A stretch of 52,187 nucleotides of DNA from contig NZ_JAMXOD010000019.1 of NCBI RefSeq assembly GCF_024721305.1, forward strand, positions 1-52,187, given 5' to 3'. The translations under genes were made by a program, and so were the position numbers. Shown here in pieces: positions 1-52,187 of this stretch (the stretch's first letter is position 1; each line of letters opens with the position of its first letter). Source of the stretch: Aequitasia blattaphilus (lineage in GTDB: Bacteria; Bacillota; Clostridia; Lachnospirales; Lachnospiraceae). The notes beneath the pieces were generated by a model that worked only from the letters and a program-made list of their open reading frames with translations, searched no databases and was not told the DNA's origin.

Positions 1-81
1 AGCCACTTAAGGCTTTTACGAGGGTGGAATGCAAATAAGGTGTCAAAGACCCGATAGTAAAAAAACTGGAAAGGAAAACGT

Positions 82-3000
82 ATGTTAACAATAAGGGAAA
101 TTTTAGATCAAGTATCCATGGTGACTTACATGCGGGGACGTGAGATCTACAATAATAAAGGGGTTTATAATATTCGCATTGAGGAAGATTACGAAGATGA
201 AACAGATACTGTTTCGGCTCAGATTCAAGGCAGTGGACGAAAAACTTATTACACAGAATTTATTTATGACTGGGTAAGTGAAGAAATTATCGATGAATTC
301 TGTGAATGTCCGGCTTTTCGGAATTACTCGGATCCTTGTAAGCATTGTGTTGCCCTGGAGTTGGAATACATTTCAAAGAATGGAACGATTGGTTCTGGAG
401 AAGAAGAGACATTGACAGAACAAGGAGAGCACCCGCGCTTATCCACAACGCCTTCGATGAAAAGGCTTCTGTCAAAAGGATTGTCAAGGAAAATCAATAG
501 CTTGAATTTAAGCCCGGATATTGGGAGAGTTGAGCTGGTTCCAAAGCTTACATTAAGTCAGCGATCCTGTGAAGTGGAATTTACTATTGGTGTGCCTCAA
601 AAGCATATGTATATTCTGAAAAATGTGAGAGAGTTTGCTTCACTTATGGTAAGTGGAGGGTTTCATTCTTATGGAAAAAGGTTGGAGATGCGCCATGAAA
701 TGGATATGTTTCGTGATGTGTCAAAAAAGTATGCAGAGTTTATTGTGGATTGGTGCGGGAGAAATCCAGATGAATATATTGATTATGGATTTGGCGGCTA
801 CGGAGCAAGCGTAAGGGGAATTAGTCTGAATAGTATGGAGCTGATAAGGTTCCTTGATATAGTAGAAAACAAAAGCATACACTGCATATTTTCAGGAGTA
901 GAGAGTAGAGAAACAAAGATTGTAAGGGGTGGATACCGTCCTGAGGTTTCCATTCTTGGCGGGGAAAAAGGAATAAAAATACTTTTGGAAAGTGCGTCGA
1001 TTTTTGCGGTGATAGGTGAATTTTTGTTCCTGAGAGAAAGCACAATCCACCGTGTAGATGAAAACGACCTCAAACCTGTAGAAGAGTTTTTGGAGACGAT
1101 GTTTTCTACTCCCGGCAAGCAGGCATTTATAGAGAATAAAGATGTTCCAGCTTTTTGTAGGGAGCTGCTTCCTGCAATTCGGGCGTGTCTGAATCTTAAG
1201 AAGATTAACTTTGATGAAGAAGATTTTGGGATTGTACCAGTGGAATTTGAAATTTATCTGGATTTACCAAAGCCTCAGGTTATTTCAGCTAATATTAAAG
1301 CGGTGTATGAGGAAGAGAAATATGACTTGATTGGAAAAACTATTGATGCCGGAAAGAGAGATTTGGAAAAAGAATATCAGGCAGGGCAGAAGATAGCACG
1401 TTTCTTTAATAGGGAGGATGCATTTAAAAATGTACTTCTTCTGGAAGATGATGAGGAGCGTATGTATGAACTTTTGACGACTGGTATCGATAAAATGCGA
1501 GAAATTGGTGACGTATATATATCAGATGAGTTGAAACGTATCAACGTATCCAGGTCACCTAAAGTTGCAGTCGGGGTTTCCTTGTCAGGAGATTTATTGG
1601 AGCTCCACATAGCAACGGAAAATATGACGACAAAGCAGTTGGTAGAGCTTCTGACAAAGTACGACAGGAAGAAGAAATACTATCGTTTGAAAGATGGCAC
1701 TTTTTTAGATGTGCAGGATGAGGGACTGCAATCTTTGGTAGAGCTTAATGACGGATTGGCGTTGAATAAAAGCCAATTAAAGGATGAACAGATATTTCTC
1801 CCCAAATACCGCGCACTTTATCTGGATCAGGAGCTAAAGGATAATAAAGGAATCAAAACCAATAAGGATAAAGCCTTTAAAACCTTGATTCGAAATATGA
1901 AAACAATTGAAGACAGTGATTTTGAAGTGCCAAAACCTCTGGAAACTATTCTAAGGAACTATCAAGTACAGGGATATATGTGGCTTAAGGTATTAAAGAG
2001 CAACGGTTTTGGAGGAATACTTGCAGATGAAATGGGTCTTGGAAAAACACTTCAGGTCATTACCTTTCTGCTCTCTGAGTTTATGGAGAATGAAGGGAAA
2101 ATGCCAAATACACTGATTGTTTCTCCGGCGTCCTTGGTGTATAACTGGCAGGCGGAGATTGGAAAATTTGCGCCACATTTACCAACTGTTGTGGTTGCAG
2201 GAACCGCACAATCAAGAAAAAGTATGATACAAGAGTCTCATACAGGAGCTGTGCTGATTACGTCCTATGATTTGCTGAAACGGGATATAGAGGATTATTC
2301 AGACATCTCTTTTGCAAATCAGATAATTGATGAATCTCAGTATATTAAAAATCATGGAACTCAGGCAGCCAAGGCGGTAAAGGAAATAAAAGCGGGATTT
2401 AAAATCGCGTTGACGGGAACGCCGATTGAAAATAGATTAAGTGAATTATGGAGTGTATTTGATTATGCTATGCCAGGGTTTTTGTATGGATACACCCGTT
2501 TTCGGGACGAGATAGAGCTTCCGATTGTTCAAGGAGAGGCACCGGAAGCCTTGGAGCGGATTCGGAAAATGGTTTCACCCTTCATACTACGTCGGTTAAA
2601 AAGGGATGTATTAAAGGATCTCCCAGATAAAATCGAAGAAAATTACTACGCAAGACTTTCAGGAGAACAACAGAAGCTTTATGATGCACATGTGAAGAAC
2701 CTCCAGATGACATTAGGAAAACAAAATGAACAGGAGTTCAAAAGTTCAAAAATTCAGATTCTTGCAGAGCTTACGAGACTGCGCCAGATTTGTTGTCATC
2801 CGGGGCTTATTTTCGATCAATATAAGAAGGAATCTGTTAAAACAGACCTGTGTATGGAGCTTTTGAAAAAAGCCAGCGAAGGAGGTCATAAGGTGCTCTT
2901 GTTTTCTCAGTTTACCTCTATGCTGGAACTACTACAGGAACGTTTGCAAAAGGAGAAAATTTCTTTTTATACATTGACAGGCTCCACACCGAAGAAAACA

Positions 3001-3342
3001 AGAATGGAACTGGTGGATTCATTCAATCACGACGATACGTCAGTTTTTTGTATTTCTTTGAAAGCAGGAGGAACAGGGTTGAACTTAACGGCAGCAGATA
3101 TTGTGATTCACTATGATCCGTGGTGGAATGCAGCGGTGGAAAACCAAGCGACAGACAGAGCCCATCGTATCGGACAAAAAAATGTGGTGACAGTCTATAA
3201 GCTGGTGGCAAAAGACACCATTGAGGAGAAAATTGTCAAGCTTCAGGAAAAGAAGAGTCAGTTAGCAGATCAGGTTCTTGAGGGAGAAGGGATTGCTACA
3301 GCCAGCTTTTCGAAAGAAGAGTTGTTGGAACTTTTACAATAG
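82..3342 (+). CDS. SNF2-family DEAD/H helicase with SWIM zinc finger
   Basis: A 1086-residue SWI2/SNF2-type ATPase, expected to translocate on double-stranded DNA or remodel protein-DNA complexes in the cytoplasm. A SWIM zinc finger (C74-x-C76-x9-C86-x-H88) sits near the N-terminus. A long middle region resembles the bacterial SNF2-associated domain. The helicase core starts near residue 630: Walker A DEMGLGKT (649-656, K655), motif II DESQ (750-753) where DEAH/DEAQ is usual, and C-terminal helicase motifs including QATDRAHRIGQ near 1023. The start follows a GGAAAGGA-type ribosome binding site. Length fits the bacterial HepA-like SNF2/SWIM family. Family assignment is firm; the substrate is unknown. 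Some relatives lie in defence loci, but the neighbours here do not decide this. Confidence 0.93.
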   Translation: MLTIREILDQVSMVTYMRGREIYNNKGVYNIRIEEDYEDETDTVSAQIQGSGRKTYYTEFIYDWVSEEIIDEFCECPAFRNYSDPCKHCVALELEYISKNGTIGSGEEETLTEQGEHPRLSTTPSMKRLLSKGLSRKINSLNLSPDIGRVELVPKLTLSQRSCEVEFTIGVPQKHMYILKNVREFASLMVSGGFHSYGKRLEMRHEMDMFRDVSKKYAEFIVDWCGRNPDEYIDYGFGGYGASVRGISLNSMELIRFLDIVENKSIHCIFSGVESRETKIVRGGYRPEVSILGGEKGIKILLESASIFAVIGEFLFLRESTIHRVDENDLKPVEEFLETMFSTPGKQAFIENKDVPAFCRELLPAIRACLNLKKINFDEEDFGIVPVEFEIYLDLPKPQVISANIKAVYEEEKYDLIGKTIDAGKRDLEKEYQAGQKIARFFNREDAFKNVLLLEDDEERMYELLTTGIDKMREIGDVYISDELKRINVSRSPKVAVGVSLSGDLLELHIATENMTTKQLVELLTKYDRKKKYYRLKDGTFLDVQDEGLQSLVELNDGLALNKSQLKDEQIFLPKYRALYLDQELKDNKGIKTNKDKAFKTLIRNMKTIEDSDFEVPKPLETILRNYQVQGYMWLKVLKSNGFGGILADEMGLGKTLQVITFLLSEFMENEGKMPNTLIVSPASLVYNWQAEIGKFAPHLPTVVVAGTAQSRKSMIQESHTGAVLITSYDLLKRDIEDYSDISFANQIIDESQYIKNHGTQAAKAVKEIKAGFKIALTGTPIENRLSELWSVFDYAMPGFLYGYTRFRDEIELPIVQGEAPEALERIRKMVSPFILRRLKRDVLKDLPDKIEENYYARLSGEQQKLYDAHVKNLQMTLGKQNEQEFKSSKIQILAELTRLRQICCHPGLIFDQYKKESVKTDLCMELLKKASEGGHKVLLFSQFTSMLELLQERLQKEKISFYTLTGSTPKKTRMELVDSFNHDDTSVFCISLKAGGTGLNLTAADIVIHYDPWWNAAVENQATDRAHRIGQKNVVTVYKLVAKDTIEEKIVKLQEKKSQLADQVLEGEGIATASFSKEELLELLQ

Positions 3343-3349
3343 AAACGCC

Positions 3350-3378
3350 TTGATAAACGAAATAAATAAGTGTATAAT
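3350..3378 (+). promoter_or_regulatory. sigma-A promoter of the HD-domain gene
   Basis: TTGATA at 3350-3355 and TATAAT at 3373-3378 are separated by 17 bases. It lies just after the SNF2 stop codon and 41 bases before the chosen start of the next gene. It shows that the HD gene is transcribed separately and argues against a start inside the SNF2 gene. Confidence 0.75.
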
Positions 3379-3418
3379 AAAAATATATTTACAAATAAAC
3401 GATATTTATGAGGTGAAA

Positions 3419-5476
3419 ATGAAGAGGGTTTCAACAATTGCGGATACAATACATGGAACGATTGAAATAACCTATTTCGAAAAAAAGGTTATTTCTCATG
3501 TGATATTTAATCGGATGCATGATGTATATCAAAATTCTACGGTTTATTTGACTTTTCCGTGCAATAGGACAAAGAGATTTGAACATAGTGTAGGAACAAT
3601 GAAGTTGTGTAGTGATATTTTTTACAATTCTTTTAAAAATGCGGATACAGAGACTATTAATACTTTTCTGGATGTATTTAAAAAGAGTTTATTAGAGTTG
3701 TTAAAGAATATGAAAGAAACAAAACAGGCAAAGTATGAACATAAGTTTGGTGGACGCTTAAGGAAAATACCAATAGATGTTATACCGAATAAAATTGAGT
3801 ATGTAGATAAGATATTCAATATTCCGCAGAAAATGAAAGACAATTCGGCGGTTTATGTGATTTTGATGCAAGCAATACGTGTTGTGGCGTTATTGCATGA
3901 CATAGGTCATCCTCCTTTTAGTCATATATCAGAGTTTGCATTGGAAAGCATATATGATAATTATAAAACTACGGATGAAGGTGGGAAAGAGAGACCGCGC
4001 GAATTTGTTCAAATCCTTGATGCTGCGAAGAAGGAGGGAACAAATAAGAAGCTACATGAGTTAATGGGGGATCATATTGTTAATCTTATTCTAGACAGTG
4101 TTATTGAAGATTTAAAAGCCGAAGACGCTAAAGATTGTGAAAAATATGAAATGCAAATATACGAAGTTCTAATTAAAGAGACGGTTTGTGCTATCTTTGA
4201 AAATAAACCACCGTTTGACCAATTACATAGGATAGTAGATGGTTCTTTGGATGGTGATCGATTGGATTATGTTACGAGAGACGCGCTGAATTCTGGACTT
4301 GATAAAGGGAAAATTGAATATGACCGATTGTTTAGCAATATGACATTGATCGAAATGCCTTTGCAAGAAAGGCGTGAATTTGTATTTTGTCCAAACATTA
4401 AAGCGTTAAACACTGTTGAGGATTATTTAATGAGAAGATGGGATATATACAAGAATATTATATTTCATCACAGAGTGGTAAAAACGGATTATCTGATGCA
4501 AAGTGTTATTGAAAAATTGGCAATTTATCATATGGAGTCAAGTGGAGAAAATAATGCAATGAGTGAGCTCTTACCATCTGATATTTCAGGATTATGGAAG
4601 GCCTTTAAACGAGAAGCTTCTCTGGATAGCATACATGCAATATCACAGTGGGATGATTCTTGGCTTATTACGGTCTTGAAAAAGCATTATTTTGAAGAAT
4701 TTTTGGATGATCCGAAGAATGTGATTTTACACAAACAGCTATCCGAGTTGCTGACAAATCAGAAATATTATTTTTCGGCAATTAAACGATTTGAAGATTT
4801 TCAAATTGTTGATAAAGCAATTGCAAAGGTAGTAAGTGATAATACTAAAAAACTGGATGAGAAGATAGATGAGTTACGGAAATGCAGCACATGTTACTAT
4901 AAGGAAGAGCTGGAGAATACAGAAATAAATAGTGAGGATGATTTTGTAGACATTCATCAATTTTTAGCAGATATTCAGGAAATAGTAGTACAAGCAAATT
5001 CCATTATGAATAAAGATATAAACCAAAAATTGATTTTTGCGAAATTGCGAAGAATGTTTAATTCGAGCAGTAGGTTGTTTACATCGAAGGCGTTAAGTGA
5101 TATTCTAAAAGAGCTAATCCTTCGGTCAAAAGAAGAATTTTTCAAGTCGAACGAAGTAGTCGATGTAGTTTGTGTTATGAAAAAGTATGATATTGGAGTG
5201 AAAGATCCGATTTACTTATACAGTGCACGTAGTAAAAGTGTGCAGAATATCATTGATATAAGTCCTATTGTTCAGATACTTGAATTAAGTTATGATACAT
5301 TTCCACAATTTTTCATTTATATACTTAAGGCAGAAGATGCGAGAAAGATGATTGACGTTGACGGCTATTTAAAACATGTAGGTGAGAGTATTGGTACATT
5401 TTTTATGGATGAATGGATGCAAGTTATGAATGAGTCGATTGACGATATGATGAAAGAGGAGAAAAGATATGTGTAG
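3419..5476 (+). CDS. HD-domain phosphohydrolase of the dGTPase/SAMHD1-like superfamily
   Basis: A 685-residue metal-dependent phosphohydrolase. The fold signature is clear: RFEHS (H56), the HD pair in LLHDIGHPPFSH (H160-D161), and a conserved DGDRLDYVTRDA segment at 278-289, as in dNTP triphosphohydrolase and COG1078-type proteins. About 90 residues separate the first His from the HD pair, longer than usual, suggesting an insertion. The C-terminal ~350 residues match nothing I recognise. The frame is open upstream to 3278 inside the SNF2 gene, but the GAGGTG ribosome binding site and promoter at 3350-3378 select this start. It overlaps the next gene by 8 bases. The gene is visibly more AT-rich than its neighbours. 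Substrate (dNTP, other nucleotide or signal) is not determined. Confidence 0.85.
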   Translation: MKRVSTIADTIHGTIEITYFEKKVISHVIFNRMHDVYQNSTVYLTFPCNRTKRFEHSVGTMKLCSDIFYNSFKNADTETINTFLDVFKKSLLELLKNMKETKQAKYEHKFGGRLRKIPIDVIPNKIEYVDKIFNIPQKMKDNSAVYVILMQAIRVVALLHDIGHPPFSHISEFALESIYDNYKTTDEGGKERPREFVQILDAAKKEGTNKKLHELMGDHIVNLILDSVIEDLKAEDAKDCEKYEMQIYEVLIKETVCAIFENKPPFDQLHRIVDGSLDGDRLDYVTRDALNSGLDKGKIEYDRLFSNMTLIEMPLQERREFVFCPNIKALNTVEDYLMRRWDIYKNIIFHHRVVKTDYLMQSVIEKLAIYHMESSGENNAMSELLPSDISGLWKAFKREASLDSIHAISQWDDSWLITVLKKHYFEEFLDDPKNVILHKQLSELLTNQKYYFSAIKRFEDFQIVDKAIAKVVSDNTKKLDEKIDELRKCSTCYYKEELENTEINSEDDFVDIHQFLADIQEIVVQANSIMNKDINQKLIFAKLRRMFNSSSRLFTSKALSDILKELILRSKEEFFKSNEVVDVVCVMKKYDIGVKDPIYLYSARSKSVQNIIDISPIVQILELSYDTFPQFFIYILKAEDARKMIDVDGYLKHVGESIGTFFMDEWMQVMNESIDDMMKEEKRYV

Positions 5477-5744
5477 AGTACCATTAAGAATGAAAAGAGA
5501 TAATACAATTGATTATATCATATATAGTTTGGTTTCTTCTAAATCGAGAGGAAGATTTACAATCGAATTTGTTTCAGAAGAGTTAAGAAAAGCTAATATT
5601 GATGTACCAGAAAAGAGAATTGTGGATGTGGTGGATAAATGGGTGGATGATGGAATTGTTTATGATAATCGAAGAGAATATGTGTTTAGTTCGGCACAGA
5701 TTAATTATAATGCAGAATTATTAACCTTAAAAAGTGCAAGATAA
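5469..5744 (+). CDS. small winged-helix-like protein coupled to the HD gene
   Basis: A 91-residue protein whose start lies 8 bases inside the HD gene, with AGAGGAG just upstream, so the two are translationally coupled. The pattern (a helix with NTIDYIIYSL, then FVSEELRKANI, then VVDKWVDDGIVYDNRREYVF) looks like a winged helix-turn-helix: helix, recognition-like helix, beta-hairpin wing. I do not recognise a named family. It may bind DNA or act as a partner or regulator of the HD enzyme. A later Met at codon 8 is possible but has a poorer ribosome binding site. It shares the AT-rich composition of the HD gene and is followed by a terminator, so the two form a unit. Confidence 0.7.
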   Translation: MCRVPLRMKRDNTIDYIIYSLVSSKSRGRFTIEFVSEELRKANIDVPEKRIVDVVDKWVDDGIVYDNRREYVFSSAQINYNAELLTLKSAR

Positions 5745-5782
5745 GGTGTTGGAAATTTTCGGTAAATTTGAATTCATAACAT

Positions 5783-5820
5783 ATCCTGGAAGACAAGCGT
5801 GTTTTCCGGGATTTATTATT
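5783..5820 (+). terminator. terminator of the HD/winged-helix unit
   Basis: An imperfect 13-base stem (ATCCTGGAAGACA against TGTTTTCCGGGAT) with a 4-base loop is followed by TTATTATTTT. Confidence 0.7.
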
Positions 5821-5871
5821 TTAAATGCAGATGAATTGTAAGACTTAAGCTAGTAATTTTTGGTTAAAAGC

Positions 5872-5884
5872 TGTACAATGTACA
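5872..5884. promoter_or_regulatory. short palindrome upstream of the hybrid kinase
   Basis: TGTAC-AAT-GTACA is a palindrome 45 bases before the kinase start and overlaps a possible TACAAT -10 box (5881-5886). No good -35 at 17 bases was found. Operator role is a guess. Confidence 0.3.
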
Positions 5885-5928
5885 ATATTGGTAAAAGATA
5901 TAAAGTGATGTAAGTAGGGAAGGTATAT

Positions 5929-8484
5929 ATGAAAACAAGAGCAAATCTATCAGTAGAAGAGATGGAACGTTTATGCGATAAGGCGAATATAGGGCTATTG
6001 AACTTAAATGTCCAAACAGGAGAAATACAATTAAACAGACCACTTACCCTTTTAGCAGGGTATGAACCAGGGGAGCTTCCACACTCAAAAGATACGAAGC
6101 TTCTCTTGGTGTGTGAGGATGATAGACCAAGAGTGATGGCGGCTATGGGCAAGCTGATGTCAAGAGAAGCAGAGGAATACAGTCTGGAATATAGAATGCG
6201 AAGAAAAGATGGAAGCATGGTTTCAATCTTTGAACATTGTTACGTGGCAGAAACAGATGAAAAGGGTGGAGTGGTTCGTATTGTGGGAATTGCGACAGAT
6301 CTCTCAATATTAAAATGGGCAGAAGAAAAAGCTCGAATGATGGAAAGAGAAAATCGAAAACTATCAAAATCTGCAACCCACAGTGAACTGGAAGAACAAA
6401 ACCGCATGCTTCGTGCGGCCAATCATGCAGCGACAATGATTATTGGTGGATTCCATCAAGATTATGAAGTGGTCTTGCAGCAATCCTTACAGATTTTAGG
6501 AGAAAGTATCCAGGCTCAGCGAGTGAGACTTTGGAGAAATGTTGAAATTGAAGGAGAGCTATGCTGCTTTAACAGAGCCCAATGGTGGGGACAGATTTCG
6601 CCAATGGTTGAGGCGGATGAAACAGTCTTATCTTATCGGGACATTATTCCAAATCAAGAAGACCAGTTTGAATACGATAAAGATATAATCAGTTTGACAA
6701 AGGAATTGAGTAAAGGCTTTGAGCCTTATGTAAATAATGAAATCAAATCTCATATTGTGATTCCCCTCTTTTTACATGGTGAATTCTGGGGAGCAGTAGC
6801 TTTTGGTGATGTCAACAGAGAACGTGTTTTTACAGAAGATGAAATTGAAATTATGTGCTCTGGAACTCTCGTGATTGCATCCTCTGTATCAAGAAATGAG
6901 ACGTTTGGAAAACTGAATGAGGCGCGAGAGAAGGCGATGGCAAGTACAAAGGCAAAAGGCGAATTTTTGTCTCGAATGAGCCACGAAATACGTACCCCTA
7001 TGAATGCTATAATTGGAATGACAACAATAGCAATGGAGACAGATGAACCGGAGAGAGTACGGTATTGTCTGGAAAAGGTTGATACGTCTTCAAAACAACT
7101 TCTGGAGCTTATAAATGACGTTTTAGATATGTCCAAAATTGAAGCGAATAAATTGGAAATCATGAGAGATGCTTTTGACTTCGAGAAAATGATTCAATAT
7201 GTGGCTGGAATGATGCAAGTGAAAATTGATGAAAAAAATCAGGAATTCCACGTTGCAATCGAACGGCCATTTAAGCGCCAGATGATAAGCGATGAGCTTC
7301 GGCTTTCCCAGGTGCTTTTGAACCTTCTCAGCAATGCAATTAAATTCACACCGGAACATGGTCAGGTTACCCTTAAAATAAAAGAGACGGAACTCAATGC
7401 AGATAAGTCCCGCCTTCATATCGAAGTAATTGATACTGGTATCGGAATTGAAAAGGAAAAGATCGAAACGCTATTTGATTCTTTTGAGCAGGCAGATGGC
7501 AGTATTACAAGACAATATGGCGGTTCTGGCCTTGGGCTTTCCATTAGCCAAAGTATTATAAAGCTAATGGGTGGAGAAATTTGGATTGAGAGTGAGGTAG
7601 GAGTTGGATCGAAATTTATATTTGAGATTGATGTAGATTGGAACGGAGCAATTGAAGATACAAACTTCGATATGGAGCTGCCTTCAAAAGTGAGAGTATT
7701 AGTAGTGGATGATAAAGAAGATGTGTTGGAATACTTCTACAATATACTTCATGGTTTCTCAATTCATACAAATGTAGCATTAAATGGAGAGACTGCTATT
7801 GAGCTAGTGAAAAAAAGCCTGGAAAGTAATAAGCCTTACGATGTAATCTTTGTTGATTTTAAAATGCCGGGATTAAATGGTGTAGATACAATCAAGGAAA
7901 TCAGAAGCTTAGTAGATAAAAAAACATCTTGTGTTATGATGTCTGTCTCAGAGCGAAGTGATGTGGAAGAAGATATGAAGGACTTAGGAGTTTCCAACTT
8001 CCTTACGAAGCCAATTCTGCCAAGTGTTTTATATAACAATATTTTAGAGCTGACACAGAAAAACATTGTAAAGCCTATGACGGAAAAAACGAAAGAAGTG
8101 CCGGATTGGTCGAATAAAACAATTCTTCTGGCAGAGGATGTAGCAATTAACCGGGAGATTGTAGATGCAATTTTAAAGAAAACCCACGTCAATCTTATTT
8201 TTGCAGAAAATGGAAAAGTGGCACTGGATCAATTTAAAGAATACAATGAGAAGATTGATTTGATACTAATGGATGTGCAAATGCCTATAATGGATGGATT
8301 GTCTGCAACCAGAGCAATTCGGGAGTTAAGCCATCAGGAGTATGAAAGAATACCAATTGTTGCTATGACGGCTCATGCATTCAAAGAAGATATAGAACGT
8401 TGTAAAGCTTCTGGTATGGATGATCATCTGGCAAAACCCATTAATGTAGATGAGGTATTCCGGGTGCTAAACAGATATTTATAG
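5929..8484 (+). CDS. hybrid sensor histidine kinase (PAS-GAF-HisKA-HATPase-REC-REC)
   Basis: An 851-residue cytoplasmic hybrid kinase with no membrane segment. Order: PAS with PAC-type tail (about 20-135, ending RIVGIATD), a short coiled coil, a GAF-like domain (about 165-325), HisKA with phospho-acceptor H352 in SRMSHEIRTPMN, HATPase_c with N-box NLLSNAIKF, DTGIGI and GGSGLGLS, then two receivers. Receiver 1 has VVDD and acceptor D643; receiver 2 has AEDVAINRE, acceptor D782 and the KP lysine near LAKPI. It autophosphorylates and relays phosphate internally. No histidine phosphotransfer protein or output regulator is adjacent, and the gene ends at its own terminator, so it is an orphan with unknown output. 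The start has a GGGAAGG ribosome binding site. Confidence 0.93.
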   Translation: MKTRANLSVEEMERLCDKANIGLLNLNVQTGEIQLNRPLTLLAGYEPGELPHSKDTKLLLVCEDDRPRVMAAMGKLMSREAEEYSLEYRMRRKDGSMVSIFEHCYVAETDEKGGVVRIVGIATDLSILKWAEEKARMMERENRKLSKSATHSELEEQNRMLRAANHAATMIIGGFHQDYEVVLQQSLQILGESIQAQRVRLWRNVEIEGELCCFNRAQWWGQISPMVEADETVLSYRDIIPNQEDQFEYDKDIISLTKELSKGFEPYVNNEIKSHIVIPLFLHGEFWGAVAFGDVNRERVFTEDEIEIMCSGTLVIASSVSRNETFGKLNEAREKAMASTKAKGEFLSRMSHEIRTPMNAIIGMTTIAMETDEPERVRYCLEKVDTSSKQLLELINDVLDMSKIEANKLEIMRDAFDFEKMIQYVAGMMQVKIDEKNQEFHVAIERPFKRQMISDELRLSQVLLNLLSNAIKFTPEHGQVTLKIKETELNADKSRLHIEVIDTGIGIEKEKIETLFDSFEQADGSITRQYGGSGLGLSISQSIIKLMGGEIWIESEVGVGSKFIFEIDVDWNGAIEDTNFDMELPSKVRVLVVDDKEDVLEYFYNILHGFSIHTNVALNGETAIELVKKSLESNKPYDVIFVDFKMPGLNGVDTIKEIRSLVDKKTSCVMMSVSERSDVEEDMKDLGVSNFLTKPILPSVLYNNILELTQKNIVKPMTEKTKEVPDWSNKTILLAEDVAINREIVDAILKKTHVNLIFAENGKVALDQFKEYNEKIDLILMDVQMPIMDGLSATRAIRELSHQEYERIPIVAMTAHAFKEDIERCKASGMDDHLAKPINVDEVFRVLNRYL

Positions 8485-8493
8485 TAAAGAGAA

Positions 8494-8536
8494 AAAGAAA
8501 CTCAATTACGAAAGTAATTGGGTTTCTTTCTTTTTA
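8494..8536 (+). terminator. terminator of the hybrid kinase
   Basis: A 16-base stem (AAAGAAACTCAATTAC) with a GAAA tetraloop and its complement (one G-T pair) is followed by CTTTTT. Confidence 0.85.
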
Positions 8537-8539
8537 CTA

Positions 8540-8568
8540 TTGCAATATTTTGAAAAAGGTATTATAAT
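8540..8568 (+). promoter_or_regulatory. sigma-A promoter of iolA
   Basis: TTGCAA at 8540-8545 and TATAAT at 8563-8568 are separated by 17 bases, 65 bases before the iolA start. Confidence 0.7.
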
Positions 8569-8633
8569 AACACCAACAGTTAACCAAAACATGTCTAAAA
8601 TATAACAAATAGACAGAGAAAGAGAGGAAGAAA

Positions 8634-10145
8634 ATGAGCGAAACAAAGAGATTAATGCCTTTTATAAATGGCGAATTTGTAGAATCAAAGACAGATAAAT
8701 ACACAGATGCGTTTAATCCAAGCACTGGCGAAGTGATTGCAAAAGTACCGTGTTGTACAGTGGATGAGGTTGAACTTGCAGTAAATAAAGCAAAAGAAGC
8801 GTTTGGACCCTGGTCATCCACTCCGGTTATTAAAAGAGTTCAGATTTTATATAAACTGAGAGATTTAATCGTAGAGCATATGGATGAATTAACAGAACTC
8901 TTGGCAAGAGAAAATGGGAAAACCTGGGCAGAAGCACAAGGTGACGTTTTAAAAGCGAAAGAAGGAACAGAGCAAGCAATCGCTGCACCTTCTTTAATGA
9001 TGGGGGACAGCATGCTGGATGCATCCAGAGGATACGATACCGTTCTTTATAACGAACCAGTTGGAGTATTTGCAGGAATTGTTCCTTATAACTTCCCGGC
9101 TATGATTCCAATGGGATGGATGGCGCCTATGTGTATTGCATGTGGAAACACAATTGTAATCAAAGCAGCAACTTTTGTACCTCAAAGTGCACTTCGCTTT
9201 GCAGAATTATACAAGGAAGCAGGCCTTCCAGATGGTGTGTTAAATGTTGTTACGTGTTCCAGAACAGAAGCAGAAATTTTCTTGAATCACCCAGATGTAA
9301 AAGGAATTTCCTTTGTAGGATCTACCTCTGTAGGAAAACACATCTATACAGTGGGAGCAAGCAATGGAAAAAGAGTACAGGCTCTTTGTGAAGCAAAGAA
9401 CCATGCACTTGTATTAGATGATGCACCAATTGAAAGAACGGCAGCAGGAATTATCAACTCAGCATTTGGCTGTGGCGGACAAAGATGTATGGCATTACCT
9501 GTCGTAGTTGTACAAGAAGGTATTGCAGATCAGTTAGTAGCGAAAATTAAAGAAATTGCGTCCAGAATTAAATTAGGACCAGCATATGAAAAAGACTCAG
9601 GACTTGGACCTGTAATCAATGCAGGACACAAGAAATTCGTGCAGGATTGGATTCAAAAAGGAATCGATGAAGGTGCAACAGTTGTTCTGGATGGAAGAGA
9701 TCCTGTAGTAGAGGGATACGAAAATGGATTCTACATTGGACCTACAATTTTAGATCATGTAACAGAAGATATGAGCGTAGGACAAAAAGAAGTATTTGGT
9801 CCAGTTCTTTGTATCAAGAGAGTAAAAAGCTTTGAAGAAGGATTGAAGATCATGAATGCAAATGAATTTGCAAACGGTTCCGTAATCTATACACAAAGCG
9901 GATACTATTCAAGAGAATTTGCAAGACACACAGACGGCGGAATGGTTGGTATCAACGTAGGAATTCCTGTTCCAGTTGGAATGTTCCCATTCTCAGGACA
10001 TAAAAACTCGTTCTTTGGTGATTTACACTGTCTTGGAAAAGACGGCTACCGCTTCTATACAGAGACGAAGGTTGTAACAAGCCACTGGTTTGATGAAGAA
10101 GAGGGTAAAAAAGAAGAAACATCCACATGGGATGGAACCATCTAA
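8634..10145 (+). CDS. iolA: methylmalonate-semialdehyde dehydrogenase (CoA-acylating)
   Basis: A 503-residue aldehyde dehydrogenase of the MmsA/IolA subfamily. It oxidises malonate semialdehyde to acetyl-CoA and CO2 with NAD+ and CoA (methylmalonate semialdehyde to propionyl-CoA in valine breakdown), the last step of myo-inositol catabolism. Catalytic Cys285 lies in FGCGGQRCMAL, the subfamily signature, and VGSTSVGKHIY marks the NAD-binding loop. The start has a GAGAGGAAG ribosome binding site. It is monocistronic, with its own promoter and terminator, beside iolR and the other iol genes, which supports the inositol role over valine breakdown. Confidence 0.93.
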   Translation: MSETKRLMPFINGEFVESKTDKYTDAFNPSTGEVIAKVPCCTVDEVELAVNKAKEAFGPWSSTPVIKRVQILYKLRDLIVEHMDELTELLARENGKTWAEAQGDVLKAKEGTEQAIAAPSLMMGDSMLDASRGYDTVLYNEPVGVFAGIVPYNFPAMIPMGWMAPMCIACGNTIVIKAATFVPQSALRFAELYKEAGLPDGVLNVVTCSRTEAEIFLNHPDVKGISFVGSTSVGKHIYTVGASNGKRVQALCEAKNHALVLDDAPIERTAAGIINSAFGCGGQRCMALPVVVVQEGIADQLVAKIKEIASRIKLGPAYEKDSGLGPVINAGHKKFVQDWIQKGIDEGATVVLDGRDPVVEGYENGFYIGPTILDHVTEDMSVGQKEVFGPVLCIKRVKSFEEGLKIMNANEFANGSVIYTQSGYYSREFARHTDGGMVGINVGIPVPVGMFPFSGHKNSFFGDLHCLGKDGYRFYTETKVVTSHWFDEEEGKKEETSTWDGTI

Positions 10146-10159
10146 GTAATTAAATATAC

Positions 10160-10189
10160 AAAAAATGCGCCCAGCCAGGCGCATTTTTT
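10160..10189. terminator. bidirectional terminator between iolA and iolR
   Basis: A perfect 12-base stem AAAAAATGCGCC / GGCGCATTTTTT with a 6-base loop; A and T runs on both sides serve both convergent genes. Confidence 0.88.
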
Positions 10190-10190
10190 G

Positions 10191-10958
10191 CTAATTAGTA
10201 GTATCTAATGTAATATTATGTTCTTTAAAGTAAGTTAAGTATTCTTCTGTTGGCACGTCGTCTGTAATGATGTGCTGAATGTCATCTAAGTTCGCAAAAG
10301 TCATTAAAGTAAATTTTCCAAACTTGGAATGATCTGCCAGAAGAAAATGCTCCTCTGTATTTTCCATAACTGCCTGTTTTACCAAATACTCTTCGGTGGT
10401 AGCATTTGTGAGCCCATTTTTAATGGAAACCCCGGTACTGCACATAAAGGCTTTGCTTATGTTGTATTTTTGGAGATAGTGTCCGGCATCATTTCCAACA
10501 TAGGAGAGCGTGTCCCGCTTTAGCTTTCCCGGTAAAGAAAAAATTTCTAGATTAGGATACTGGACGCCTTTTATAGCGACCTGAAGGCTGTTTGTTACAA
10601 CGATACAATGGCGGTCTCCAATATAATCAATTAGATTTTGGCTGGTAGTTCCGGTGTCAATATATATGATGTCATTGTCATTTACAAAGGATGCAGCAAG
10701 CTTGCAAATATTGTTTTTTTCCTTTTGAAATAACTCACTTCGTTTTGAAAAGGGTGTAAGAGTCATGAAATTCGAACTACTGCTTGTTGCTGTGACCCCT
10801 CCATAAACTTTTTTTACAGAGCCCCTCTTAGTAAGGGTGTTAACATCTCTTCGGATTGTGTTTAAAGAAACGTTGAATTGGTCACAAAGTTCCTCTAAAG
10901 AGACATTCTTTTTATTTATAATATAATCTTCAATTAAATCAATTCTCTCGGCTCTCAT
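10191..10958 (-). CDS. iolR: DeoR-family transcriptional repressor, probable inositol regulator
   Basis: A 255-residue DeoR-family regulator. The N-terminal helix-turn-helix reads SLEELCDQFNVSLNTIRRDVNTL, with the RRD signature and the following GxVxxxYGGV segment. The C-terminal DeoRC sensor domain has the IYIDTGTTSQNL phosphosugar-binding loop. In the B. subtilis model IolR is released from DNA by 2-deoxy-5-keto-gluconate 6-phosphate. Placed divergently from iolJ and convergently with iolA, it likely controls the locus and itself. GGAGG precedes the start. The name rests on context; the family is certain. Confidence 0.82.
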   Translation of the reverse strand: MRAERIDLIEDYIINKKNVSLEELCDQFNVSLNTIRRDVNTLTKRGSVKKVYGGVTATSSSSNFMTLTPFSKRSELFQKEKNNICKLAASFVNDNDIIYIDTGTTSQNLIDYIGDRHCIVVTNSLQVAIKGVQYPNLEIFSLPGKLKRDTLSYVGNDAGHYLQKYNISKAFMCSTGVSIKNGLTNATTEEYLVKQAVMENTEEHFLLADHSKFGKFTLMTFANLDDIQHIITDDVPTEEYLTYFKEHNITLDTTN

Positions 10959-10977
10959 GATTACCTCCTTTTGCTAC

Positions 10978-11020
10978 ATTATAATATAATATTGACAAGT
11001 TGGCAAGAAGATGATAATAT
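10978..11020. promoter_or_regulatory. overlapping divergent promoters of iolR and iolJ
   Basis: Forward promoter: TTGACA at 10992-10997, 17 bases, TAATAT at 11015-11020. Reverse promoter read on the minus strand: TTGCCA (11006-11001), 17 bases, TATAAT (10983-10978). The two occupy almost the same DNA, so RNA polymerase cannot use both at once and one bound repressor could close both. Confidence 0.75.
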
Positions 11021-11073
11021 AATCAAAATATACTCATGAAATAATCAATATATAACAAGAAAGAGGTACGAAG

Positions 11074-11919
11074 ATGGCGTTGGTTAAAATGAAGGATCTG
11101 CTTAAGAATGCAGAGAAAAAGAACATTGGAGTAGGAGCCTTTAGTGTAGGGAATATGGAGATGATTCTAGGTGCGGTCAAAGCGGCGGAAGAGGAAAACA
11201 CTCCGATTATTCTCCAGATTGCAGAAGTGCGTTTAAAACATTCTCCATTGTATCTGATGGGGCCTATGATGGTAATGGCAGCAAAAAAAGCAAATGTAGA
11301 CGTAGCGGTACATTTGGATCACGGACTTACGATTGGAACAGTACAGGAAGCATTGGGCTACGGATTTACCTCTGTTATGTTGGATGCTTCTCAAGAGAGC
11401 TTCGGAAAAAATATTGAAATGACGAAGGAAGTAGTTGCAATGGCTGGAAAGACAGGGGCAACCGTTGAGGCAGAGCTGGGCCTTGTTGGAGGCAGTGAGG
11501 ACGGCAGCAGCGACCACGGGATTTTGTGCACGGATCCAGAGGAGGCAAAGACTTTTTGCCAAGAGACAGGAATTGATGCCTTGGCAGTAGCCATTGGAAA
11601 TGCACATGGGAACTATCCTGTTGCACCTACCTTGGAATTTGGTGTGTTGGAAAAGATTAAAGAGAAAGTGAATATTCCTTTGGTTCTACATGGAGGAAGC
11701 GGCATAACAGACCGTGATTTTCAAAGAGGTATCTCTCTTGGTATTCGAAAAGTGAATATTGCGACAGCAAGCTTCAATTGCCTGACGGCAAAGGCAAAGG
11801 AATATATAGTAGGTCATGACAAGATTAATTATTTTGGTTTGAATGAAGCAATGGTGGCAGGTACTTATGAGAATGTAAAAAAACATATCAAAGTATTTAA
11901 TGAACCGTTTTTGGCATAA
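11074..11919 (+). CDS. iolJ: class II aldolase, probable 2-deoxy-5-keto-gluconate 6-phosphate aldolase
   Basis: A 281-residue class II (zinc) fructose-bisphosphate aldolase-family protein. Motifs: VHLDHG (zinc and catalytic region), VEAELG, AIGNAHGNYP and LHGGSGI. The expected inositol reaction splits 2-deoxy-5-keto-D-gluconate 6-phosphate into dihydroxyacetone phosphate and malonate semialdehyde, the substrate of IolA. It is close in size to fructose-bisphosphate and tagatose-bisphosphate aldolases, so the iolJ call depends on its position next to iolR, iolA and iolCDB. It is transcribed alone from the divergent promoter and ends at a strong terminator. Confidence 0.8.
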   Translation: MALVKMKDLLKNAEKKNIGVGAFSVGNMEMILGAVKAAEEENTPIILQIAEVRLKHSPLYLMGPMMVMAAKKANVDVAVHLDHGLTIGTVQEALGYGFTSVMLDASQESFGKNIEMTKEVVAMAGKTGATVEAELGLVGGSEDGSSDHGILCTDPEEAKTFCQETGIDALAVAIGNAHGNYPVAPTLEFGVLEKIKEKVNIPLVLHGGSGITDRDFQRGISLGIRKVNIATASFNCLTAKAKEYIVGHDKINYFGLNEAMVAGTYENVKKHIKVFNEPFLA

Positions 11920-11933
11920 TGTTCTCACAACCG

Positions 11934-11961
11934 AAAAGCACGCAAAGTCTTGCGTGCTTTT
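11934..11961. terminator. terminator of iolJ with an operator-like stem
   Basis: A perfect 12-base stem AAAAGCACGCAA / TTGCGTGCTTTT with a 4-base loop. The stem contains the AAAGCACGC word that recurs in the iolC promoter, and it ends 43 bases before the LacI-type gene, so it could double as an operator. Confidence 0.8.
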
Positions 11962-12004
11962 AAAGCGTATGATATGATTGTGTAGAAGACAAAGGAGAAA
12001 GATT

Positions 12005-13024
12005 ATGGCAGGAACAATAAAAGAAATCGCAGAGCTTGCGGGTGTATCCAGAGGTACAGTGGATCGGGCCTTAAATGACAGAGGTAGAATCAAGCCGGAG
12101 GTTGCGGAGCGGATTAAGAAAATTGCAGATGAGCTGGGTTATATTCCACGGAAAAAGAAACAAGCAGCTGGTTCCTCAAGTGCTAAACTTGGCGTTGTAA
12201 CACAACTGGCAAAAGCCTCTTTTATGGTCCAGGTGTATAAGGGAATTGAAGACGCACGAAAAGAACTAAATAACAGAGAAATTGAGATTTATTTAGAAGA
12301 GTGTGAAAGCGTAGATGAAGAAGAACAGCTAGGGGCAATTAGCAGGTTGGAAAATCGTGGCATTACTGGACTGGCCATTATGCCTGTAGAGAGTGATAAG
12401 ATTCGTGGTAAGCTCAATGAGTTGATTGATAAGGGGATAAAAGTCGTTACATTTAATTCCGATATAGTGGGAACAAAACGAAGCTGTTTTATCGGCTTGG
12501 ATAACCAAAAAAGTGGAAGAACGGCAGCAGGACTTATGGGGATGCTAACAGGCAAAGAAGGGAAAATTCTTGCCATAACCGGATATTTTGGAAACAGTGT
12601 AAATAGTATGCGGGTGGATGGGTTTATCCAGGAGATTAAGGAAAACTATCCAGACATGAATCTGATAGGTGTGCAAAGTAGTTTTGATGATGAAAAGGAA
12701 GTAGAAAGCATTATTATTTCAGCTCTTTCGACTTTTCCGGAGTTAAAGGGAATTGTGGTGTTTTCAGGTGGTCAGTCAGGTGTGACAAAAGCATTTTCTA
12801 AAATGAAGATGGAAAAAAGGCCCAATGTAATTGTCTATGACTTGACAAAAGAAAACATTGGAGCCTTAAAAAAGGATGTGACAGATTTTGTAATTGATCA
12901 AAATGGGTACACACAAGGGTACCGATCCTTGATGATTTTGGCCAATATGATTCAGGTCAGCCAAAAACCACTGAAAGAATTTTTGTACACAGATATCATT
13001 ATCAAAACAAAGTATAATGTATAA
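12005..13024 (+). CDS. LacI-family transcriptional regulator of the inositol locus
   Basis: A 339-residue LacI/GalR regulator: N-terminal helix-turn-helix TIKEIAELAGVSRGTVDRALN, hinge helix near residue 45-60, then a periplasmic-binding-protein-like sensor domain (Peripla_BP_4 type: FMVQVYKGIEDARKEL, GRTAAGLMG). TVDRALN in the recognition helix is a recognisable subclass. AAGGAGA sets this start rather than an upstream ATG in frame. Lying between iolJ and iolC, it probably senses inositol or a related polyol and binds the AAAGCAC sites before iolC; this is inference. Confidence 0.88.
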   Translation: MAGTIKEIAELAGVSRGTVDRALNDRGRIKPEVAERIKKIADELGYIPRKKKQAAGSSSAKLGVVTQLAKASFMVQVYKGIEDARKELNNREIEIYLEECESVDEEEQLGAISRLENRGITGLAIMPVESDKIRGKLNELIDKGIKVVTFNSDIVGTKRSCFIGLDNQKSGRTAAGLMGMLTGKEGKILAITGYFGNSVNSMRVDGFIQEIKENYPDMNLIGVQSSFDDEKEVESIIISALSTFPELKGIVVFSGGQSGVTKAFSKMKMEKRPNVIVYDLTKENIGALKKDVTDFVIDQNGYTQGYRSLMILANMIQVSQKPLKEFLYTDIIIKTKYNV

Positions 13025-13025
13025 T

Positions 13026-13886
13026 TTATTCGTAGAATTTCATTAATGCCTGGGTGCCAAGATCGCCCAGGCCATTTTTTTCTAATTCTTTATAATGAGC
13101 AAGGGTGCGGGACAGTATTTCTAAGGAGAGAGAGCTGTTTGTGGCTTCTTTTTCGGCCAGAGCCATATCCTTAATAAAGTGTTTGATAAAAAAACCGGGA
13201 GCGTAGTCTTTTATAAGCATTTTCGCGCCATTCGTATCCAACTGCATGCTGCCGGCAGCTCCGGTAGATACGGAATCAAATAGAGTTTGTAAATTTAGCC
13301 CCTTTGTTTTTCCATAGGCAAATGCCTCGCAGATACCGGAAATGGTACCAGCAATCATAATCTGATTCGCTAGTTTGGCATGTTGCCCACAGCCTGCTAA
13401 GCCTTGATAGTTGATGTTTTTCCCCATGGACTGAAAGAGCGGCATGGAAGCGTTAAAATCTTCCTCATCCCCACCGACCAAAATTGAAAGGGTGGCATCT
13501 TTTGCCCCAATATCTCCGCCGGTTACAGGAGCATCTAACACATGATACCCCTTTTCTTTTCCAATCCCATATAATTTTTCGGACAAAGTAGGGCTTGTTG
13601 TAGTCATATCAATGAGATATGCACCCTCTTTTCCAGAATCGAAAATCCCACCTTCAGTTAAGTAAACCTCTTCTACATCTTCTGGATATCCTACGATGGT
13701 AATCACGGCATCACATTCTTTTACACAGTCTCCGATGGATGGAAAGAAGAGGGCTCCTTCCTCGATGACATCTTTCACCTTTTCCTTTGTTCTGGCGTAA
13801 ATATGCAGTTCGTAACCCGCCTTCATTAAATTACGCACCATAGATTTTCCCATAATACCCACACCGATAAATCCTATTTTATTCAT
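13026..13886 (-). CDS. 3-hydroxyisobutyrate dehydrogenase-family NAD(P) oxidoreductase
   Basis: A 286-residue beta-hydroxyacid dehydrogenase: Rossmann motif IGFIGVGIMGKSM at the N-terminus, substrate-binding segment DAPVTGGDIGAKDATL, and catalytic lysine in AKLANQIM. Relatives act on 3-hydroxyisobutyrate, tartronate semialdehyde, 3-hydroxypropionate and similar acids. The start follows GGAGGAG; the open frame upstream to 14108 has no such support. Convergent with the LacI gene and divergent from iolCDB. In this setting it could reduce malonate semialdehyde to 3-hydroxypropionate as an NADH sink; that is a hypothesis. Confidence 0.85.
   Translation of the reverse strand: MNKIGFIGVGIMGKSMVRNLMKAGYELHIYARTKEKVKDVIEEGALFFPSIGDCVKECDAVITIVGYPEDVEEVYLTEGGIFDSGKEGAYLIDMTTTSPTLSEKLYGIGKEKGYHVLDAPVTGGDIGAKDATLSILVGGDEEDFNASMPLFQSMGKNINYQGLAGCGQHAKLANQIMIAGTISGICEAFAYGKTKGLNLQTLFDSVSTGAAGSMQLDTNGAKMLIKDYAPGFFIKHFIKDMALAEKEATNSSLSLEILSRTLAHYKELEKNGLGDLGTQALMKFYE
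13048..13081 (+). terminator. terminator of the LacI gene inside the convergent gene
   Basis: GCCTGGG / CCCAGGC with an 11-base loop followed by CATTTTTTT. It lies inside the last codons of the convergent dehydrogenase gene. Confidence 0.7.
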
Positions 13887-13964
13887 TGGTCTCCTCCTTG
13901 ATTTCATATTCTGTTCTAAGTTTATCACAAGATACCCAGAAATAAATCTTAATTTTATCGAAAA

Positions 13965-14026
13965 GTGCTTGCACGCTAGTTGAGTGCATGATATAATAAA
14001 GCACATATAAAAGCACGTTAAAGCAC
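13965..14026 (+). promoter_or_regulatory. iolCDB promoter with repeated AAAGCAC operator-like sites
   Basis: TTGCAC (13969-13974), 17-base spacer, TATAAT (13992-13997). AAAGCAC occurs in direct orientation at 13998-14004, 14010-14016 and 14020-14026, and as its inverse GTGCTT at 13965-13970 overlapping the -35, with a near copy GTGCAT at 13985-13990. The sites cover the promoter and initial transcribed region, as expected of repressor sites. The likely binders are the adjacent LacI-type protein or IolR. Confidence 0.72.
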
Positions 14027-14044
14027 GCGAAAAGGAGTAAAGGT

Positions 14045-15079
14045 ATGAATTATTTTGAAATGGACAAAAACAGGGAATTTGACTTAATACTATTGGGAAG
14101 AGTAGCAATTGATTTCAATCCTGCTTACAATGATCAGGTCAAAGAAGATTTCAAACCTCTTAAGGATGTACATATGTTTGAAAAGTATGTGGGAGGATCA
14201 CCGGCAAATATCGCAGTGGGTATTTCGAGACATGGAATGAAAGCGGGATTTATCGGAAAAGTATCGGATGATCAATTTGGGGATTACGTAACAGAATACT
14301 TTGATAAAGAAGGGATTGATACATCTCAAATTACAAGATGCGTAAATGGTGAAAAGCTTGGATTGACATTTACAGAAATGCTCTCTTCTAGTGAAAGCCA
14401 CATTTTAATGTACCGTAACTGCATTGCAGATTTACAATTAAGTGTAGATGATATTCAGGAAGACTATATCAAAAATTCAAAGGCTATTCTAATTTCAGGG
14501 ACTGCTCTTGCAGAGAGCCCATCCAGAGAAGCTGCGATTAAGGCAGTCATGCTGGCAAAGAAAAATAACACAAGAATTATTTTTGATATTGATTACAGAG
14601 AATATAACTGGAAAAATCCAGATGAGATATCTATTTACTATTCAATTATTGCAAAAGAAGCGGATATTATCATGGGATCAAGAGAAGAGTTTGATTTGAC
14701 AGAAAAATTAATCAAGCCAGGCATGAAGGATGAAGAAAGTGCTGCATACTGGCATGGTCATAATGCTACAATCGTTGTCATTAAGCATGGTATGAAAGGG
14801 TCTACTGCTTATACCTGTGATGGACAACAATTCTCAATCAAGCCATTTCCAGTGGATGCCAGAAAAGGCTTTGGAGGCGGAGACGGTTATGGCTCTGGAT
14901 TCATATATGGATTGTATCAGGGATGGGAATTAATCGACTGCCTGGAATTTGGTTCTGCTGAAGCGGCAATGATGGTAAAGAGCAATAGCTCTTCCGATAC
15001 TCTTCCTGGACCAGAGGAGGTACACGCATTTATAAAAGAGGAAAAAGAGTTGTACGGCGAAATGATCGCACGTGTATAG
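14045..15079 (+). CDS. iolC: 5-dehydro-2-deoxygluconokinase
   Basis: A 344-residue PfkB-family sugar kinase that phosphorylates 2-deoxy-5-keto-D-gluconate. Motif 1 is GGSPANIAVGISRHG near residue 50; the C-terminal anion-hole and catalytic motif is GGGDGYGSGF near 277, where many PfkB kinases have GAGDxF. AAAAGGAG precedes the start. It is first in iolCDB; the iolD start lies 13 bases beyond its stop codon. The gene set makes the substrate assignment secure. Confidence 0.92.
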   Translation: MNYFEMDKNREFDLILLGRVAIDFNPAYNDQVKEDFKPLKDVHMFEKYVGGSPANIAVGISRHGMKAGFIGKVSDDQFGDYVTEYFDKEGIDTSQITRCVNGEKLGLTFTEMLSSSESHILMYRNCIADLQLSVDDIQEDYIKNSKAILISGTALAESPSREAAIKAVMLAKKNNTRIIFDIDYREYNWKNPDEISIYYSIIAKEADIIMGSREEFDLTEKLIKPGMKDEESAAYWHGHNATIVVIKHGMKGSTAYTCDGQQFSIKPFPVDARKGFGGGDGYGSGFIYGLYQGWELIDCLEFGSAEAAMMVKSNSSSDTLPGPEEVHAFIKEEKELYGEMIARV

Positions 15080-15092
15080 AAGGAGATTTAGA

Positions 15093-17024
15093 ATGGAGAA
15101 GACAATCAGAATGACGACGGCTCAGGCCATTGTTAAGTTTTTAGATAATCAATACGTTTCTATGGATGGAGTGGAGACGAAATTCGTAGAAGGATTTTTC
15201 ACAATCTTTGGACACGGTATAGCTGTTGGACTTGGAGAAGCACTAGATTCTGACCCTGGACAGCTTCGTGTAATGCAGGGAAGAAATGAGCAGGGAATGT
15301 GTCATACAGCAATTGCATTTGCAAAACAGAACAATCGGAAAAAGATTATTCCTTGTGCATCATCTGTTGGACCAGGTGCAGCAAATATGGTAACCGCCTG
15401 CGCAACGGCTACGGTAAATAACATTCCGTTATTAGTATTTCCAGCAGATACTTTTGCCTCCAGACAACCAGATCCAGTGCTGCAGCAATTAGAGCAAAGC
15501 AATAGTCTTGCGACAACAACGAATGATGCTTTTAAACCAGTATGTAAATATTGGGATCGTATTACCAGACCAGAGATGATCATGACTGCGTTGATTAATG
15601 CAATGAGAGTGCTGACAGACTCCAGTGAAACAGGAGCGTGTGCAATCGGCTTATGCCAAGATGTAGAAGGGGAATCCTTTGATTATCCAGAATACTTCTT
15701 TCAAAAACGAGTTCATAGAATCACCAGACCTGTAGCAGTGGAAGAAGAGCTTAAGGATGTAGTGGAAGCAATTAAAGAAGCAAAGAAACCAATCGTTATT
15801 GTAGGCGGTGGTGTGCGTTATTCAGAAGCAGGAGAAACAGTAGAAAAATTTTGTGAAGAATTCAAGATACCCTTTGGCGAGAGCCAAGGTGGAAAGAGTG
15901 CTTGTATTTCCAGCCATCCTTACTGCTTAGGCGGTATCGGAGTTACCGGAACCTACGCTTCAAATATCATTGCGAAAGAGGCAGATTTAATTATCGCAAT
16001 TGGAAGCCGCTTAAGTGACTTTACTACAAGCTCAAAACATCTTTTCCAGAATGAAGATGTAAAATTTGTAACCATCAACTGCAGCCGATTCCATGCATAT
16101 AAGATGGATGGGATAAAAGCAGTAGGTGATGCGAAAGCCACGGTTGAAGCATTAAGTGAGAAATTAAGAGAAGCAGGTTACACATCTTCTTATACAACGG
16201 AGATTAAAGAGGCAAAAGCAAAATGGGATGAGGAAATGGAGCGTCTTGGAGCAATTGCATATACTGGAGATGATTTCGAGCCTATTATTCAGGCAAGAGA
16301 CCCAAGAACAATCCCAGAATTTGTAAAGCTGACAAAGGGTAAAATTACCCAGACAGCGGCTCTGGCTGCAATCCGCAGAGGAATTGATGCAGATGCAACG
16401 ATTATAACAGCCGGAGGCTCGCTTCCAAGCTGTATGCAGAGGATGTGGACGACAGATAAAAGAGGCGGATACCATGCGGAATACGGATATTCTTGTATGG
16501 GGTATGAAGTACCGGCAACCTTAGGCGTGAAGTTTGCAGAGCCAGAGAACGAGGTTTACTGTGTGGTAGGAGATTCCAGTTTCCAAATGCTTCACAGTGA
16601 GATTATGACCATTATGCAGGAGAAGCAGAAGGTCAATATCCTTGTATTTGATAACTGTGGATTTGGCTGTATCAATAACCTGGAAATGAATCACGGAATC
16701 GGTAGTATCGCAACAGAATTCCGCTATACAGATGGGAAAAAACCAGCGGGAGACTTAATCCCAGTTGATTATGCAAAGATTGCAGAGGGCTATGGATTAA
16801 AAGCTTATACGTGTAAAACAATAGAAGAGCTTGAAATTGCCTTAGCAGACGCAAAGAAACAAGACATTGCGTGCCTGTTTGATCTGAAAGTTATTCCAAA
16901 GACAATGACCGATGGATATGAGTCCTGGTGGAATGTAGGTATTGCCACCACATCCACAAAGGAAAGTGTGGTAAAAGCTTGTGAAGGAGTTATGGAAGGA
17001 AGAGAAGAAGCAAGAAAGTATTAA
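15093..17024 (+). CDS. iolD: 3D-(3,5/4)-trihydroxycyclohexane-1,2-dione acylhydrolase (ThDP-dependent)
   Basis: A 643-residue thiamine-diphosphate enzyme of the acetolactate synthase fold that opens the inositol-derived ring to 5-deoxy-glucuronate. The N-terminal pyrimidine-binding domain has the Glu region QGRNEQGMCHTA; the C-terminal ThDP/Mg motif is GDSSFQM followed by FDNCGFGCINN. AAGGAG upstream sets the Met used here; the frame is open a few codons earlier within the iolC stop. Length is normal for IolD. Confidence 0.93.
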   Translation: MEKTIRMTTAQAIVKFLDNQYVSMDGVETKFVEGFFTIFGHGIAVGLGEALDSDPGQLRVMQGRNEQGMCHTAIAFAKQNNRKKIIPCASSVGPGAANMVTACATATVNNIPLLVFPADTFASRQPDPVLQQLEQSNSLATTTNDAFKPVCKYWDRITRPEMIMTALINAMRVLTDSSETGACAIGLCQDVEGESFDYPEYFFQKRVHRITRPVAVEEELKDVVEAIKEAKKPIVIVGGGVRYSEAGETVEKFCEEFKIPFGESQGGKSACISSHPYCLGGIGVTGTYASNIIAKEADLIIAIGSRLSDFTTSSKHLFQNEDVKFVTINCSRFHAYKMDGIKAVGDAKATVEALSEKLREAGYTSSYTTEIKEAKAKWDEEMERLGAIAYTGDDFEPIIQARDPRTIPEFVKLTKGKITQTAALAAIRRGIDADATIITAGGSLPSCMQRMWTTDKRGGYHAEYGYSCMGYEVPATLGVKFAEPENEVYCVVGDSSFQMLHSEIMTIMQEKQKVNILVFDNCGFGCINNLEMNHGIGSIATEFRYTDGKKPAGDLIPVDYAKIAEGYGLKAYTCKTIEELEIALADAKKQDIACLFDLKVIPKTMTDGYESWWNVGIATTSTKESVVKACEGVMEGREEARKY

Positions 17025-17043
17025 TTGGCAAAGGAGATTCACG

Positions 17044-17835
17044 ATGAAGAAGGTATTTGGTTATCCAAGTTATGATGAAAAAGGTGAAATGATTTTAAGC
17101 ACCTATACCAACGAATACCAGGATATGCTTATGGATGTTCGTGTATATAAGATGAAAAAGGGCGAGATACGAACTTTTGAGAAGAAGGGAGAAGAGACGG
17201 CAGTCCTGCTTCTTTCCGGAAAAATTGTCTACCACTTCAACGGCACAGAAGAAGAGGCGTCCAGAACAAATGTATTTGACGAAGGACCCTACTGTGTCCA
17301 TGCTGCAACAGGCAGCGTGGTAGCGGTAGAAGCAGAAGAAGAGTCTGAAATCTTAGTGCAGTCTACAAAAAATGAGAAAGAATTTGAAACGAAATTCTAT
17401 GTGCCGGAAGATGCACCCTTTGTATATTCCAGTGTAGGGAAATTTGGAAATGTGGCCAAAAGAAGAGTCAACACCATTTTTGATTTAGATATAGCGCCCT
17501 ATTCAAACATGGTTTTAGGAGAAGTATTGAATGACAGAGGAAATTGGTCCGGATATCTGCCGCATAGACACCCACAGCCAGAGTTGTATTACTTTCTCTT
17601 CGATAAGCCAGAAGGTTTTGGAGCAAGCTTTGTAGGAGATCAGGTGTTTAAAAGTGTGAATCAGAGTTTTTCTGCAATACCAGGAGGGGAATTACATCCT
17701 CAGGCAGTAGCACCAGGTTATCAAATGTATACCTGCTGGATGATTCGTCATTTAGAAGGAAACCCATGGCATCAAACAGACCGTAATGAAGATGAGCGCT
17801 ATATGTGGCTCCATGATGCTGATTTTACAGAATAG
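17044..17835 (+). CDS. iolB: 5-deoxy-glucuronate isomerase
   Basis: A 263-residue bicupin isomerase that converts 5-deoxy-glucuronate to 2-deoxy-5-keto-gluconate, the IolC substrate. Metal-binding histidines are visible in LPHRHPQPELYYF and the distal GGELHPQAVAPG. The start follows AAGGAG 19 bases after the iolD stop. Last gene of iolCDB, ending at a strong terminator. The order C-D-B omits iolE (dehydratase) and iolG (inositol dehydrogenase). Confidence 0.92.
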   Translation: MKKVFGYPSYDEKGEMILSTYTNEYQDMLMDVRVYKMKKGEIRTFEKKGEETAVLLLSGKIVYHFNGTEEEASRTNVFDEGPYCVHAATGSVVAVEAEEESEILVQSTKNEKEFETKFYVPEDAPFVYSSVGKFGNVAKRRVNTIFDLDIAPYSNMVLGEVLNDRGNWSGYLPHRHPQPELYYFLFDKPEGFGASFVGDQVFKSVNQSFSAIPGGELHPQAVAPGYQMYTCWMIRHLEGNPWHQTDRNEDERYMWLHDADFTE

Positions 17836-17845
17836 AATTAAAAAG

Positions 17846-17892
17846 GGTTGTTGCAAAATGGAAACAGAAACATTTTGCAGCAATCTTTTTTT
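17846..17892 (+). terminator. terminator of iolCDB
   Basis: A 15-base stem with two G-T pairs (arms 17846-17860 and 17871-17885), 10-base loop, followed by CTTTTTTT. Confidence 0.85.
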
Positions 17893-17932
17893 GTGATAAA
17901 CTAATGGCATTAATGGAAATGTGAGGTGGCAT

Positions 17933-19576
17933 ATGATAAAGGTATTTCTTGTAGAAGATGAGATTGTGATTCGAAGGGCAGTGAAGAACAGTATTAATTG
18001 GGAGAAAGAGGGATATGAGTTTGTTGGTGAGGCAGCAGATGGTGAATTGGCTTATCCTTTGATTCTAAAAGAAAGACCAGATATCTTAATTACAGATATA
18101 AAGATGCCTTTCATGGATGGGTTGGAGCTGAGTGAGGCCGTAAAAAAGGAAATGCCAGATATAAAGATATTAATTCTGAGTGGATATAATGACTTCAAAT
18201 ATGCGAAGGAAGCTATCGGAATTGGAGTGACAGATTATTTGTTGAAGCCAATTTCCGCAGAAATGCTCTTAAAAGCTCTTGGTGAAATTTCGGAAGTGAT
18301 TCAAAAGGAAAGGGGAGACCGGGAGATTATTGCACAGTATACAAAAGATATGCAGGAAAATTTGGAGCACAAAAAACTGGCTCTTTTGCGTATGTTAATA
18401 TCTGGAACCAGCACGACGAAAGAACTCATCGACGGTGGCAAGGAATTGGGCTTAAATATTGGAGCTTCCCTTTATAATTTTCTGCTTTTTAAATGTACGG
18501 AAAACGATAATATCGATTCCTTTATTACTTTAGAAAAAATGTTTGGTGACATGAAAAACATTCTCTATTTTGAGCGGGGAATCGAGGGATGGGCACTTCT
18601 TTGTATGGCAAATTCAGAAGAAGAAATGGAAGCCCTGGGCTTAAATTTGAAAGAACAGATTGAAGAGATAATGGATTCCTACAATGAAATAAAATACTTC
18701 GGTGGATTTGGAGAAAACGTGTATCGGTTGGGAGACTTAGGGAGCTCCTTTGCAAAGGCAGAAAAGACCTTTGCAAGAAGATTTACGATGAAAGAAAATC
18801 AGATTATTTTCTGGGACAATATTTCGGATGTGAAAAGAGATTTGGAGTTGGAAGAAATCCCCTCCATTGATGAATACCGGAAATTGGTGGAGAGATTTAT
18901 TAAAAAGGGAACCCATGAAGAGGTGGGAAGCTTTATTGAAGCATACTTTGATGTGATGTCAAAGGAGCATATTGAATCGGAGATGATGCGTCAATATTTG
19001 ATTTTGGATATTTATGTGAGTGCAGTTTACGTTGCGGAGCAGATGGAAATAGATTCAGCAGAAATCGTAGAAGAGATAGGAGATTCGAAAATTATTATTC
19101 ATGACTTGAAGAATCGAAAAGGAATTACTCAGGTAAAAGAGTATTTAAGGAGGATTTTAACAGGAATTATTCACATCCGAGACACGAAATCCGGAAGAGG
19201 GCATAAGGATATTATTGATAATGCGATTGCTTATATTCGGGGAAATTACATGTCTACAGAGATTAACCTTAATACGATTTCTAAATCAGTGGGAATGAGT
19301 CCTAGTTATTTTAGTGCGGTGTTTAGCCAAAGCATGGGGCAGACATTTATTGAATATCTGACGGAGACTCGAATGGAGAAGGCGAAAGAGCTTCTGATGT
19401 GTACATCTATGAAAACCACGGAGATTGGATTTGAAGTAGGATATAAGGATTCGCATTATTTCAGTTATATCTTTAATTACCATATCAGCATTATTGGCCT
19501 TCTTTATTATTTTGCAAAGTATCTTTGCCAATGCAAAGCTAAAGAAAAAATAAAAACAAAACCCGGAAATTCATAG
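17933..19576 (+). CDS. AraC-type response regulator (YesN-like) with abnormal C-terminus
   Basis: A 547-residue response regulator: receiver domain at 1-120 (VEDE; acceptor Asp in LITDIKMPFMDG; K in LLKPIS), a middle region of about 300 residues, and a C-terminal AraC helix-turn-helix. The first HTH is present (LNTISKSVGMSPSYFSAVF) and the second starts (TEIGFEVGYKDSHYFSYIF), but the usual KKxxGxSPxxYR ending is replaced by a hydrophobic stretch (ISIIGLLYYFAKYL) and a lysine-rich tail. The stop codon falls in the loop of the following terminator. The gene likely suffered a terminal deletion or frameshift. No cognate kinase is adjacent. GAGGTGG supports this start over an ATG four codons earlier. 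Confidence 0.85.
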   Translation: MIKVFLVEDEIVIRRAVKNSINWEKEGYEFVGEAADGELAYPLILKERPDILITDIKMPFMDGLELSEAVKKEMPDIKILILSGYNDFKYAKEAIGIGVTDYLLKPISAEMLLKALGEISEVIQKERGDREIIAQYTKDMQENLEHKKLALLRMLISGTSTTKELIDGGKELGLNIGASLYNFLLFKCTENDNIDSFITLEKMFGDMKNILYFERGIEGWALLCMANSEEEMEALGLNLKEQIEEIMDSYNEIKYFGGFGENVYRLGDLGSSFAKAEKTFARRFTMKENQIIFWDNISDVKRDLELEEIPSIDEYRKLVERFIKKGTHEEVGSFIEAYFDVMSKEHIESEMMRQYLILDIYVSAVYVAEQMEIDSAEIVEEIGDSKIIIHDLKNRKGITQVKEYLRRILTGIIHIRDTKSGRGHKDIIDNAIAYIRGNYMSTEINLNTISKSVGMSPSYFSAVFSQSMGQTFIEYLTETRMEKAKELLMCTSMKTTEIGFEVGYKDSHYFSYIFNYHISIIGLLYYFAKYLCQCKAKEKIKTKPGNS

Positions 19577-19593
19577 GAGAGTTTCCGGGTTTT
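19558..19593. terminator. bidirectional terminator containing the stop codon of the AraC gene
   Basis: A 12-base perfect stem AAAACCCGGAAA / TTTCCGGGTTTT with a 12-base loop. The AraC gene stop TAG (19574-19576) lies in the loop. It also serves the convergent GGDEF gene. Confidence 0.85.
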
Positions 19594-19599
19594 ACTGTA

Positions 19600-20844
19600 C
19601 TATTTTTCGTTTTTTGGTGCCATGTCTTCTTCATAGATGCGATAGCTGTTCTTTCCGCCATGTTTTGCGTGATACATAGCAATATCGGCATATTTAATAA
19701 GTACGTGGTAATCTTGGGTGTGCATGGGATAAAGAGCAATCCCAATGGAGAGTCCAAGACCGTAGTTTTCACGATATTTTAAAAAGCGTTCAGAAGAAAA
19801 GTGGCTTAGGGTATCTTGAGCAAACTTTTCTGCATCCTCTACAGTAGAAACATCGTCGACAATCTGGACAAATTCATCGCCTCCAACTCTGGCTGCGATA
19901 TTAAGCTGTCCGGCTGAAGGCCGGAATGAATGCACTGTTGATTTGTTTTGATTTAAGAAGTCACCTACTTCCTTGAGGACTTCATCTCCCATGTCGTGAC
20001 CGGCCGTGTCATTGATGTTCTTAAAGTTATCAAGATCAATGAAAACAAGGGCATAAGGTTTTTCCTTGGAAGTCATGGCCTGATCCTCCAGCAAATCCAG
20101 GAGATACTTCCGGTTTGGGAGTCCTGTTACCGTGTCATAGTGAGCCATAGTGTAGAGTTGATTTTGCATCTTCCAAACTTGGGAGAGGAGGAAGAAAATG
20201 AGTATAATCATAAAGGTAAGAATACTCGCCAGTACAATCAACAGAATCAGTTGATTGGTTTTCCCCCTGTCCAGACTTTCCTGATAGTAATGATCCCGGA
20301 TATCGGTGCTGATAACGGCAATTACTTTTCCGTCCTTCATAATGGGAATGGCAGCAGTGTTATAGCTCCCATATTCATCCACTACGTTCATGACACCACT
20401 GGCATTTTCGCCAGCAAATGCCTCCAGATGTACGGGATCTGGATCGTAAGGAATGAAAACAGATTCATCCTCTTCATCAGTATCCAGGACAAACATTACC
20501 TCGTCCCCTACATATTTCAATATGTAGATATAGTCTGCCTGGGTGGTTCTTGCCAAATCTCTTAAGTTGGCTCTCATGGAAATGTAGGTTGCTTCGTCTG
20601 CTTCCATATCTTCTTTGCTTTTGTAAGAATCAATAACATCAGAATCTACCATATTCCTGGCGGCGATTGTGATGGAAAGCAGCTGGCTTTCAATACTGTT
20701 TTTCAAAAGCTCCCGCTGGGCGTTCGTACTTCTGATGTTCATGCTTGTTACAACAGCTAAAAGTGCAAGAGCGAATACGAGGATTGTTGTGATGACAATC
20801 TTTCTTGCCTTTTTTGTTTTTCTTCGTTCTGTTATGATGTTCAT
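19600..20844 (-). CDS. membrane diguanylate cyclase (GGDEF)
   Basis: A 414-residue protein expected to make cyclic di-GMP. N-terminal membrane segment (KIVITTILVFALALLAVV), an extracytoplasmic Cache-like region of about 150 residues, a second membrane segment (LILLIVLASILTFMIILIFF), then a GGDEF domain with intact GGDEF at 321-325 and DxLTGLPNR-like start DTVTGLPNRKYL. No RxxD inhibitory site is visible at the usual place upstream. The start used follows AAAGGGGA; an in-frame upstream Met lacks a ribosome binding site. No c-di-GMP effector is adjacent. Confidence 0.92.
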   Translation of the reverse strand: MNIITERRKTKKARKIVITTILVFALALLAVVTSMNIRSTNAQRELLKNSIESQLLSITIAARNMVDSDVIDSYKSKEDMEADEATYISMRANLRDLARTTQADYIYILKYVGDEVMFVLDTDEEDESVFIPYDPDPVHLEAFAGENASGVMNVVDEYGSYNTAAIPIMKDGKVIAVISTDIRDHYYQESLDRGKTNQLILLIVLASILTFMIILIFFLLSQVWKMQNQLYTMAHYDTVTGLPNRKYLLDLLEDQAMTSKEKPYALVFIDLDNFKNINDTAGHDMGDEVLKEVGDFLNQNKSTVHSFRPSAGQLNIAARVGGDEFVQIVDDVSTVEDAEKFAQDTLSHFSSERFLKYRENYGLGLSIGIALYPMHTQDYHVLIKYADIAMYHAKHGGKNSYRIYEEDMAPKNEK

Positions 20845-20915
20845 ACGTCCCCTTTCTCTATTAGTATAGTACGATTTTACCATTAGGGTACGGTTTCGGT
20901 CAAGGAGTGGATTGT

Positions 20916-20944
20916 TTGACAGAAGGAAGCGGGTAGGATATAAT
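20916..20944 (+). promoter_or_regulatory. perfect consensus promoter of the cell-wall operon
   Basis: TTGACA at 20916-20921 and TATAAT at 20939-20944 are separated by exactly 17 bases. It lies 66 bases before the ATP-grasp gene. No operator-like repeat was seen, suggesting strong constitutive transcription. Confidence 0.88.
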
Positions 20945-21010
20945 GAAACATTGTATAAAGTGAGAAAACAAGGGAGATATGAGCCCTTTTATTATTAGGA
21001 GGAAGACCGT

Positions 21011-22222
21011 ATGGAATGTGTTGAAAGAGAGTTTATTCCTGTTGTGTTGGGGGGAGATATTAATACATACAGTGTAGCAAGAGCGTTTTACGAAGAATAT
21101 CAGGTAAAAACCTATATTTTCGGGAAATATTCATCAGGACCTAGTTATAATAGTAAGATTATTGAGTACACAGCGAACCCTAAAATTGAAACTCAGGAAG
21201 GTTTTTTAGAAACAATCCTTTCTTTTGGGAAAAAGCATGAGGACAAGACAATCATTCTGTTAGGAGCTGGAGATGCTTATATTGCACTGATTAGCCAGAA
21301 TAAGGAGAGATTGCCGAAAAATGTAGTGGCTCCTTATATTGATTATGAGCTTATGAATCGTCTGCAGAGAAAGGATGTATTTTATGAGCTTTGTGATAAG
21401 CATGGGGTAGACTATCCAGACACCTTTGTGCATACTCCTGATATGGGGTATGATTTTGAATTGAATTTTTCTTTTCCGGTTATTCTAAAGTCTTCCGAGA
21501 GTATTACTTATTGGGAGCATCCTTTTGAGGGACAAAAGAAGGTCTTTCTGATGAATTCCAGAGAAGAGCTGGAAGAGACAATGAAGAAAATCTATGGTGC
21601 AGGCTATGAGAATGCTTTGATTATACAGGATACTGTTCCTGGAAATGATGAATATATGTACGTACTGACTTCTTATTCCGACAAAAATGCAGAAGTAAAG
21701 ATGATGTGTCTAGGCCATGTTTTGCTGGAAGAACATACGCCATTAGGACTCGGAAACCATGCGGCAATTATTACGGAGGCAAACGAAGAGCTTGCAAGAA
21801 AAGCGAAGGCCTTATTAGAGGATTTGCAGTATGTTGGCTTTTCAAACTTTGATATTAAATATGATACAAGAGATGGGAAATATAAGTTTTTTGAGATTAA
21901 CACCAGACAGGGAAGAAGCAATTACTATGTAACCGGTTCAGGGTTTAATATTGCAAAATATTTAGTAGAAGATTACGTATATGGTACGACAAGAAAATTT
22001 GAAATGGCCAAAGAAAACCACCTTTGGATGGTTGTTCCGAAAGGTGTTGCATTTAAGTATGTAAAAGACGAAAAGACAAAAGAACTTATGCATAAGTTGA
22101 TTCGGGAAGACAAGTATGTGAATCCTTTGTTCTTTAAGGGAGATTTACGACCGGGAAGACTGTATCATCTTTTGCGCTCACACTTTAGTCACTATATTAA
22201 GTATCAGAAGTATTACAAATAA
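21011..22222 (+). CDS. ATP-grasp ligase, probable D-aspartate ligase (Aslfm-like)
   Basis: A 403-residue ATP-grasp protein of the COG3919 type. The central ATP-grasp fold is visible (FPVILKSSESITYW with the ATP lysine; Mg-binding FEINTRQGRSNYY near residue 300). It would activate a carboxylate with ATP and join it to an amine. In Enterococcus faecium the homologous-type Aslfm adds D-aspartate to the lysine side chain of the peptidoglycan precursor and lies beside an aspartate racemase, as here. AGGAGG upstream fixes the start. First gene of a four-gene operon with 9-13 base gaps. D-Asp as substrate is inferred from the neighbours. Confidence 0.8.
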   Translation: MECVEREFIPVVLGGDINTYSVARAFYEEYQVKTYIFGKYSSGPSYNSKIIEYTANPKIETQEGFLETILSFGKKHEDKTIILLGAGDAYIALISQNKERLPKNVVAPYIDYELMNRLQRKDVFYELCDKHGVDYPDTFVHTPDMGYDFELNFSFPVILKSSESITYWEHPFEGQKKVFLMNSREELEETMKKIYGAGYENALIIQDTVPGNDEYMYVLTSYSDKNAEVKMMCLGHVLLEEHTPLGLGNHAAIITEANEELARKAKALLEDLQYVGFSNFDIKYDTRDGKYKFFEINTRQGRSNYYVTGSGFNIAKYLVEDYVYGTTRKFEMAKENHLWMVVPKGVAFKYVKDEKTKELMHKLIREDKYVNPLFFKGDLRPGRLYHLLRSHFSHYIKYQKYYK

Positions 22223-22234
22223 AGGGGAGACCAT

Positions 22235-22939
22235 ATGAAGAAAAAGCTGGGTGTAATTGGAGGAATGGGACCAGAGGCCACAAGTTATTTTTATGAAGAG
22301 GTGATTGCCCATACGAAGGCTCATACGGATCAGGAACATATCAATATGGTAATCCTGAGTCATGCAACGATGCCGGATCGTACAAAAGCAATTTTAACAG
22401 GTAAATCAGAGGTCCTTATTGAAAAGCTTGTAAAGGATGCTAAGATATTGGAAAAATTGGGTGTGGCAAATATTGGGATTCCATGTAATACATCCCACTA
22501 CTTCTTTGATCAAGTACAGCAGGAGGTTGCAATTCCAATTATCCACATGCCAAGAGAAAGCGTGAAAAGTGCAATCCGTTCTTTTGACAATGTGAGAAAG
22601 ATTGGAATCATGGGAACAGACGGAACTATTGAAGCGGGAGTTTACCACAAAGAGTGTGAAAGCCTGGGAGTGCTGCCAGTTTCCCCTTCGAAAGAGCGGC
22701 AAAAAGATGTTATGTCTCTGATTTATGACGACATTAAAAGTGGAAAAAAAGGAGACAAAAAGAAGTTTAACCGGGCGTTTGAGGAACTTGTAACAAAGGG
22801 CTGCGACGTTGTGATTTTGGCCTGTACGGAACTTTCTGTTTTTAAGAGGAATTTCGATGTGTCGGAACGGTGTATTGATGCCATGGATACTTTGATTTAT
22901 GAATCCATTGTCAGAAGTGGCGCCAAGTACGTGGAATAG
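22235..22939 (+). CDS. racD: aspartate/glutamate racemase family, probable aspartate racemase
   Basis: A 234-residue cofactor-independent racemase. The two catalytic cysteines are C84 in GIPCNTSHYF and C197 in LACTELS; the N-terminus has GVIGGMGPEAT, typical of aspartate racemases rather than MurI. It supplies D-aspartate. Its position 12 bases after the ATP-grasp gene mirrors the ligase-racemase pair known for D-Asp interpeptide bridges. AAGGGGAGA ribosome binding site. The family is certain; the symbol follows usual naming. Confidence 0.88.
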   Translation: MKKKLGVIGGMGPEATSYFYEEVIAHTKAHTDQEHINMVILSHATMPDRTKAILTGKSEVLIEKLVKDAKILEKLGVANIGIPCNTSHYFFDQVQQEVAIPIIHMPRESVKSAIRSFDNVRKIGIMGTDGTIEAGVYHKECESLGVLPVSPSKERQKDVMSLIYDDIKSGKKGDKKKFNRAFEELVTKGCDVVILACTELSVFKRNFDVSERCIDAMDTLIYESIVRSGAKYVE

Positions 22940-22948
22940 GGAGAGAAA

Positions 22949-24457
22949 ATGGAGAATTTAAAAACCTATACTTTAAAGTACTATTTGAAATTATTAGCGG
23001 CTTCCAACCTTGTGGAAGAGGCAAACCTTTATCAGAAGGAGAGCATAAAGGTATTAGACATTACCTATAATTCCAAGGAAATCAAAAAGGATGCCTTATT
23101 CATTTGCAAGGGCTTGGCCTTTAAGCAGGAATACTTGGAAGAGAGTGTAAGACAAGGAGCTTTTTCTTATGTAAGTGAAAAGAAATATGCTTTGAAAGAA
23201 GAAGTACCTTATATTATTGTAAAAGACATCCGAAAAGCAATGGCAATATTGGCAGGACAGTTTTTTGATTATCCTCAGAATAAATTGAACTTAATCGGGA
23301 TTGGTGGTACAAAAGGAAAGACAACGACAGCTTTTTATATGAAATCGATTCTTGATGAGTATATGACAGCTCAGGACAAACCTCTTTGTGGGATTATGTC
23401 TTCGATTCATACCTTTGATGGAAAGGAAACGAAGGTGGCTCATAATACAACTCCAGAGGCAGTGGAACTTTATCGCCATTTGTATGAAGCGGTAAAGAAT
23501 GGGGTGTCCTATATGGTGATGGAAGTGTCGTCTCAGGCATTGAAATATAATAGGGTGGATGGTCTGGTCTTTGATGTGGGTGTGTTTTTGAATATTTCAA
23601 AAGATCACATCAGTCCAATTGAGCACAAAGATTTTAAGGATTACTTCCATTCAAAGCTTAAGATGTTTGCCCAGACAAAAACGGCAGTTGTGAATTTGGA
23701 TATTGAGCATGTTGATGAAGTCCTCGAAGCAGCGAAAGCTTCCGAGTTTACGATTACTTATAGTCTGGAAAATGAAAAGGCGGATTACCTTGCATCTAAT
23801 GTGAGGAAAGAAGGAATGGGAAGTGCTTTTGGTGCAGTTGGACCGGGAGTGAATGAGGAGTTTCAGCTTTCTATGCCAGGTCTTTTTAATGTGGAAAATG
23901 CCATGGCGGCTATTGCAGTTGCAAAGACTTTCTTTATTCCATTAGAATATATTAAAAGTGGCTTGAAAAAAGGGAAGGCCAAGGGCCGGATGGAAATTTT
24001 CAAGGATAAGAAGAGGGATGTAGTGGCGATTGTAGACTATGCCCATAATAAGTTGAGTTTTGAGAGGCTTTTTTCTTCCATGAAAGAAGAATTTCCAGGA
24101 TATCGAATTGTTGCGGTGTTTGGAACGCCAGGGGGCAAGGCTTTTGACCGAAGAGAAGAGCTGGGCAGAATTGCAGGGAAGTATGCAGATTATATTATCC
24201 TGACGGCAGACGAGCCAGGGTTTGAAAGTGTAGAAGATATTGCAAATGAAATTGCGAAATATATAGAAGAGTATGATACGCCTTATGAGATTGTGGTAGA
24301 GAGACGGGACGCAGTGAAAAAGGCAATCCTTGAGTCGAGAGAGAAGACCTTGGTGATTGTAGCAGGAAAAGGTCACGAGGACTCCATGAAGGTGGGAAAT
24401 AAATATCTGGAGTATCCATCCGATATTGAACTGGTAACGACGTATTTAAATCGATAA
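22949..24457 (+). CDS. MurE-like UDP-MurNAc-tripeptide synthetase
   Basis: A 502-residue Mur ligase. The N-terminal domain is MurE-type; the central P-loop is GGTKGKTTTAFY near 117; then SSQALKYNRVDG with the conserved region before the carbamylated lysine; the C-terminal domain has VDYAHN and VIVAGKGHED. At the site where MurE enzymes read their third amino acid (DNPR for meso-DAP, DNPA for lysine) the sequence is DEPG (about 420-423). The amino acid added cannot be assigned from this. It could be the housekeeping MurE or a second Mur ligase dedicated to this operon. GGGAGA ribosome binding site, 9 bases after the racemase. Confidence 0.85.
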   Translation: MENLKTYTLKYYLKLLAASNLVEEANLYQKESIKVLDITYNSKEIKKDALFICKGLAFKQEYLEESVRQGAFSYVSEKKYALKEEVPYIIVKDIRKAMAILAGQFFDYPQNKLNLIGIGGTKGKTTTAFYMKSILDEYMTAQDKPLCGIMSSIHTFDGKETKVAHNTTPEAVELYRHLYEAVKNGVSYMVMEVSSQALKYNRVDGLVFDVGVFLNISKDHISPIEHKDFKDYFHSKLKMFAQTKTAVVNLDIEHVDEVLEAAKASEFTITYSLENEKADYLASNVRKEGMGSAFGAVGPGVNEEFQLSMPGLFNVENAMAAIAVAKTFFIPLEYIKSGLKKGKAKGRMEIFKDKKRDVVAIVDYAHNKLSFERLFSSMKEEFPGYRIVAVFGTPGGKAFDRREELGRIAGKYADYIILTADEPGFESVEDIANEIAKYIEEYDTPYEIVVERRDAVKKAILESREKTLVIVAGKGHEDSMKVGNKYLEYPSDIELVTTYLNR

Positions 24458-24470
24458 GAAGGAGAAAACT

Positions 24471-26303
24471 ATGTGTGGATTTGTAGGATATTACGGTACA
24501 GGAGACTATAATCGTGAAAAAGTACTGGATGAGATGGGAGAATTAATTGTCCACCGAGGTCCTGATAGTAAGGGGAGCTATGTAGATGATAAAGCAGCCC
24601 TGGGATTTCGAAGACTAAGTATTATTGATTTGGAAGGCGGAACGCAGCCAATTCATAGTGCAGATGGAAAGCACCTGATTATTTTCAACGGAGAGGTTTA
24701 TAACTATAAAGAGATTCGAAAAGAGCTGACGGAAAAGCATGGTGCTGTATTCCAGACGAATTCTGACACAGAAGCTATACTGCAGGCTTATAAGGTTTAT
24801 GGAGAAAAAACGGCTTCTATGCTGCGAGGTATGTTTTCTTTTGTGATTTATGATAAAGAGAAACAGACAATGTATGGTGCCAGGGATTACTTCGGTATTA
24901 AGCCGTTCTATTATACAAATATGAATGATACCTTTATCTTTGGTTCGGAAATCAAATCCTTTTTAGCTCATCCTTCCTTTCAAAAGGAGGTGAATAAGGA
25001 CGCCTTAAAGCTCTATTTAATTTTTCAGTATACGCCTACAAAGGAGACTATGTTTAAGGATGTATACAAGTTGGAGCCGGGAACATATTTCACCTATGAT
25101 GGAAAAGAATTTAAGGAAACCAGATATTTTGATTTCAAATATCAAGTGAAAAAGAGAGGTTTTGACGAAGTCGTAAAAGAGATTGGAAAAACAGTACAGG
25201 AATCTGTGGATTACCATCAGATTAGTGATGTGGAAGTGGGCTCTTTCCTTTCAGGAGGAGTGGATTCCAGCTATATTGCCTCTTCGGTAAAGCCTATGAA
25301 AACTTATTCCGTTGGCTTTAAGGTAGAAGGCTTTGATGAAACGGTTTACTCTCAGGAGCTGTGTAAAATCCTGAATATGAAGAATGCCAAAAAGGAAATT
25401 ACTCCAGACGAGTTCTTCGATATATTGCCCCGGGTACAATATCAGTCGGATGAGCCACATGCAAATCTGTCAGCAGTTCCTTTATATTTCTTATCTCAGT
25501 TAGCTGCTAAGGACGTAAAGGTAGTCTTGAGTGGAGAAGGTGCTGACGAGATGTTTGGTGGATATGACAGTTATATTGACAGTGGTGTGGAAGGAGCTTA
25601 CCGAAAGCTTCCTTTGGCTCTTAGAAGAAAGCTTGGAAAGTGGGCTTCTAAGAAGAAGTACTTTAAAGGGCGTGAGCTGATGATGCGTAATACAAAGACT
25701 TTGGAAGATTCTTACGTTGGACAGTCTTATATTATGGATAATCATGAGGCGGATGCAATTCTTTCGAAGGAGTATCAGAGTAAGGTACGCTATCAGGATG
25801 TGACAAAGCCTTATTTCGATCAGGTAAAGGATTTAGATGATCTTCATAAGAAGATGTTCCTGGATATGAATGTATGGCTTCCTCATGACATTTTACTGAA
25901 GGCAGATAAAATGACTATGGCTCATTCGATTGAGCTTCGGGTACCTTATTTGGACAGAAAAGTATGGAATCTGGCAAGAACCTTAGAATCGAAGCAGTGT
26001 GTGGATGGAAAAAATACGAAAATCGCTTTCCGTACGGCTGCTTTGGCAAAAATACCTATGGAGTGGGCAAAGAGAAAGAAACTAGGCTTTATGGTACCGG
26101 TTCGTGTGTGGATGCGCAAGGAAAAGTACTACAATCAAATTAAGACTGTTTTCGAAAAAGATTTTGTCTCAGAATTTTTTAAGAAAGATATTTTGCTAAA
26201 GTGGTTAGAAGACCATAAAAACAAAAAAGGAAACTACCAAAGAAAGATTTATACGGTATACTCGTTCTTGTTATGGTATGAGCAATATTTTGTGTTAAGG
26301 TAA
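24471..26303 (+). CDS. asnB: glutamine-hydrolysing asparagine synthase (AsnB/AsnH type)
   Basis: A 610-residue two-domain amidotransferase. The N-terminal Ntn glutaminase starts at Cys2 (MCGFVGYYG) with VHRGPDS and FNGEVYNY; the C-terminal synthetase has the PP-loop [10 protein letters not shown] near 258-267. It uses glutamine to amidate an aspartyl carboxylate. In Lactococcus and Enterococcus an AsnH-type enzyme amidates D-Asp in the wall bridge; being last in this operon fits that role, but free asparagine synthesis remains possible. GAAGGAG precedes the start. Confidence 0.88.
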   Translation: MCGFVGYYGTGDYNREKVLDEMGELIVHRGPDSKGSYVDDKAALGFRRLSIIDLEGGTQPIHSADGKHLIIFNGEVYNYKEIRKELTEKHGAVFQTNSDTEAILQAYKVYGEKTASMLRGMFSFVIYDKEKQTMYGARDYFGIKPFYYTNMNDTFIFGSEIKSFLAHPSFQKEVNKDALKLYLIFQYTPTKETMFKDVYKLEPGTYFTYDGKEFKETRYFDFKYQVKKRGFDEVVKEIGKTVQESVDYHQISDVEVGSFLSGGVDSSYIASSVKPMKTYSVGFKVEGFDETVYSQELCKILNMKNAKKEITPDEFFDILPRVQYQSDEPHANLSAVPLYFLSQLAAKDVKVVLSGEGADEMFGGYDSYIDSGVEGAYRKLPLALRRKLGKWASKKKYFKGRELMMRNTKTLEDSYVGQSYIMDNHEADAILSKEYQSKVRYQDVTKPYFDQVKDLDDLHKKMFLDMNVWLPHDILLKADKMTMAHSIELRVPYLDRKVWNLARTLESKQCVDGKNTKIAFRTAALAKIPMEWAKRKKLGFMVPVRVWMRKEKYYNQIKTVFEKDFVSEFFKKDILLKWLEDHKNKKGNYQRKIYTVYSFLLWYEQYFVLR

Positions 26304-26497
26304 CAAAAAAACAGCATATATTGATAAAAAAACTACGAAAATCATACAAAATATACAACGAATCACCGATAATCTTGTATTCTTTTCCGATATACGAAAG
26401 TATACTGAATATGATAATATAGCTAGCATAGGTGACATGAATAGGTAAGGTTACTTATAGAAACAGAAGATAGGATAATTAGGATAAGGTGATTCAA

Positions 26498-26731
26498 ATG
26501 AGTAAGACGATGATTATGTTTCAGGATGCTCGTGATATCGAGGATTTTGCAAACAAGATGTCAAAGTATCCCTACGATATGGACTTAAAAAGAGGTCGGT
26601 TTATCGTAGATGCGAAATCGATTCTGAGTATCATGAATATGGGTGTTCACAACAAAATCGAGTTCAAGGTACACGAAGACGAAGAAGATTTAAGCAATCT
26701 CTGGGGAGACATCAAACCCTATATGGCATAA
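26498..26731 (+). CDS. HPr-like protein lacking the catalytic histidine
   Basis: A 77-residue protein with HPr fold features: KSILSIMNMG at 40-49 matches the regulatory serine region of HPr (Ser41 here). The N-terminal segment that should carry the phosphorylatable His15 reads DARDIEDFANKM, with no histidine, so it cannot act as a normal PTS phosphocarrier. Such proteins may be regulatory or structural paralogues. ATG with AAGGTG upstream is preferred to a GTG three codons earlier. It stands alone between the cell-wall operon and guaA. Confidence 0.75.
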   Translation: MSKTMIMFQDARDIEDFANKMSKYPYDMDLKRGRFIVDAKSILSIMNMGVHNKIEFKVHEDEEDLSNLWGDIKPYMA

Positions 26732-26736
26732 GAAGG

Positions 26737-26757
26737 AAAGACGGTAGTCTTTTCATT
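26737..26757 (+). terminator. weak terminator of the HPr-like gene
   Basis: AAAGAC-GGTA-GTCTTT followed by TTCATT, six bases after the stop codon. Confidence 0.5.
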
Positions 26758-26774
26758 ATAAAACTTGAAGTATA

Positions 26775-26813
26775 AAAGCTCTTCATCGTATTGTGAGTGC
26801 GATGGAGAGCTTT
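26775..26813. repeat. hairpin 1 in the guaA leader
   Basis: A 14-base inverted repeat with one mismatch (arms 26775-26788 and 26800-26813, core GCTCTTCATCG). No U-tract follows, so it is not a simple terminator. Not explained by a gene. Confidence 0.6.
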
Positions 26814-26856
26814 ATAGATGTAAAAAGGAAAATATATTATTTGATAATAAGGCGTT

Positions 26857-26896
26857 AGCTGCTCGAATCATTTCACTGGTTGTTGAGCAGCTTTGT
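26857..26896 (+). promoter_or_regulatory. hairpin 2 in the guaA leader, terminator-like
   Basis: Perfect 8-base inverted repeat AGCTGCTC / GAGCAGCT (26857-26864, 26885-26892) followed by TTTG TTTAAT. It may be an attenuator or the end of an upstream transcript. No purine riboswitch core was recognised. Confidence 0.45.
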
Positions 26897-26983
26897 TTAA
26901 TAAGAAAAGAAGGTATTGTAAGTAAGGGCAAATTCTTATATTATAAAAGGTAACGATATGGATATGAATGAGGAGGAAATCTC

Positions 26984-28531
26984 GTGAAGAAAGAGCGAAT
27001 CATTGTCATCGATTTTGGAGGGCAATACAATCAATTAATAGCAAGAAGAGTCAGAGAAGCAAATGTGTACTGTGAAATTTATTCCTATAAGACAGATTTT
27101 GAAAAGATTAAAGCGCTGAACCCAAAGGGAATTATTTTAACGGGTGGACCAAATAGTGTGTATGAAGTAGGCGGGCCTACTTACACGAAGGAGCTGTTTG
27201 AGTTAGGAATACCAGTTCTTGGTATTTGTTATGGTGCTCAGCTTATGTCTTACCTTCTTGGAGGAAAAGTCGAGACAGCAAAGGCGGCGGAATACGGCAA
27301 AACAGATATTATAATTGATTGCCCAAGCTCCAAGATATTCAAAAATGTACCAACTAATACAGTGGGATGGATGAGTCATTTTGATTATATTTCAGCACCG
27401 GCAGATGGGTTTACTATAACTGCGCATACAGATAATTGTCCTGTGGCGGCAGCAGAAGATGAGGAGAAAAAACTATACGCAGTCCAATGGCATCCAGAAG
27501 TACTCCATTCGATTCATGGGAAAGAAGTGCTTCAAAATTTTGTTTACGATATCTGCGGATGTGTAGGTGATTGGAAGATGGATTCTTTTGTTACAGAGTC
27601 TATTGCTCAGATAAAAGAAAAAGTAGGAGACGGAAAAGTGCTTTGTGCTCTTTCTGGTGGGGTGGATTCCTCAGTGGCAGCAGTTATGCTCTCTAAAGCA
27701 ATTGGTAACCAGCTTACTTGTGTTTTTGTGGATCATGGTCTTCTTCGTAAAAATGAAGGAGATGAGGTTGAAGAGGTATTTGGACCTGAAGGTCACTATG
27801 ACTTAAACTTTATCCGTGTTAATGCACAAGAGCGCTTCTACGGAAAACTGGCGGGAGTAACAGAGCCGGAGCAAAAGAGAAAAATTATTGGTGAGGAATT
27901 TATTCGTGTATTTGAAGAAGAAGCCAAGAAAATCGGAACCGTTGACTTTCTGGTACAAGGAACCATCTATCCAGATGTGGTAGAAAGTGGTTTGGGTGGA
28001 GAATCTGAAGTGATTAAATCCCATCACAATGTAGGTGGGTTACCGGACTATGTAGATTTTAAAGAAATTATTGAGCCTCTTCGCGACCTTTTTAAAGACG
28101 AAGTAAGGAAGGCAGGATTAGAGCTTGGTATTCCAGAGAATTTGGTGTATCGCCAGCCATTCCCAGGGCCTGGTCTTGGAATCCGTATCATCGGAGAGGT
28201 GAATGCAGACCGTGTGAAAATCGTACAGGATGCAGATGCAATTTACCGGGAGGAAGTAGCAAAAGCTGGTGTGGCAGATGAACTGGGTCAATATTTTGCG
28301 GCTCTTACCAATATGCAAAGTGTTGGGGTAATGGGAGACGAGAGAACTTATGACTATGCAGTTGCACTGCGGGCTGTAAATACGGTGGACTTTATGACGG
28401 CTGAGGCCAGTGAAATACCATGGGATGTGCTTCATAAGGTAACGAGTAGGATTATTAATGAGGTGGATCATGTAAATCGGGTGCTGTATGATTTGACGAG
28501 TAAGCCACCTGGGACTATTGAGTTTGAGTAG
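26984..28531 (+). CDS. guaA: GMP synthase (glutamine-hydrolysing)
   Basis: A 515-residue two-part enzyme converting XMP to GMP. N-terminal class I glutaminase: GICYGAQLM with the nucleophile Cys, and VQWHPEV with the His/Glu pair. ATP-pyrophosphatase: ALSGGVDSS. The C-terminal dimerisation domain ends PPGTIEFE, the family consensus. It starts with GTG after AGGAGG (26971-26976). The final codons (28520-28531) form the 12-base repeat that recurs at the island boundaries, so the gene stays intact after insertion. Confidence 0.97.
28520..28531 (+). repeat. guaA 3'-end attachment repeat, copy 1
   Basis: GAGTTTGAGTAG, the last codons and stop of guaA. An identical copy is at 29507-29518 and an 11/12 copy at 32847-32858. 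The guaA 3' end is a known target of tyrosine-integrase islands. Confidence 0.75.
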
Positions 28532-28666
28532 CACAATATTACACGGATTATTTTAGATGGCAGATATTTATTTTGAGTATCTGCCATTACTCGCATTATT
28601 TCCATTTAGCCAATCTGAGCCGATTTTTTGTTGCCAGTAAAATGGCAGGATTATAAAAAGTTTGTG
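28532..28666 (+). repeat. repeat block A, with guaA terminator-like hairpin
   Basis: About 135 bases that recur with roughly 80% identity (by eye) at 32859-32995. It contains a perfect 10-base inverted repeat ATGGCAGATA / TATCTGCCAT (28557-28566, 28578-28587) with an 11-base loop. No clear U-tract follows. The hairpin loop recurs in the terminator at 47791. Confidence 0.75.
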
Positions 28667-28698
28667 TCAACAGTGTTGTCGCAAAACAAGAAAAAAAC

Positions 28699-28727
28699 TT
28701 GAGTCGTAACGACAAATGCGTTACAAT
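28699..28727 (+). promoter_or_regulatory. toxin-antitoxin promoter with operator
   Basis: TTGAGT (28699-28704), 17 bases, TACAAT (28722-28727). Inverted repeat GTAACG (28706-28711) and CGTTAC (28719-28724) covers the spacer and -10, a likely autoregulatory site for the ribbon-helix-helix antitoxin. GTCGTAACGAC (28703-28713) is also palindromic. Confidence 0.7.
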
Positions 28728-28749
28728 AGTTATATAGGAGGTGCTTTAC

Positions 28750-29052
28750 ATGGAGAAAAGTACAACATTAAATTTAAGAGTTAATCCAGCGGTAAAACAA
28801 CGTGCAGAGGATATATTATCTCAACTAGGAATACCGATGTCGACAGCAATAGATATGTATCTTAAGCAAATTTCTATGGTCGGAGGAATTCCATTTTCAG
28901 TTACACTACCTAAAGTTCCTGAATCCATTAATGCAGATATAATGGACGAAAAGGAAATTCGTGAAAAACTAGAAAAAGGGTACGCTGATTTTGAATCAGG
29001 AAGAGTGCAAAATGCGGCTGAAGCATTTGCAAAGTTTAGGAAAAGTATTTGA
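28750..29052 (+). CDS. RelB/DinJ-family antitoxin
   Basis: A 100-residue ribbon-helix-helix antitoxin. The N-terminal half (LNLRVNPAVKQRAEDILSQL, then GIPMSTAIDMYLKQI, GGIPF) is the RelB/DinJ DNA-binding domain; the charged C-terminal half (EKEIREKLEKGYADFESGRV) is the expected toxin-neutralising region. AGGAGG selects this ATG over an in-frame GTG three codons earlier. It overlaps the leader of the toxin gene and lies within the guaA island directly after repeat block A. Confidence 0.9.
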   Translation: MEKSTTLNLRVNPAVKQRAEDILSQLGIPMSTAIDMYLKQISMVGGIPFSVTLPKVPESINADIMDEKEIREKLEKGYADFESGRVQNAAEAFAKFRKSI

Positions 29053-29054
29053 CT

Positions 29055-29366
29055 ATGAAAAGATATGTGGTAGAAATTACTGAAGAAGCACTACTGGATA
29101 TGAAAAAACTTTATAACTATATTGCAATGAATTTGTCAGCACCAGAAAATGCTTTAGGGCAGTACAACAGAATAGCGGATGAAATTTTGAAATTGGAGTA
29201 TTTTCCGGAACGCTTTAAGGAACTAGAATTGAATTTAGTGCGAGCAAAAGGGCTTAGAAGAATGGTGGTTGATAACTATTTAGTGTTCTTTGTTATTAAA
29301 GGTGATCGAGTAGTAGTTACCGATGTTTTATATAGTGCAACTGACATTGCTAAAGGTTTGAAATAG
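29055..29366 (+). CDS. RelE/ParE-superfamily toxin
   Basis: A 103-residue toxin of the RelE/ParE fold: VVEITEEALLDMKKLYNYI at the start, central FPERFKEL, and the C-terminal strands RRMVVDNYLVFFVI and VVVTDVLYSATD. The ATG lies 3 bases after the antitoxin stop; a TTG two codons earlier would overlap it. RelE types cut mRNA on the ribosome and ParE types poison gyrase; the sequence alone does not decide. Both genes appear intact, unlike nearly everything else in the island. Confidence 0.88.
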   Translation: MKRYVVEITEEALLDMKKLYNYIAMNLSAPENALGQYNRIADEILKLEYFPERFKELELNLVRAKGLRRMVVDNYLVFFVIKGDRVVVTDVLYSATDIAKGLK

Positions 29367-29382
29367 CAAAAGATAGATAACT

Positions 29383-29506
29383 GCATTGGCAACATTTTGG
29401 CAACAAAAATCAGTAAGTCAAAATAATACATGCAATAGAAGTAAAAAACGGCCTTGAAATGCAATGAAACTAAACAAATACGTTTAGCAACACCAAAGGA
29501 CAGGCC
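29383..29506 (+). repeat. repeat block B, left of attachment copy 2
   Basis: About 124 bases that recur at 32720-32846 with roughly 75-80% identity by eye (shared words include GGCAACATTTTG, AAGTCAAAATAA and AATGAAACTAAACAAATA). In both places the block ends exactly at the 12-base attachment repeat. Confidence 0.75.
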
Positions 29507-29518
29507 GAGTTTGAGTAG
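29507..29518 (+). repeat. attachment repeat, copy 2
   Basis: GAGTTTGAGTAG identical to the guaA end. It sits 37 bases from the end of the integrase gene, as expected of an attachment site. Confidence 0.75.
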
Positions 29519-29555
29519 TCCGAGCTAGCCGAGACCCCCCCATTTTACAGGGGTT

Positions 29556-30722
29556 CTAAGCTGATTGAGTGCCTAATGGCACAGTATTGGCACAGTTTTT
29601 ATTATAACCAATTGTATGTTGATTTGTCTGGGTGGTATCTAAATTCTCTTTCGCGGGAGCAAATTCTAAGATGCCATCCAGTTTTTTTGCTACTTCATAG
29701 TTACTGTTTGGATATAAAGGACTATAAGTGCCTAAAGTAGTCTGAATATCTTCATGACCCAAGCGATCCTTTATGATAAGTGGATTCTCTCCCATACTAA
29801 TCAATAAAGATGCGTGAGAGTGTCTGAGTCCATGGATACGAATTCGGGGAACAACTGCCATTTTGGCATAGCGGGTAATTGCATTACCGACTGCGTGCTT
29901 ATTAAGTGGAACCGCATTGTAGGATAAGACAAAATCGGTAGATAAAAGTTCAGACTGCCGTTCTTTCCATTTTGTTAAAATATCCAATGTGGTTGGATCA
30001 AGATAAATTTTCCTGACGCTGGCTTTTGTTTTAGGATATGTGAAACGATAATCGTCCACACTTTTGTAGACGAGCGATTTATCAATACTAAGCAATCCTG
30101 TTTCAAAATCAATATTACTCCACAATAAGGCAGCAGCCTCACCGCGTCGCATTCCACTCATAAATAAGAGCCAAAGAGATACAAAGAGAAAATGCTGAAA
30201 GAAATCATCAATGTAAATGAATGAGATGACTTTTTCAAATTCTTCTTTAGTCCAGAATTCTATTTTGGTTTTTGTAGATTTGACATGCCCGACCGTTCGT
30301 GAGGGATTATCCTTCATAAGGCCAAGAATTATTGCTCGGTCAAATGATAATGATAGCATTCCCTGTAATAGGCGAACATAGTGAGCACTATATTCTGCTG
30401 AAAGGTTTACCTGCCATTTTTGGATATGTAATGGTTTGATATTACTCAGTTTAATATTGTAAAAAAATGCAAAGTGTTTTCTGAGCGATCCAAGTCGATT
30501 TTCATAGGTTGCTTGACGAACCGTTGTTTTGTACTATGGCAAATAGTACTTTTCAAAATAGGTTTTGAACTTCATATTTGACTGTTGTACTGCAATTTCC
30601 TCAGGGCTTTCAAGTAAGAGCTTTGCATATGCAGCACGCGCATCTTTCTTTGCATTATAGGAAATTTCGCAAATGGCAGAAATGGTGTATAATAGAATAC
30701 GAAATAAAAACGAGCATGACAA
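29556..30722 (-). pseudogene. int: tyrosine recombinase (integrase) broken by one in-frame TAG
   Basis: On the minus strand a single frame encodes a Tn916/phage-type integrase. The arm-binding remnant NAKKDARAAYAKLL and core-binding start FKTYFEKYYLP are followed by a TAG (30536-30534), after which the same frame continues (YKTTVRQATYENRLGSLRKH) into the catalytic domain. Catalytic residues are intact: Arg in SGMRRGEAAAL, HGLRHSHASLL, LGHEDIQTTLGTY with the Tyr. The extreme N-terminus before the NAKKD segment is also not recognisable. An internal Met at 30359 could give a 267-residue catalytic fragment, but without the N-terminal domains it should not integrate. Its C-terminal end faces attachment copy 2. 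Confidence 0.88.
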
Positions 30723-31076
30723 AAGAGCGAATGTTGTGATTCGCCATGACGTTGTCGGTGAAGTTTTTGTTTGGTGTGAACTGTACTATCTGTCTATAGA
30801 GAAAGAACTGTGATTATGGCTTCAACCATATCCCATAGCCTTTCGATATTGATCAAATAATGCAGTTTTTTTGTAGTAAACTTCTAACACCAACATAGGA
30901 CCACAAGTAGCTTAGAAAGAAAATGGATAATTACATATGTATCGAATAGAGTGGAATAAAGAATAGTTGTGGATGGTTTGAATTATAGTGTACAAGATAG
31001 TTAATGAAGACTTTAAATGGAAGTAATTAAATGGTGATAAGAGAAACAAAAGGTGGGGCAGAAAGGGGAAGCCAGA
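30723..31076. other. gene-poor gap with coding remnants
   Basis: No supported gene. A short inverted repeat GCGAAT-GTTGTG-ATTCGC lies at about 30727-30744. A minus-strand stretch about 30820-30900 reads YYKKTALFDQYRKAMGYG then stop, which looks like the end of a lost coding region I cannot name. A 43-codon plus-strand frame starts at about 30687 but has no ribosome binding site. Confidence 0.4.
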
Positions 31077-31289
31077 ATGGTCAAGTTTGAGATTAATGAA
31101 CTTTTTAGAGCAATTATCGGCGCTGAGATAATGATAAACGCGCTTTTCCTTTGGATAAAAAAACGCTCTGATTATACATTTCTTGACATTAATATACATA
31201 GAAGAAAGATTCGAAAAATAAAGTTAGTTGAAGGAATAGGGCAGTTGGTTTGCGTTATACTAATATTATTAGGGATGTGCTCTCTTTAA
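31077..31289 (+). CDS. small hypothetical membrane-associated protein
   Basis: A 70-residue protein starting MVKFEINELFRAIIGAEI, after AAAGGGGAAG. It has a hydrophobic N-terminal half (IIGAEIMINALFLWI), a basic centre (RRKIRKIKL) and a hydrophobic C-terminus (LVCVILILLGMCSL), so two short membrane segments are possible. No family recognised. Inside the island, upstream of two other small unknown genes in the same direction. Confidence 0.5.
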   Translation: MVKFEINELFRAIIGAEIMINALFLWIKKRSDYTFLDINIHRRKIRKIKLVEGIGQLVCVILILLGMCSL

Positions 31290-31351
31290 GAAAGAGATGT
31301 TTGAAAAACTCAAATAGACAATTACTGGAAAAAAATAGAAAGAGGAGTGTT

Positions 31352-31555
31352 ATGTATAGAGTTGAGGATATAAAGCTTGCGACAGATATTATTGAAGATG
31401 AGTACAAAAAAAGAGGGATTACTTATTCGAAAAAAAGATATAAAGAGATGGCACGGGAATTATTATCTGTTTCGTATTCAATTGGTGGCTATCCGAGTAA
31501 AGAAATATTAGAAAAAATGGCCCCAATGTATATTGATAGGTTGAATAAGCAATAA
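31352..31555 (+). CDS. small hypothetical soluble protein
   Basis: A 67-residue charged protein starting MYRVEDIKLATDIIEDEY, with AGAGGAG 6 bases upstream of the chosen ATG. Predicted mostly helical and hydrophilic. No family recognised. It lies 13 bases before the next gene's first ATG, so the two are probably co-transcribed. Confidence 0.6.
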   Translation: MYRVEDIKLATDIIEDEYKKRGITYSKKRYKEMARELLSVSYSIGGYPSKEILEKMAPMYIDRLNKQ

Positions 31556-31568
31556 ATAGCGGAAGGGA

Positions 31569-32126
31569 ATGAGATTGGTCAATATGGATAGCATGATGGT
31601 AGGAACATTATATATTTTCTTTATATTATTTATGATTTCTGGTGTAATGAAATTAGCTATAAAAAGTTTTGTGCATGACTTAATTACTCCAAGCGAATTA
31701 ATCCAGAAAAACTTTAGCAATAAAAAACAATTGTTATGGTTTCTCTATACGTTTGGCTTTTTTGGTGCTATTTCAGGTGGTGGTTTGTTTGCCAGTTACA
31801 TTCCTAGTTTAAGAGGTAATCTAGAATCTATATCGCTAATCGGAATCAGCGTAATATTGTTAGCATATGTCATCTTCAATTTTTTAAACCAAAGAAGTTT
31901 TTGGAGCGAGTGCAAAATTGAACAGAACACTCTAATGCAAGTAATAAAGAGAGTTTGGCAGATAAGTGTATATACATACAGTGGAATTGTATTGAGCTGT
32001 ATTAGTGCGCATATAAGCGAAAATGCAATAACGAGAAAGGTGCTATTTGCGTTATGCGCAATTTATACGCTATGCAGTATAGTGTGTTATTTTTATTGTT
32101 ACGTAAAGCAGAGTGGACAAAGTTAA
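31569..32126 (+). CDS. multi-pass membrane protein, unknown function
   Basis: A 185-residue protein with about five hydrophobic segments (TLYIFFILFMISGVMKLAI; LLWFLYTFGFFGAISGGGLF; LIGISVILLAYVIFNFL; TYSGIVLSCISAHI; VLFALCAIYTLCSIVCYFY). No family recognised. The first ATG sits very close to GGAAGGG, so the ATG at 31584 may be the true start. As an island gene it could be an immunity or entry-exclusion protein, but nothing in the sequence shows this. Confidence 0.6.
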   Translation: MRLVNMDSMMVGTLYIFFILFMISGVMKLAIKSFVHDLITPSELIQKNFSNKKQLLWFLYTFGFFGAISGGGLFASYIPSLRGNLESISLIGISVILLAYVIFNFLNQRSFWSECKIEQNTLMQVIKRVWQISVYTYSGIVLSCISAHISENAITRKVLFALCAIYTLCSIVCYFYCYVKQSGQS

Positions 32127-32434
32127 ACTGCGATAAATGCAAGTAAAACAGAAGAAGAAAAACCGTCTTCAGAAATTACAGTCAATTAGAAATAAGACTC
32201 TAGACCAAAACATTCAATCTGTGAGAGCGAATCAAATGAGAGTTGTAGTAACTTATGACAATGGTATGATCTTCAGGAGGGTAAGGGAGTAGGTGCCCAG
32301 ATTATTCCAGTTTTTGGCTAGTTGATGATTTTTGTTGCTATGCCGATATCGGCAAAAACATTAAATATACACGGAAAGTAAATTGAAATATTGCCGATAA
32401 TATTATATCATAAATACACTTGGAGGTAGTACTT
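32127..32434 (+). promoter_or_regulatory. intergenic region with palindrome and promoter of the Fic remnant
   Basis: No gene seen. A perfect 14-base palindrome TGCCGATATCGGCA lies at 32341-32354. A promoter follows: TTGAAA (32383-32388), 17 bases, TATCAT (32406-32411). Its spacer holds a second half site TTGCCGATAA (32391-32400). The two copies suggest autoregulation by the helix-turn-helix of the next gene. Confidence 0.55.
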
Positions 32435-32709
32435 ATGAAATATATATCGGTTTCAGAAATGGCTAAAAGATGGGGAATATCTGAACGTACCGTGCGAAAT
32501 TACTGTGCTCAAGGGAAAATCGAAGATGCTTTTTTAAGGAGTGCCTGCGTAATAATGTTGTTCCATTTATTATAGATGAAAAATTGAAACTGTTTTATTA
32601 TCGGGGACTAAATGAATGGGAAAATGAGCAAGGATATCTAAAGGATACTTGTTTGACTGCACAAGATCAATTTAAAGAGTATTTGGATTATTTTCAGATT
32701 CTGTACTAA
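32435..32709 (+). pseudogene. Fic-family protein with N-terminal HTH, core deleted
   Basis: The first 32 codons encode an excisionase/MerR-like helix-turn-helix (MKYISVSEMAKRWGISERTV, then RNYCAQGKIEDAF) typical of Clostridial HTH-Fic proteins. The sequence then jumps, in another frame, to a Fic-protein C-terminus (ECLRNNVVPFIIDEKLKLFY, then GLNEWENEQGYLKDTCLTAQ) ending at 32709. The Fic domain with HPFxxGNGR is missing. The join is near 32530-32538. GGAGGTAG precedes the ATG. The HTH peptide alone (about 46 residues before a stop) might still be made. Confidence 0.8.
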
Positions 32710-32719
32710 GAGGTATAAT

Positions 32720-32846
32720 GCAGTGGCAACATTTTGACGGCAGAAGAATCGGTAAAGTCAAAATAACATATACAATAGAGATAAAAAACGGTCTTGAAAT
32801 GTAATGAAACTAAACAAATATGTTTGATAACACCGATGAATAGGCT
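32720..32846 (+). repeat. repeat block B', second copy
   Basis: Diverged copy of 29383-29506, again ending exactly at a 12-base attachment repeat. Confidence 0.75.
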
Positions 32847-32858
32847 GAGTCTGAGTAG
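32847..32858 (+). repeat. attachment repeat, copy 3
   Basis: GAGTCTGAGTAG, one mismatch from the guaA end. It is flanked left by block B' and right by block A', and probably marks an old right end. Confidence 0.72.
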
Positions 32859-32995
32859 TACAAAATTATACAGGTTATTTTTGGTGGCAGATATTTATTT
32901 TGAGTATCTGCCATTACACGTATTATTTCTATTTAGCTAATTTAAGCCTAATTTTTGTTACCAGTAAAGGGATAGGATAATAAAAAAGTTTGTGA
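32859..32995 (+). repeat. repeat block A', second copy
   Basis: Diverged copy of 28532-28666 including the hairpin TGGCAGATA / TATCTGCCA (32885-32893, 32905-32913) with an identical 11-base loop. It leads into a Phd-type antitoxin remnant, just as block A leads into RelB. Confidence 0.75.
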
Positions 32996-32999
32996 AGAT

Positions 33000-33104
33000 A
33001 TGCAGGTAAATATAAAAAAATTGGTCTCGATGACAGAGGCTAATCAAAATTTTTCTAAAGTTATTAAAATGGTTGATGAGAATGAAAATGCTGCCAATGA
33101 TTAG
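33000..33104 (+). pseudogene. truncated Phd/YefM antitoxin
   Basis: A 34-codon frame starting MQVNIKKLVSMTEANQNFSK, the Phd/YefM N-terminal domain. It stops after VDENENAAND, where full-length antitoxins continue for 40 or more residues. The sequence goes almost directly into the Doc remnant, so a deletion removed the antitoxin C-terminus and probably the toxin start. Confidence 0.8.
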
Positions 33105-33109
33105 ATATA

Positions 33110-33381
33110 ATGATGCATTTAATGTTAATAAGGCAAACTGGCGGATTAGATGGAATCAGAGATGAAGGATTATTAGATTCAGCAATAAACACTCCATTTC
33201 AAACCTTTGCAGGGGAAGAGCTATATCCGACAGTGCAGAAAAAGGCAGCATGTTTATGTTTTAGTTTGGTAAAATGGAACTTAATAACGTATTTGTAAAT
33301 TGTTCAGATGAAGAGTTGATAAGTTTAGGACTAAATATTGCATCAGGTGAAGCTGAACAAGAGGAAATTTTATGGTATTAG
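33110..33381 (+). pseudogene. Doc/Fic-type toxin with catalytic core deleted
   Basis: The first part (IRQTGGLDGIRDEGLLDSAI, NTPFQTFAGEELYPTVQKKA, CLCFSLVK) is a Doc toxin. After LVK the HPFxDGNKR active-site helix should follow but is absent; the frame shifts and resumes with NCSDEELISLGLNIASGEAE, the Doc C-terminus, ending at TAG 33379-33381. About 60 bases are missing around 33270-33275. The protein cannot be catalytic. Its stop overlaps that of the convergent CPBP remnant. Confidence 0.85.
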
Positions 33382-34130
33382 TATATAATATTTTTTAAGA
33401 TCGCTATTGTTTTACCCAGTGTTTTCTCAACGGAAAAAAAGTGTGGTGCTGCATGTAAAATAGAAGGGAAAAATATATTTCGAGAATAAGAATAAATAAA
33501 CATATAAAAATATTGTCCGATAACACCGGACCAAATAGCGTTAAAAACGGAAAGAAGATTTAAATTCATATTTTCATATTTGTAACTCGAAATTAAATGC
33601 ATTCAGCCAAAAAGCATTCCACATATTAGAGAGCCTTTATGCTTGCCAAATAATATAACCAATCGCGGCCATAAATACCCTCTGAAAATAAATTCTTCTG
33701 CAAAACCTATGGAAATAAGGGTGGAAAACATATTGTAAAAGAAGTCGTATATGGTAACTTCATTTGTGCTTATCTTTTTTAGATTTAGTAATAATGCTAA
33801 TGCAAAAATAATACCAAATAGTATAAGGGTTTCTTTCAATTTGTTTTTAGTTATTCCCAGTGCGTGTATTTTTTTCTTGTTTAAAATAAATGCGATTAAA
33901 CAAAAGGAAATAGAAAAAATTGAACCTACAACATATATTTGTTTTGCATTTGTAAACATCACTAACAGTGTGAAAGACGAGATGAGTCCGACACTATATA
34001 TAACTGAAAAAAGACCATCTTTTTTTGTGATATCTTGAAAGTTAATAGGGTTATACAAAAATTTATTAATTTCATTCAAACGTTCTTTGCCTTGTTGCAC
34101 CTTTCTATATCTCCCTTCTCTGAATTGCAT
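33378..34130 (-). pseudogene. CPBP intramembrane protease broken by one in-frame TGA
   Basis: On the minus strand one frame encodes a CPBP (CAAX protease/bacteriocin-processing) protein: several hydrophobic segments, the glutamate motif GFAEEFIFRGYLWPR, then SLICGMLFG followed by TGA (33605-33603), then MHLISSYKYENMN and the C-terminal motif segment IGQYFYMFIYSYSRNIFFP and ILHAAPHFF. Intact relatives read LFGLMH at this point, so TGA replaces one residue, probably Leu. Such proteins often give immunity to or process bacteriocins. The last residues after APHFF may be a fused tail. Confidence 0.82.
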
Positions 34131-34443
34131 GATATTTTTCTTGAGAAAAACCTAAACTTATTTTAAAAGTACAGTTTAAAATAGGTTACTTTTTTAATAT
34201 AACGTTTTTAAAATCGATTTGTCAACATAAAATAAATTAAAAATCTAGAATATAATATATTTTAAAAGCTTAAATAAATTTTGCATTTAAGACAAAATAA
34301 AAATCGTATAGATGAGTTGTAAGACGAGATGTCACATTGTAATTTTAAGAAGTAACTTTTGTAACCCAAATACAGTTTGATTTTCAGCATTTTCAGCGAT
34401 ATTATAATAACTATTAACATACCCAAGGGAGGTCGATTCCCTC
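34131..34443. promoter_or_regulatory. AT-rich gap with an inverted repeat upstream of the CPBP gene
   Basis: No gene seen. ATTTTAAA (34160-34167) and TTTAAAAT (34175-34182) form an inverted repeat in the region that would hold the CPBP promoter. The outer ACCTA/TAGGT bases partly extend it. It may be an operator. Confidence 0.35.
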
Positions 34444-34545
34444 TCAATTTTTTGTCATCGGAGAACCCATCCCTCCTTCATATCTCATAAGGAAATCATA
34501 CACCTTATCTCCAGTAATCAAAGAGGAAGCTGAAATTGTATAAGT
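34444..34545 (-). pseudogene. C-terminal fragment of an unidentified protein
   Basis: A minus-strand frame of 34 codons without a start reads YTISASSLITGDKVYDFLMR and YEGGMGSPMTKN before TGA. It looks like coding sequence (balanced composition, no stops) but I cannot name the family. It lies beside another gene remnant. Confidence 0.3.
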
Positions 34546-34550
34546 TTAAC

Positions 34551-34613
34551 AAAGAAAGGGTAGATTAGGCGGGGCTGTCTCTAAAGTAAGAGATGCAGAT
34601 CCACCCTTTCTTT
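34551..34613 (-). terminator. terminator of the DMT transporter remnant
   Basis: Long inverted repeat AAAGAAAGGGTAGAT / ATCCACCCTTTCTTT (one mismatch), with an inner TCTCT/AGAGA. On the minus strand it ends in a T-rich stretch, TTTCTTTGTT. Confidence 0.6.
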
Positions 34614-34780
34614 CCCAAGACATAAAAACAGAACACAATCATTCCACAGATAATTATGAGTATGTCAAAAAACTGCTGTAGAGTAATAACTTCATGTAGT
34701 ATAAAATAAGCAAGGATGCATGTGCCAATCGATTCATTTAGTATGTTCATGGTAATTGCCGAAAAGTCTCCTACAGAAGT
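34565..34780 (-). pseudogene. C-terminal remnant of an EamA/DMT transporter
   Basis: The minus strand encodes SAITMNILNESIGTCILAYF, then ILHEVITLQQFFDILIIICG and MIVFCFYVL, the last two membrane helices of an EamA-family drug/metabolite transporter. A stop (34783-34781) precedes it, and the other eight helices are missing. A translatable start at 34750 exists but is probably not functional. Confidence 0.7.
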
Positions 34781-34865
34781 TTAAAATCTATCTAATAGAT
34801 GTTGTGAAATATCCACAAAAATATCATCAAATAATCATCATAAGTAACGAAAACATGAAAAAAAG

Positions 34866-34921
34866 TTGCTTGAAAGATATAACTGTGCTATCCTTTGAAC
34901 ATAAAATTAAAACGTTCAAAT
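34866..34921 (+). promoter_or_regulatory. promoter and operator of the sugar-operon LacI gene
   Basis: TTGCTT (34866-34871), 17 bases, TATCCT (34889-34894). Downstream, ATTAAAACGTTCAAAT (34906-34921) matches the perfect palindrome at 35964-35979 at 14 of 16 bases, so the regulator probably represses itself. Confidence 0.75.
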
Positions 34922-34930
34922 GGAGTGGAT

Positions 34931-35950
34931 ATGACAGAATTTAAACGCGCAACAATGCATGATGTGGCCAAAAAGGCAGGAGTCACGATAGGAACAGTTT
35001 CAAACGTAATAAATAATCCGGAGAAAGTTGCGGAGGAGACCATTGAAAAGGTAAATGAGGCAATAAAGAGTCTCAATTATGTTCCAAACATCCTGGCACG
35101 AAACATGAGAAGTAAAAACAATAAGATGATTGGCTTGCTAATTCCGAACTTATCAAACAATTTCTGCTCTGGTATAACGACTGCTTTATCGAATAAAGCT
35201 TACAATGAGGGATACACCATTATTGTTCTCGGCTTTGAGTACTCAATCGAGAAGGAGAAAAAGGCTCTGAAAAGCTTATACGAACATAATGTTGAGACAA
35301 TTATTATTTTGAATGGGCATAGTGATGAGAAGTATTTGGAGTCATACATAAAAAAAGGTGTAAAGTTTATATTAGTAGACCGTCGAGCAGATGTGGAAGG
35401 TGTATCGTATGTAGAATTTGACAACAAAGCCACAATGGATATTTTGGTGAGAACCTTGAAAGACAAAGGATATCAAAGCATCGGTTTTATTTCCGAACCT
35501 CTAGATTTGTCGAATATTCACGATCGATATGATGGTTATCGAGATGCTTTGGTAAAGTATGGTTATAGTTTTAAAGAAAGCTATGTTTTTATATCAGAAG
35601 AATTATGTTTGAATAATGCAGAAAATGGATATTTGCATATGAAAAGAGTTTTAGAGAAGCACAGAAGAGATGAATTACCGGATGTATTTATTGTGTCTTC
35701 TGACTTCCAGGCTATAGGTGTTCAAAAAGCAATCCTGGAAAAAGGATATCGCATTCCAGAGGATTTTGGGGTAATTGGTTGTGATGATATTAGTATAGAT
35801 GAGTATGTAACGCCACGACTATCTTCAATTCATCAGGATCGTGAGTTGCTAAGTGATGCAATATGGAAAATGGTCAAAAAGAAGCATAAAGGACAGGAAA
35901 TAGCGAATGTTATGTTACCTCAAAGTTTGACATTAAGAGATTCGATTTAG
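34931..35950 (+). CDS. LacI-family repressor of the sugar ABC operon
   Basis: A 339-residue LacI/GalR regulator. N-terminal HTH ATMHDVAKKAGVTIGTVSNV, hinge helix with NILARNMRSK, then a sugar-binding domain (MIGLLIPNLSNNF; DFGVIGCDDISIDEYVTPRL, typical C-terminal core). GGAGTG precedes this ATG; the frame is open earlier without support. It lies first and is followed after 106 bases by the ABC operon, with one operator before itself and one before the operon. Confidence 0.92.
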   Translation: MTEFKRATMHDVAKKAGVTIGTVSNVINNPEKVAEETIEKVNEAIKSLNYVPNILARNMRSKNNKMIGLLIPNLSNNFCSGITTALSNKAYNEGYTIIVLGFEYSIEKEKKALKSLYEHNVETIIILNGHSDEKYLESYIKKGVKFILVDRRADVEGVSYVEFDNKATMDILVRTLKDKGYQSIGFISEPLDLSNIHDRYDGYRDALVKYGYSFKESYVFISEELCLNNAENGYLHMKRVLEKHRRDELPDVFIVSSDFQAIGVQKAILEKGYRIPEDFGVIGCDDISIDEYVTPRLSSIHQDRELLSDAIWKMVKKKHKGQEIANVMLPQSLTLRDSI

Positions 35951-35963
35951 TTTTTTGCTAAAA

Positions 35964-35979
35964 ATTAAAACGTTTTAAT
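35964..35979. promoter_or_regulatory. LacI-type operator before the sugar operon
   Basis: ATTAAAACGTTTTAAT, a perfect 16-base palindrome with the central CpG usual for LacI-family operators. No strong -35/-10 pair was resolved around it. Confidence 0.82.
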
Positions 35980-36056
35980 AAATGAAGAATGATGATAAGG
36001 AGGCATCTATACTTCATAAAATGTTTTATATAAATCAATCAAAGAGGAGAAGATGT

Positions 36057-37115
36057 ATGAAAAATCTTAAAAAAGTATTATCAATATTAGTATTAGCAGC
36101 AATGGTATTTAGTTTAGTAGCGTGTAGCGGACAAGGCGGTGCAAATGAGACAGACTCATCAGAAGAGAAAGCATCTGGGGAAAAGTCATCTGAAGATTAT
36201 GAGATTGTTGTTGTGCCAAAAGATTCATCGAACCCATGGTTTGTTCGCATGGAGACTGGTGTAAATGAATACGCTGAGGAAACAGGACTTAATGCATATC
36301 AAAAAGGTACGGATGAAATCGATGCAACAAAACAAGCTCAGTTAGTTCAGGATTTAATTGCACAAGGTGTAGATGCTATCTGTGTTGTACCAGTTGATCC
36401 AGAATCAATTGAGCCTGTACTTAAGCAAGCTAGAGAAGCAGGCATTGTAGTAATTGCTCATGAAGGAGCATCGTTGGAAAATGTTGACTATGATATTGAG
36501 GCGTTCTCAAACCAAGGATATGGAGCCTTCATCATGGATAACTTAGCTGAAGCAATGGGAGAAGAAGGTGTGTATACAACTATGGTTGCAAATGTTACAA
36601 ATGCATCTCATAATGAGTGGGCTGATGCCGGGGTAGAACACCAAAAGGAAAAATATCCAAACTTAACATTATTAGAAGCAGAACCAAGAGTTGAATCAAA
36701 TGACAATGGAGACACAGCTTACAACGTGGCAAAAGAGCTATTAAAAAAATATCCAGATTTAAAAGGTATCATGGGAACTTCTTCCTATGATGCACCAGGT
36801 GTAGCAAGGGCAATTCAAGAGCTGGGATTAACCGGTAAAGTATTTACAACAGGAACAGGTATGCCAGCGGATAATGCTGAACTCTTAAAAGATGGTGTTA
36901 TCAAGTCTCTTACTCTCTGGGATCCAGCACAAGCAGGAAAAGCAATGATTTCCCTAGCAGTTAGTGTGTTAGATGGGGAAACAGTTGAGGCACCACTTGA
37001 TTTGGAAGTGGAAGGATATACGAATCTTCAATTTAGAGAAGGAAGCAAGACAGTACTTGAAGGTGAAGGTCAAATTATTATTGATGCAGATAATGTTGAT
37101 TCCTTCGGATTCTAA
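36057..37115 (+). CDS. sugar ABC transporter substrate-binding lipoprotein (RbsB-like)
   Basis: A 352-residue lipoprotein. Signal peptide KKVLSILVLAAMVFSLVAC with lipobox LVAC, then an acidic linker (SSEEKASGEKSSED) and a Peripla_BP_4 domain (PKDSSNPWFVRMETGVNEY; QDLIAQGVDAICVVPVDPES; GIMGTSSYDAPGVARA), related to ribose, rhamnose and autoinducer-2 binders. AGAGGAG sets the start. It captures the sugar outside the membrane. A hairpin after the gene separates it from the ATPase gene and probably keeps its mRNA in excess. The sugar is unknown. Confidence 0.92.
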   Translation: MKNLKKVLSILVLAAMVFSLVACSGQGGANETDSSEEKASGEKSSEDYEIVVVPKDSSNPWFVRMETGVNEYAEETGLNAYQKGTDEIDATKQAQLVQDLIAQGVDAICVVPVDPESIEPVLKQAREAGIVVIAHEGASLENVDYDIEAFSNQGYGAFIMDNLAEAMGEEGVYTTMVANVTNASHNEWADAGVEHQKEKYPNLTLLEAEPRVESNDNGDTAYNVAKELLKKYPDLKGIMGTSSYDAPGVARAIQELGLTGKVFTTGTGMPADNAELLKDGVIKSLTLWDPAQAGKAMISLAVSVLDGETVEAPLDLEVEGYTNLQFREGSKTVLEGEGQIIIDADNVDSFGF

Positions 37116-37124
37116 ATAAATTCT

Positions 37125-37148
37125 AAAGGCCTGCTTAGACAGGCCTTT
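37125..37148 (+). terminator. intra-operon hairpin after the binding-protein gene
   Basis: Perfect 9-base stem AAAGGCCTG / CAGGCCTTT with a 6-base loop followed by GATTTAAAA; a partial terminator or mRNA stabiliser. Confidence 0.75.
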
Positions 37149-37172
37149 GATTTAAAATATGAGGAGGCGCAT

Positions 37173-38654
37173 ATGGAAGATTATGTTCTACGAGCAGTTG
37201 AAATAGAAAAACACTTTTCAGGAGTTCGTGCGTTAGATAAAGTTACATTGGAAATTAAAAGAGGAGAAATACATTGTCTCGCCGGTGAAAATGGCTGCGG
37301 TAAATCCACGCTGATAAAGGTGATTTCTGGAGTTTATCAGAAAGACGGAGGGATAGTTGAATATGATGGAGAGAGTGTGGAAAAGCTCACACCAATAGAT
37401 GCGATTAAAAGAGGAATACAAGTGATTTACCAAGACTTTTCGATTTTTCCAAATCTTACGGTAATGGAAAATTTAGCCATCAATAGTGAGCTAGTAGAGA
37501 ATAGAAAATTTGTCAATTGGAAGCATGTGAGAGAAATAGCTCAGCAGGCGATAGCAAAGATTGGATTTAAAGTAGATTTAGATGCTCAGCTTGGCAATTT
37601 ATCAGTAGCGGATAAGCAAATGGTAGCAATTTGCAGAGCTCTAATGTTTAATGCAAAGCTGATTATTATGGATGAGCCTACAACTGCTTTGACTAAAAGA
37701 GAGGTAAAAGCATTATTTAAAGTAATTATGGAACTTAAGGCACAAGGAATAGCAATCTTATTTGTTAGCCATAAGTTGGATGAAGTGTTTGAAATAGCAG
37801 ATCGATTTACTATTTTTAGAAGTGGTAAATTAATTGCAACAGGTAATACGGAAGACTTAGACGATAAAAAGTTTTCCTTCTATATGACAGGTAGAGAATT
37901 TGATAATGCGGTATTTAAACCGACCAATGTTACGAAAGATAATATAATTCAGGTGAAAAATTTATCCCTTGATGGATTTTATAAGAATATTAATTTTGCA
38001 GTTAAAGGCGGCGAAATTATAGGTATCACAGGTTTGCTAGATTCAGGAAGAACGGAGCTTGCATTATCTCTTTTCGGACTTAAGCCTTCAACTTCAGGAG
38101 AGATACTGATTGAAGGAAAGGAGACAGTCATTGATAGTCCACAAGCAGCAATCAATAGTGGGATTGGTTTTGTTCCTGAAGATCGATTAAGCGAAGGTCT
38201 TTTCTTAGAGCGTAGTATTGGAGATAATATCGTTATTTCTGAAATCGATAAACTAACCAAAAAAGGATTTGTTGATAAAGAAAAGTATGAACGAGAGATT
38301 CAAAGGTGGGTTAGTGAACTAACGATTGCCACTCCAAATGCAGATAATGCGGCATCTACGCTATCAGGTGGGAATCAACAAAGAATCGTTTTGGCGAAAT
38401 GGCTTGCCTGTGAGCCCAAAGTACTAATTTTAAACGGACCCACAGTAGGCGTTGATATTGGATCCAAGCATGACATTCACAGCATCTTACAAAAACTTGC
38501 CAATGCAGGGATGGCTGTGATTATTATTTCGGATGACTTACCGGAGGTTATGCAAAACTGTTCAAAGGTCGTGGTACTTAGAGATGGGCAAGTGGCAGGT
38601 GAACTTGATACCAATGACATCCAAGAACGACAAATTATCGATATTATGATGTAG
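37173..38654 (+). CDS. sugar ABC transporter ATPase (RbsA-like, two domains)
   Basis: A 493-residue double ABC ATPase. Domain 1 is complete: Walker A GENGCGKST, Walker B LIIMDEPTTAL, signature loop LSVADKQMVAICRAL. Domain 2 has a degenerate Walker A (GLLDSGRTEL), signature LSGGNQQRIVLAKWL, and NGPTVGVD in place of DEPTxGVD, losing the catalytic Glu. One hydrolysing and one degenerate site is common in this family. GAGGAGG precedes the start. Confidence 0.94.
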   Translation: MEDYVLRAVEIEKHFSGVRALDKVTLEIKRGEIHCLAGENGCGKSTLIKVISGVYQKDGGIVEYDGESVEKLTPIDAIKRGIQVIYQDFSIFPNLTVMENLAINSELVENRKFVNWKHVREIAQQAIAKIGFKVDLDAQLGNLSVADKQMVAICRALMFNAKLIIMDEPTTALTKREVKALFKVIMELKAQGIAILFVSHKLDEVFEIADRFTIFRSGKLIATGNTEDLDDKKFSFYMTGREFDNAVFKPTNVTKDNIIQVKNLSLDGFYKNINFAVKGGEIIGITGLLDSGRTELALSLFGLKPSTSGEILIEGKETVIDSPQAAINSGIGFVPEDRLSEGLFLERSIGDNIVISEIDKLTKKGFVDKEKYEREIQRWVSELTIATPNADNAASTLSGGNQQRIVLAKWLACEPKVLILNGPTVGVDIGSKHDIHSILQKLANAGMAVIIISDDLPEVMQNCSKVVVLRDGQVAGELDTNDIQERQIIDIMM

Positions 38655-38664
38655 GAGGGACACA

Positions 38665-39693
38665 GTGAATAAAAGAATAAAAAAAATATTACAACAGAAT
38701 GAAGTCTATATATTGATTATTATATTTGCTCTTTCATTGTTGATTCAATTTCGGTCAGGGCAATTTTATACTCCTAATAATATCGTAGATATTTTATCCG
38801 CAATGGTGGTTCCGGGAATGTTTGCTGTAGGAGCATTTCTCGTACTTTTGTCCGGAGGTATAGATGTATCTTTTCCGGCATTAGCATCGTTGTCCGCATA
38901 TGCTATTACAAAAAGTCTTTTGGATGCAGAGTATTCAGGGAACATTTTAGTGCCAATATTATTAGCTATTGTTATTGGGATTATATTAGGGAGTATAAAT
39001 GGTTTTTTTGTAGGATATTTAAAGCTTCCAGCGTTGATTGTAACGCTAGGTACATCCAGTGTATTTAAAGGGTTTATGCAAGGAACATTGAAGTCGAAGC
39101 AATTGGCAGTTATTCCTAGTGGAATGAAAAAATTTGGAACATCAGCATTGGCAACAGCAGAGAATGCTAAGAGTGGGCTTACTTCGGTCTTACCCGTTGC
39201 CTTTTTAGTGTTAATACTCGTACTGATTATTACGTTTTTCGTTCTTCGATATACCATGTTTGGTCGAGGGATATATGCTATTGGTGGAAATGAGTCGGCT
39301 GCCTATAATGCAGGATTTAAAGTAAAACGAACGAAGTTTTTACTTTATGTGTTTGCCGGTGTAATTGCCAGTGTAGCCGGAGTTATCCGTGTATGTATGA
39401 TGCAACAAGCACATCCAACGAATATGTTGGGAATGGAGATGAACATTATTGCCGGTGTTGTCCTAGGCGGAACCTCGATGGTCGGTGGAAAGGGAACACT
39501 AACAGGTTGCATGTTAGGAACATTGTTGATTGTTCTCGTTGAGAATTCACTGATTCTAATTGGTGTTCCTGTTGTTTGGAAAAAAGTATTTGTAGGTCTG
39601 CTTATTGTAATTGGTACAGCGATGAGTGCTTACCAAGTAAAAAGAGCGGATAAACAAAGAGTGAAACTGACAGTAGATAAGGAGGTGGCATAA
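38665..39693 (+). CDS. sugar ABC transporter permease 1 (RbsC-like)
   Basis: A 342-residue inner-membrane permease of the BPD_transp_2 family with 8-10 hydrophobic helices and the conserved segment GTSSVFKGFMQG and NESAAYNAGFKVKRTKFLLY. GTG start after GGAGGG. It overlaps the next permease by one base (TAATG). Two non-identical permease genes imply a heterodimeric channel, as in Lsr- and Rha-type importers. Confidence 0.92.
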   Translation: MNKRIKKILQQNEVYILIIIFALSLLIQFRSGQFYTPNNIVDILSAMVVPGMFAVGAFLVLLSGGIDVSFPALASLSAYAITKSLLDAEYSGNILVPILLAIVIGIILGSINGFFVGYLKLPALIVTLGTSSVFKGFMQGTLKSKQLAVIPSGMKKFGTSALATAENAKSGLTSVLPVAFLVLILVLIITFFVLRYTMFGRGIYAIGGNESAAYNAGFKVKRTKFLLYVFAGVIASVAGVIRVCMMQQAHPTNMLGMEMNIIAGVVLGGTSMVGGKGTLTGCMLGTLLIVLVENSLILIGVPVVWKKVFVGLLIVIGTAMSAYQVKRADKQRVKLTVDKEVA

Positions 39694-40685
39694 TGAAGAA
39701 AACCTCATTTTTGAAAGATAAACACGTGAAAAGATTAGTTATTATTATGGTATTATGGGCTGTTTTTATGGCAATTACTCGTTTCTCGAAATTCTATACT
39801 GTGATTAACTTTCAGACGATGTTCGCCCAGTTCCCAGAATTTGGTCTTATGTCACTAGGTGTAATGGTATGTATGATTACTAGTGGAATCGACTTATCGG
39901 TAGTTGGTGTAGCCAATACGACAGCGATAGCTTCTGCACTTCTTATGAGAAGTATAGGTGGTGATACAGGAACAATGGCGGTATTCTGGATTCCAATTCT
40001 CTTTTTATTTGCTATCTTAATTGGAACGGTTGCAGGAGCACTAAACGGTTTTTTGATTACGACCTTTGACATTCCACCTATCCTGGTAACGTTGGGAATG
40101 GGAGAGCTATTTACTGGTATTGGAATTGTATTGACTAATGGAGCAGCCATTAGTGATTTCCCCAAAGACTATGCTTACGTTGTGAATTCAAGATTTGCTG
40201 GAATTCCAGTTCAATTTATCATCTTTGCTTTAGTTGCTATAGTTCTTGCAATCATTCTGACAAAAACTACTTATGGAAAGAAAATCATGATGATTGGTAC
40301 AAGTCAAAAGGCAGCACGTTTTAGCGGACTTAAAGTGAATTATTTGCTTATAAAAACCTATATTATTTCAGGTATATGTGCAGCCCTTGGAGGCATGATT
40401 ATGTTGGCGAATTACAATTCGGCACGTGCAGATTATGGAACCAATTATACCCTGCAATCGATTTTAATTGTCGTGCTTGGTGGTGTTAGTCCAGCAGGAG
40501 GAAGAGGGAAAATATCAGGTGTAATTTTAGCAACTATTTTAGTGAGAGTATTGGAAACAGGAATCAATCGATTTCCACAAATTAGTAGCTATTATATCTC
40601 GTTGATCTGGGGGGCAGTTCTTCTATTTGTTATGGTTTTGGATTACTTTTCGGAAAATAATATTAAGTTATTAAAAAGAAAATGA
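39693..40685 (+). CDS. sugar ABC transporter permease 2 (RbsC-like)
   Basis: A 330-residue BPD_transp_2 permease, paralogous to the previous gene (shared VTLGMGELFTGIG, GTSQKAARFSGLKVNYLL, GGVSPAGGRGKISG). GGAGGTG lies inside the end of permease 1, so the two are translationally coupled. It has about nine hydrophobic segments. Confidence 0.92.
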   Translation: MKKTSFLKDKHVKRLVIIMVLWAVFMAITRFSKFYTVINFQTMFAQFPEFGLMSLGVMVCMITSGIDLSVVGVANTTAIASALLMRSIGGDTGTMAVFWIPILFLFAILIGTVAGALNGFLITTFDIPPILVTLGMGELFTGIGIVLTNGAAISDFPKDYAYVVNSRFAGIPVQFIIFALVAIVLAIILTKTTYGKKIMMIGTSQKAARFSGLKVNYLLIKTYIISGICAALGGMIMLANYNSARADYGTNYTLQSILIVVLGGVSPAGGRGKISGVILATILVRVLETGINRFPQISSYYISLIWGAVLLFVMVLDYFSENNIKLLKRK

Positions 40686-40707
40686 TACGATTACAGGAGG
40701 AGTTTAT

Positions 40708-41277
40708 ATGAAGACGGTAAAAGATAAAAATATATTAGTAGCTGCAGACTTTGCTGGGTTTCCCCTAAAGGAGGCTGTGGTGGAGCACTTGAAAAGTAAA
40801 GGCTGGAAGGTTACGGATATCGGTGTTAAGTCAGCGGATGAAAAGGAGCCAGAAATGTTCCACCGTATTGGTCTTAAAGCGGGGGCAAAGATAACGGAAA
40901 AAGAATTTGAAAGAGCAATTTTATTCTGTGGAACAGGGATGGGGATCCATATCGCTGCAAGCAAGTGTCCGGGAGTGCATGCTGGGGTTGTGGAAAGCGT
41001 ACCGGCTGCTCGCAGAGCAATCACAGGTAATGGTGTAAACGTATTAACAATGGGGGCTTTTTATGTAGCGCCACAAATGGGTAAAGATATAGCGGATGCC
41101 TATCTTAGTGCGGAGCTTGGAACGGGATATGAGTGGTGGCCAAATTTTTATGAGTTTCATAAATTATCAATTGATGAGTTAGATGCTTTTGATTACGAAG
41201 AATTTAAGAAGAATGATTTTGAAGTAAAAAGGCTAGGGGATTATCCACTCGCTCTAATGGACAACCCGAATATCTAA
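40708..41277 (+). CDS. RpiB/LacA/LacB-family sugar-phosphate isomerase
   Basis: A 189-residue isomerase: N-terminal AADFAGFPLKEAVVEHL, active-site loop FCGTGMGIHIAASKCPGVHAG with the conserved Cys, and a C-terminal extension (WWPNFYEFHKLSIDELDAFD) beyond RpiB's usual ~150 residues. The extension is seen in tetrose- and other noncanonical RpiB-like isomerases, so ribose 5-phosphate may not be the substrate. AGGAGGAG precedes the start. Follows the permeases by 22 bases. Confidence 0.85.
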   Translation: MKTVKDKNILVAADFAGFPLKEAVVEHLKSKGWKVTDIGVKSADEKEPEMFHRIGLKAGAKITEKEFERAILFCGTGMGIHIAASKCPGVHAGVVESVPAARRAITGNGVNVLTMGAFYVAPQMGKDIADAYLSAELGTGYEWWPNFYEFHKLSIDELDAFDYEEFKKNDFEVKRLGDYPLALMDNPNI

Positions 41278-41298
41278 ACAGAAGTGAGAGGATTGCAT

Positions 41299-42054
41299 AT
41301 GAAAAAAATATTATTAGCAGGAGAGTCTTGGATGAGTTACACGACTCATGTCAAAGGGTTTGATTCTTTTTATACATCAGCGTATGAAACTGGTGAAAAG
41401 TACTTAAAACGAGCTTATGAAGACGGCGGGTATGAATTTATATTTATGCCGAATCACCTGGCCGCAGAAGAGTTTCCATTTACTATTGAAGAATTGAGTG
41501 TATATGATATGATTATTTTGTCAGATATTGGTGCGAATACATTACTGTTGCCAGGGGATACGTTTACAAAAAGCATCAAAAGACCAAATCGCTGCAATCT
41601 GATTAGAGATTATGTAAGGAATGGTGGTGCCCTACTGATGGTTGGTGGATACTTAACATTTTCAGGTGTTGATGGAAAAGGAAAGTGGCAGGATACGGCA
41701 GTTCAAGAGGTTCTTCCAGTACAGATTCTTTCCACAGATGATCGTATGGAGCATTGTGAAGGTATCACGCCAGTTACTACCGTGTCTCATGAAATTCTGG
41801 AAGGTCTTGGGCCATGGCCTAATGTTTTGGGCTACAATCGCACACTTCGGCGAGAAGAAGGAACCGTGATAGCAGAAGTAGAAGGAAATCCTTTTCTTGC
41901 GATAGGCGAGTTTGGAAAAGGACGCTCAGCAGCATTTACAACAGACTGTGCACCTCATTGGGCGCCACCTGAGTTTTGTGAGTGGAAGGGTTACAATAAA
42001 TTATTTGTAAACATTGCAAAATGGTTGATGAAAGAAGAGAAGGCAAGCTTATGA
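41299..42054 (+). CDS. GATase1-like protein of a sugar operon
   Basis: A 251-residue protein with a class I glutamine amidotransferase-like flavodoxin fold (MKKILLAGESWMSYTTHVKG; YDMIILSDIGANTLLLPG; LIRDYVRNGGALLMVGGYLT; GEFGKGRSAAFTTDCAPHWA), matching the GATase1_like group (COG5426). No synthetase partner is present, so it probably does not use glutamine. Function is unknown, perhaps lactonase, hydrolase or isomerase on the imported sugar. ATG after GAGAGG; the stop overlaps the next start (ATGA). Confidence 0.75.
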   Translation: MKKILLAGESWMSYTTHVKGFDSFYTSAYETGEKYLKRAYEDGGYEFIFMPNHLAAEEFPFTIEELSVYDMIILSDIGANTLLLPGDTFTKSIKRPNRCNLIRDYVRNGGALLMVGGYLTFSGVDGKGKWQDTAVQEVLPVQILSTDDRMEHCEGITPVTTVSHEILEGLGPWPNVLGYNRTLRREEGTVIAEVEGNPFLAIGEFGKGRSAAFTTDCAPHWAPPEFCEWKGYNKLFVNIAKWLMKEEKASL

Positions 42055-42950
42055 AAGTATTAGTATTTGGAGCACTTAATATTGACTACACCTATAACGT
42101 GGATCATTTCGTAGGAAAAGGTGAAACAATTTCCTCTAGTGGACTTTCCGTTTTTAGTGGTGGTAAGGGACTCAATCAGGCCATTGCTTTTGCAAAGGCT
42201 GGTGTGGAGACCTATCAAGCGGGAAGCATTGGCATGGACGGCGAGTTTCTACTAGCAACACTAAAGGAGGCTGGCGTTCATACGGATTACGTTCATGTAA
42301 GTCAGTCACATCGTTCGGGTAATGCTATTATACAAAACGACAAACACGGTGATAATTGTATTATTTTATATGGTGGATCGAATCAGGCAATTGAAAAAGA
42401 ATATGTGGATGAAGTACTTTCGCATTTTGGATCTGATGATTATATTGTTTTGCAGAATGAAATCAATGAGATGCCTCATATTATAAAGCAAGCAAAGGAA
42501 AGAGGAATGACAGTGATTTTAAACCCATCACCAATGGATGAGAAAGTCTTTGCATTTCCACTTTCTTTGGTAGACTATCTCCTGTTAAATGAGGTGGAGG
42601 CGTGCCAGCTTTTAAACGCATCTACGCAAAGATGTATGGACGAGGAAATTCTTGACGATTTACATGAAAAGTTTCCTGAGGCAAAGATTTTATTGACTTT
42701 AGGGAGTCATGGATCCAAATATTTGGATAGTCATGAGAGGATTAGTCAATCTTGTTACAAAGTGAATGTTGTAGACACTACTGCAGCAGGAGATACCTAT
42801 ACAGGCTATTTTGTTGCATCACTAATTCAGAAAAAAGGGGTAAAGGAAGCGATGGATATTGCCTCAAAGGCATCGGCAATTGCAGTGGGAAGAAAAGGAG
42901 CATCCTCCTCAATTCCAAGCTATGATGAGGTTATGAATAAAAAGAGGTAA
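42051..42950 (+). CDS. PfkB-family carbohydrate kinase (ribokinase-like)
   Basis: A 299-residue kinase: VFGALNIDYTYNVDHF, GGKGLNQAIAFAKAG (motif 1) and DTTAAGDTYTGYF (motif 2 with the catalytic Asp). It would phosphorylate the sugar that enters through the ABC importer, giving the substrate of the RpiB-like isomerase or the reverse. The ATG overlaps the preceding stop. Its own stop codon lies in the terminator stem. Confidence 0.9.
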   Translation: MKVLVFGALNIDYTYNVDHFVGKGETISSSGLSVFSGGKGLNQAIAFAKAGVETYQAGSIGMDGEFLLATLKEAGVHTDYVHVSQSHRSGNAIIQNDKHGDNCIILYGGSNQAIEKEYVDEVLSHFGSDDYIVLQNEINEMPHIIKQAKERGMTVILNPSPMDEKVFAFPLSLVDYLLLNEVEACQLLNASTQRCMDEEILDDLHEKFPEAKILLTLGSHGSKYLDSHERISQSCYKVNVVDTTAAGDTYTGYFVASLIQKKGVKEAMDIASKASAIAVGRKGASSSIPSYDEVMNKKR

Positions 42951-43003
42951 AAAGATACGCCTACTCTGTTGGCAGACAGAGTAGGTGTATCTTTTTACCT
43001 CTT
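42942..43003. terminator. 28-base-stem convergent terminator containing both stop codons
   Basis: Arms 42942-42969 and 42976-43003 pair over 28 bases with one G-T, loop of 6. The kinase stop (42948-42950) and the histidine kinase stop (42997-42995, minus strand) lie in opposite arms. Confidence 0.9.
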
Positions 43004-44020
43004 GGGAAGTACAATTTCAAACACAGTACCAGTAGAGTCAGCATCCTTAACTTGAATGGTGCCGCCATGGAGGGTAATAATCTGCCTTACAATTGTAAGT
43101 CCAAGGCCATTCCCGGCGGTGGTACGGGAAGCATCACCCTGATAGAACTTATCAAAGAGATGATTTGCGGTTTCAGGTGTCATGTCAGGTCCTTGGTTAC
43201 AGAAAAGGATGGTAACGTCATCCATTTCTGATAGAATCTGAATGGTAACTTCCCCGCCATCTGGTGAAAATTTTATGGCGTTATCCATGAGGTTAAGCCA
43301 TACCTGTCTTAATAATTCTTCATCACCGGATAGGTATATCTCATCACTGTCAAAGATGATATTCACGTTTTTATTCGGCCATTTACTGAGCATCATGGCG
43401 ATTACTAAGCGAATTTGTTTGCTGACGTTAAAATATTCTCGCCGGGTAAGGATGGTCTGTTGTTCAATCTTTGAAAGACTCAGGACGCTATTAGCTAAAG
43501 AGCTTAAGCGTTCGGATTCGCTGATAATTATGTCTAAATATTCTTCTCGTTCTTCTGTAGTTAGATCATTTCGTTTTAACATCTTGGCGAAACCCTTAAT
43601 GGAGACAATAGGGGTCTTGAATTCGTGAGAGAAATTATTGATAAAGTCAGAACGTAGTATCTCCACACTACCTAACTCTTTCGCCATATGGTTAAAGCTT
43701 TGGAACAGGTCTTTCACGACTTCCGGATCTTTCGGTTCTACCCGGACATTGTAATTACCACTGGCAATCTCGTTAGCGGCACCGGTTAATATATGCCAAG
43801 TCTTTAAGGGTCTTCGACCAAAAAAGATGGCCATAAAGACAGCAACGAGGAGGCTGATTGCAGCAAAGAAATACATAGGACGCTGAAAGGTTTCGGAACG
43901 GATTAGTAAATTCATTCCGCCAAAGACGAGAAACATGGAAACCGACATAATAACAAATATAAAGGCGGTAAAGATAAGGAGCATGCTAAAGTGCTTTACT
44001 AGTGTTCTTAGTTTATTCAC
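42995..44020 (-). CDS. sensor histidine kinase (HAMP-HisKA-HATPase)
   Basis: A 341-residue membrane kinase. Two membrane segments (SMLLIFTAFIFVIMSVSMFL and FFAAISLLVAVFMAIFFG) with a very short external loop, then HAMP (about 75-125), HisKA with His in NNFSHEFKTPIVSIKGF, and HATPase (LMDNAIKFSPDGG; GNGLGLTIV). The short loop is of the intramembrane-sensing type often tied to peptide-antibiotic ABC exporters. GTG start overlapping the response-regulator gene by 8 bases. Its partner regulator is truncated, so signalling is likely lost. Confidence 0.9.
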   Translation of the reverse strand: MNKLRTLVKHFSMLLIFTAFIFVIMSVSMFLVFGGMNLLIRSETFQRPMYFFAAISLLVAVFMAIFFGRRPLKTWHILTGAANEIASGNYNVRVEPKDPEVVKDLFQSFNHMAKELGSVEILRSDFINNFSHEFKTPIVSIKGFAKMLKRNDLTTEEREEYLDIIISESERLSSLANSVLSLSKIEQQTILTRREYFNVSKQIRLVIAMMLSKWPNKNVNIIFDSDEIYLSGDEELLRQVWLNLMDNAIKFSPDGGEVTIQILSEMDDVTILFCNQGPDMTPETANHLFDKFYQGDASRTTAGNGLGLTIVRQIITLHGGTIQVKDADSTGTVFEIVLPKR

Positions 44021-44603
44021 AGGTAATCACCGCCTTATAGCCGATGCCGCGAATAGCCACGAGTTCAAACTCAGGGTACTTATCAAAGCGCTTTCGCAGT
44101 CGGTTGATGTGGACATTAACAGTGGTGTCAACGGTATTGGACTCCATCCCCCAAATTTCATCCATCAGTTGCAGCCTTGTAAAGATTTTGTTTGGATATG
44201 AAAGTAATTTATAGAGAAGATAAAACTCTTTTTGTGGCAAAGTCTGGGTGTCTCCTTCCCGGGAAACAGTAAGGGCATCATAGTCTAATTCAACTTTACC
44301 GAGATGGAGTTTACGTTCATTGGCAATTTGAGAGCGGCGCAGCAATGCCTTGATTCGTAGCAGCATTTCCTCTTCGTTGACTGGTTTGACCATATAGTCA
44401 TCGGTTCCCACAAGAAAGCCTTTACATTTCTCCTCTGGCAAATGCTTTGCCGTTACCATCAAGATTGGTGTAGAATCTCCACTTTTTCGCAGCTCTTCGG
44501 TAAATTCATAGCCATCCATTTGGGGCATCATCACATCTAACAAGATTAGATCAATATGCTGCGTATCCAGCAAATTCAGCGCTTCAATGCCATTTTCAGC
44601 CAT
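44013..44603 (-). pseudogene. OmpR-family response regulator lacking the receiver N-terminus
   Basis: 196 residues remain: from AENGIEALNLLDTQHIDLIL (acceptor Asp in LLDVMMPQMDGYEF) through a winged-helix DNA-binding domain (TLPQKEFYLLYKL; VDTTVNVHINRLRKRFDKY). The first ~40 residues of the receiver, with beta-strand 1, helix 1 and the acidic pair, are missing, and no ribosome binding site precedes the remaining Met. Directly upstream, on the other strand, is the end of a different ABC gene, so a deletion fused the two. It should not be phosphorylated normally. Confidence 0.82.
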
Positions 44604-44605
44604 AG

Positions 44606-44662
44606 ATTCAAGAGATTGCCGCGTCTCAGCTTTCAGAGGAGGAATTAAAAAATGGCAGATAA
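44606..44662 (+). pseudogene. C-terminal remnant of the first ABC exporter half
   Basis: Plus-strand codons read IQEIAASQLSEEELKNGR then TAA (44660-44662), overlapping the start of the next ABC gene. EIAASQLSEEEL is the usual end of the upstream partner in Clostridial heterodimeric ABC exporters. The rest of that gene is gone. Confidence 0.72.
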
Positions 44663-46313
44663 TGGAAAGAAAACAGGGGTAATGCCCATGGGCGGACGAG
44701 GCAATATAGGTGGTGGAGAAAAAGCGAAGAATTTTGGTGCTGCGATTTCTAAACTCGTGAGCTATTGCAGGCGCTCACTGCCCATTTTAGTTATTGCTGT
44801 AATTTTAGCAATTATAGGTTCGATATTTAACGTCATTGGTCCTGATTACCTTTCAGAGATGACGAATATTATTGTGGAGGGAATACGCACAGGGATAGAT
44901 GTATCAGCGTTTACCTCAGTCGCTTTATTTTTAGCAGGACTCTATGGTTTGGGTTTTTTGTTTAATGTAATTCAAGGGGTAATGATGTCTAATTTGGCAC
45001 AGCGTACCACGAAACGTCTGCGCAGGGATTTACTGGCAAAGGTGAATCGCCTGCCCCTTAAATATTTTGACGGAACTACAGTGGGAGATACTCTTTCCCG
45101 GATTACTAATGACGTGGATACCATTGGTCAGTCCTTAACCCAGAGTCTTAGCTCTTTGGTAACTTCGGTAACGATGTTTGTTGGTGCTTTGGTAATGATG
45201 TTTCATACGAATTGGTTGATGGCTTTGGCAGGGGTGGCAAAACAAGAATTTAATGAAATGAATAAGGCGTTGTACAATTCTGCATGGAAATCTCAATTCA
45301 TGTCAGGTCTTATGATGCCGTTAATGGGATTTGTTGGTAATTTAGGCTACGTTGTGGTTTGTGTGGTAGGAGCGGTATTAGTGATGAATGGCTCAATTTC
45401 TTTTGGTGTGATTGTTGCATTTATGGTCTATATTCGTCTTTTTACCCAGCCTCTTTCCCAGATTGCTCAAGTAATCACCAGCTTACAGTCGGCAGCAGCA
45501 GCCAGTGAGCGGGCGTTTGCTCTTTTAGAAGAAGAGGAGCTCTCTGACGAGGAAGGAAAAATAGAAAATTTCCAGGTAGAAAGAGGTGACATTGAATTTA
45601 CCAATGTACGATTCGGCTATCAGCCGGACAAAGAGATTATACACAACTTCTCAGCTTCGGCGAAGGGAGGACAAAAAATAGCTATTGTAGGCCCAACCGG
45701 TGCAGGGAAGACGACCATGGTAAATTTGCTTATGCGTTTCTATGAATTGAATGGTGGTTCGATTTCTATTGATGGTAAGCAGATGGATGGTCTTACGAGA
45801 GAAAACGTACATCAACTTTTCGGCATGGTTTTACAGGATACCTGGCTCTTTGAAGGAACCATTAGGGAGAACATCATCTACAATAAAGAAGGAGTTACCG
45901 AAGAGCAACTTATAGAAGTGTGTAGGGCAACGGGATTGTACCACTTCATTAAGACCTTACCGAAAGGTTTAGATACTGTCTTAGATGATAATGCCAGTCT
46001 TTCAGCAGGGCAGAAGCAATTAGTAACGATTGCAAGAGCGATGGCGGAAAATGCTCCCTTGCTAATTCTTGATGAAGCCACAAGCTCAGTGGATACCCGC
46101 ACCGAGGTGTTGATTCAAAAGGCGATGGATCGTTTAATGGCAGGAAGAACTTCTTTTGTAATCGCCCATCGGCTCTCCACAATCCGCAATGCTGACCTGA
46201 TTCTCGTGATGAAGGATGGTGATATAATTGAAAATGGAACCCATGATGAGTTAATGAGCAAAAGTGGCTTTTATATGGACCTATACAATAGTCAATTTGA
46301 CAAAGCTTCATAG
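44652..46313 (+). CDS. ABC exporter half-transporter with internal deletion
   Basis: A 553-residue ABC transmembrane/ATP-binding protein. N-terminal glycine-rich leader (MGGRGNIGGGEKAKN), membrane helices, and a complete nucleotide-binding domain (Walker A GPTGAGKTT, Q-loop VLQDTWLF, signature SLSAGQKQL, Walker B LLILDEATSSVDTRT, H-loop IAHRLSTIR). At MALAGV|AKQEFNEMN (near 45238) about 55 residues present in relatives (the stretch with KSQK and GHIEEIY) are absent in frame, removing membrane helix and coupling-helix sequence. Typical length is about 610. With the partner gene also lost, it probably cannot transport. AGAGGAGG precedes the start. Confidence 0.82.
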   Translation: MADNGKKTGVMPMGGRGNIGGGEKAKNFGAAISKLVSYCRRSLPILVIAVILAIIGSIFNVIGPDYLSEMTNIIVEGIRTGIDVSAFTSVALFLAGLYGLGFLFNVIQGVMMSNLAQRTTKRLRRDLLAKVNRLPLKYFDGTTVGDTLSRITNDVDTIGQSLTQSLSSLVTSVTMFVGALVMMFHTNWLMALAGVAKQEFNEMNKALYNSAWKSQFMSGLMMPLMGFVGNLGYVVVCVVGAVLVMNGSISFGVIVAFMVYIRLFTQPLSQIAQVITSLQSAAAASERAFALLEEEELSDEEGKIENFQVERGDIEFTNVRFGYQPDKEIIHNFSASAKGGQKIAIVGPTGAGKTTMVNLLMRFYELNGGSISIDGKQMDGLTRENVHQLFGMVLQDTWLFEGTIRENIIYNKEGVTEEQLIEVCRATGLYHFIKTLPKGLDTVLDDNASLSAGQKQLVTIARAMAENAPLLILDEATSSVDTRTEVLIQKAMDRLMAGRTSFVIAHRLSTIRNADLILVMKDGDIIENGTHDELMSKSGFYMDLYNSQFDKAS

Positions 46314-46402
46314 ATATAATCCTATAATTAAAAACGTATGACTGGAGGTTTTGAAGAAAAGCATGTTATACTATGTGATAGATGACTACTGGTGGAAAGC
46401 CA

Positions 46403-46501
46403 ATGACAGGAGATCATGAAAATATATTTTTTTGGATGATTCTTCTGGTTATGTCATTTGTGATTATTAAATATCAGTCTCAAGAAAGGACTAATAAATG
46501 A
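46403..46501 (+). CDS. 32-residue single-pass membrane peptide
   Basis: A short frame starting MTGDHENIFFWMILLVMSFV and ending IIKYQSQERTNK. One hydrophobic helix, acidic N-terminus and basic C-terminus. Its stop codon overlaps the MYG1-family start (ATGA at 46498-46501), a sign of translational coupling. GGTGG lies 8 bases upstream of the ATG. No family recognised. Confidence 0.5.
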   Translation: MTGDHENIFFWMILLVMSFVIIKYQSQERTNK

Positions 46502-47733
46502 GCAGCTTAATAGAAATGGTAAAAAAGAAAGAGGGAAAAGCATTTACACATGGAGGGAAATTCCATGCAGATGACGTGTTTTCGGCAGCACTGCTTCTCT
46601 ATTTGAATCCGGAAATCGAAATAGTACGAGGCAATACCGTGCCGGAAGATTTTGATGGAATCGTATTTGATATAGGCAGAGGGGAATTCGACCATCATCA
46701 AAAGGATAGTCGCATACGTGAAAATGGAATTCCTTTCGCTGCCTTCGGCCTCTTGTGGGAGAAGCTGGGAGAAGAAATACTTGGTGAGGAGTTGGCTCTT
46801 CGCTTTGATGCAGATTTTGTACAGCCCCTTGACCAAAACGATAACACAGGTGAAAGAAATGAAATGGCTTCTTTAATCGGTGATTTCAACTTATCATGGG
46901 ACGAAGAAGGTAATAACGACGAAGCATTTTATGAGGCAGTAAAACTTGCAGGAAATGTATTGGAAAACAAATTCGCGAAATATCGTGGAAACGAGCGGGC
47001 AGACCAGCAGGTGGCAGAATTTATGGATCAGGCAGAGGACGGAATCTTAGTGATGCCCAGATTTGTTCCCTGTCAGAAAAAACTGACTGACACAGAAATT
47101 GAATTCATTGTATTCCCCTCGAACCGAGGCGGGTACTGTATTCAGCCTCTGAAAAAACCAGGATCAATGAATTACAAGTGTGATTTTCCTGGGGAATGGT
47201 TAGGGCTAGAAGGTGAAGAACTACAAAAGGTAACCGGGTTAGCATCAGCCAATTTTTGTCATAAAGGCGGCTTTATTATGACAGTTGGTAAAATTGAAGA
47301 CGCAAAAGAGGCCTGTAAAATCAGTAGACGAGCATACGTAAATGCACCAGTGATTATTTATTACAAAGAGAGGGATAAGGAGAGTCTGACCGATATTGCA
47401 GTGAAGAATCTGGAAGAAAAAGTTAAGATGGTGGCAGGAATGGAGCATACAACAATTAAGAGAATGTATTTTCCGGAAATGCCTCGTTTAATTGAAGATG
47501 AGAAGGATGGATTTTACGATAAAATAGATATGAAAAAAGAAGACTGGAAGAATATGCAAAAGAAAGAATTAAAGAAGATACTTAAGTATAAACCAGAGGC
47601 AGTAGTCATGGAAAGTGGAATGCTCATGAATTATCCAATGATACATCTACTCCGAAAGAAGCACGTTCCAGTGTTGATGGCGGTTCAAGAAGGTGAGAAG
47701 GTGCGACTTGTAAGAGTACCGTCTGGATCTTAG
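46498..47733 (+). CDS. MYG1-family (UPF0160) protein with C-terminal extension
   Basis: A 411-residue protein. Residues ~15-300 are MYG1-like: THGGKFHADDVFSAALL, FDIGRGEFDHHQ (DHH-type metal motif), GGYCIQPLKKPGSMNYKCDF and GLASANFCHKGGFI. Eukaryotic MYG1 is a 3'-5' RNA exonuclease, and the bacterial role is unclear. The last ~105 residues (MYFPEMPRLIEDEKDGFYDK; KPEAVVMESGMLMNYPMIHL) are an additional domain I do not recognise. AAAGGA lies before the start, which overlaps the stop of the small membrane peptide. Confidence 0.8.
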   Translation: MSSLIEMVKKKEGKAFTHGGKFHADDVFSAALLLYLNPEIEIVRGNTVPEDFDGIVFDIGRGEFDHHQKDSRIRENGIPFAAFGLLWEKLGEEILGEELALRFDADFVQPLDQNDNTGERNEMASLIGDFNLSWDEEGNNDEAFYEAVKLAGNVLENKFAKYRGNERADQQVAEFMDQAEDGILVMPRFVPCQKKLTDTEIEFIVFPSNRGGYCIQPLKKPGSMNYKCDFPGEWLGLEGEELQKVTGLASANFCHKGGFIMTVGKIEDAKEACKISRRAYVNAPVIIYYKERDKESLTDIAVKNLEEKVKMVAGMEHTTIKRMYFPEMPRLIEDEKDGFYDKIDMKKEDWKNMQKKELKKILKYKPEAVVMESGMLMNYPMIHLLRKKHVPVLMAVQEGEKVRLVRVPSGS

Positions 47734-47790
47734 GTCTTTTCCATCGAGAGTATAATTATATAAAAAACTATAGTTTTAAATAAAAGAAGG

Positions 47791-47828
47791 AATTGCAGAT
47801 ATTTATTTTAAGTGTCTGCAATTTTTTT
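47791..47828 (+). terminator. terminator of the MYG1-family gene
   Basis: Stem AATTGCAGA / TCTGCAATT followed by TTTTTTC. The loop and inner stem nearly match the hairpins in blocks A and A'. Confidence 0.88.
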
Positions 47829-47946
47829 CTTTATAATAATTTCGAAGAAGATGGCTGGATTTGACAAGTGATAAAATATCCAGGCTTAGTGGATTGAAAA
47901 CAAGGATACATAAGCGTATAATCTGAAATGAGGAAGGTTGTGTGAA

Positions 47947-49296
47947 ATGAAAATAGATAAAAAGAATTTATTGTTTACAAATAAAGCACTGTTTCTGCTG
48001 ATTGTCCCACTAATCATTGAACAATTTTTGGCCGTTATTGTTGGTATGGTAGACTCCATGATTGTGGCAAGAGCAGGAGAGGCAGCGGTATCCGGTGTAT
48101 CGCTGGTGGATCAAGTCATGATTCTGATGATCAACCTATTTGCGGCTTTGGCAACGGGTGGTGCCGTGGTGGCAGGACAATACCTGGGAAGGCAAGAAAA
48201 AGAAAAAGGAAGCAAGGCAGCCAGCCAGTTGATTTATTTTATTCTTATTTCTTCAGTAGTTGTTATGATAGTAGTATACCTGTTAAAGCCCTTTGTGATA
48301 CACGTTCTGTTTGGAAAGATAGATGCTGCGGTAGAAAGACATGCTAGTATTTACTTTGATATTGTAACGGCATCGATTCCTTTCATTGCTCTTTATAATG
48401 GTGGGGCGGCAATTTTTAGAACCATGGGTAATTCTGGTGTGACAATGAAAATAGCCCTTTTGATGAATGTGATTAATGTGGTAGGTGATATCGGCTTAGT
48501 CTATGGTTTCGGAATGGGTACAGCTGGCGTTGCCATTCCAACATTGGTTTCCCGGGCAGTAGCGGCATTTGTGATTTTGTTCCTGCTCTTAGATCAAAGT
48601 CGTTTACTGCATATTGCGAAAACGGCTAAAATAAGGTTGGATTTTAAAATGGTGAAACGAATTCTGCGTATTGGTATTCCCAATGGATTGGAAAATAGTA
48701 TGTTCCAAGTAGGAAAAATCGTTGTCCTGGGTTTGGTATCATCTTTTGGAACTTATGCAATAGCAGCAAATGCAGTTTCCAATATTCTAGCTCTTTTGCA
48801 GATACTTCCGGGGATTGCATTAGGCTTGGCAACAACGGCAGTTATCTCTCGGTGTATAGGTGCAAACGATTACGAGCAGGCAAAATATTACAATCGCAAA
48901 ATTATTATAATCGCTCACATTGCGATTGGAATGATGTCGGTTGTGACCTATTTACTTTTGCCTGTTTTTATGAAAATTTATGGACTGTCACCAGAAGCAG
49001 AAAGAGAAGTCTATATTATTATTACGATGCATAGTATTGGATGTACTTTGATTTGGCCGGAATCCTTTATTCTTCCAAGCACTTTACGAGCGGCAGGAGA
49101 TGCGAATATCGCCTTATATATTTCCACTTTTTCTATGTGGGCTTTCCGAATCGGCTCGGCCTTTTTGCTGGCCAAGGTTTTGGGAATGGGGGTAAGTTCT
49201 GTTTGGGTTGCAATGATGATTGATTGGGGCTTTAGATGTGTGTTGTTTATAATTCGCTATTATAGTGGAAAATGGAAGGATAAGGCAGTTGTTTGA
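47947..49296 (+). CDS. MATE-family multidrug exporter
   Basis: A 449-residue inner-membrane transporter with about 12 hydrophobic helices in two homologous halves (LLIVPLIIEQFLAVIVGMVD; GATGGAVVAGQYLG-like ALATGGAVVAGQYLG; second half IGIPNGLENSMFQVGKIVVL). Cation-coupled efflux of drugs or metabolites. The ATG after GGAAGG is preferred to a TTG three codons earlier. Monocistronic between two terminators. Confidence 0.92.
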   Translation: MKIDKKNLLFTNKALFLLIVPLIIEQFLAVIVGMVDSMIVARAGEAAVSGVSLVDQVMILMINLFAALATGGAVVAGQYLGRQEKEKGSKAASQLIYFILISSVVVMIVVYLLKPFVIHVLFGKIDAAVERHASIYFDIVTASIPFIALYNGGAAIFRTMGNSGVTMKIALLMNVINVVGDIGLVYGFGMGTAGVAIPTLVSRAVAAFVILFLLLDQSRLLHIAKTAKIRLDFKMVKRILRIGIPNGLENSMFQVGKIVVLGLVSSFGTYAIAANAVSNILALLQILPGIALGLATTAVISRCIGANDYEQAKYYNRKIIIIAHIAIGMMSVVTYLLLPVFMKIYGLSPEAEREVYIIITMHSIGCTLIWPESFILPSTLRAAGDANIALYISTFSMWAFRIGSAFLLAKVLGMGVSSVWVAMMIDWGFRCVLFIIRYYSGKWKDKAVV

Positions 49297-49350
49297 TTGG
49301 TGTTATTTATATTTCGTATAACTTTATGCTAGATCAGAATTTCTCATGAG

Positions 49351-49408
49351 AGTGCCCTGATGCTATGATAAAAACAAGTAAATCATAGTATCAGGGTACT
49401 GTTTTTTT
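49351..49408. terminator. terminator between the MATE and LysR genes
   Basis: A 19-base stem with three mismatches (arms 49351-49369 and 49382-49400), 12-base loop, then GTTTTTTT. It overlaps the LysR gene's last codons. Confidence 0.85.
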
Positions 49409-50276
49409 GAAACCACTTAATAAAGAGAGGAACTGCCGGGTTGATGTTCTTGTGGGAGTACCCAATTACCATATTTGTAGAAGGCACATTTTGAATTGGG
49501 ATTGCAACTAGATTTTCTGGCATTGCATCCCGGCACCCATCCGTTAGAATGGTAATTCCTTTGCCTAAAGATACCATCATTAATAAGGTTATTACGCTGT
49601 CACAAGTTCCGCTGTGAAGGGGAAAAAAGCCATTGCTTAGGTAGAGGCTAATCACATATTCATACCAAGCATTTGTAATGTGTTTGTGAACACAGAGATA
49701 TGGCTGATCGTAAAAATCCTGGAAGCATACACTGGTTTTGGATGCCAGCGGGTGGTTTTTAGGAACGATTAAAACGGTAGTTAAATTACTGAAAGGAAGG
49801 TGCCCAAGACCAGCATTGCCTGCAAGGGTACTGCCCATTGTTAGGGTGAAATCATGAGTCCCATATTTAAGAGCAGACAATAAGTCGTTGTGATTCCCAT
49901 CATGAAGTTTCAGCTGAATTTTGGGATGATCAGCTGTGAAATTTTGTAGTAGAGACAAAAGTGAGTTCTCAGTACCGCCACGAAGAAAGCCAAAGTTCAG
50001 AGTGTCGGCATTTTGAAAGGCTTCGCCGGTGATATGTGCTAAACCACGGTTGTATTCCAGCAATATATTGGTTGCGTATTTCAGGAAGGATTCGCCTTTT
50101 GCTGATAGACTTACTTGTTTCGTGTTACGGTCAAATAGCCGACATCCCAATTCTGTTTCAAGATGTTTTATATGGCGGGAGAGAGTTGGCTGGGTGATAT
50201 ATAGGTTTTCTGCAGCCTTGGTATAATTAAGGGTTTGTGACAAGGTGAGAAAAGATTGTAGTTGTTCAATATCCAT
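49383..50276 (-). CDS. LysR-family transcriptional regulator
   Basis: A 297-residue LysR regulator: HTH MDIEQLQSFLTLSQTLNYTK, AAENLYITQPTLSRHIKHLE, then a LysR substrate domain (LNFGFLRGGTENSLLSLLQN). AAGGAGG precedes this Met. Divergent from the NmrA-type gene with a 91-base shared region, the classic arrangement for a LysR target. The effector is unknown. Confidence 0.93.
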   Translation of the reverse strand: MDIEQLQSFLTLSQTLNYTKAAENLYITQPTLSRHIKHLETELGCRLFDRNTKQVSLSAKGESFLKYATNILLEYNRGLAHITGEAFQNADTLNFGFLRGGTENSLLSLLQNFTADHPKIQLKLHDGNHNDLLSALKYGTHDFTLTMGSTLAGNAGLGHLPFSNLTTVLIVPKNHPLASKTSVCFQDFYDQPYLCVHKHITNAWYEYVISLYLSNGFFPLHSGTCDSVITLLMMVSLGKGITILTDGCRDAMPENLVAIPIQNVPSTNMVIGYSHKNINPAVPLFIKWFQKNSTLIL

Positions 50277-50367
50277 CAGAAAACCTCCTTTTGATATTTG
50301 TATCTTTATAAAACATGGTAACAAATCAATGTAAAATATACAACAAAAAGAAAAGGAGAAATGTGTA

Positions 50368-51240
50368 ATGATTCTAGTAACGTGTGCAGCTGGCGGTGCA
50401 GCCAGTCATGTGATCCCTCAGTTAGTAAAAAAAGGTTTGGAGGTTCGGGCACTGGATATCTCTGATAAGGTAGAAAAGTTAAAAGAGATAGGTGTAAAAG
50501 AAACAATAGTAGGAAATTGTCGTGACCGTGAAGTGATTAAAAAGGCAATCAGTGGATGTGATCAAATACTCTATATGCCACCACTTTTTGTGTACGATGA
50601 AGCAGACATGGCAAAGCTTTGTATTGATGAAGCAATTGAAGCGGGAGTAAAGCAATTTGTTATGATGTCTGTGACACATCCGAATATGTCAACGCTTTTG
50701 CAACATACTCAAAAACTTTATGCGGAGGAATACCTGGTTTATAAGGGATTATCTCATAATCTTAACTATACCATTTTACAACCAATGCATTACAATCATA
50801 ACTTTTCGATTCCGATGGTTTGGGAAACGGGAGCATACAATTGTTTCTACACTAAGACAACTAAATTAAGTTATGTCGATGCAGCAGATGTAGGAGAAGT
50901 TGCGGCTAAGGTGTTAAGCGAAGATGGGCATCAGAACGCCACATATGAATTGGTAGGCAATGACTTTTTATCACCAGTGGATATGGTGGAGCTCTTTAAT
51001 GAAATTACAGGACGGGGCGCTGTGTGTAATCAGGTGCCGGTAGAAAATATTATTGAATACTTTGGGAATGGGAAGTATGACAGCTATTTCGTGAAAACAT
51101 TTAAGTGCCTGTCAGAGACATATGGTGATTATGGGATTGCAGGAAATGGAAATGTTTTGACGTGGCTGCTTGGAAGAAAGCCAACAACTTTTAGAGAATA
51201 CATTAAAAATGAAATGGATAAGTATGGGTTACAGCCATAA
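50368..51240 (+). CDS. NmrA-family NAD(P)-binding oxidoreductase
   Basis: A 290-residue atypical short-chain dehydrogenase of the NmrA/HSCARG group. The N-terminal dinucleotide motif is VTCAAGGAASHVIPQL; then VRALDIS, LYMPPLF and VKQFVMMSVTHPN; the Tyr-x3-Lys catalytic pair is not evident, as is usual in NmrA proteins. It may act as a redox-state sensor or a quinone oxidoreductase. AAAAGGAG precedes the ATG. Probably controlled by the divergent LysR protein. Confidence 0.85.
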   Translation: MILVTCAAGGAASHVIPQLVKKGLEVRALDISDKVEKLKEIGVKETIVGNCRDREVIKKAISGCDQILYMPPLFVYDEADMAKLCIDEAIEAGVKQFVMMSVTHPNMSTLLQHTQKLYAEEYLVYKGLSHNLNYTILQPMHYNHNFSIPMVWETGAYNCFYTKTTKLSYVDAADVGEVAAKVLSEDGHQNATYELVGNDFLSPVDMVELFNEITGRGAVCNQVPVENIIEYFGNGKYDSYFVKTFKCLSETYGDYGIAGNGNVLTWLLGRKPTTFREYIKNEMDKYGLQP

Positions 51241-51357
51241 AAATTGAAACGATAAGGGCATTTCTTTGGAAACCGAAGAATTCACATGACAAAAAAGAGG
51301 GGAGTATAGTATGATAGAGGGACAGTAGATTATTAGTAGAAACAAAAGGAGACCAGA

Positions 51358-52044
51358 ATGAAAAAACTATATGATGGAAAAACAAAGGATGTCCTTAAGG
51401 ACGAAGAAACAGGAGCTGTTTACTTACTATTTAAAGATAGCGCAACGGGAGAAAACGGTGTCTTTGATCCTGGATCGAACACAGTAGGTGGCAGCGTTGA
51501 GGGAAAAGGAAAGACGGGGCTGAAAATCTCCAGCTATTTCTTTGAACTGATGGAAAAAAATGGCATTCCAACGCATTATAAAGGTGCGGATATTGAAAAA
51601 GGATTAATGGAAGTACGAGAAGTAACCGTTCCGCCACTGGAGTTTGTTCTTCGTTATTTTACTGCAGGAAGCATGTGCCGTCGTTTTACTCTTGAGGAAG
51701 GCATTCCATTTGAGCCACCATACTTAGAAGTTACGTTAAAAGATGATGAGCAAGGGGATCCGCTGATTAGTGAAAGGTTATGCTTGATGAAAAATCTGTT
51801 GGCGCCAGGTCAGTATGATGAGGCTCTTGGAGTACTAGAGAAAGTAGGAGCATTACTGAGAGAAGAAGTGGCAAAGATGGGTTATACACTGATTGACTTT
51901 AAGATTGAATTGGGTTATGACGAGACTGGAAAAGTAGTTGTTGCAGATGAAATCACTCCAGATATTTGGAGAATTAAAGATGAGAATGGGAACATTCCGA
52001 ATCAAATTGATTGTGCAAAGATGCTTTTAGAAAAGATAGGTTAA
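51358..52044 (+). CDS. purC: phosphoribosylaminoimidazole-succinocarboxamide synthase
   Basis: A 228-residue SAICAR synthetase, purine pathway step joining aspartate to CAIR with ATP. KLYDGKTKDVLK at the start, VREVTVPPLEFVLRYFTAGS (usual VxPLExxVRxxxAGS) and DEITPDIWRIKDENGN near the end are family motifs. Length is normal. AAAGGAGA precedes the start. It is monocistronic here, away from any pur operon; no purine riboswitch was recognised upstream. Confidence 0.93.
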   Translation: MKKLYDGKTKDVLKDEETGAVYLLFKDSATGENGVFDPGSNTVGGSVEGKGKTGLKISSYFFELMEKNGIPTHYKGADIEKGLMEVREVTVPPLEFVLRYFTAGSMCRRFTLEEGIPFEPPYLEVTLKDDEQGDPLISERLCLMKNLLAPGQYDEALGVLEKVGALLREEVAKMGYTLIDFKIELGYDETGKVVVADEITPDIWRIKDENGNIPNQIDCAKMLLEKIG

Positions 52045-52061
52045 GAAAATAGAAAAGTTTT

Positions 52062-52097
52062 AAAGAGGGGACCGTTGCAACAGTTCCCTCTTTTTTT
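52062..52097 (+). terminator. terminator of purC
   Basis: Stem AAAGAGGGGAC / GTTCCCTCTTT (one G-T pair), 10-base loop, then TTTTT. Confidence 0.88.
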
Positions 52098-52098
52098 G

Positions 52099-52131
52099 CT
52101 TTATAGGAAAGTCCGTGACTTTCCTATAAAG
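52099..52131. repeat. perfect 15-base hairpin after purC
   Basis: Arms 52099-52113 and 52117-52131 (core TAGGAAAGTC-CGT-GACTTTCCTA) pair perfectly around a 3-base loop. No U-tract. Looks like a dispersed intergenic palindrome. Confidence 0.7.
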
Positions 52132-52133
52132 TT

Positions 52134-52164
52134 AAAAAATAGTGCCCTTGAGATTAAGGACACT
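52134..52164 (-). terminator. terminator for a leftward gene beyond the window
   Basis: Read on the minus strand: AGTGTCCTT, 6-base loop, AAGGGCACT, then ATTTTTT. It predicts a minus-strand gene just past 52187. Confidence 0.65.
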
Positions 52165-52187
52165 AAAAGAAACGATGTATATTTTAG

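Follow-up and report, generated by a model that had tools for sequence, protein, structure and literature searches.

A Four-Gene Clostridial Operon Predicted To Build a D-Asp/D-Asn Cross-Bridged, Non-DAP Cell Wall

Introduction

Does an operon that combines an ATP-grasp ligase, an aspartate-type racemase, a MurE-family ligase, and an AsnB-family amidotransferase decorate an ordinary DAP-type wall, or does it specify a wall of another kind? We investigated this for four such genes in the open reading frame list at positions 21011 to 26303, on the plus strand, of the window (the whole stretch of 52,187 nucleotides analyzed here). We observed the order of the genes and their homology, a lone MurE without the DAP motif, no detectable dapF or ddh, and a conserved gene set. 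On these grounds, we consider it very probable that the operon builds an A4-type stem peptide and a wall cross-bridged by D-Asp/D-Asn, as opposed to decorating a DAP wall.

Results

Operon layout and promoter

The features of the locus are as follows.

20916-20944, plus strand: predicted sigma-70 type promoter, TTGACA-17-TATAAT, matching the consensus at 12 of 12 positions, 66 bases upstream of the first start codon
21011-22222, plus strand: ATP-grasp ligase, 403 amino acids, predicted by homology to be a D-aspartate ligase (AslA/Asl-fm-like)
22235-22939, plus strand: PLP-independent amino acid racemase, 234 amino acids, predicted aspartate racemase (TIGR00035)
22949-24457, plus strand: MurE-family ligase, 502 amino acids, non-DAP type, motif DEPG instead of DNPR (TIGR01085, alignment, census, and tree)
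24471-26303, plus strand: glutamine-dependent AsnB-family amidotransferase, 610 amino acids, with a predicted AsnH-like role in amidation of the D-Asp branch (TIGR01536)

The initial annotation described four closely packed genes behind a perfect promoter, and this was borne out: the genes are separated by 12, 9, and 13 bases in gene order, and the promoter is the only match to TTGACA-16 to 18-TATAAT on either strand of the window. A GGAG- or GGGAG-like stretch lies upstream of each of the four start codons. Weaker promoter-like matches between positions 19500 and 27000 numbered 25, which is approximately background (shuffle mean, 20.3; standard deviation, 4.0), and no terminator-like site was among the matches listed from the operon end to position 27000.

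Ligase, racemase, and amidotransferase

In family searches, the ligase gave only weak matches to carbamoyl-phosphate-synthase-like ATP-grasp models (CPSase_L_D2, 20.4 bits; cut-off, 19.8), and no relative was found among solved structures at an E value of ≤0.001, the one match obtained (E value, 0.88) being at chance level. The ligase was 38% identical to a Lactobacillus crispatus homologue over its full length (413 columns) and 34 to 36% identical to those of L. fermentum and L. curvatus across 99% of its length. The L. crispatus homologue adjoins asnB and that of L. curvatus adjoins a racemase gene, and this full-length homology to proteins in such settings gives good support to the D-Asp/D-Asn branch module proposed in the initial annotation. 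Homologues are present in many Lactobacillales and Coriobacteriales genomes. One carrier is Thermophilibacter, placed by NCBI in the family of Atopobium parvulum, the wall of which is of the A4alpha L-Lys-D-Asp type (PMC3035223, in part).

The racemase scored 213 bits against TIGR00035 (cut-off, 93), and both of its cysteine motifs, CNTSH and CTELS, are kept in an alignment to the P. horikoshii-type aspartate racemase 1jfl. It also scored above the cut-off of the cysteate racemase CuyB model NF052483 (199.9; cut-off, 190), which we counted against the D-Asp reading. The racemases of other operons scored 212 (Claveliimonas), 185 (L. curvatus), and 153 (Lactobacillales locus L168) on this model, from which the substrate of the racemase cannot be told.

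The amidotransferase scored 489.7 bits against TIGR01536 (cut-off, 267.1), begins with MCGFVGYYG, a Met-Cys start typical of glutaminase-type enzymes, and was 41% identical to the L. crispatus asnB product encoded next to that species' ligase.

MurE specificity and the DAP route

The third gene product scored 341.7 bits against TIGR01085 (cut-off, 257.3) and is the only MurE above the family cut-off in the host genome. By alignment and census, it has DEPG in place of DNPR and thus lacks the DAP-binding arginine at the fourth motif position. The bridge of Staphylococcus aureus is not known to consist of D-Asp. Its L-Lys-adding MurE belongs to the same family and likewise has a small residue, alanine, in place of the arginine that contacts the second carboxylate of mDAP, the motif being DNPA there and DEPG here (PMC3829189, in part). 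When the S. aureus enzyme was given arginine at that position, it showed no mDAP activity (same excerpt); specificity therefore depends on more than this motif. Two model scores were counted against our reading: the operon MurE reached 385 on the NCBI L-lysine ligase model (cut-off, 536), and it fell below the DAP-ligase model NF001126 by only 0.4 bit (372.6; cut-off, 373). It was below the cut-offs of all DAP-ligase models listed, including NF001130 (410; cut-off, 715).

No match to dapF (TIGR00652) or ddh (TIGR01921) was found in the host genome, where a non-homologous epimerase could still act; its genus-mate (G077) likewise gave no second MurE, dapF, or ddh. With no dapF or ddh match and a single MurE that lacks the DAP arginine, the cell is predicted not to be DAP type. 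As no other enzyme for the stem step was found, the operon seems to define the whole wall and not to decorate it. The suggestion in the initial annotation that a Mur ligase had been added to a DAP-type wall was thus not upheld; this MurE is predicted to be the basic stem-building enzyme of a non-DAP cell. We considered whether another murE might lie in an assembly gap, the genome being 97.5% complete, but an operon-type MurE was the only one found, at an E value of ≤1e-60, in 12 further ligase-carrying genomes, including one in 5 contigs (G062). The host retains dapB (two matches) and a sub-cut-off lysA relative, the same profile as that of the L. lactis control; their retention without dapF was counted against the A4 reading.

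Survey across relatives

We compared MurE type and dapF content across genomes of the family, using raw genome tallies uncorrected for shared ancestry. MurE with arginine at the motif position was present in 107 of 118 genomes, 103 of which have dapF (the exceptions are G007, G073, G089, and G114), and dapF was absent from all 11 genomes without such a MurE. It was also missing from every genome with the ligase and without an arginine-position MurE (8/8). Exceptions in the other direction were G139, where dapF is kept although the operon MurE is the sole MurE, and G136, where ddh is kept. In E. brachy (G130), the operon MurE occurs alone, and no match was found for dapF, ddh, lysA, or dapB. 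Judged by eye, the operon in G005 occupies the canonical murE place of G032 and G012, before a primosome-helicase-like open reading frame.

The initial annotation called for a survey of operon conservation. Among the best 80 of 520 confirmed ligase loci, a racemase gene was nearby in 69, a MurE gene in 55, and both in 49; the ligase-racemase-MurE neighborhood is a non-chance association. For Lactobacillales, 11 loci were inspected together with long stretches of flanking sequence, and 3 of them had all four genes together. In these 3 (L168, L170, and L173), the same four families are adjacent on one strand, and the MurE motif is DDPG, without arginine; unlike in the window, the gene order is amidotransferase-MurE-ligase-racemase, and identities are 36 to 46%. 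The L168 MurE passes the NCBI L-lysine ligase model (553; cut-off, 536), and in the tree the operon-type MurE groups with those of Lactobacillales and Coriobacteriales in one starred group. The four-gene set, which had been proposed as an unusual self-contained module, is therefore not new as such, but in the clostridial loci that we inspected, only this genus had the complete operon on one strand. Ohessyouella blattaphilus, of the same genus, carries the same operon.

Discussion

In the pathway that we propose, for which every substrate, the order of the steps, and the wall chemistry are what we infer, MurE would extend UDP-MurNAc-L-Ala-D-Glu by a diamino acid that has no second carboxylate; L-Lys is the most likely choice, and L-Orn is possible. 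D-Asp would be produced from L-Asp by the racemase, and the ATP-grasp enzyme would activate it and join it to the amine on the side chain of residue 3. The AsnB-like enzyme would amidate the attached D-Asp to D-Asn. In L. lactis, AslA, RacD, and AsnH perform the ligase, racemase, and amidation jobs predicted here; aslA and racD form the same ligase-racemase pairing in one operon, and AsnH is an AsnB-type enzyme that acts on D-Asp after its attachment, as we propose (PMC4155827, in part). Compared with aslA-racD and with Asl-fm, the D-Asp ligase of Enterococcus faecium, MurE and amidotransferase genes join the operon here, and the host is a Lachnospiraceae-like clostridium; Asl-fm and AslA are likened to our ligase by their description in the same excerpt, the sequence homology running through lactobacillar proteins. 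AsnB-family enzymes also act on peptidoglycan in Listeria, Bacillus, and Lactobacillus plantarum, where they amidate mDAP (PMC8554201, in part), which cannot be the target here if the wall has none; D-Asp is the substrate predicted from the operon context.

Alternatively, the host wall could be of the ordinary DAP kind, with the operon supplying either a D-Asp/D-Asn side branch or another type of stem. Most of the family looks DAP type by its genes (dapF in 105 of 120 genomes), and four ligase-bearing genomes (G012, G025, G032, and G067) have both MurE kinds and dapF. In one further genome (G040), a ligase relative (39% identity) is accompanied by the amidotransferase gene alone; dapF is present there, and the sole MurE is of the DNPR type. 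Membership in the ligase family is thus not confined to DAP-less cells. The lack of another detectable MurE, dapF, or ddh in the host and its genus-mate makes this explanation very improbable. We give just as little weight to a MurE that adds LL-DAP, accumulating and used for want of the epimerase. The two dapB matches and the missing dapF fit this idea, but LL-DAP also carries the second carboxylate that mDAP enzymes bind by the arginine missing here, its direct cross-linking would presumably need no D-Asp ligase, and E. brachy has the same MurE kind with no dapB match.

That the genes make something other than wall material, for example, a small peptide or a polymer resembling cyanophycin, appears hardly credible. 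Cyanophycin synthetase also combines ATP-grasp and Mur-ligase folds, and the fourth gene matches an NCBI N-acetylglutaminylglutamine amidotransferase model, but these supporting matches are far below cut-off (91 of 850 bits for the operon MurE and 310 against 570, respectively). In addition, this MurE is above the murE cut-off along its length, and no other enzyme was found for what is an essential step; the 12 further ligase genomes likewise yielded no MurE besides one of this kind. Within the A4-type reading itself, the third residue could be L-ornithine (A4beta) and not L-lysine, which we regard as somewhat unlikely. The sequence motifs here do not tell the two apart, and L. fermentum has the ligase and L-Orn in its stem; however, L-Lys is the commoner residue among D-Asp-bridged lactic acid bacteria (both from PMC4155827, in part), it is the third residue in A. 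parvulum (PMC3035223, in part), and the specificity of S. aureus MurE for Orn is 400-fold lower (PMC3829189, in part).

The predicted A4-type kit of the window resembles the lactobacillar D-Asp/D-Asn wall kit. The host is a gut-type bacterium, and most of its relatives seem to have a wall of another kind. In Claveliimonas bilis, Sellimonas caecigallum, and Drancourtella massiliensis, an operon MurE (motif EDPG) is encoded close to a DNPR-type MurE, and dapF is kept; the two types are sometimes side by side in relatives, which predicts that a single species has two stem peptides. It is conceivable, although we hold this only tentatively, that a single cell of such species builds two chemically different peptidoglycans, of which one may serve growth and the other the spore or some other stage, and that lineages like that of the window repeatedly lost the DAP branch. 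Literature searches on a second MurE, clostridial murE-racemase-ATP-grasp sets, L-Lys/D-Asp walls in Lachnospiraceae, the walls of relatives, and the Bacillus sphaericus two-wall precedent did not return a description of this operon, which suggests, on the strength of those searches alone, that it is undescribed. The Collinsella wall type was not found in the portion consulted of an Actinobacteria taxonomy paper (PMC6113628).

Many Lachnospiraceae genera have no recorded wall type; in a table from a 2024 review, the entry is blank for Roseburia, Coprococcus, and Lachnoclostridium (PMC11382707, in part). Gut bacteria increase free D-Asp in the mouse colon (PMC6297366, in part). Because MurE motif, dapF/ddh, and D-Asp ligase largely agree here, wall type becomes predictable from the genome and testable. 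The relatives with two kinds of MurE prompt one to ask whether a species can have two wall chemistries. If the two-peptidoglycan reading and the repeated loss of the DAP branch hold true, there would be clostridia with a DAP-free wall, contrary to expectation for the group and invisible to DAP sensors. NOD1 senses DAP. A wall without it would alter recognition by NOD1, the set of wall-cutting enzymes, and taxonomy based on wall type.

Organization of the operon and its flanks

The initial annotation had placed four open reading frames here behind a perfect promoter, and all were found as it described, with 12, 9, and 13 bases between consecutive frames and with no second perfect match to the promoter within the window. 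The region reads as follows.

19600-20883, minus strand: divergent membrane protein upstream of the operon, with a GGDEF motif and diguanylate-cyclase-like by eye
20916-20944: TTGACA-17-TATAAT promoter
21011-26303, plus strand: operon for an ATP-grasp ligase, a racemase, a MurE-like ligase, and an AsnB-family amidotransferase
26489-26731, plus strand: gene for an HPr-like protein of 80 residues (27.9 bits against Pfam PTS-HPr), situated after the operon and before guaA

At locus L010, too, the operon is followed by a relative (67%) of the HPr-like protein. When compared to family profile models, the racemase, MurE, and amidotransferase each scored above the cut-off of their own family, and the ligase gave weak ATP-grasp matches and nothing stronger; a search of known structures found no sequence relative of the ligase at E<=0.001. 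The racemase, a predicted aspartate racemase, passed the aspartate-type and cysteate racemase models alike.

Distribution of the ligase and conservation of its neighbors

Protein searches detected full-length relatives of the ligase in lactobacilli (38% in L. crispatus, 36% in L. curvatus, and 34% in L. fermentum). In L. crispatus the ligase gene begins 21 bases after asnB; its counterpart in L. curvatus comes after a gene for an amino acid racemase. In Lactococcus lactis, AslA is described as adding D-Asp to the stem L-Lys, RacD, from the same operon, as making the D-Asp, and AsnH as amidating it (PMC4155827). From its lactobacillar homologues, the window ligase is a predicted D-Asp ligase like AslA and the Enterococcus faecium enzyme. 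With homologues found beside asnB and racemase genes, the operon represents a type of wall module that was already known, and this part of the initial reading stood.

Ligase matches were present in 76 of 148 genomes (64 of these at E<=1e-50) at E<=0.001 in the order of genome G135, which was taken as Lactobacillales from a Candidatus Atopostipes record (Lactobacillales in NCBI) and from the likeness of locus L146 to L. crispatus (74.5% identical to its asnB-ligase stretch over 2771 bases). In that order the racemase adjoined the ligase in 18 of the best 20 loci, amidotransferase and ligase were repeatedly adjacent, and all four genes occurred together in 3 of 11 wide-flank loci (L168, L170, and L173). 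Matches were also found in 77/120 genomes of the Thermophilibacter order (Coriobacteriales in NCBI), in 35/391 of the window's class at E<=1e-40, and in 13/120 of its family sample at E<=1e-50.

Conservation was surveyed in the titled ligase loci, the best 80 of 520 confirmed. A racemase lies near the ligase in 69, MurE in 55, and both in 49 of these best 80; an AsnB gene joined the other three within 6.5 kb in 2 of the 80 (L095 and L052, the latter with the AsnB gene on the opposite strand). The amidotransferase is therefore an add-on to the module. MurE was not nearby in 25 of the best 80 loci, 18 of which were Coriobacteriia by title (hand count), and the two such genomes searched (G131 and G132) carry murE elsewhere. 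Among the clostridial loci read, the full operon on one strand occurred in the window's genus only (the window and Ohessyouella blattaphilus, L095/L010). In genome G040 (L015 4548-7666), a 39% ligase relative is followed by an AsnB-family gene, with no racemase or operon MurE there.

Specificity marks of the operon MurE

In an alignment, the window MurE carries DEPG at the place of DNPR in DAP enzymes. PMC3829189 reports that the Arg of this motif binds the second carboxylate of mDAP, that Ala takes its place in the S. aureus L-Lys enzyme, and that putting Arg into the S. aureus motif gained no mDAP use; because of the last result, the motif is a marker of specificity and not the whole determinant. 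Judged by this motif, the window MurE is not DAP-type. It scored below the NCBI L-lysine ligase model (385, cut-off 536), which the operon MurE of L168 (Lactobacillales) passed with 553, and below all DAP-ligase models shown, the closest by 0.4 bit (372.6 of 373). In a MurE tree of 103 rows, operon-type, Coriobacteriales, and Lactobacillales MurE formed one starred group of 78 rows; the other 25, mostly DNPR, lay apart, and the two operon-labelled rows among them are DNPR copies adjoining the operon.

Other motifs were seen. Genomes G073 (L187 5065-6684) and G089 (L188 1995-3557) have SGHNR instead of DNPR and gave no dapF or D-Asp ligase match, perhaps reflecting another unusual stem residue. 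Collinsella sp. An7 (G131, L161) has two adjoining MurE genes on opposite strands, both lacking the Arg (EEDPA and EDDPG), and no dapF or ddh match.

The operon MurE and the DAP branch

The window genome (97.5% complete) has one MurE above the family cut-off, the operon copy. A single match at E<=1e-60, likewise operon-type, was found in the genus-mate G077 and in G005, G062, G071, G078, G091, G116, G128, G129 (E. ruminantium), G130 (E. brachy), G136, and G139. The ligase of G091 is a 30-32% relative and is not adjacent to MurE. In G005 the operon lies directly before a primosome-helicase-like gene (by eye) that follows the canonical murE in G032 and G012.

We compared these results to the presence of dapF and ddh, which make meso-DAP. 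A dapF match (TIGR00652) was found in 105/120 family genomes and not in the window genome, which gave no ddh match either. Among 30 genomes chosen by ligase, dapF or ddh was present in each of the 15 that have an Arg-position MurE, and 13 of the 15 without one have neither, the exceptions being G139 (dapF) and G136 (ddh); in G122 and G123 the dapF match contains a stop codon, and E. brachy had no match to dapF, ddh, lysA, or dapB. In a census of 118 family genomes, 13 of them from those 30, dapF was absent from 11/11 without an Arg-position MurE, including all 8 that bear the ligase, and present in 103/107 with one (Fisher p 1.4e-12, ancestry uncorrected). The four genomes with an Arg-position MurE that lack dapF count against a strict link, as does G040, which has only DNPR-type MurE, dapF, and the 39% ligase relative. 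Of the adverse results from G040, from the 0.4-bit miss, and from the stop codons in two dapF matches, only the model score, still short of its cut-off, bears on the window genome itself.

The window genome retains dapB and has a lysA relative (L183 8717-10030) below the curated cut-off, as in family genomes that keep dapF. Because the Lactococcus lactis control gave the same pattern, with lysA and dapB found and dapF and ddh not found, the lysine-gene profile fits that of a known Lys-D-Asp organism.

Four further genomes (G030, G058, G007, and G043; L185, L186, L189, and L190) have DDPG or a related non-Arg MurE, with no dapF or D-Asp ligase match, which makes them candidates for walls that lack DAP and use a different bridge. 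An additional DNSR-type MurE occurs in G007.

Genomes with two kinds of MurE

Arg-position and non-Arg MurE occurred together in 10/118 family genomes, four of which carry the ligase (G012, G025, G032, and G067), all with dapF. The dapF-positive genomes G105, G095, G113, G061, and G118 (L295-L299) have a second MurE, of the non-Arg kind, and no D-Asp ligase match. Titled loci of Drancourtella, Claveliimonas, Mordavella, and Sellimonas hold both kinds within a few kilobases. On the MurE tree, a gene tree and not a species tree, single- and double-MurE genomes are interspersed (13 versus 18 rows, at least 8 changes), a pattern suggesting that the DAP branch was lost repeatedly or that the operon was gained repeatedly. 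A possible parallel is Lysinibacillus sphaericus, which combines an L-Lys-D-Asp wall with a DAP spore cortex.

Proposed pathway and its meaning for the wall

From homology and context, the racemase would most likely convert L-Asp to D-Asp, and MurE would join L-Lys or L-Orn to UDP-MurNAc-L-Ala-D-Glu, the stem probably being completed by the usual MurF. The ATP-grasp ligase would then most likely place D-Asp onto the side-chain amine, and the AsnB-like enzyme would amidate the branch to D-Asn. Wall chemistry known from other bacteria lends support. The wall of Atopobium parvulum is given as A4alpha L-Lys-D-Asp (PMC3035223), and NCBI places this species (as Lancefieldella) in the same family as Thermophilibacter, a ligase carrier. 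A gut review assigns A4 types to Eubacterium and Atopobium and has no entry for several genera of Lachnospiraceae (PMC11382707). The initial annotation named the module correctly and caught half of what it means: it had taken the module as a supplement to a DAP wall, a reading that the sole MurE and the missing dapF and ddh matches speak against. In this host, the module seems to stand in place of the DAP branch instead of being added to it.
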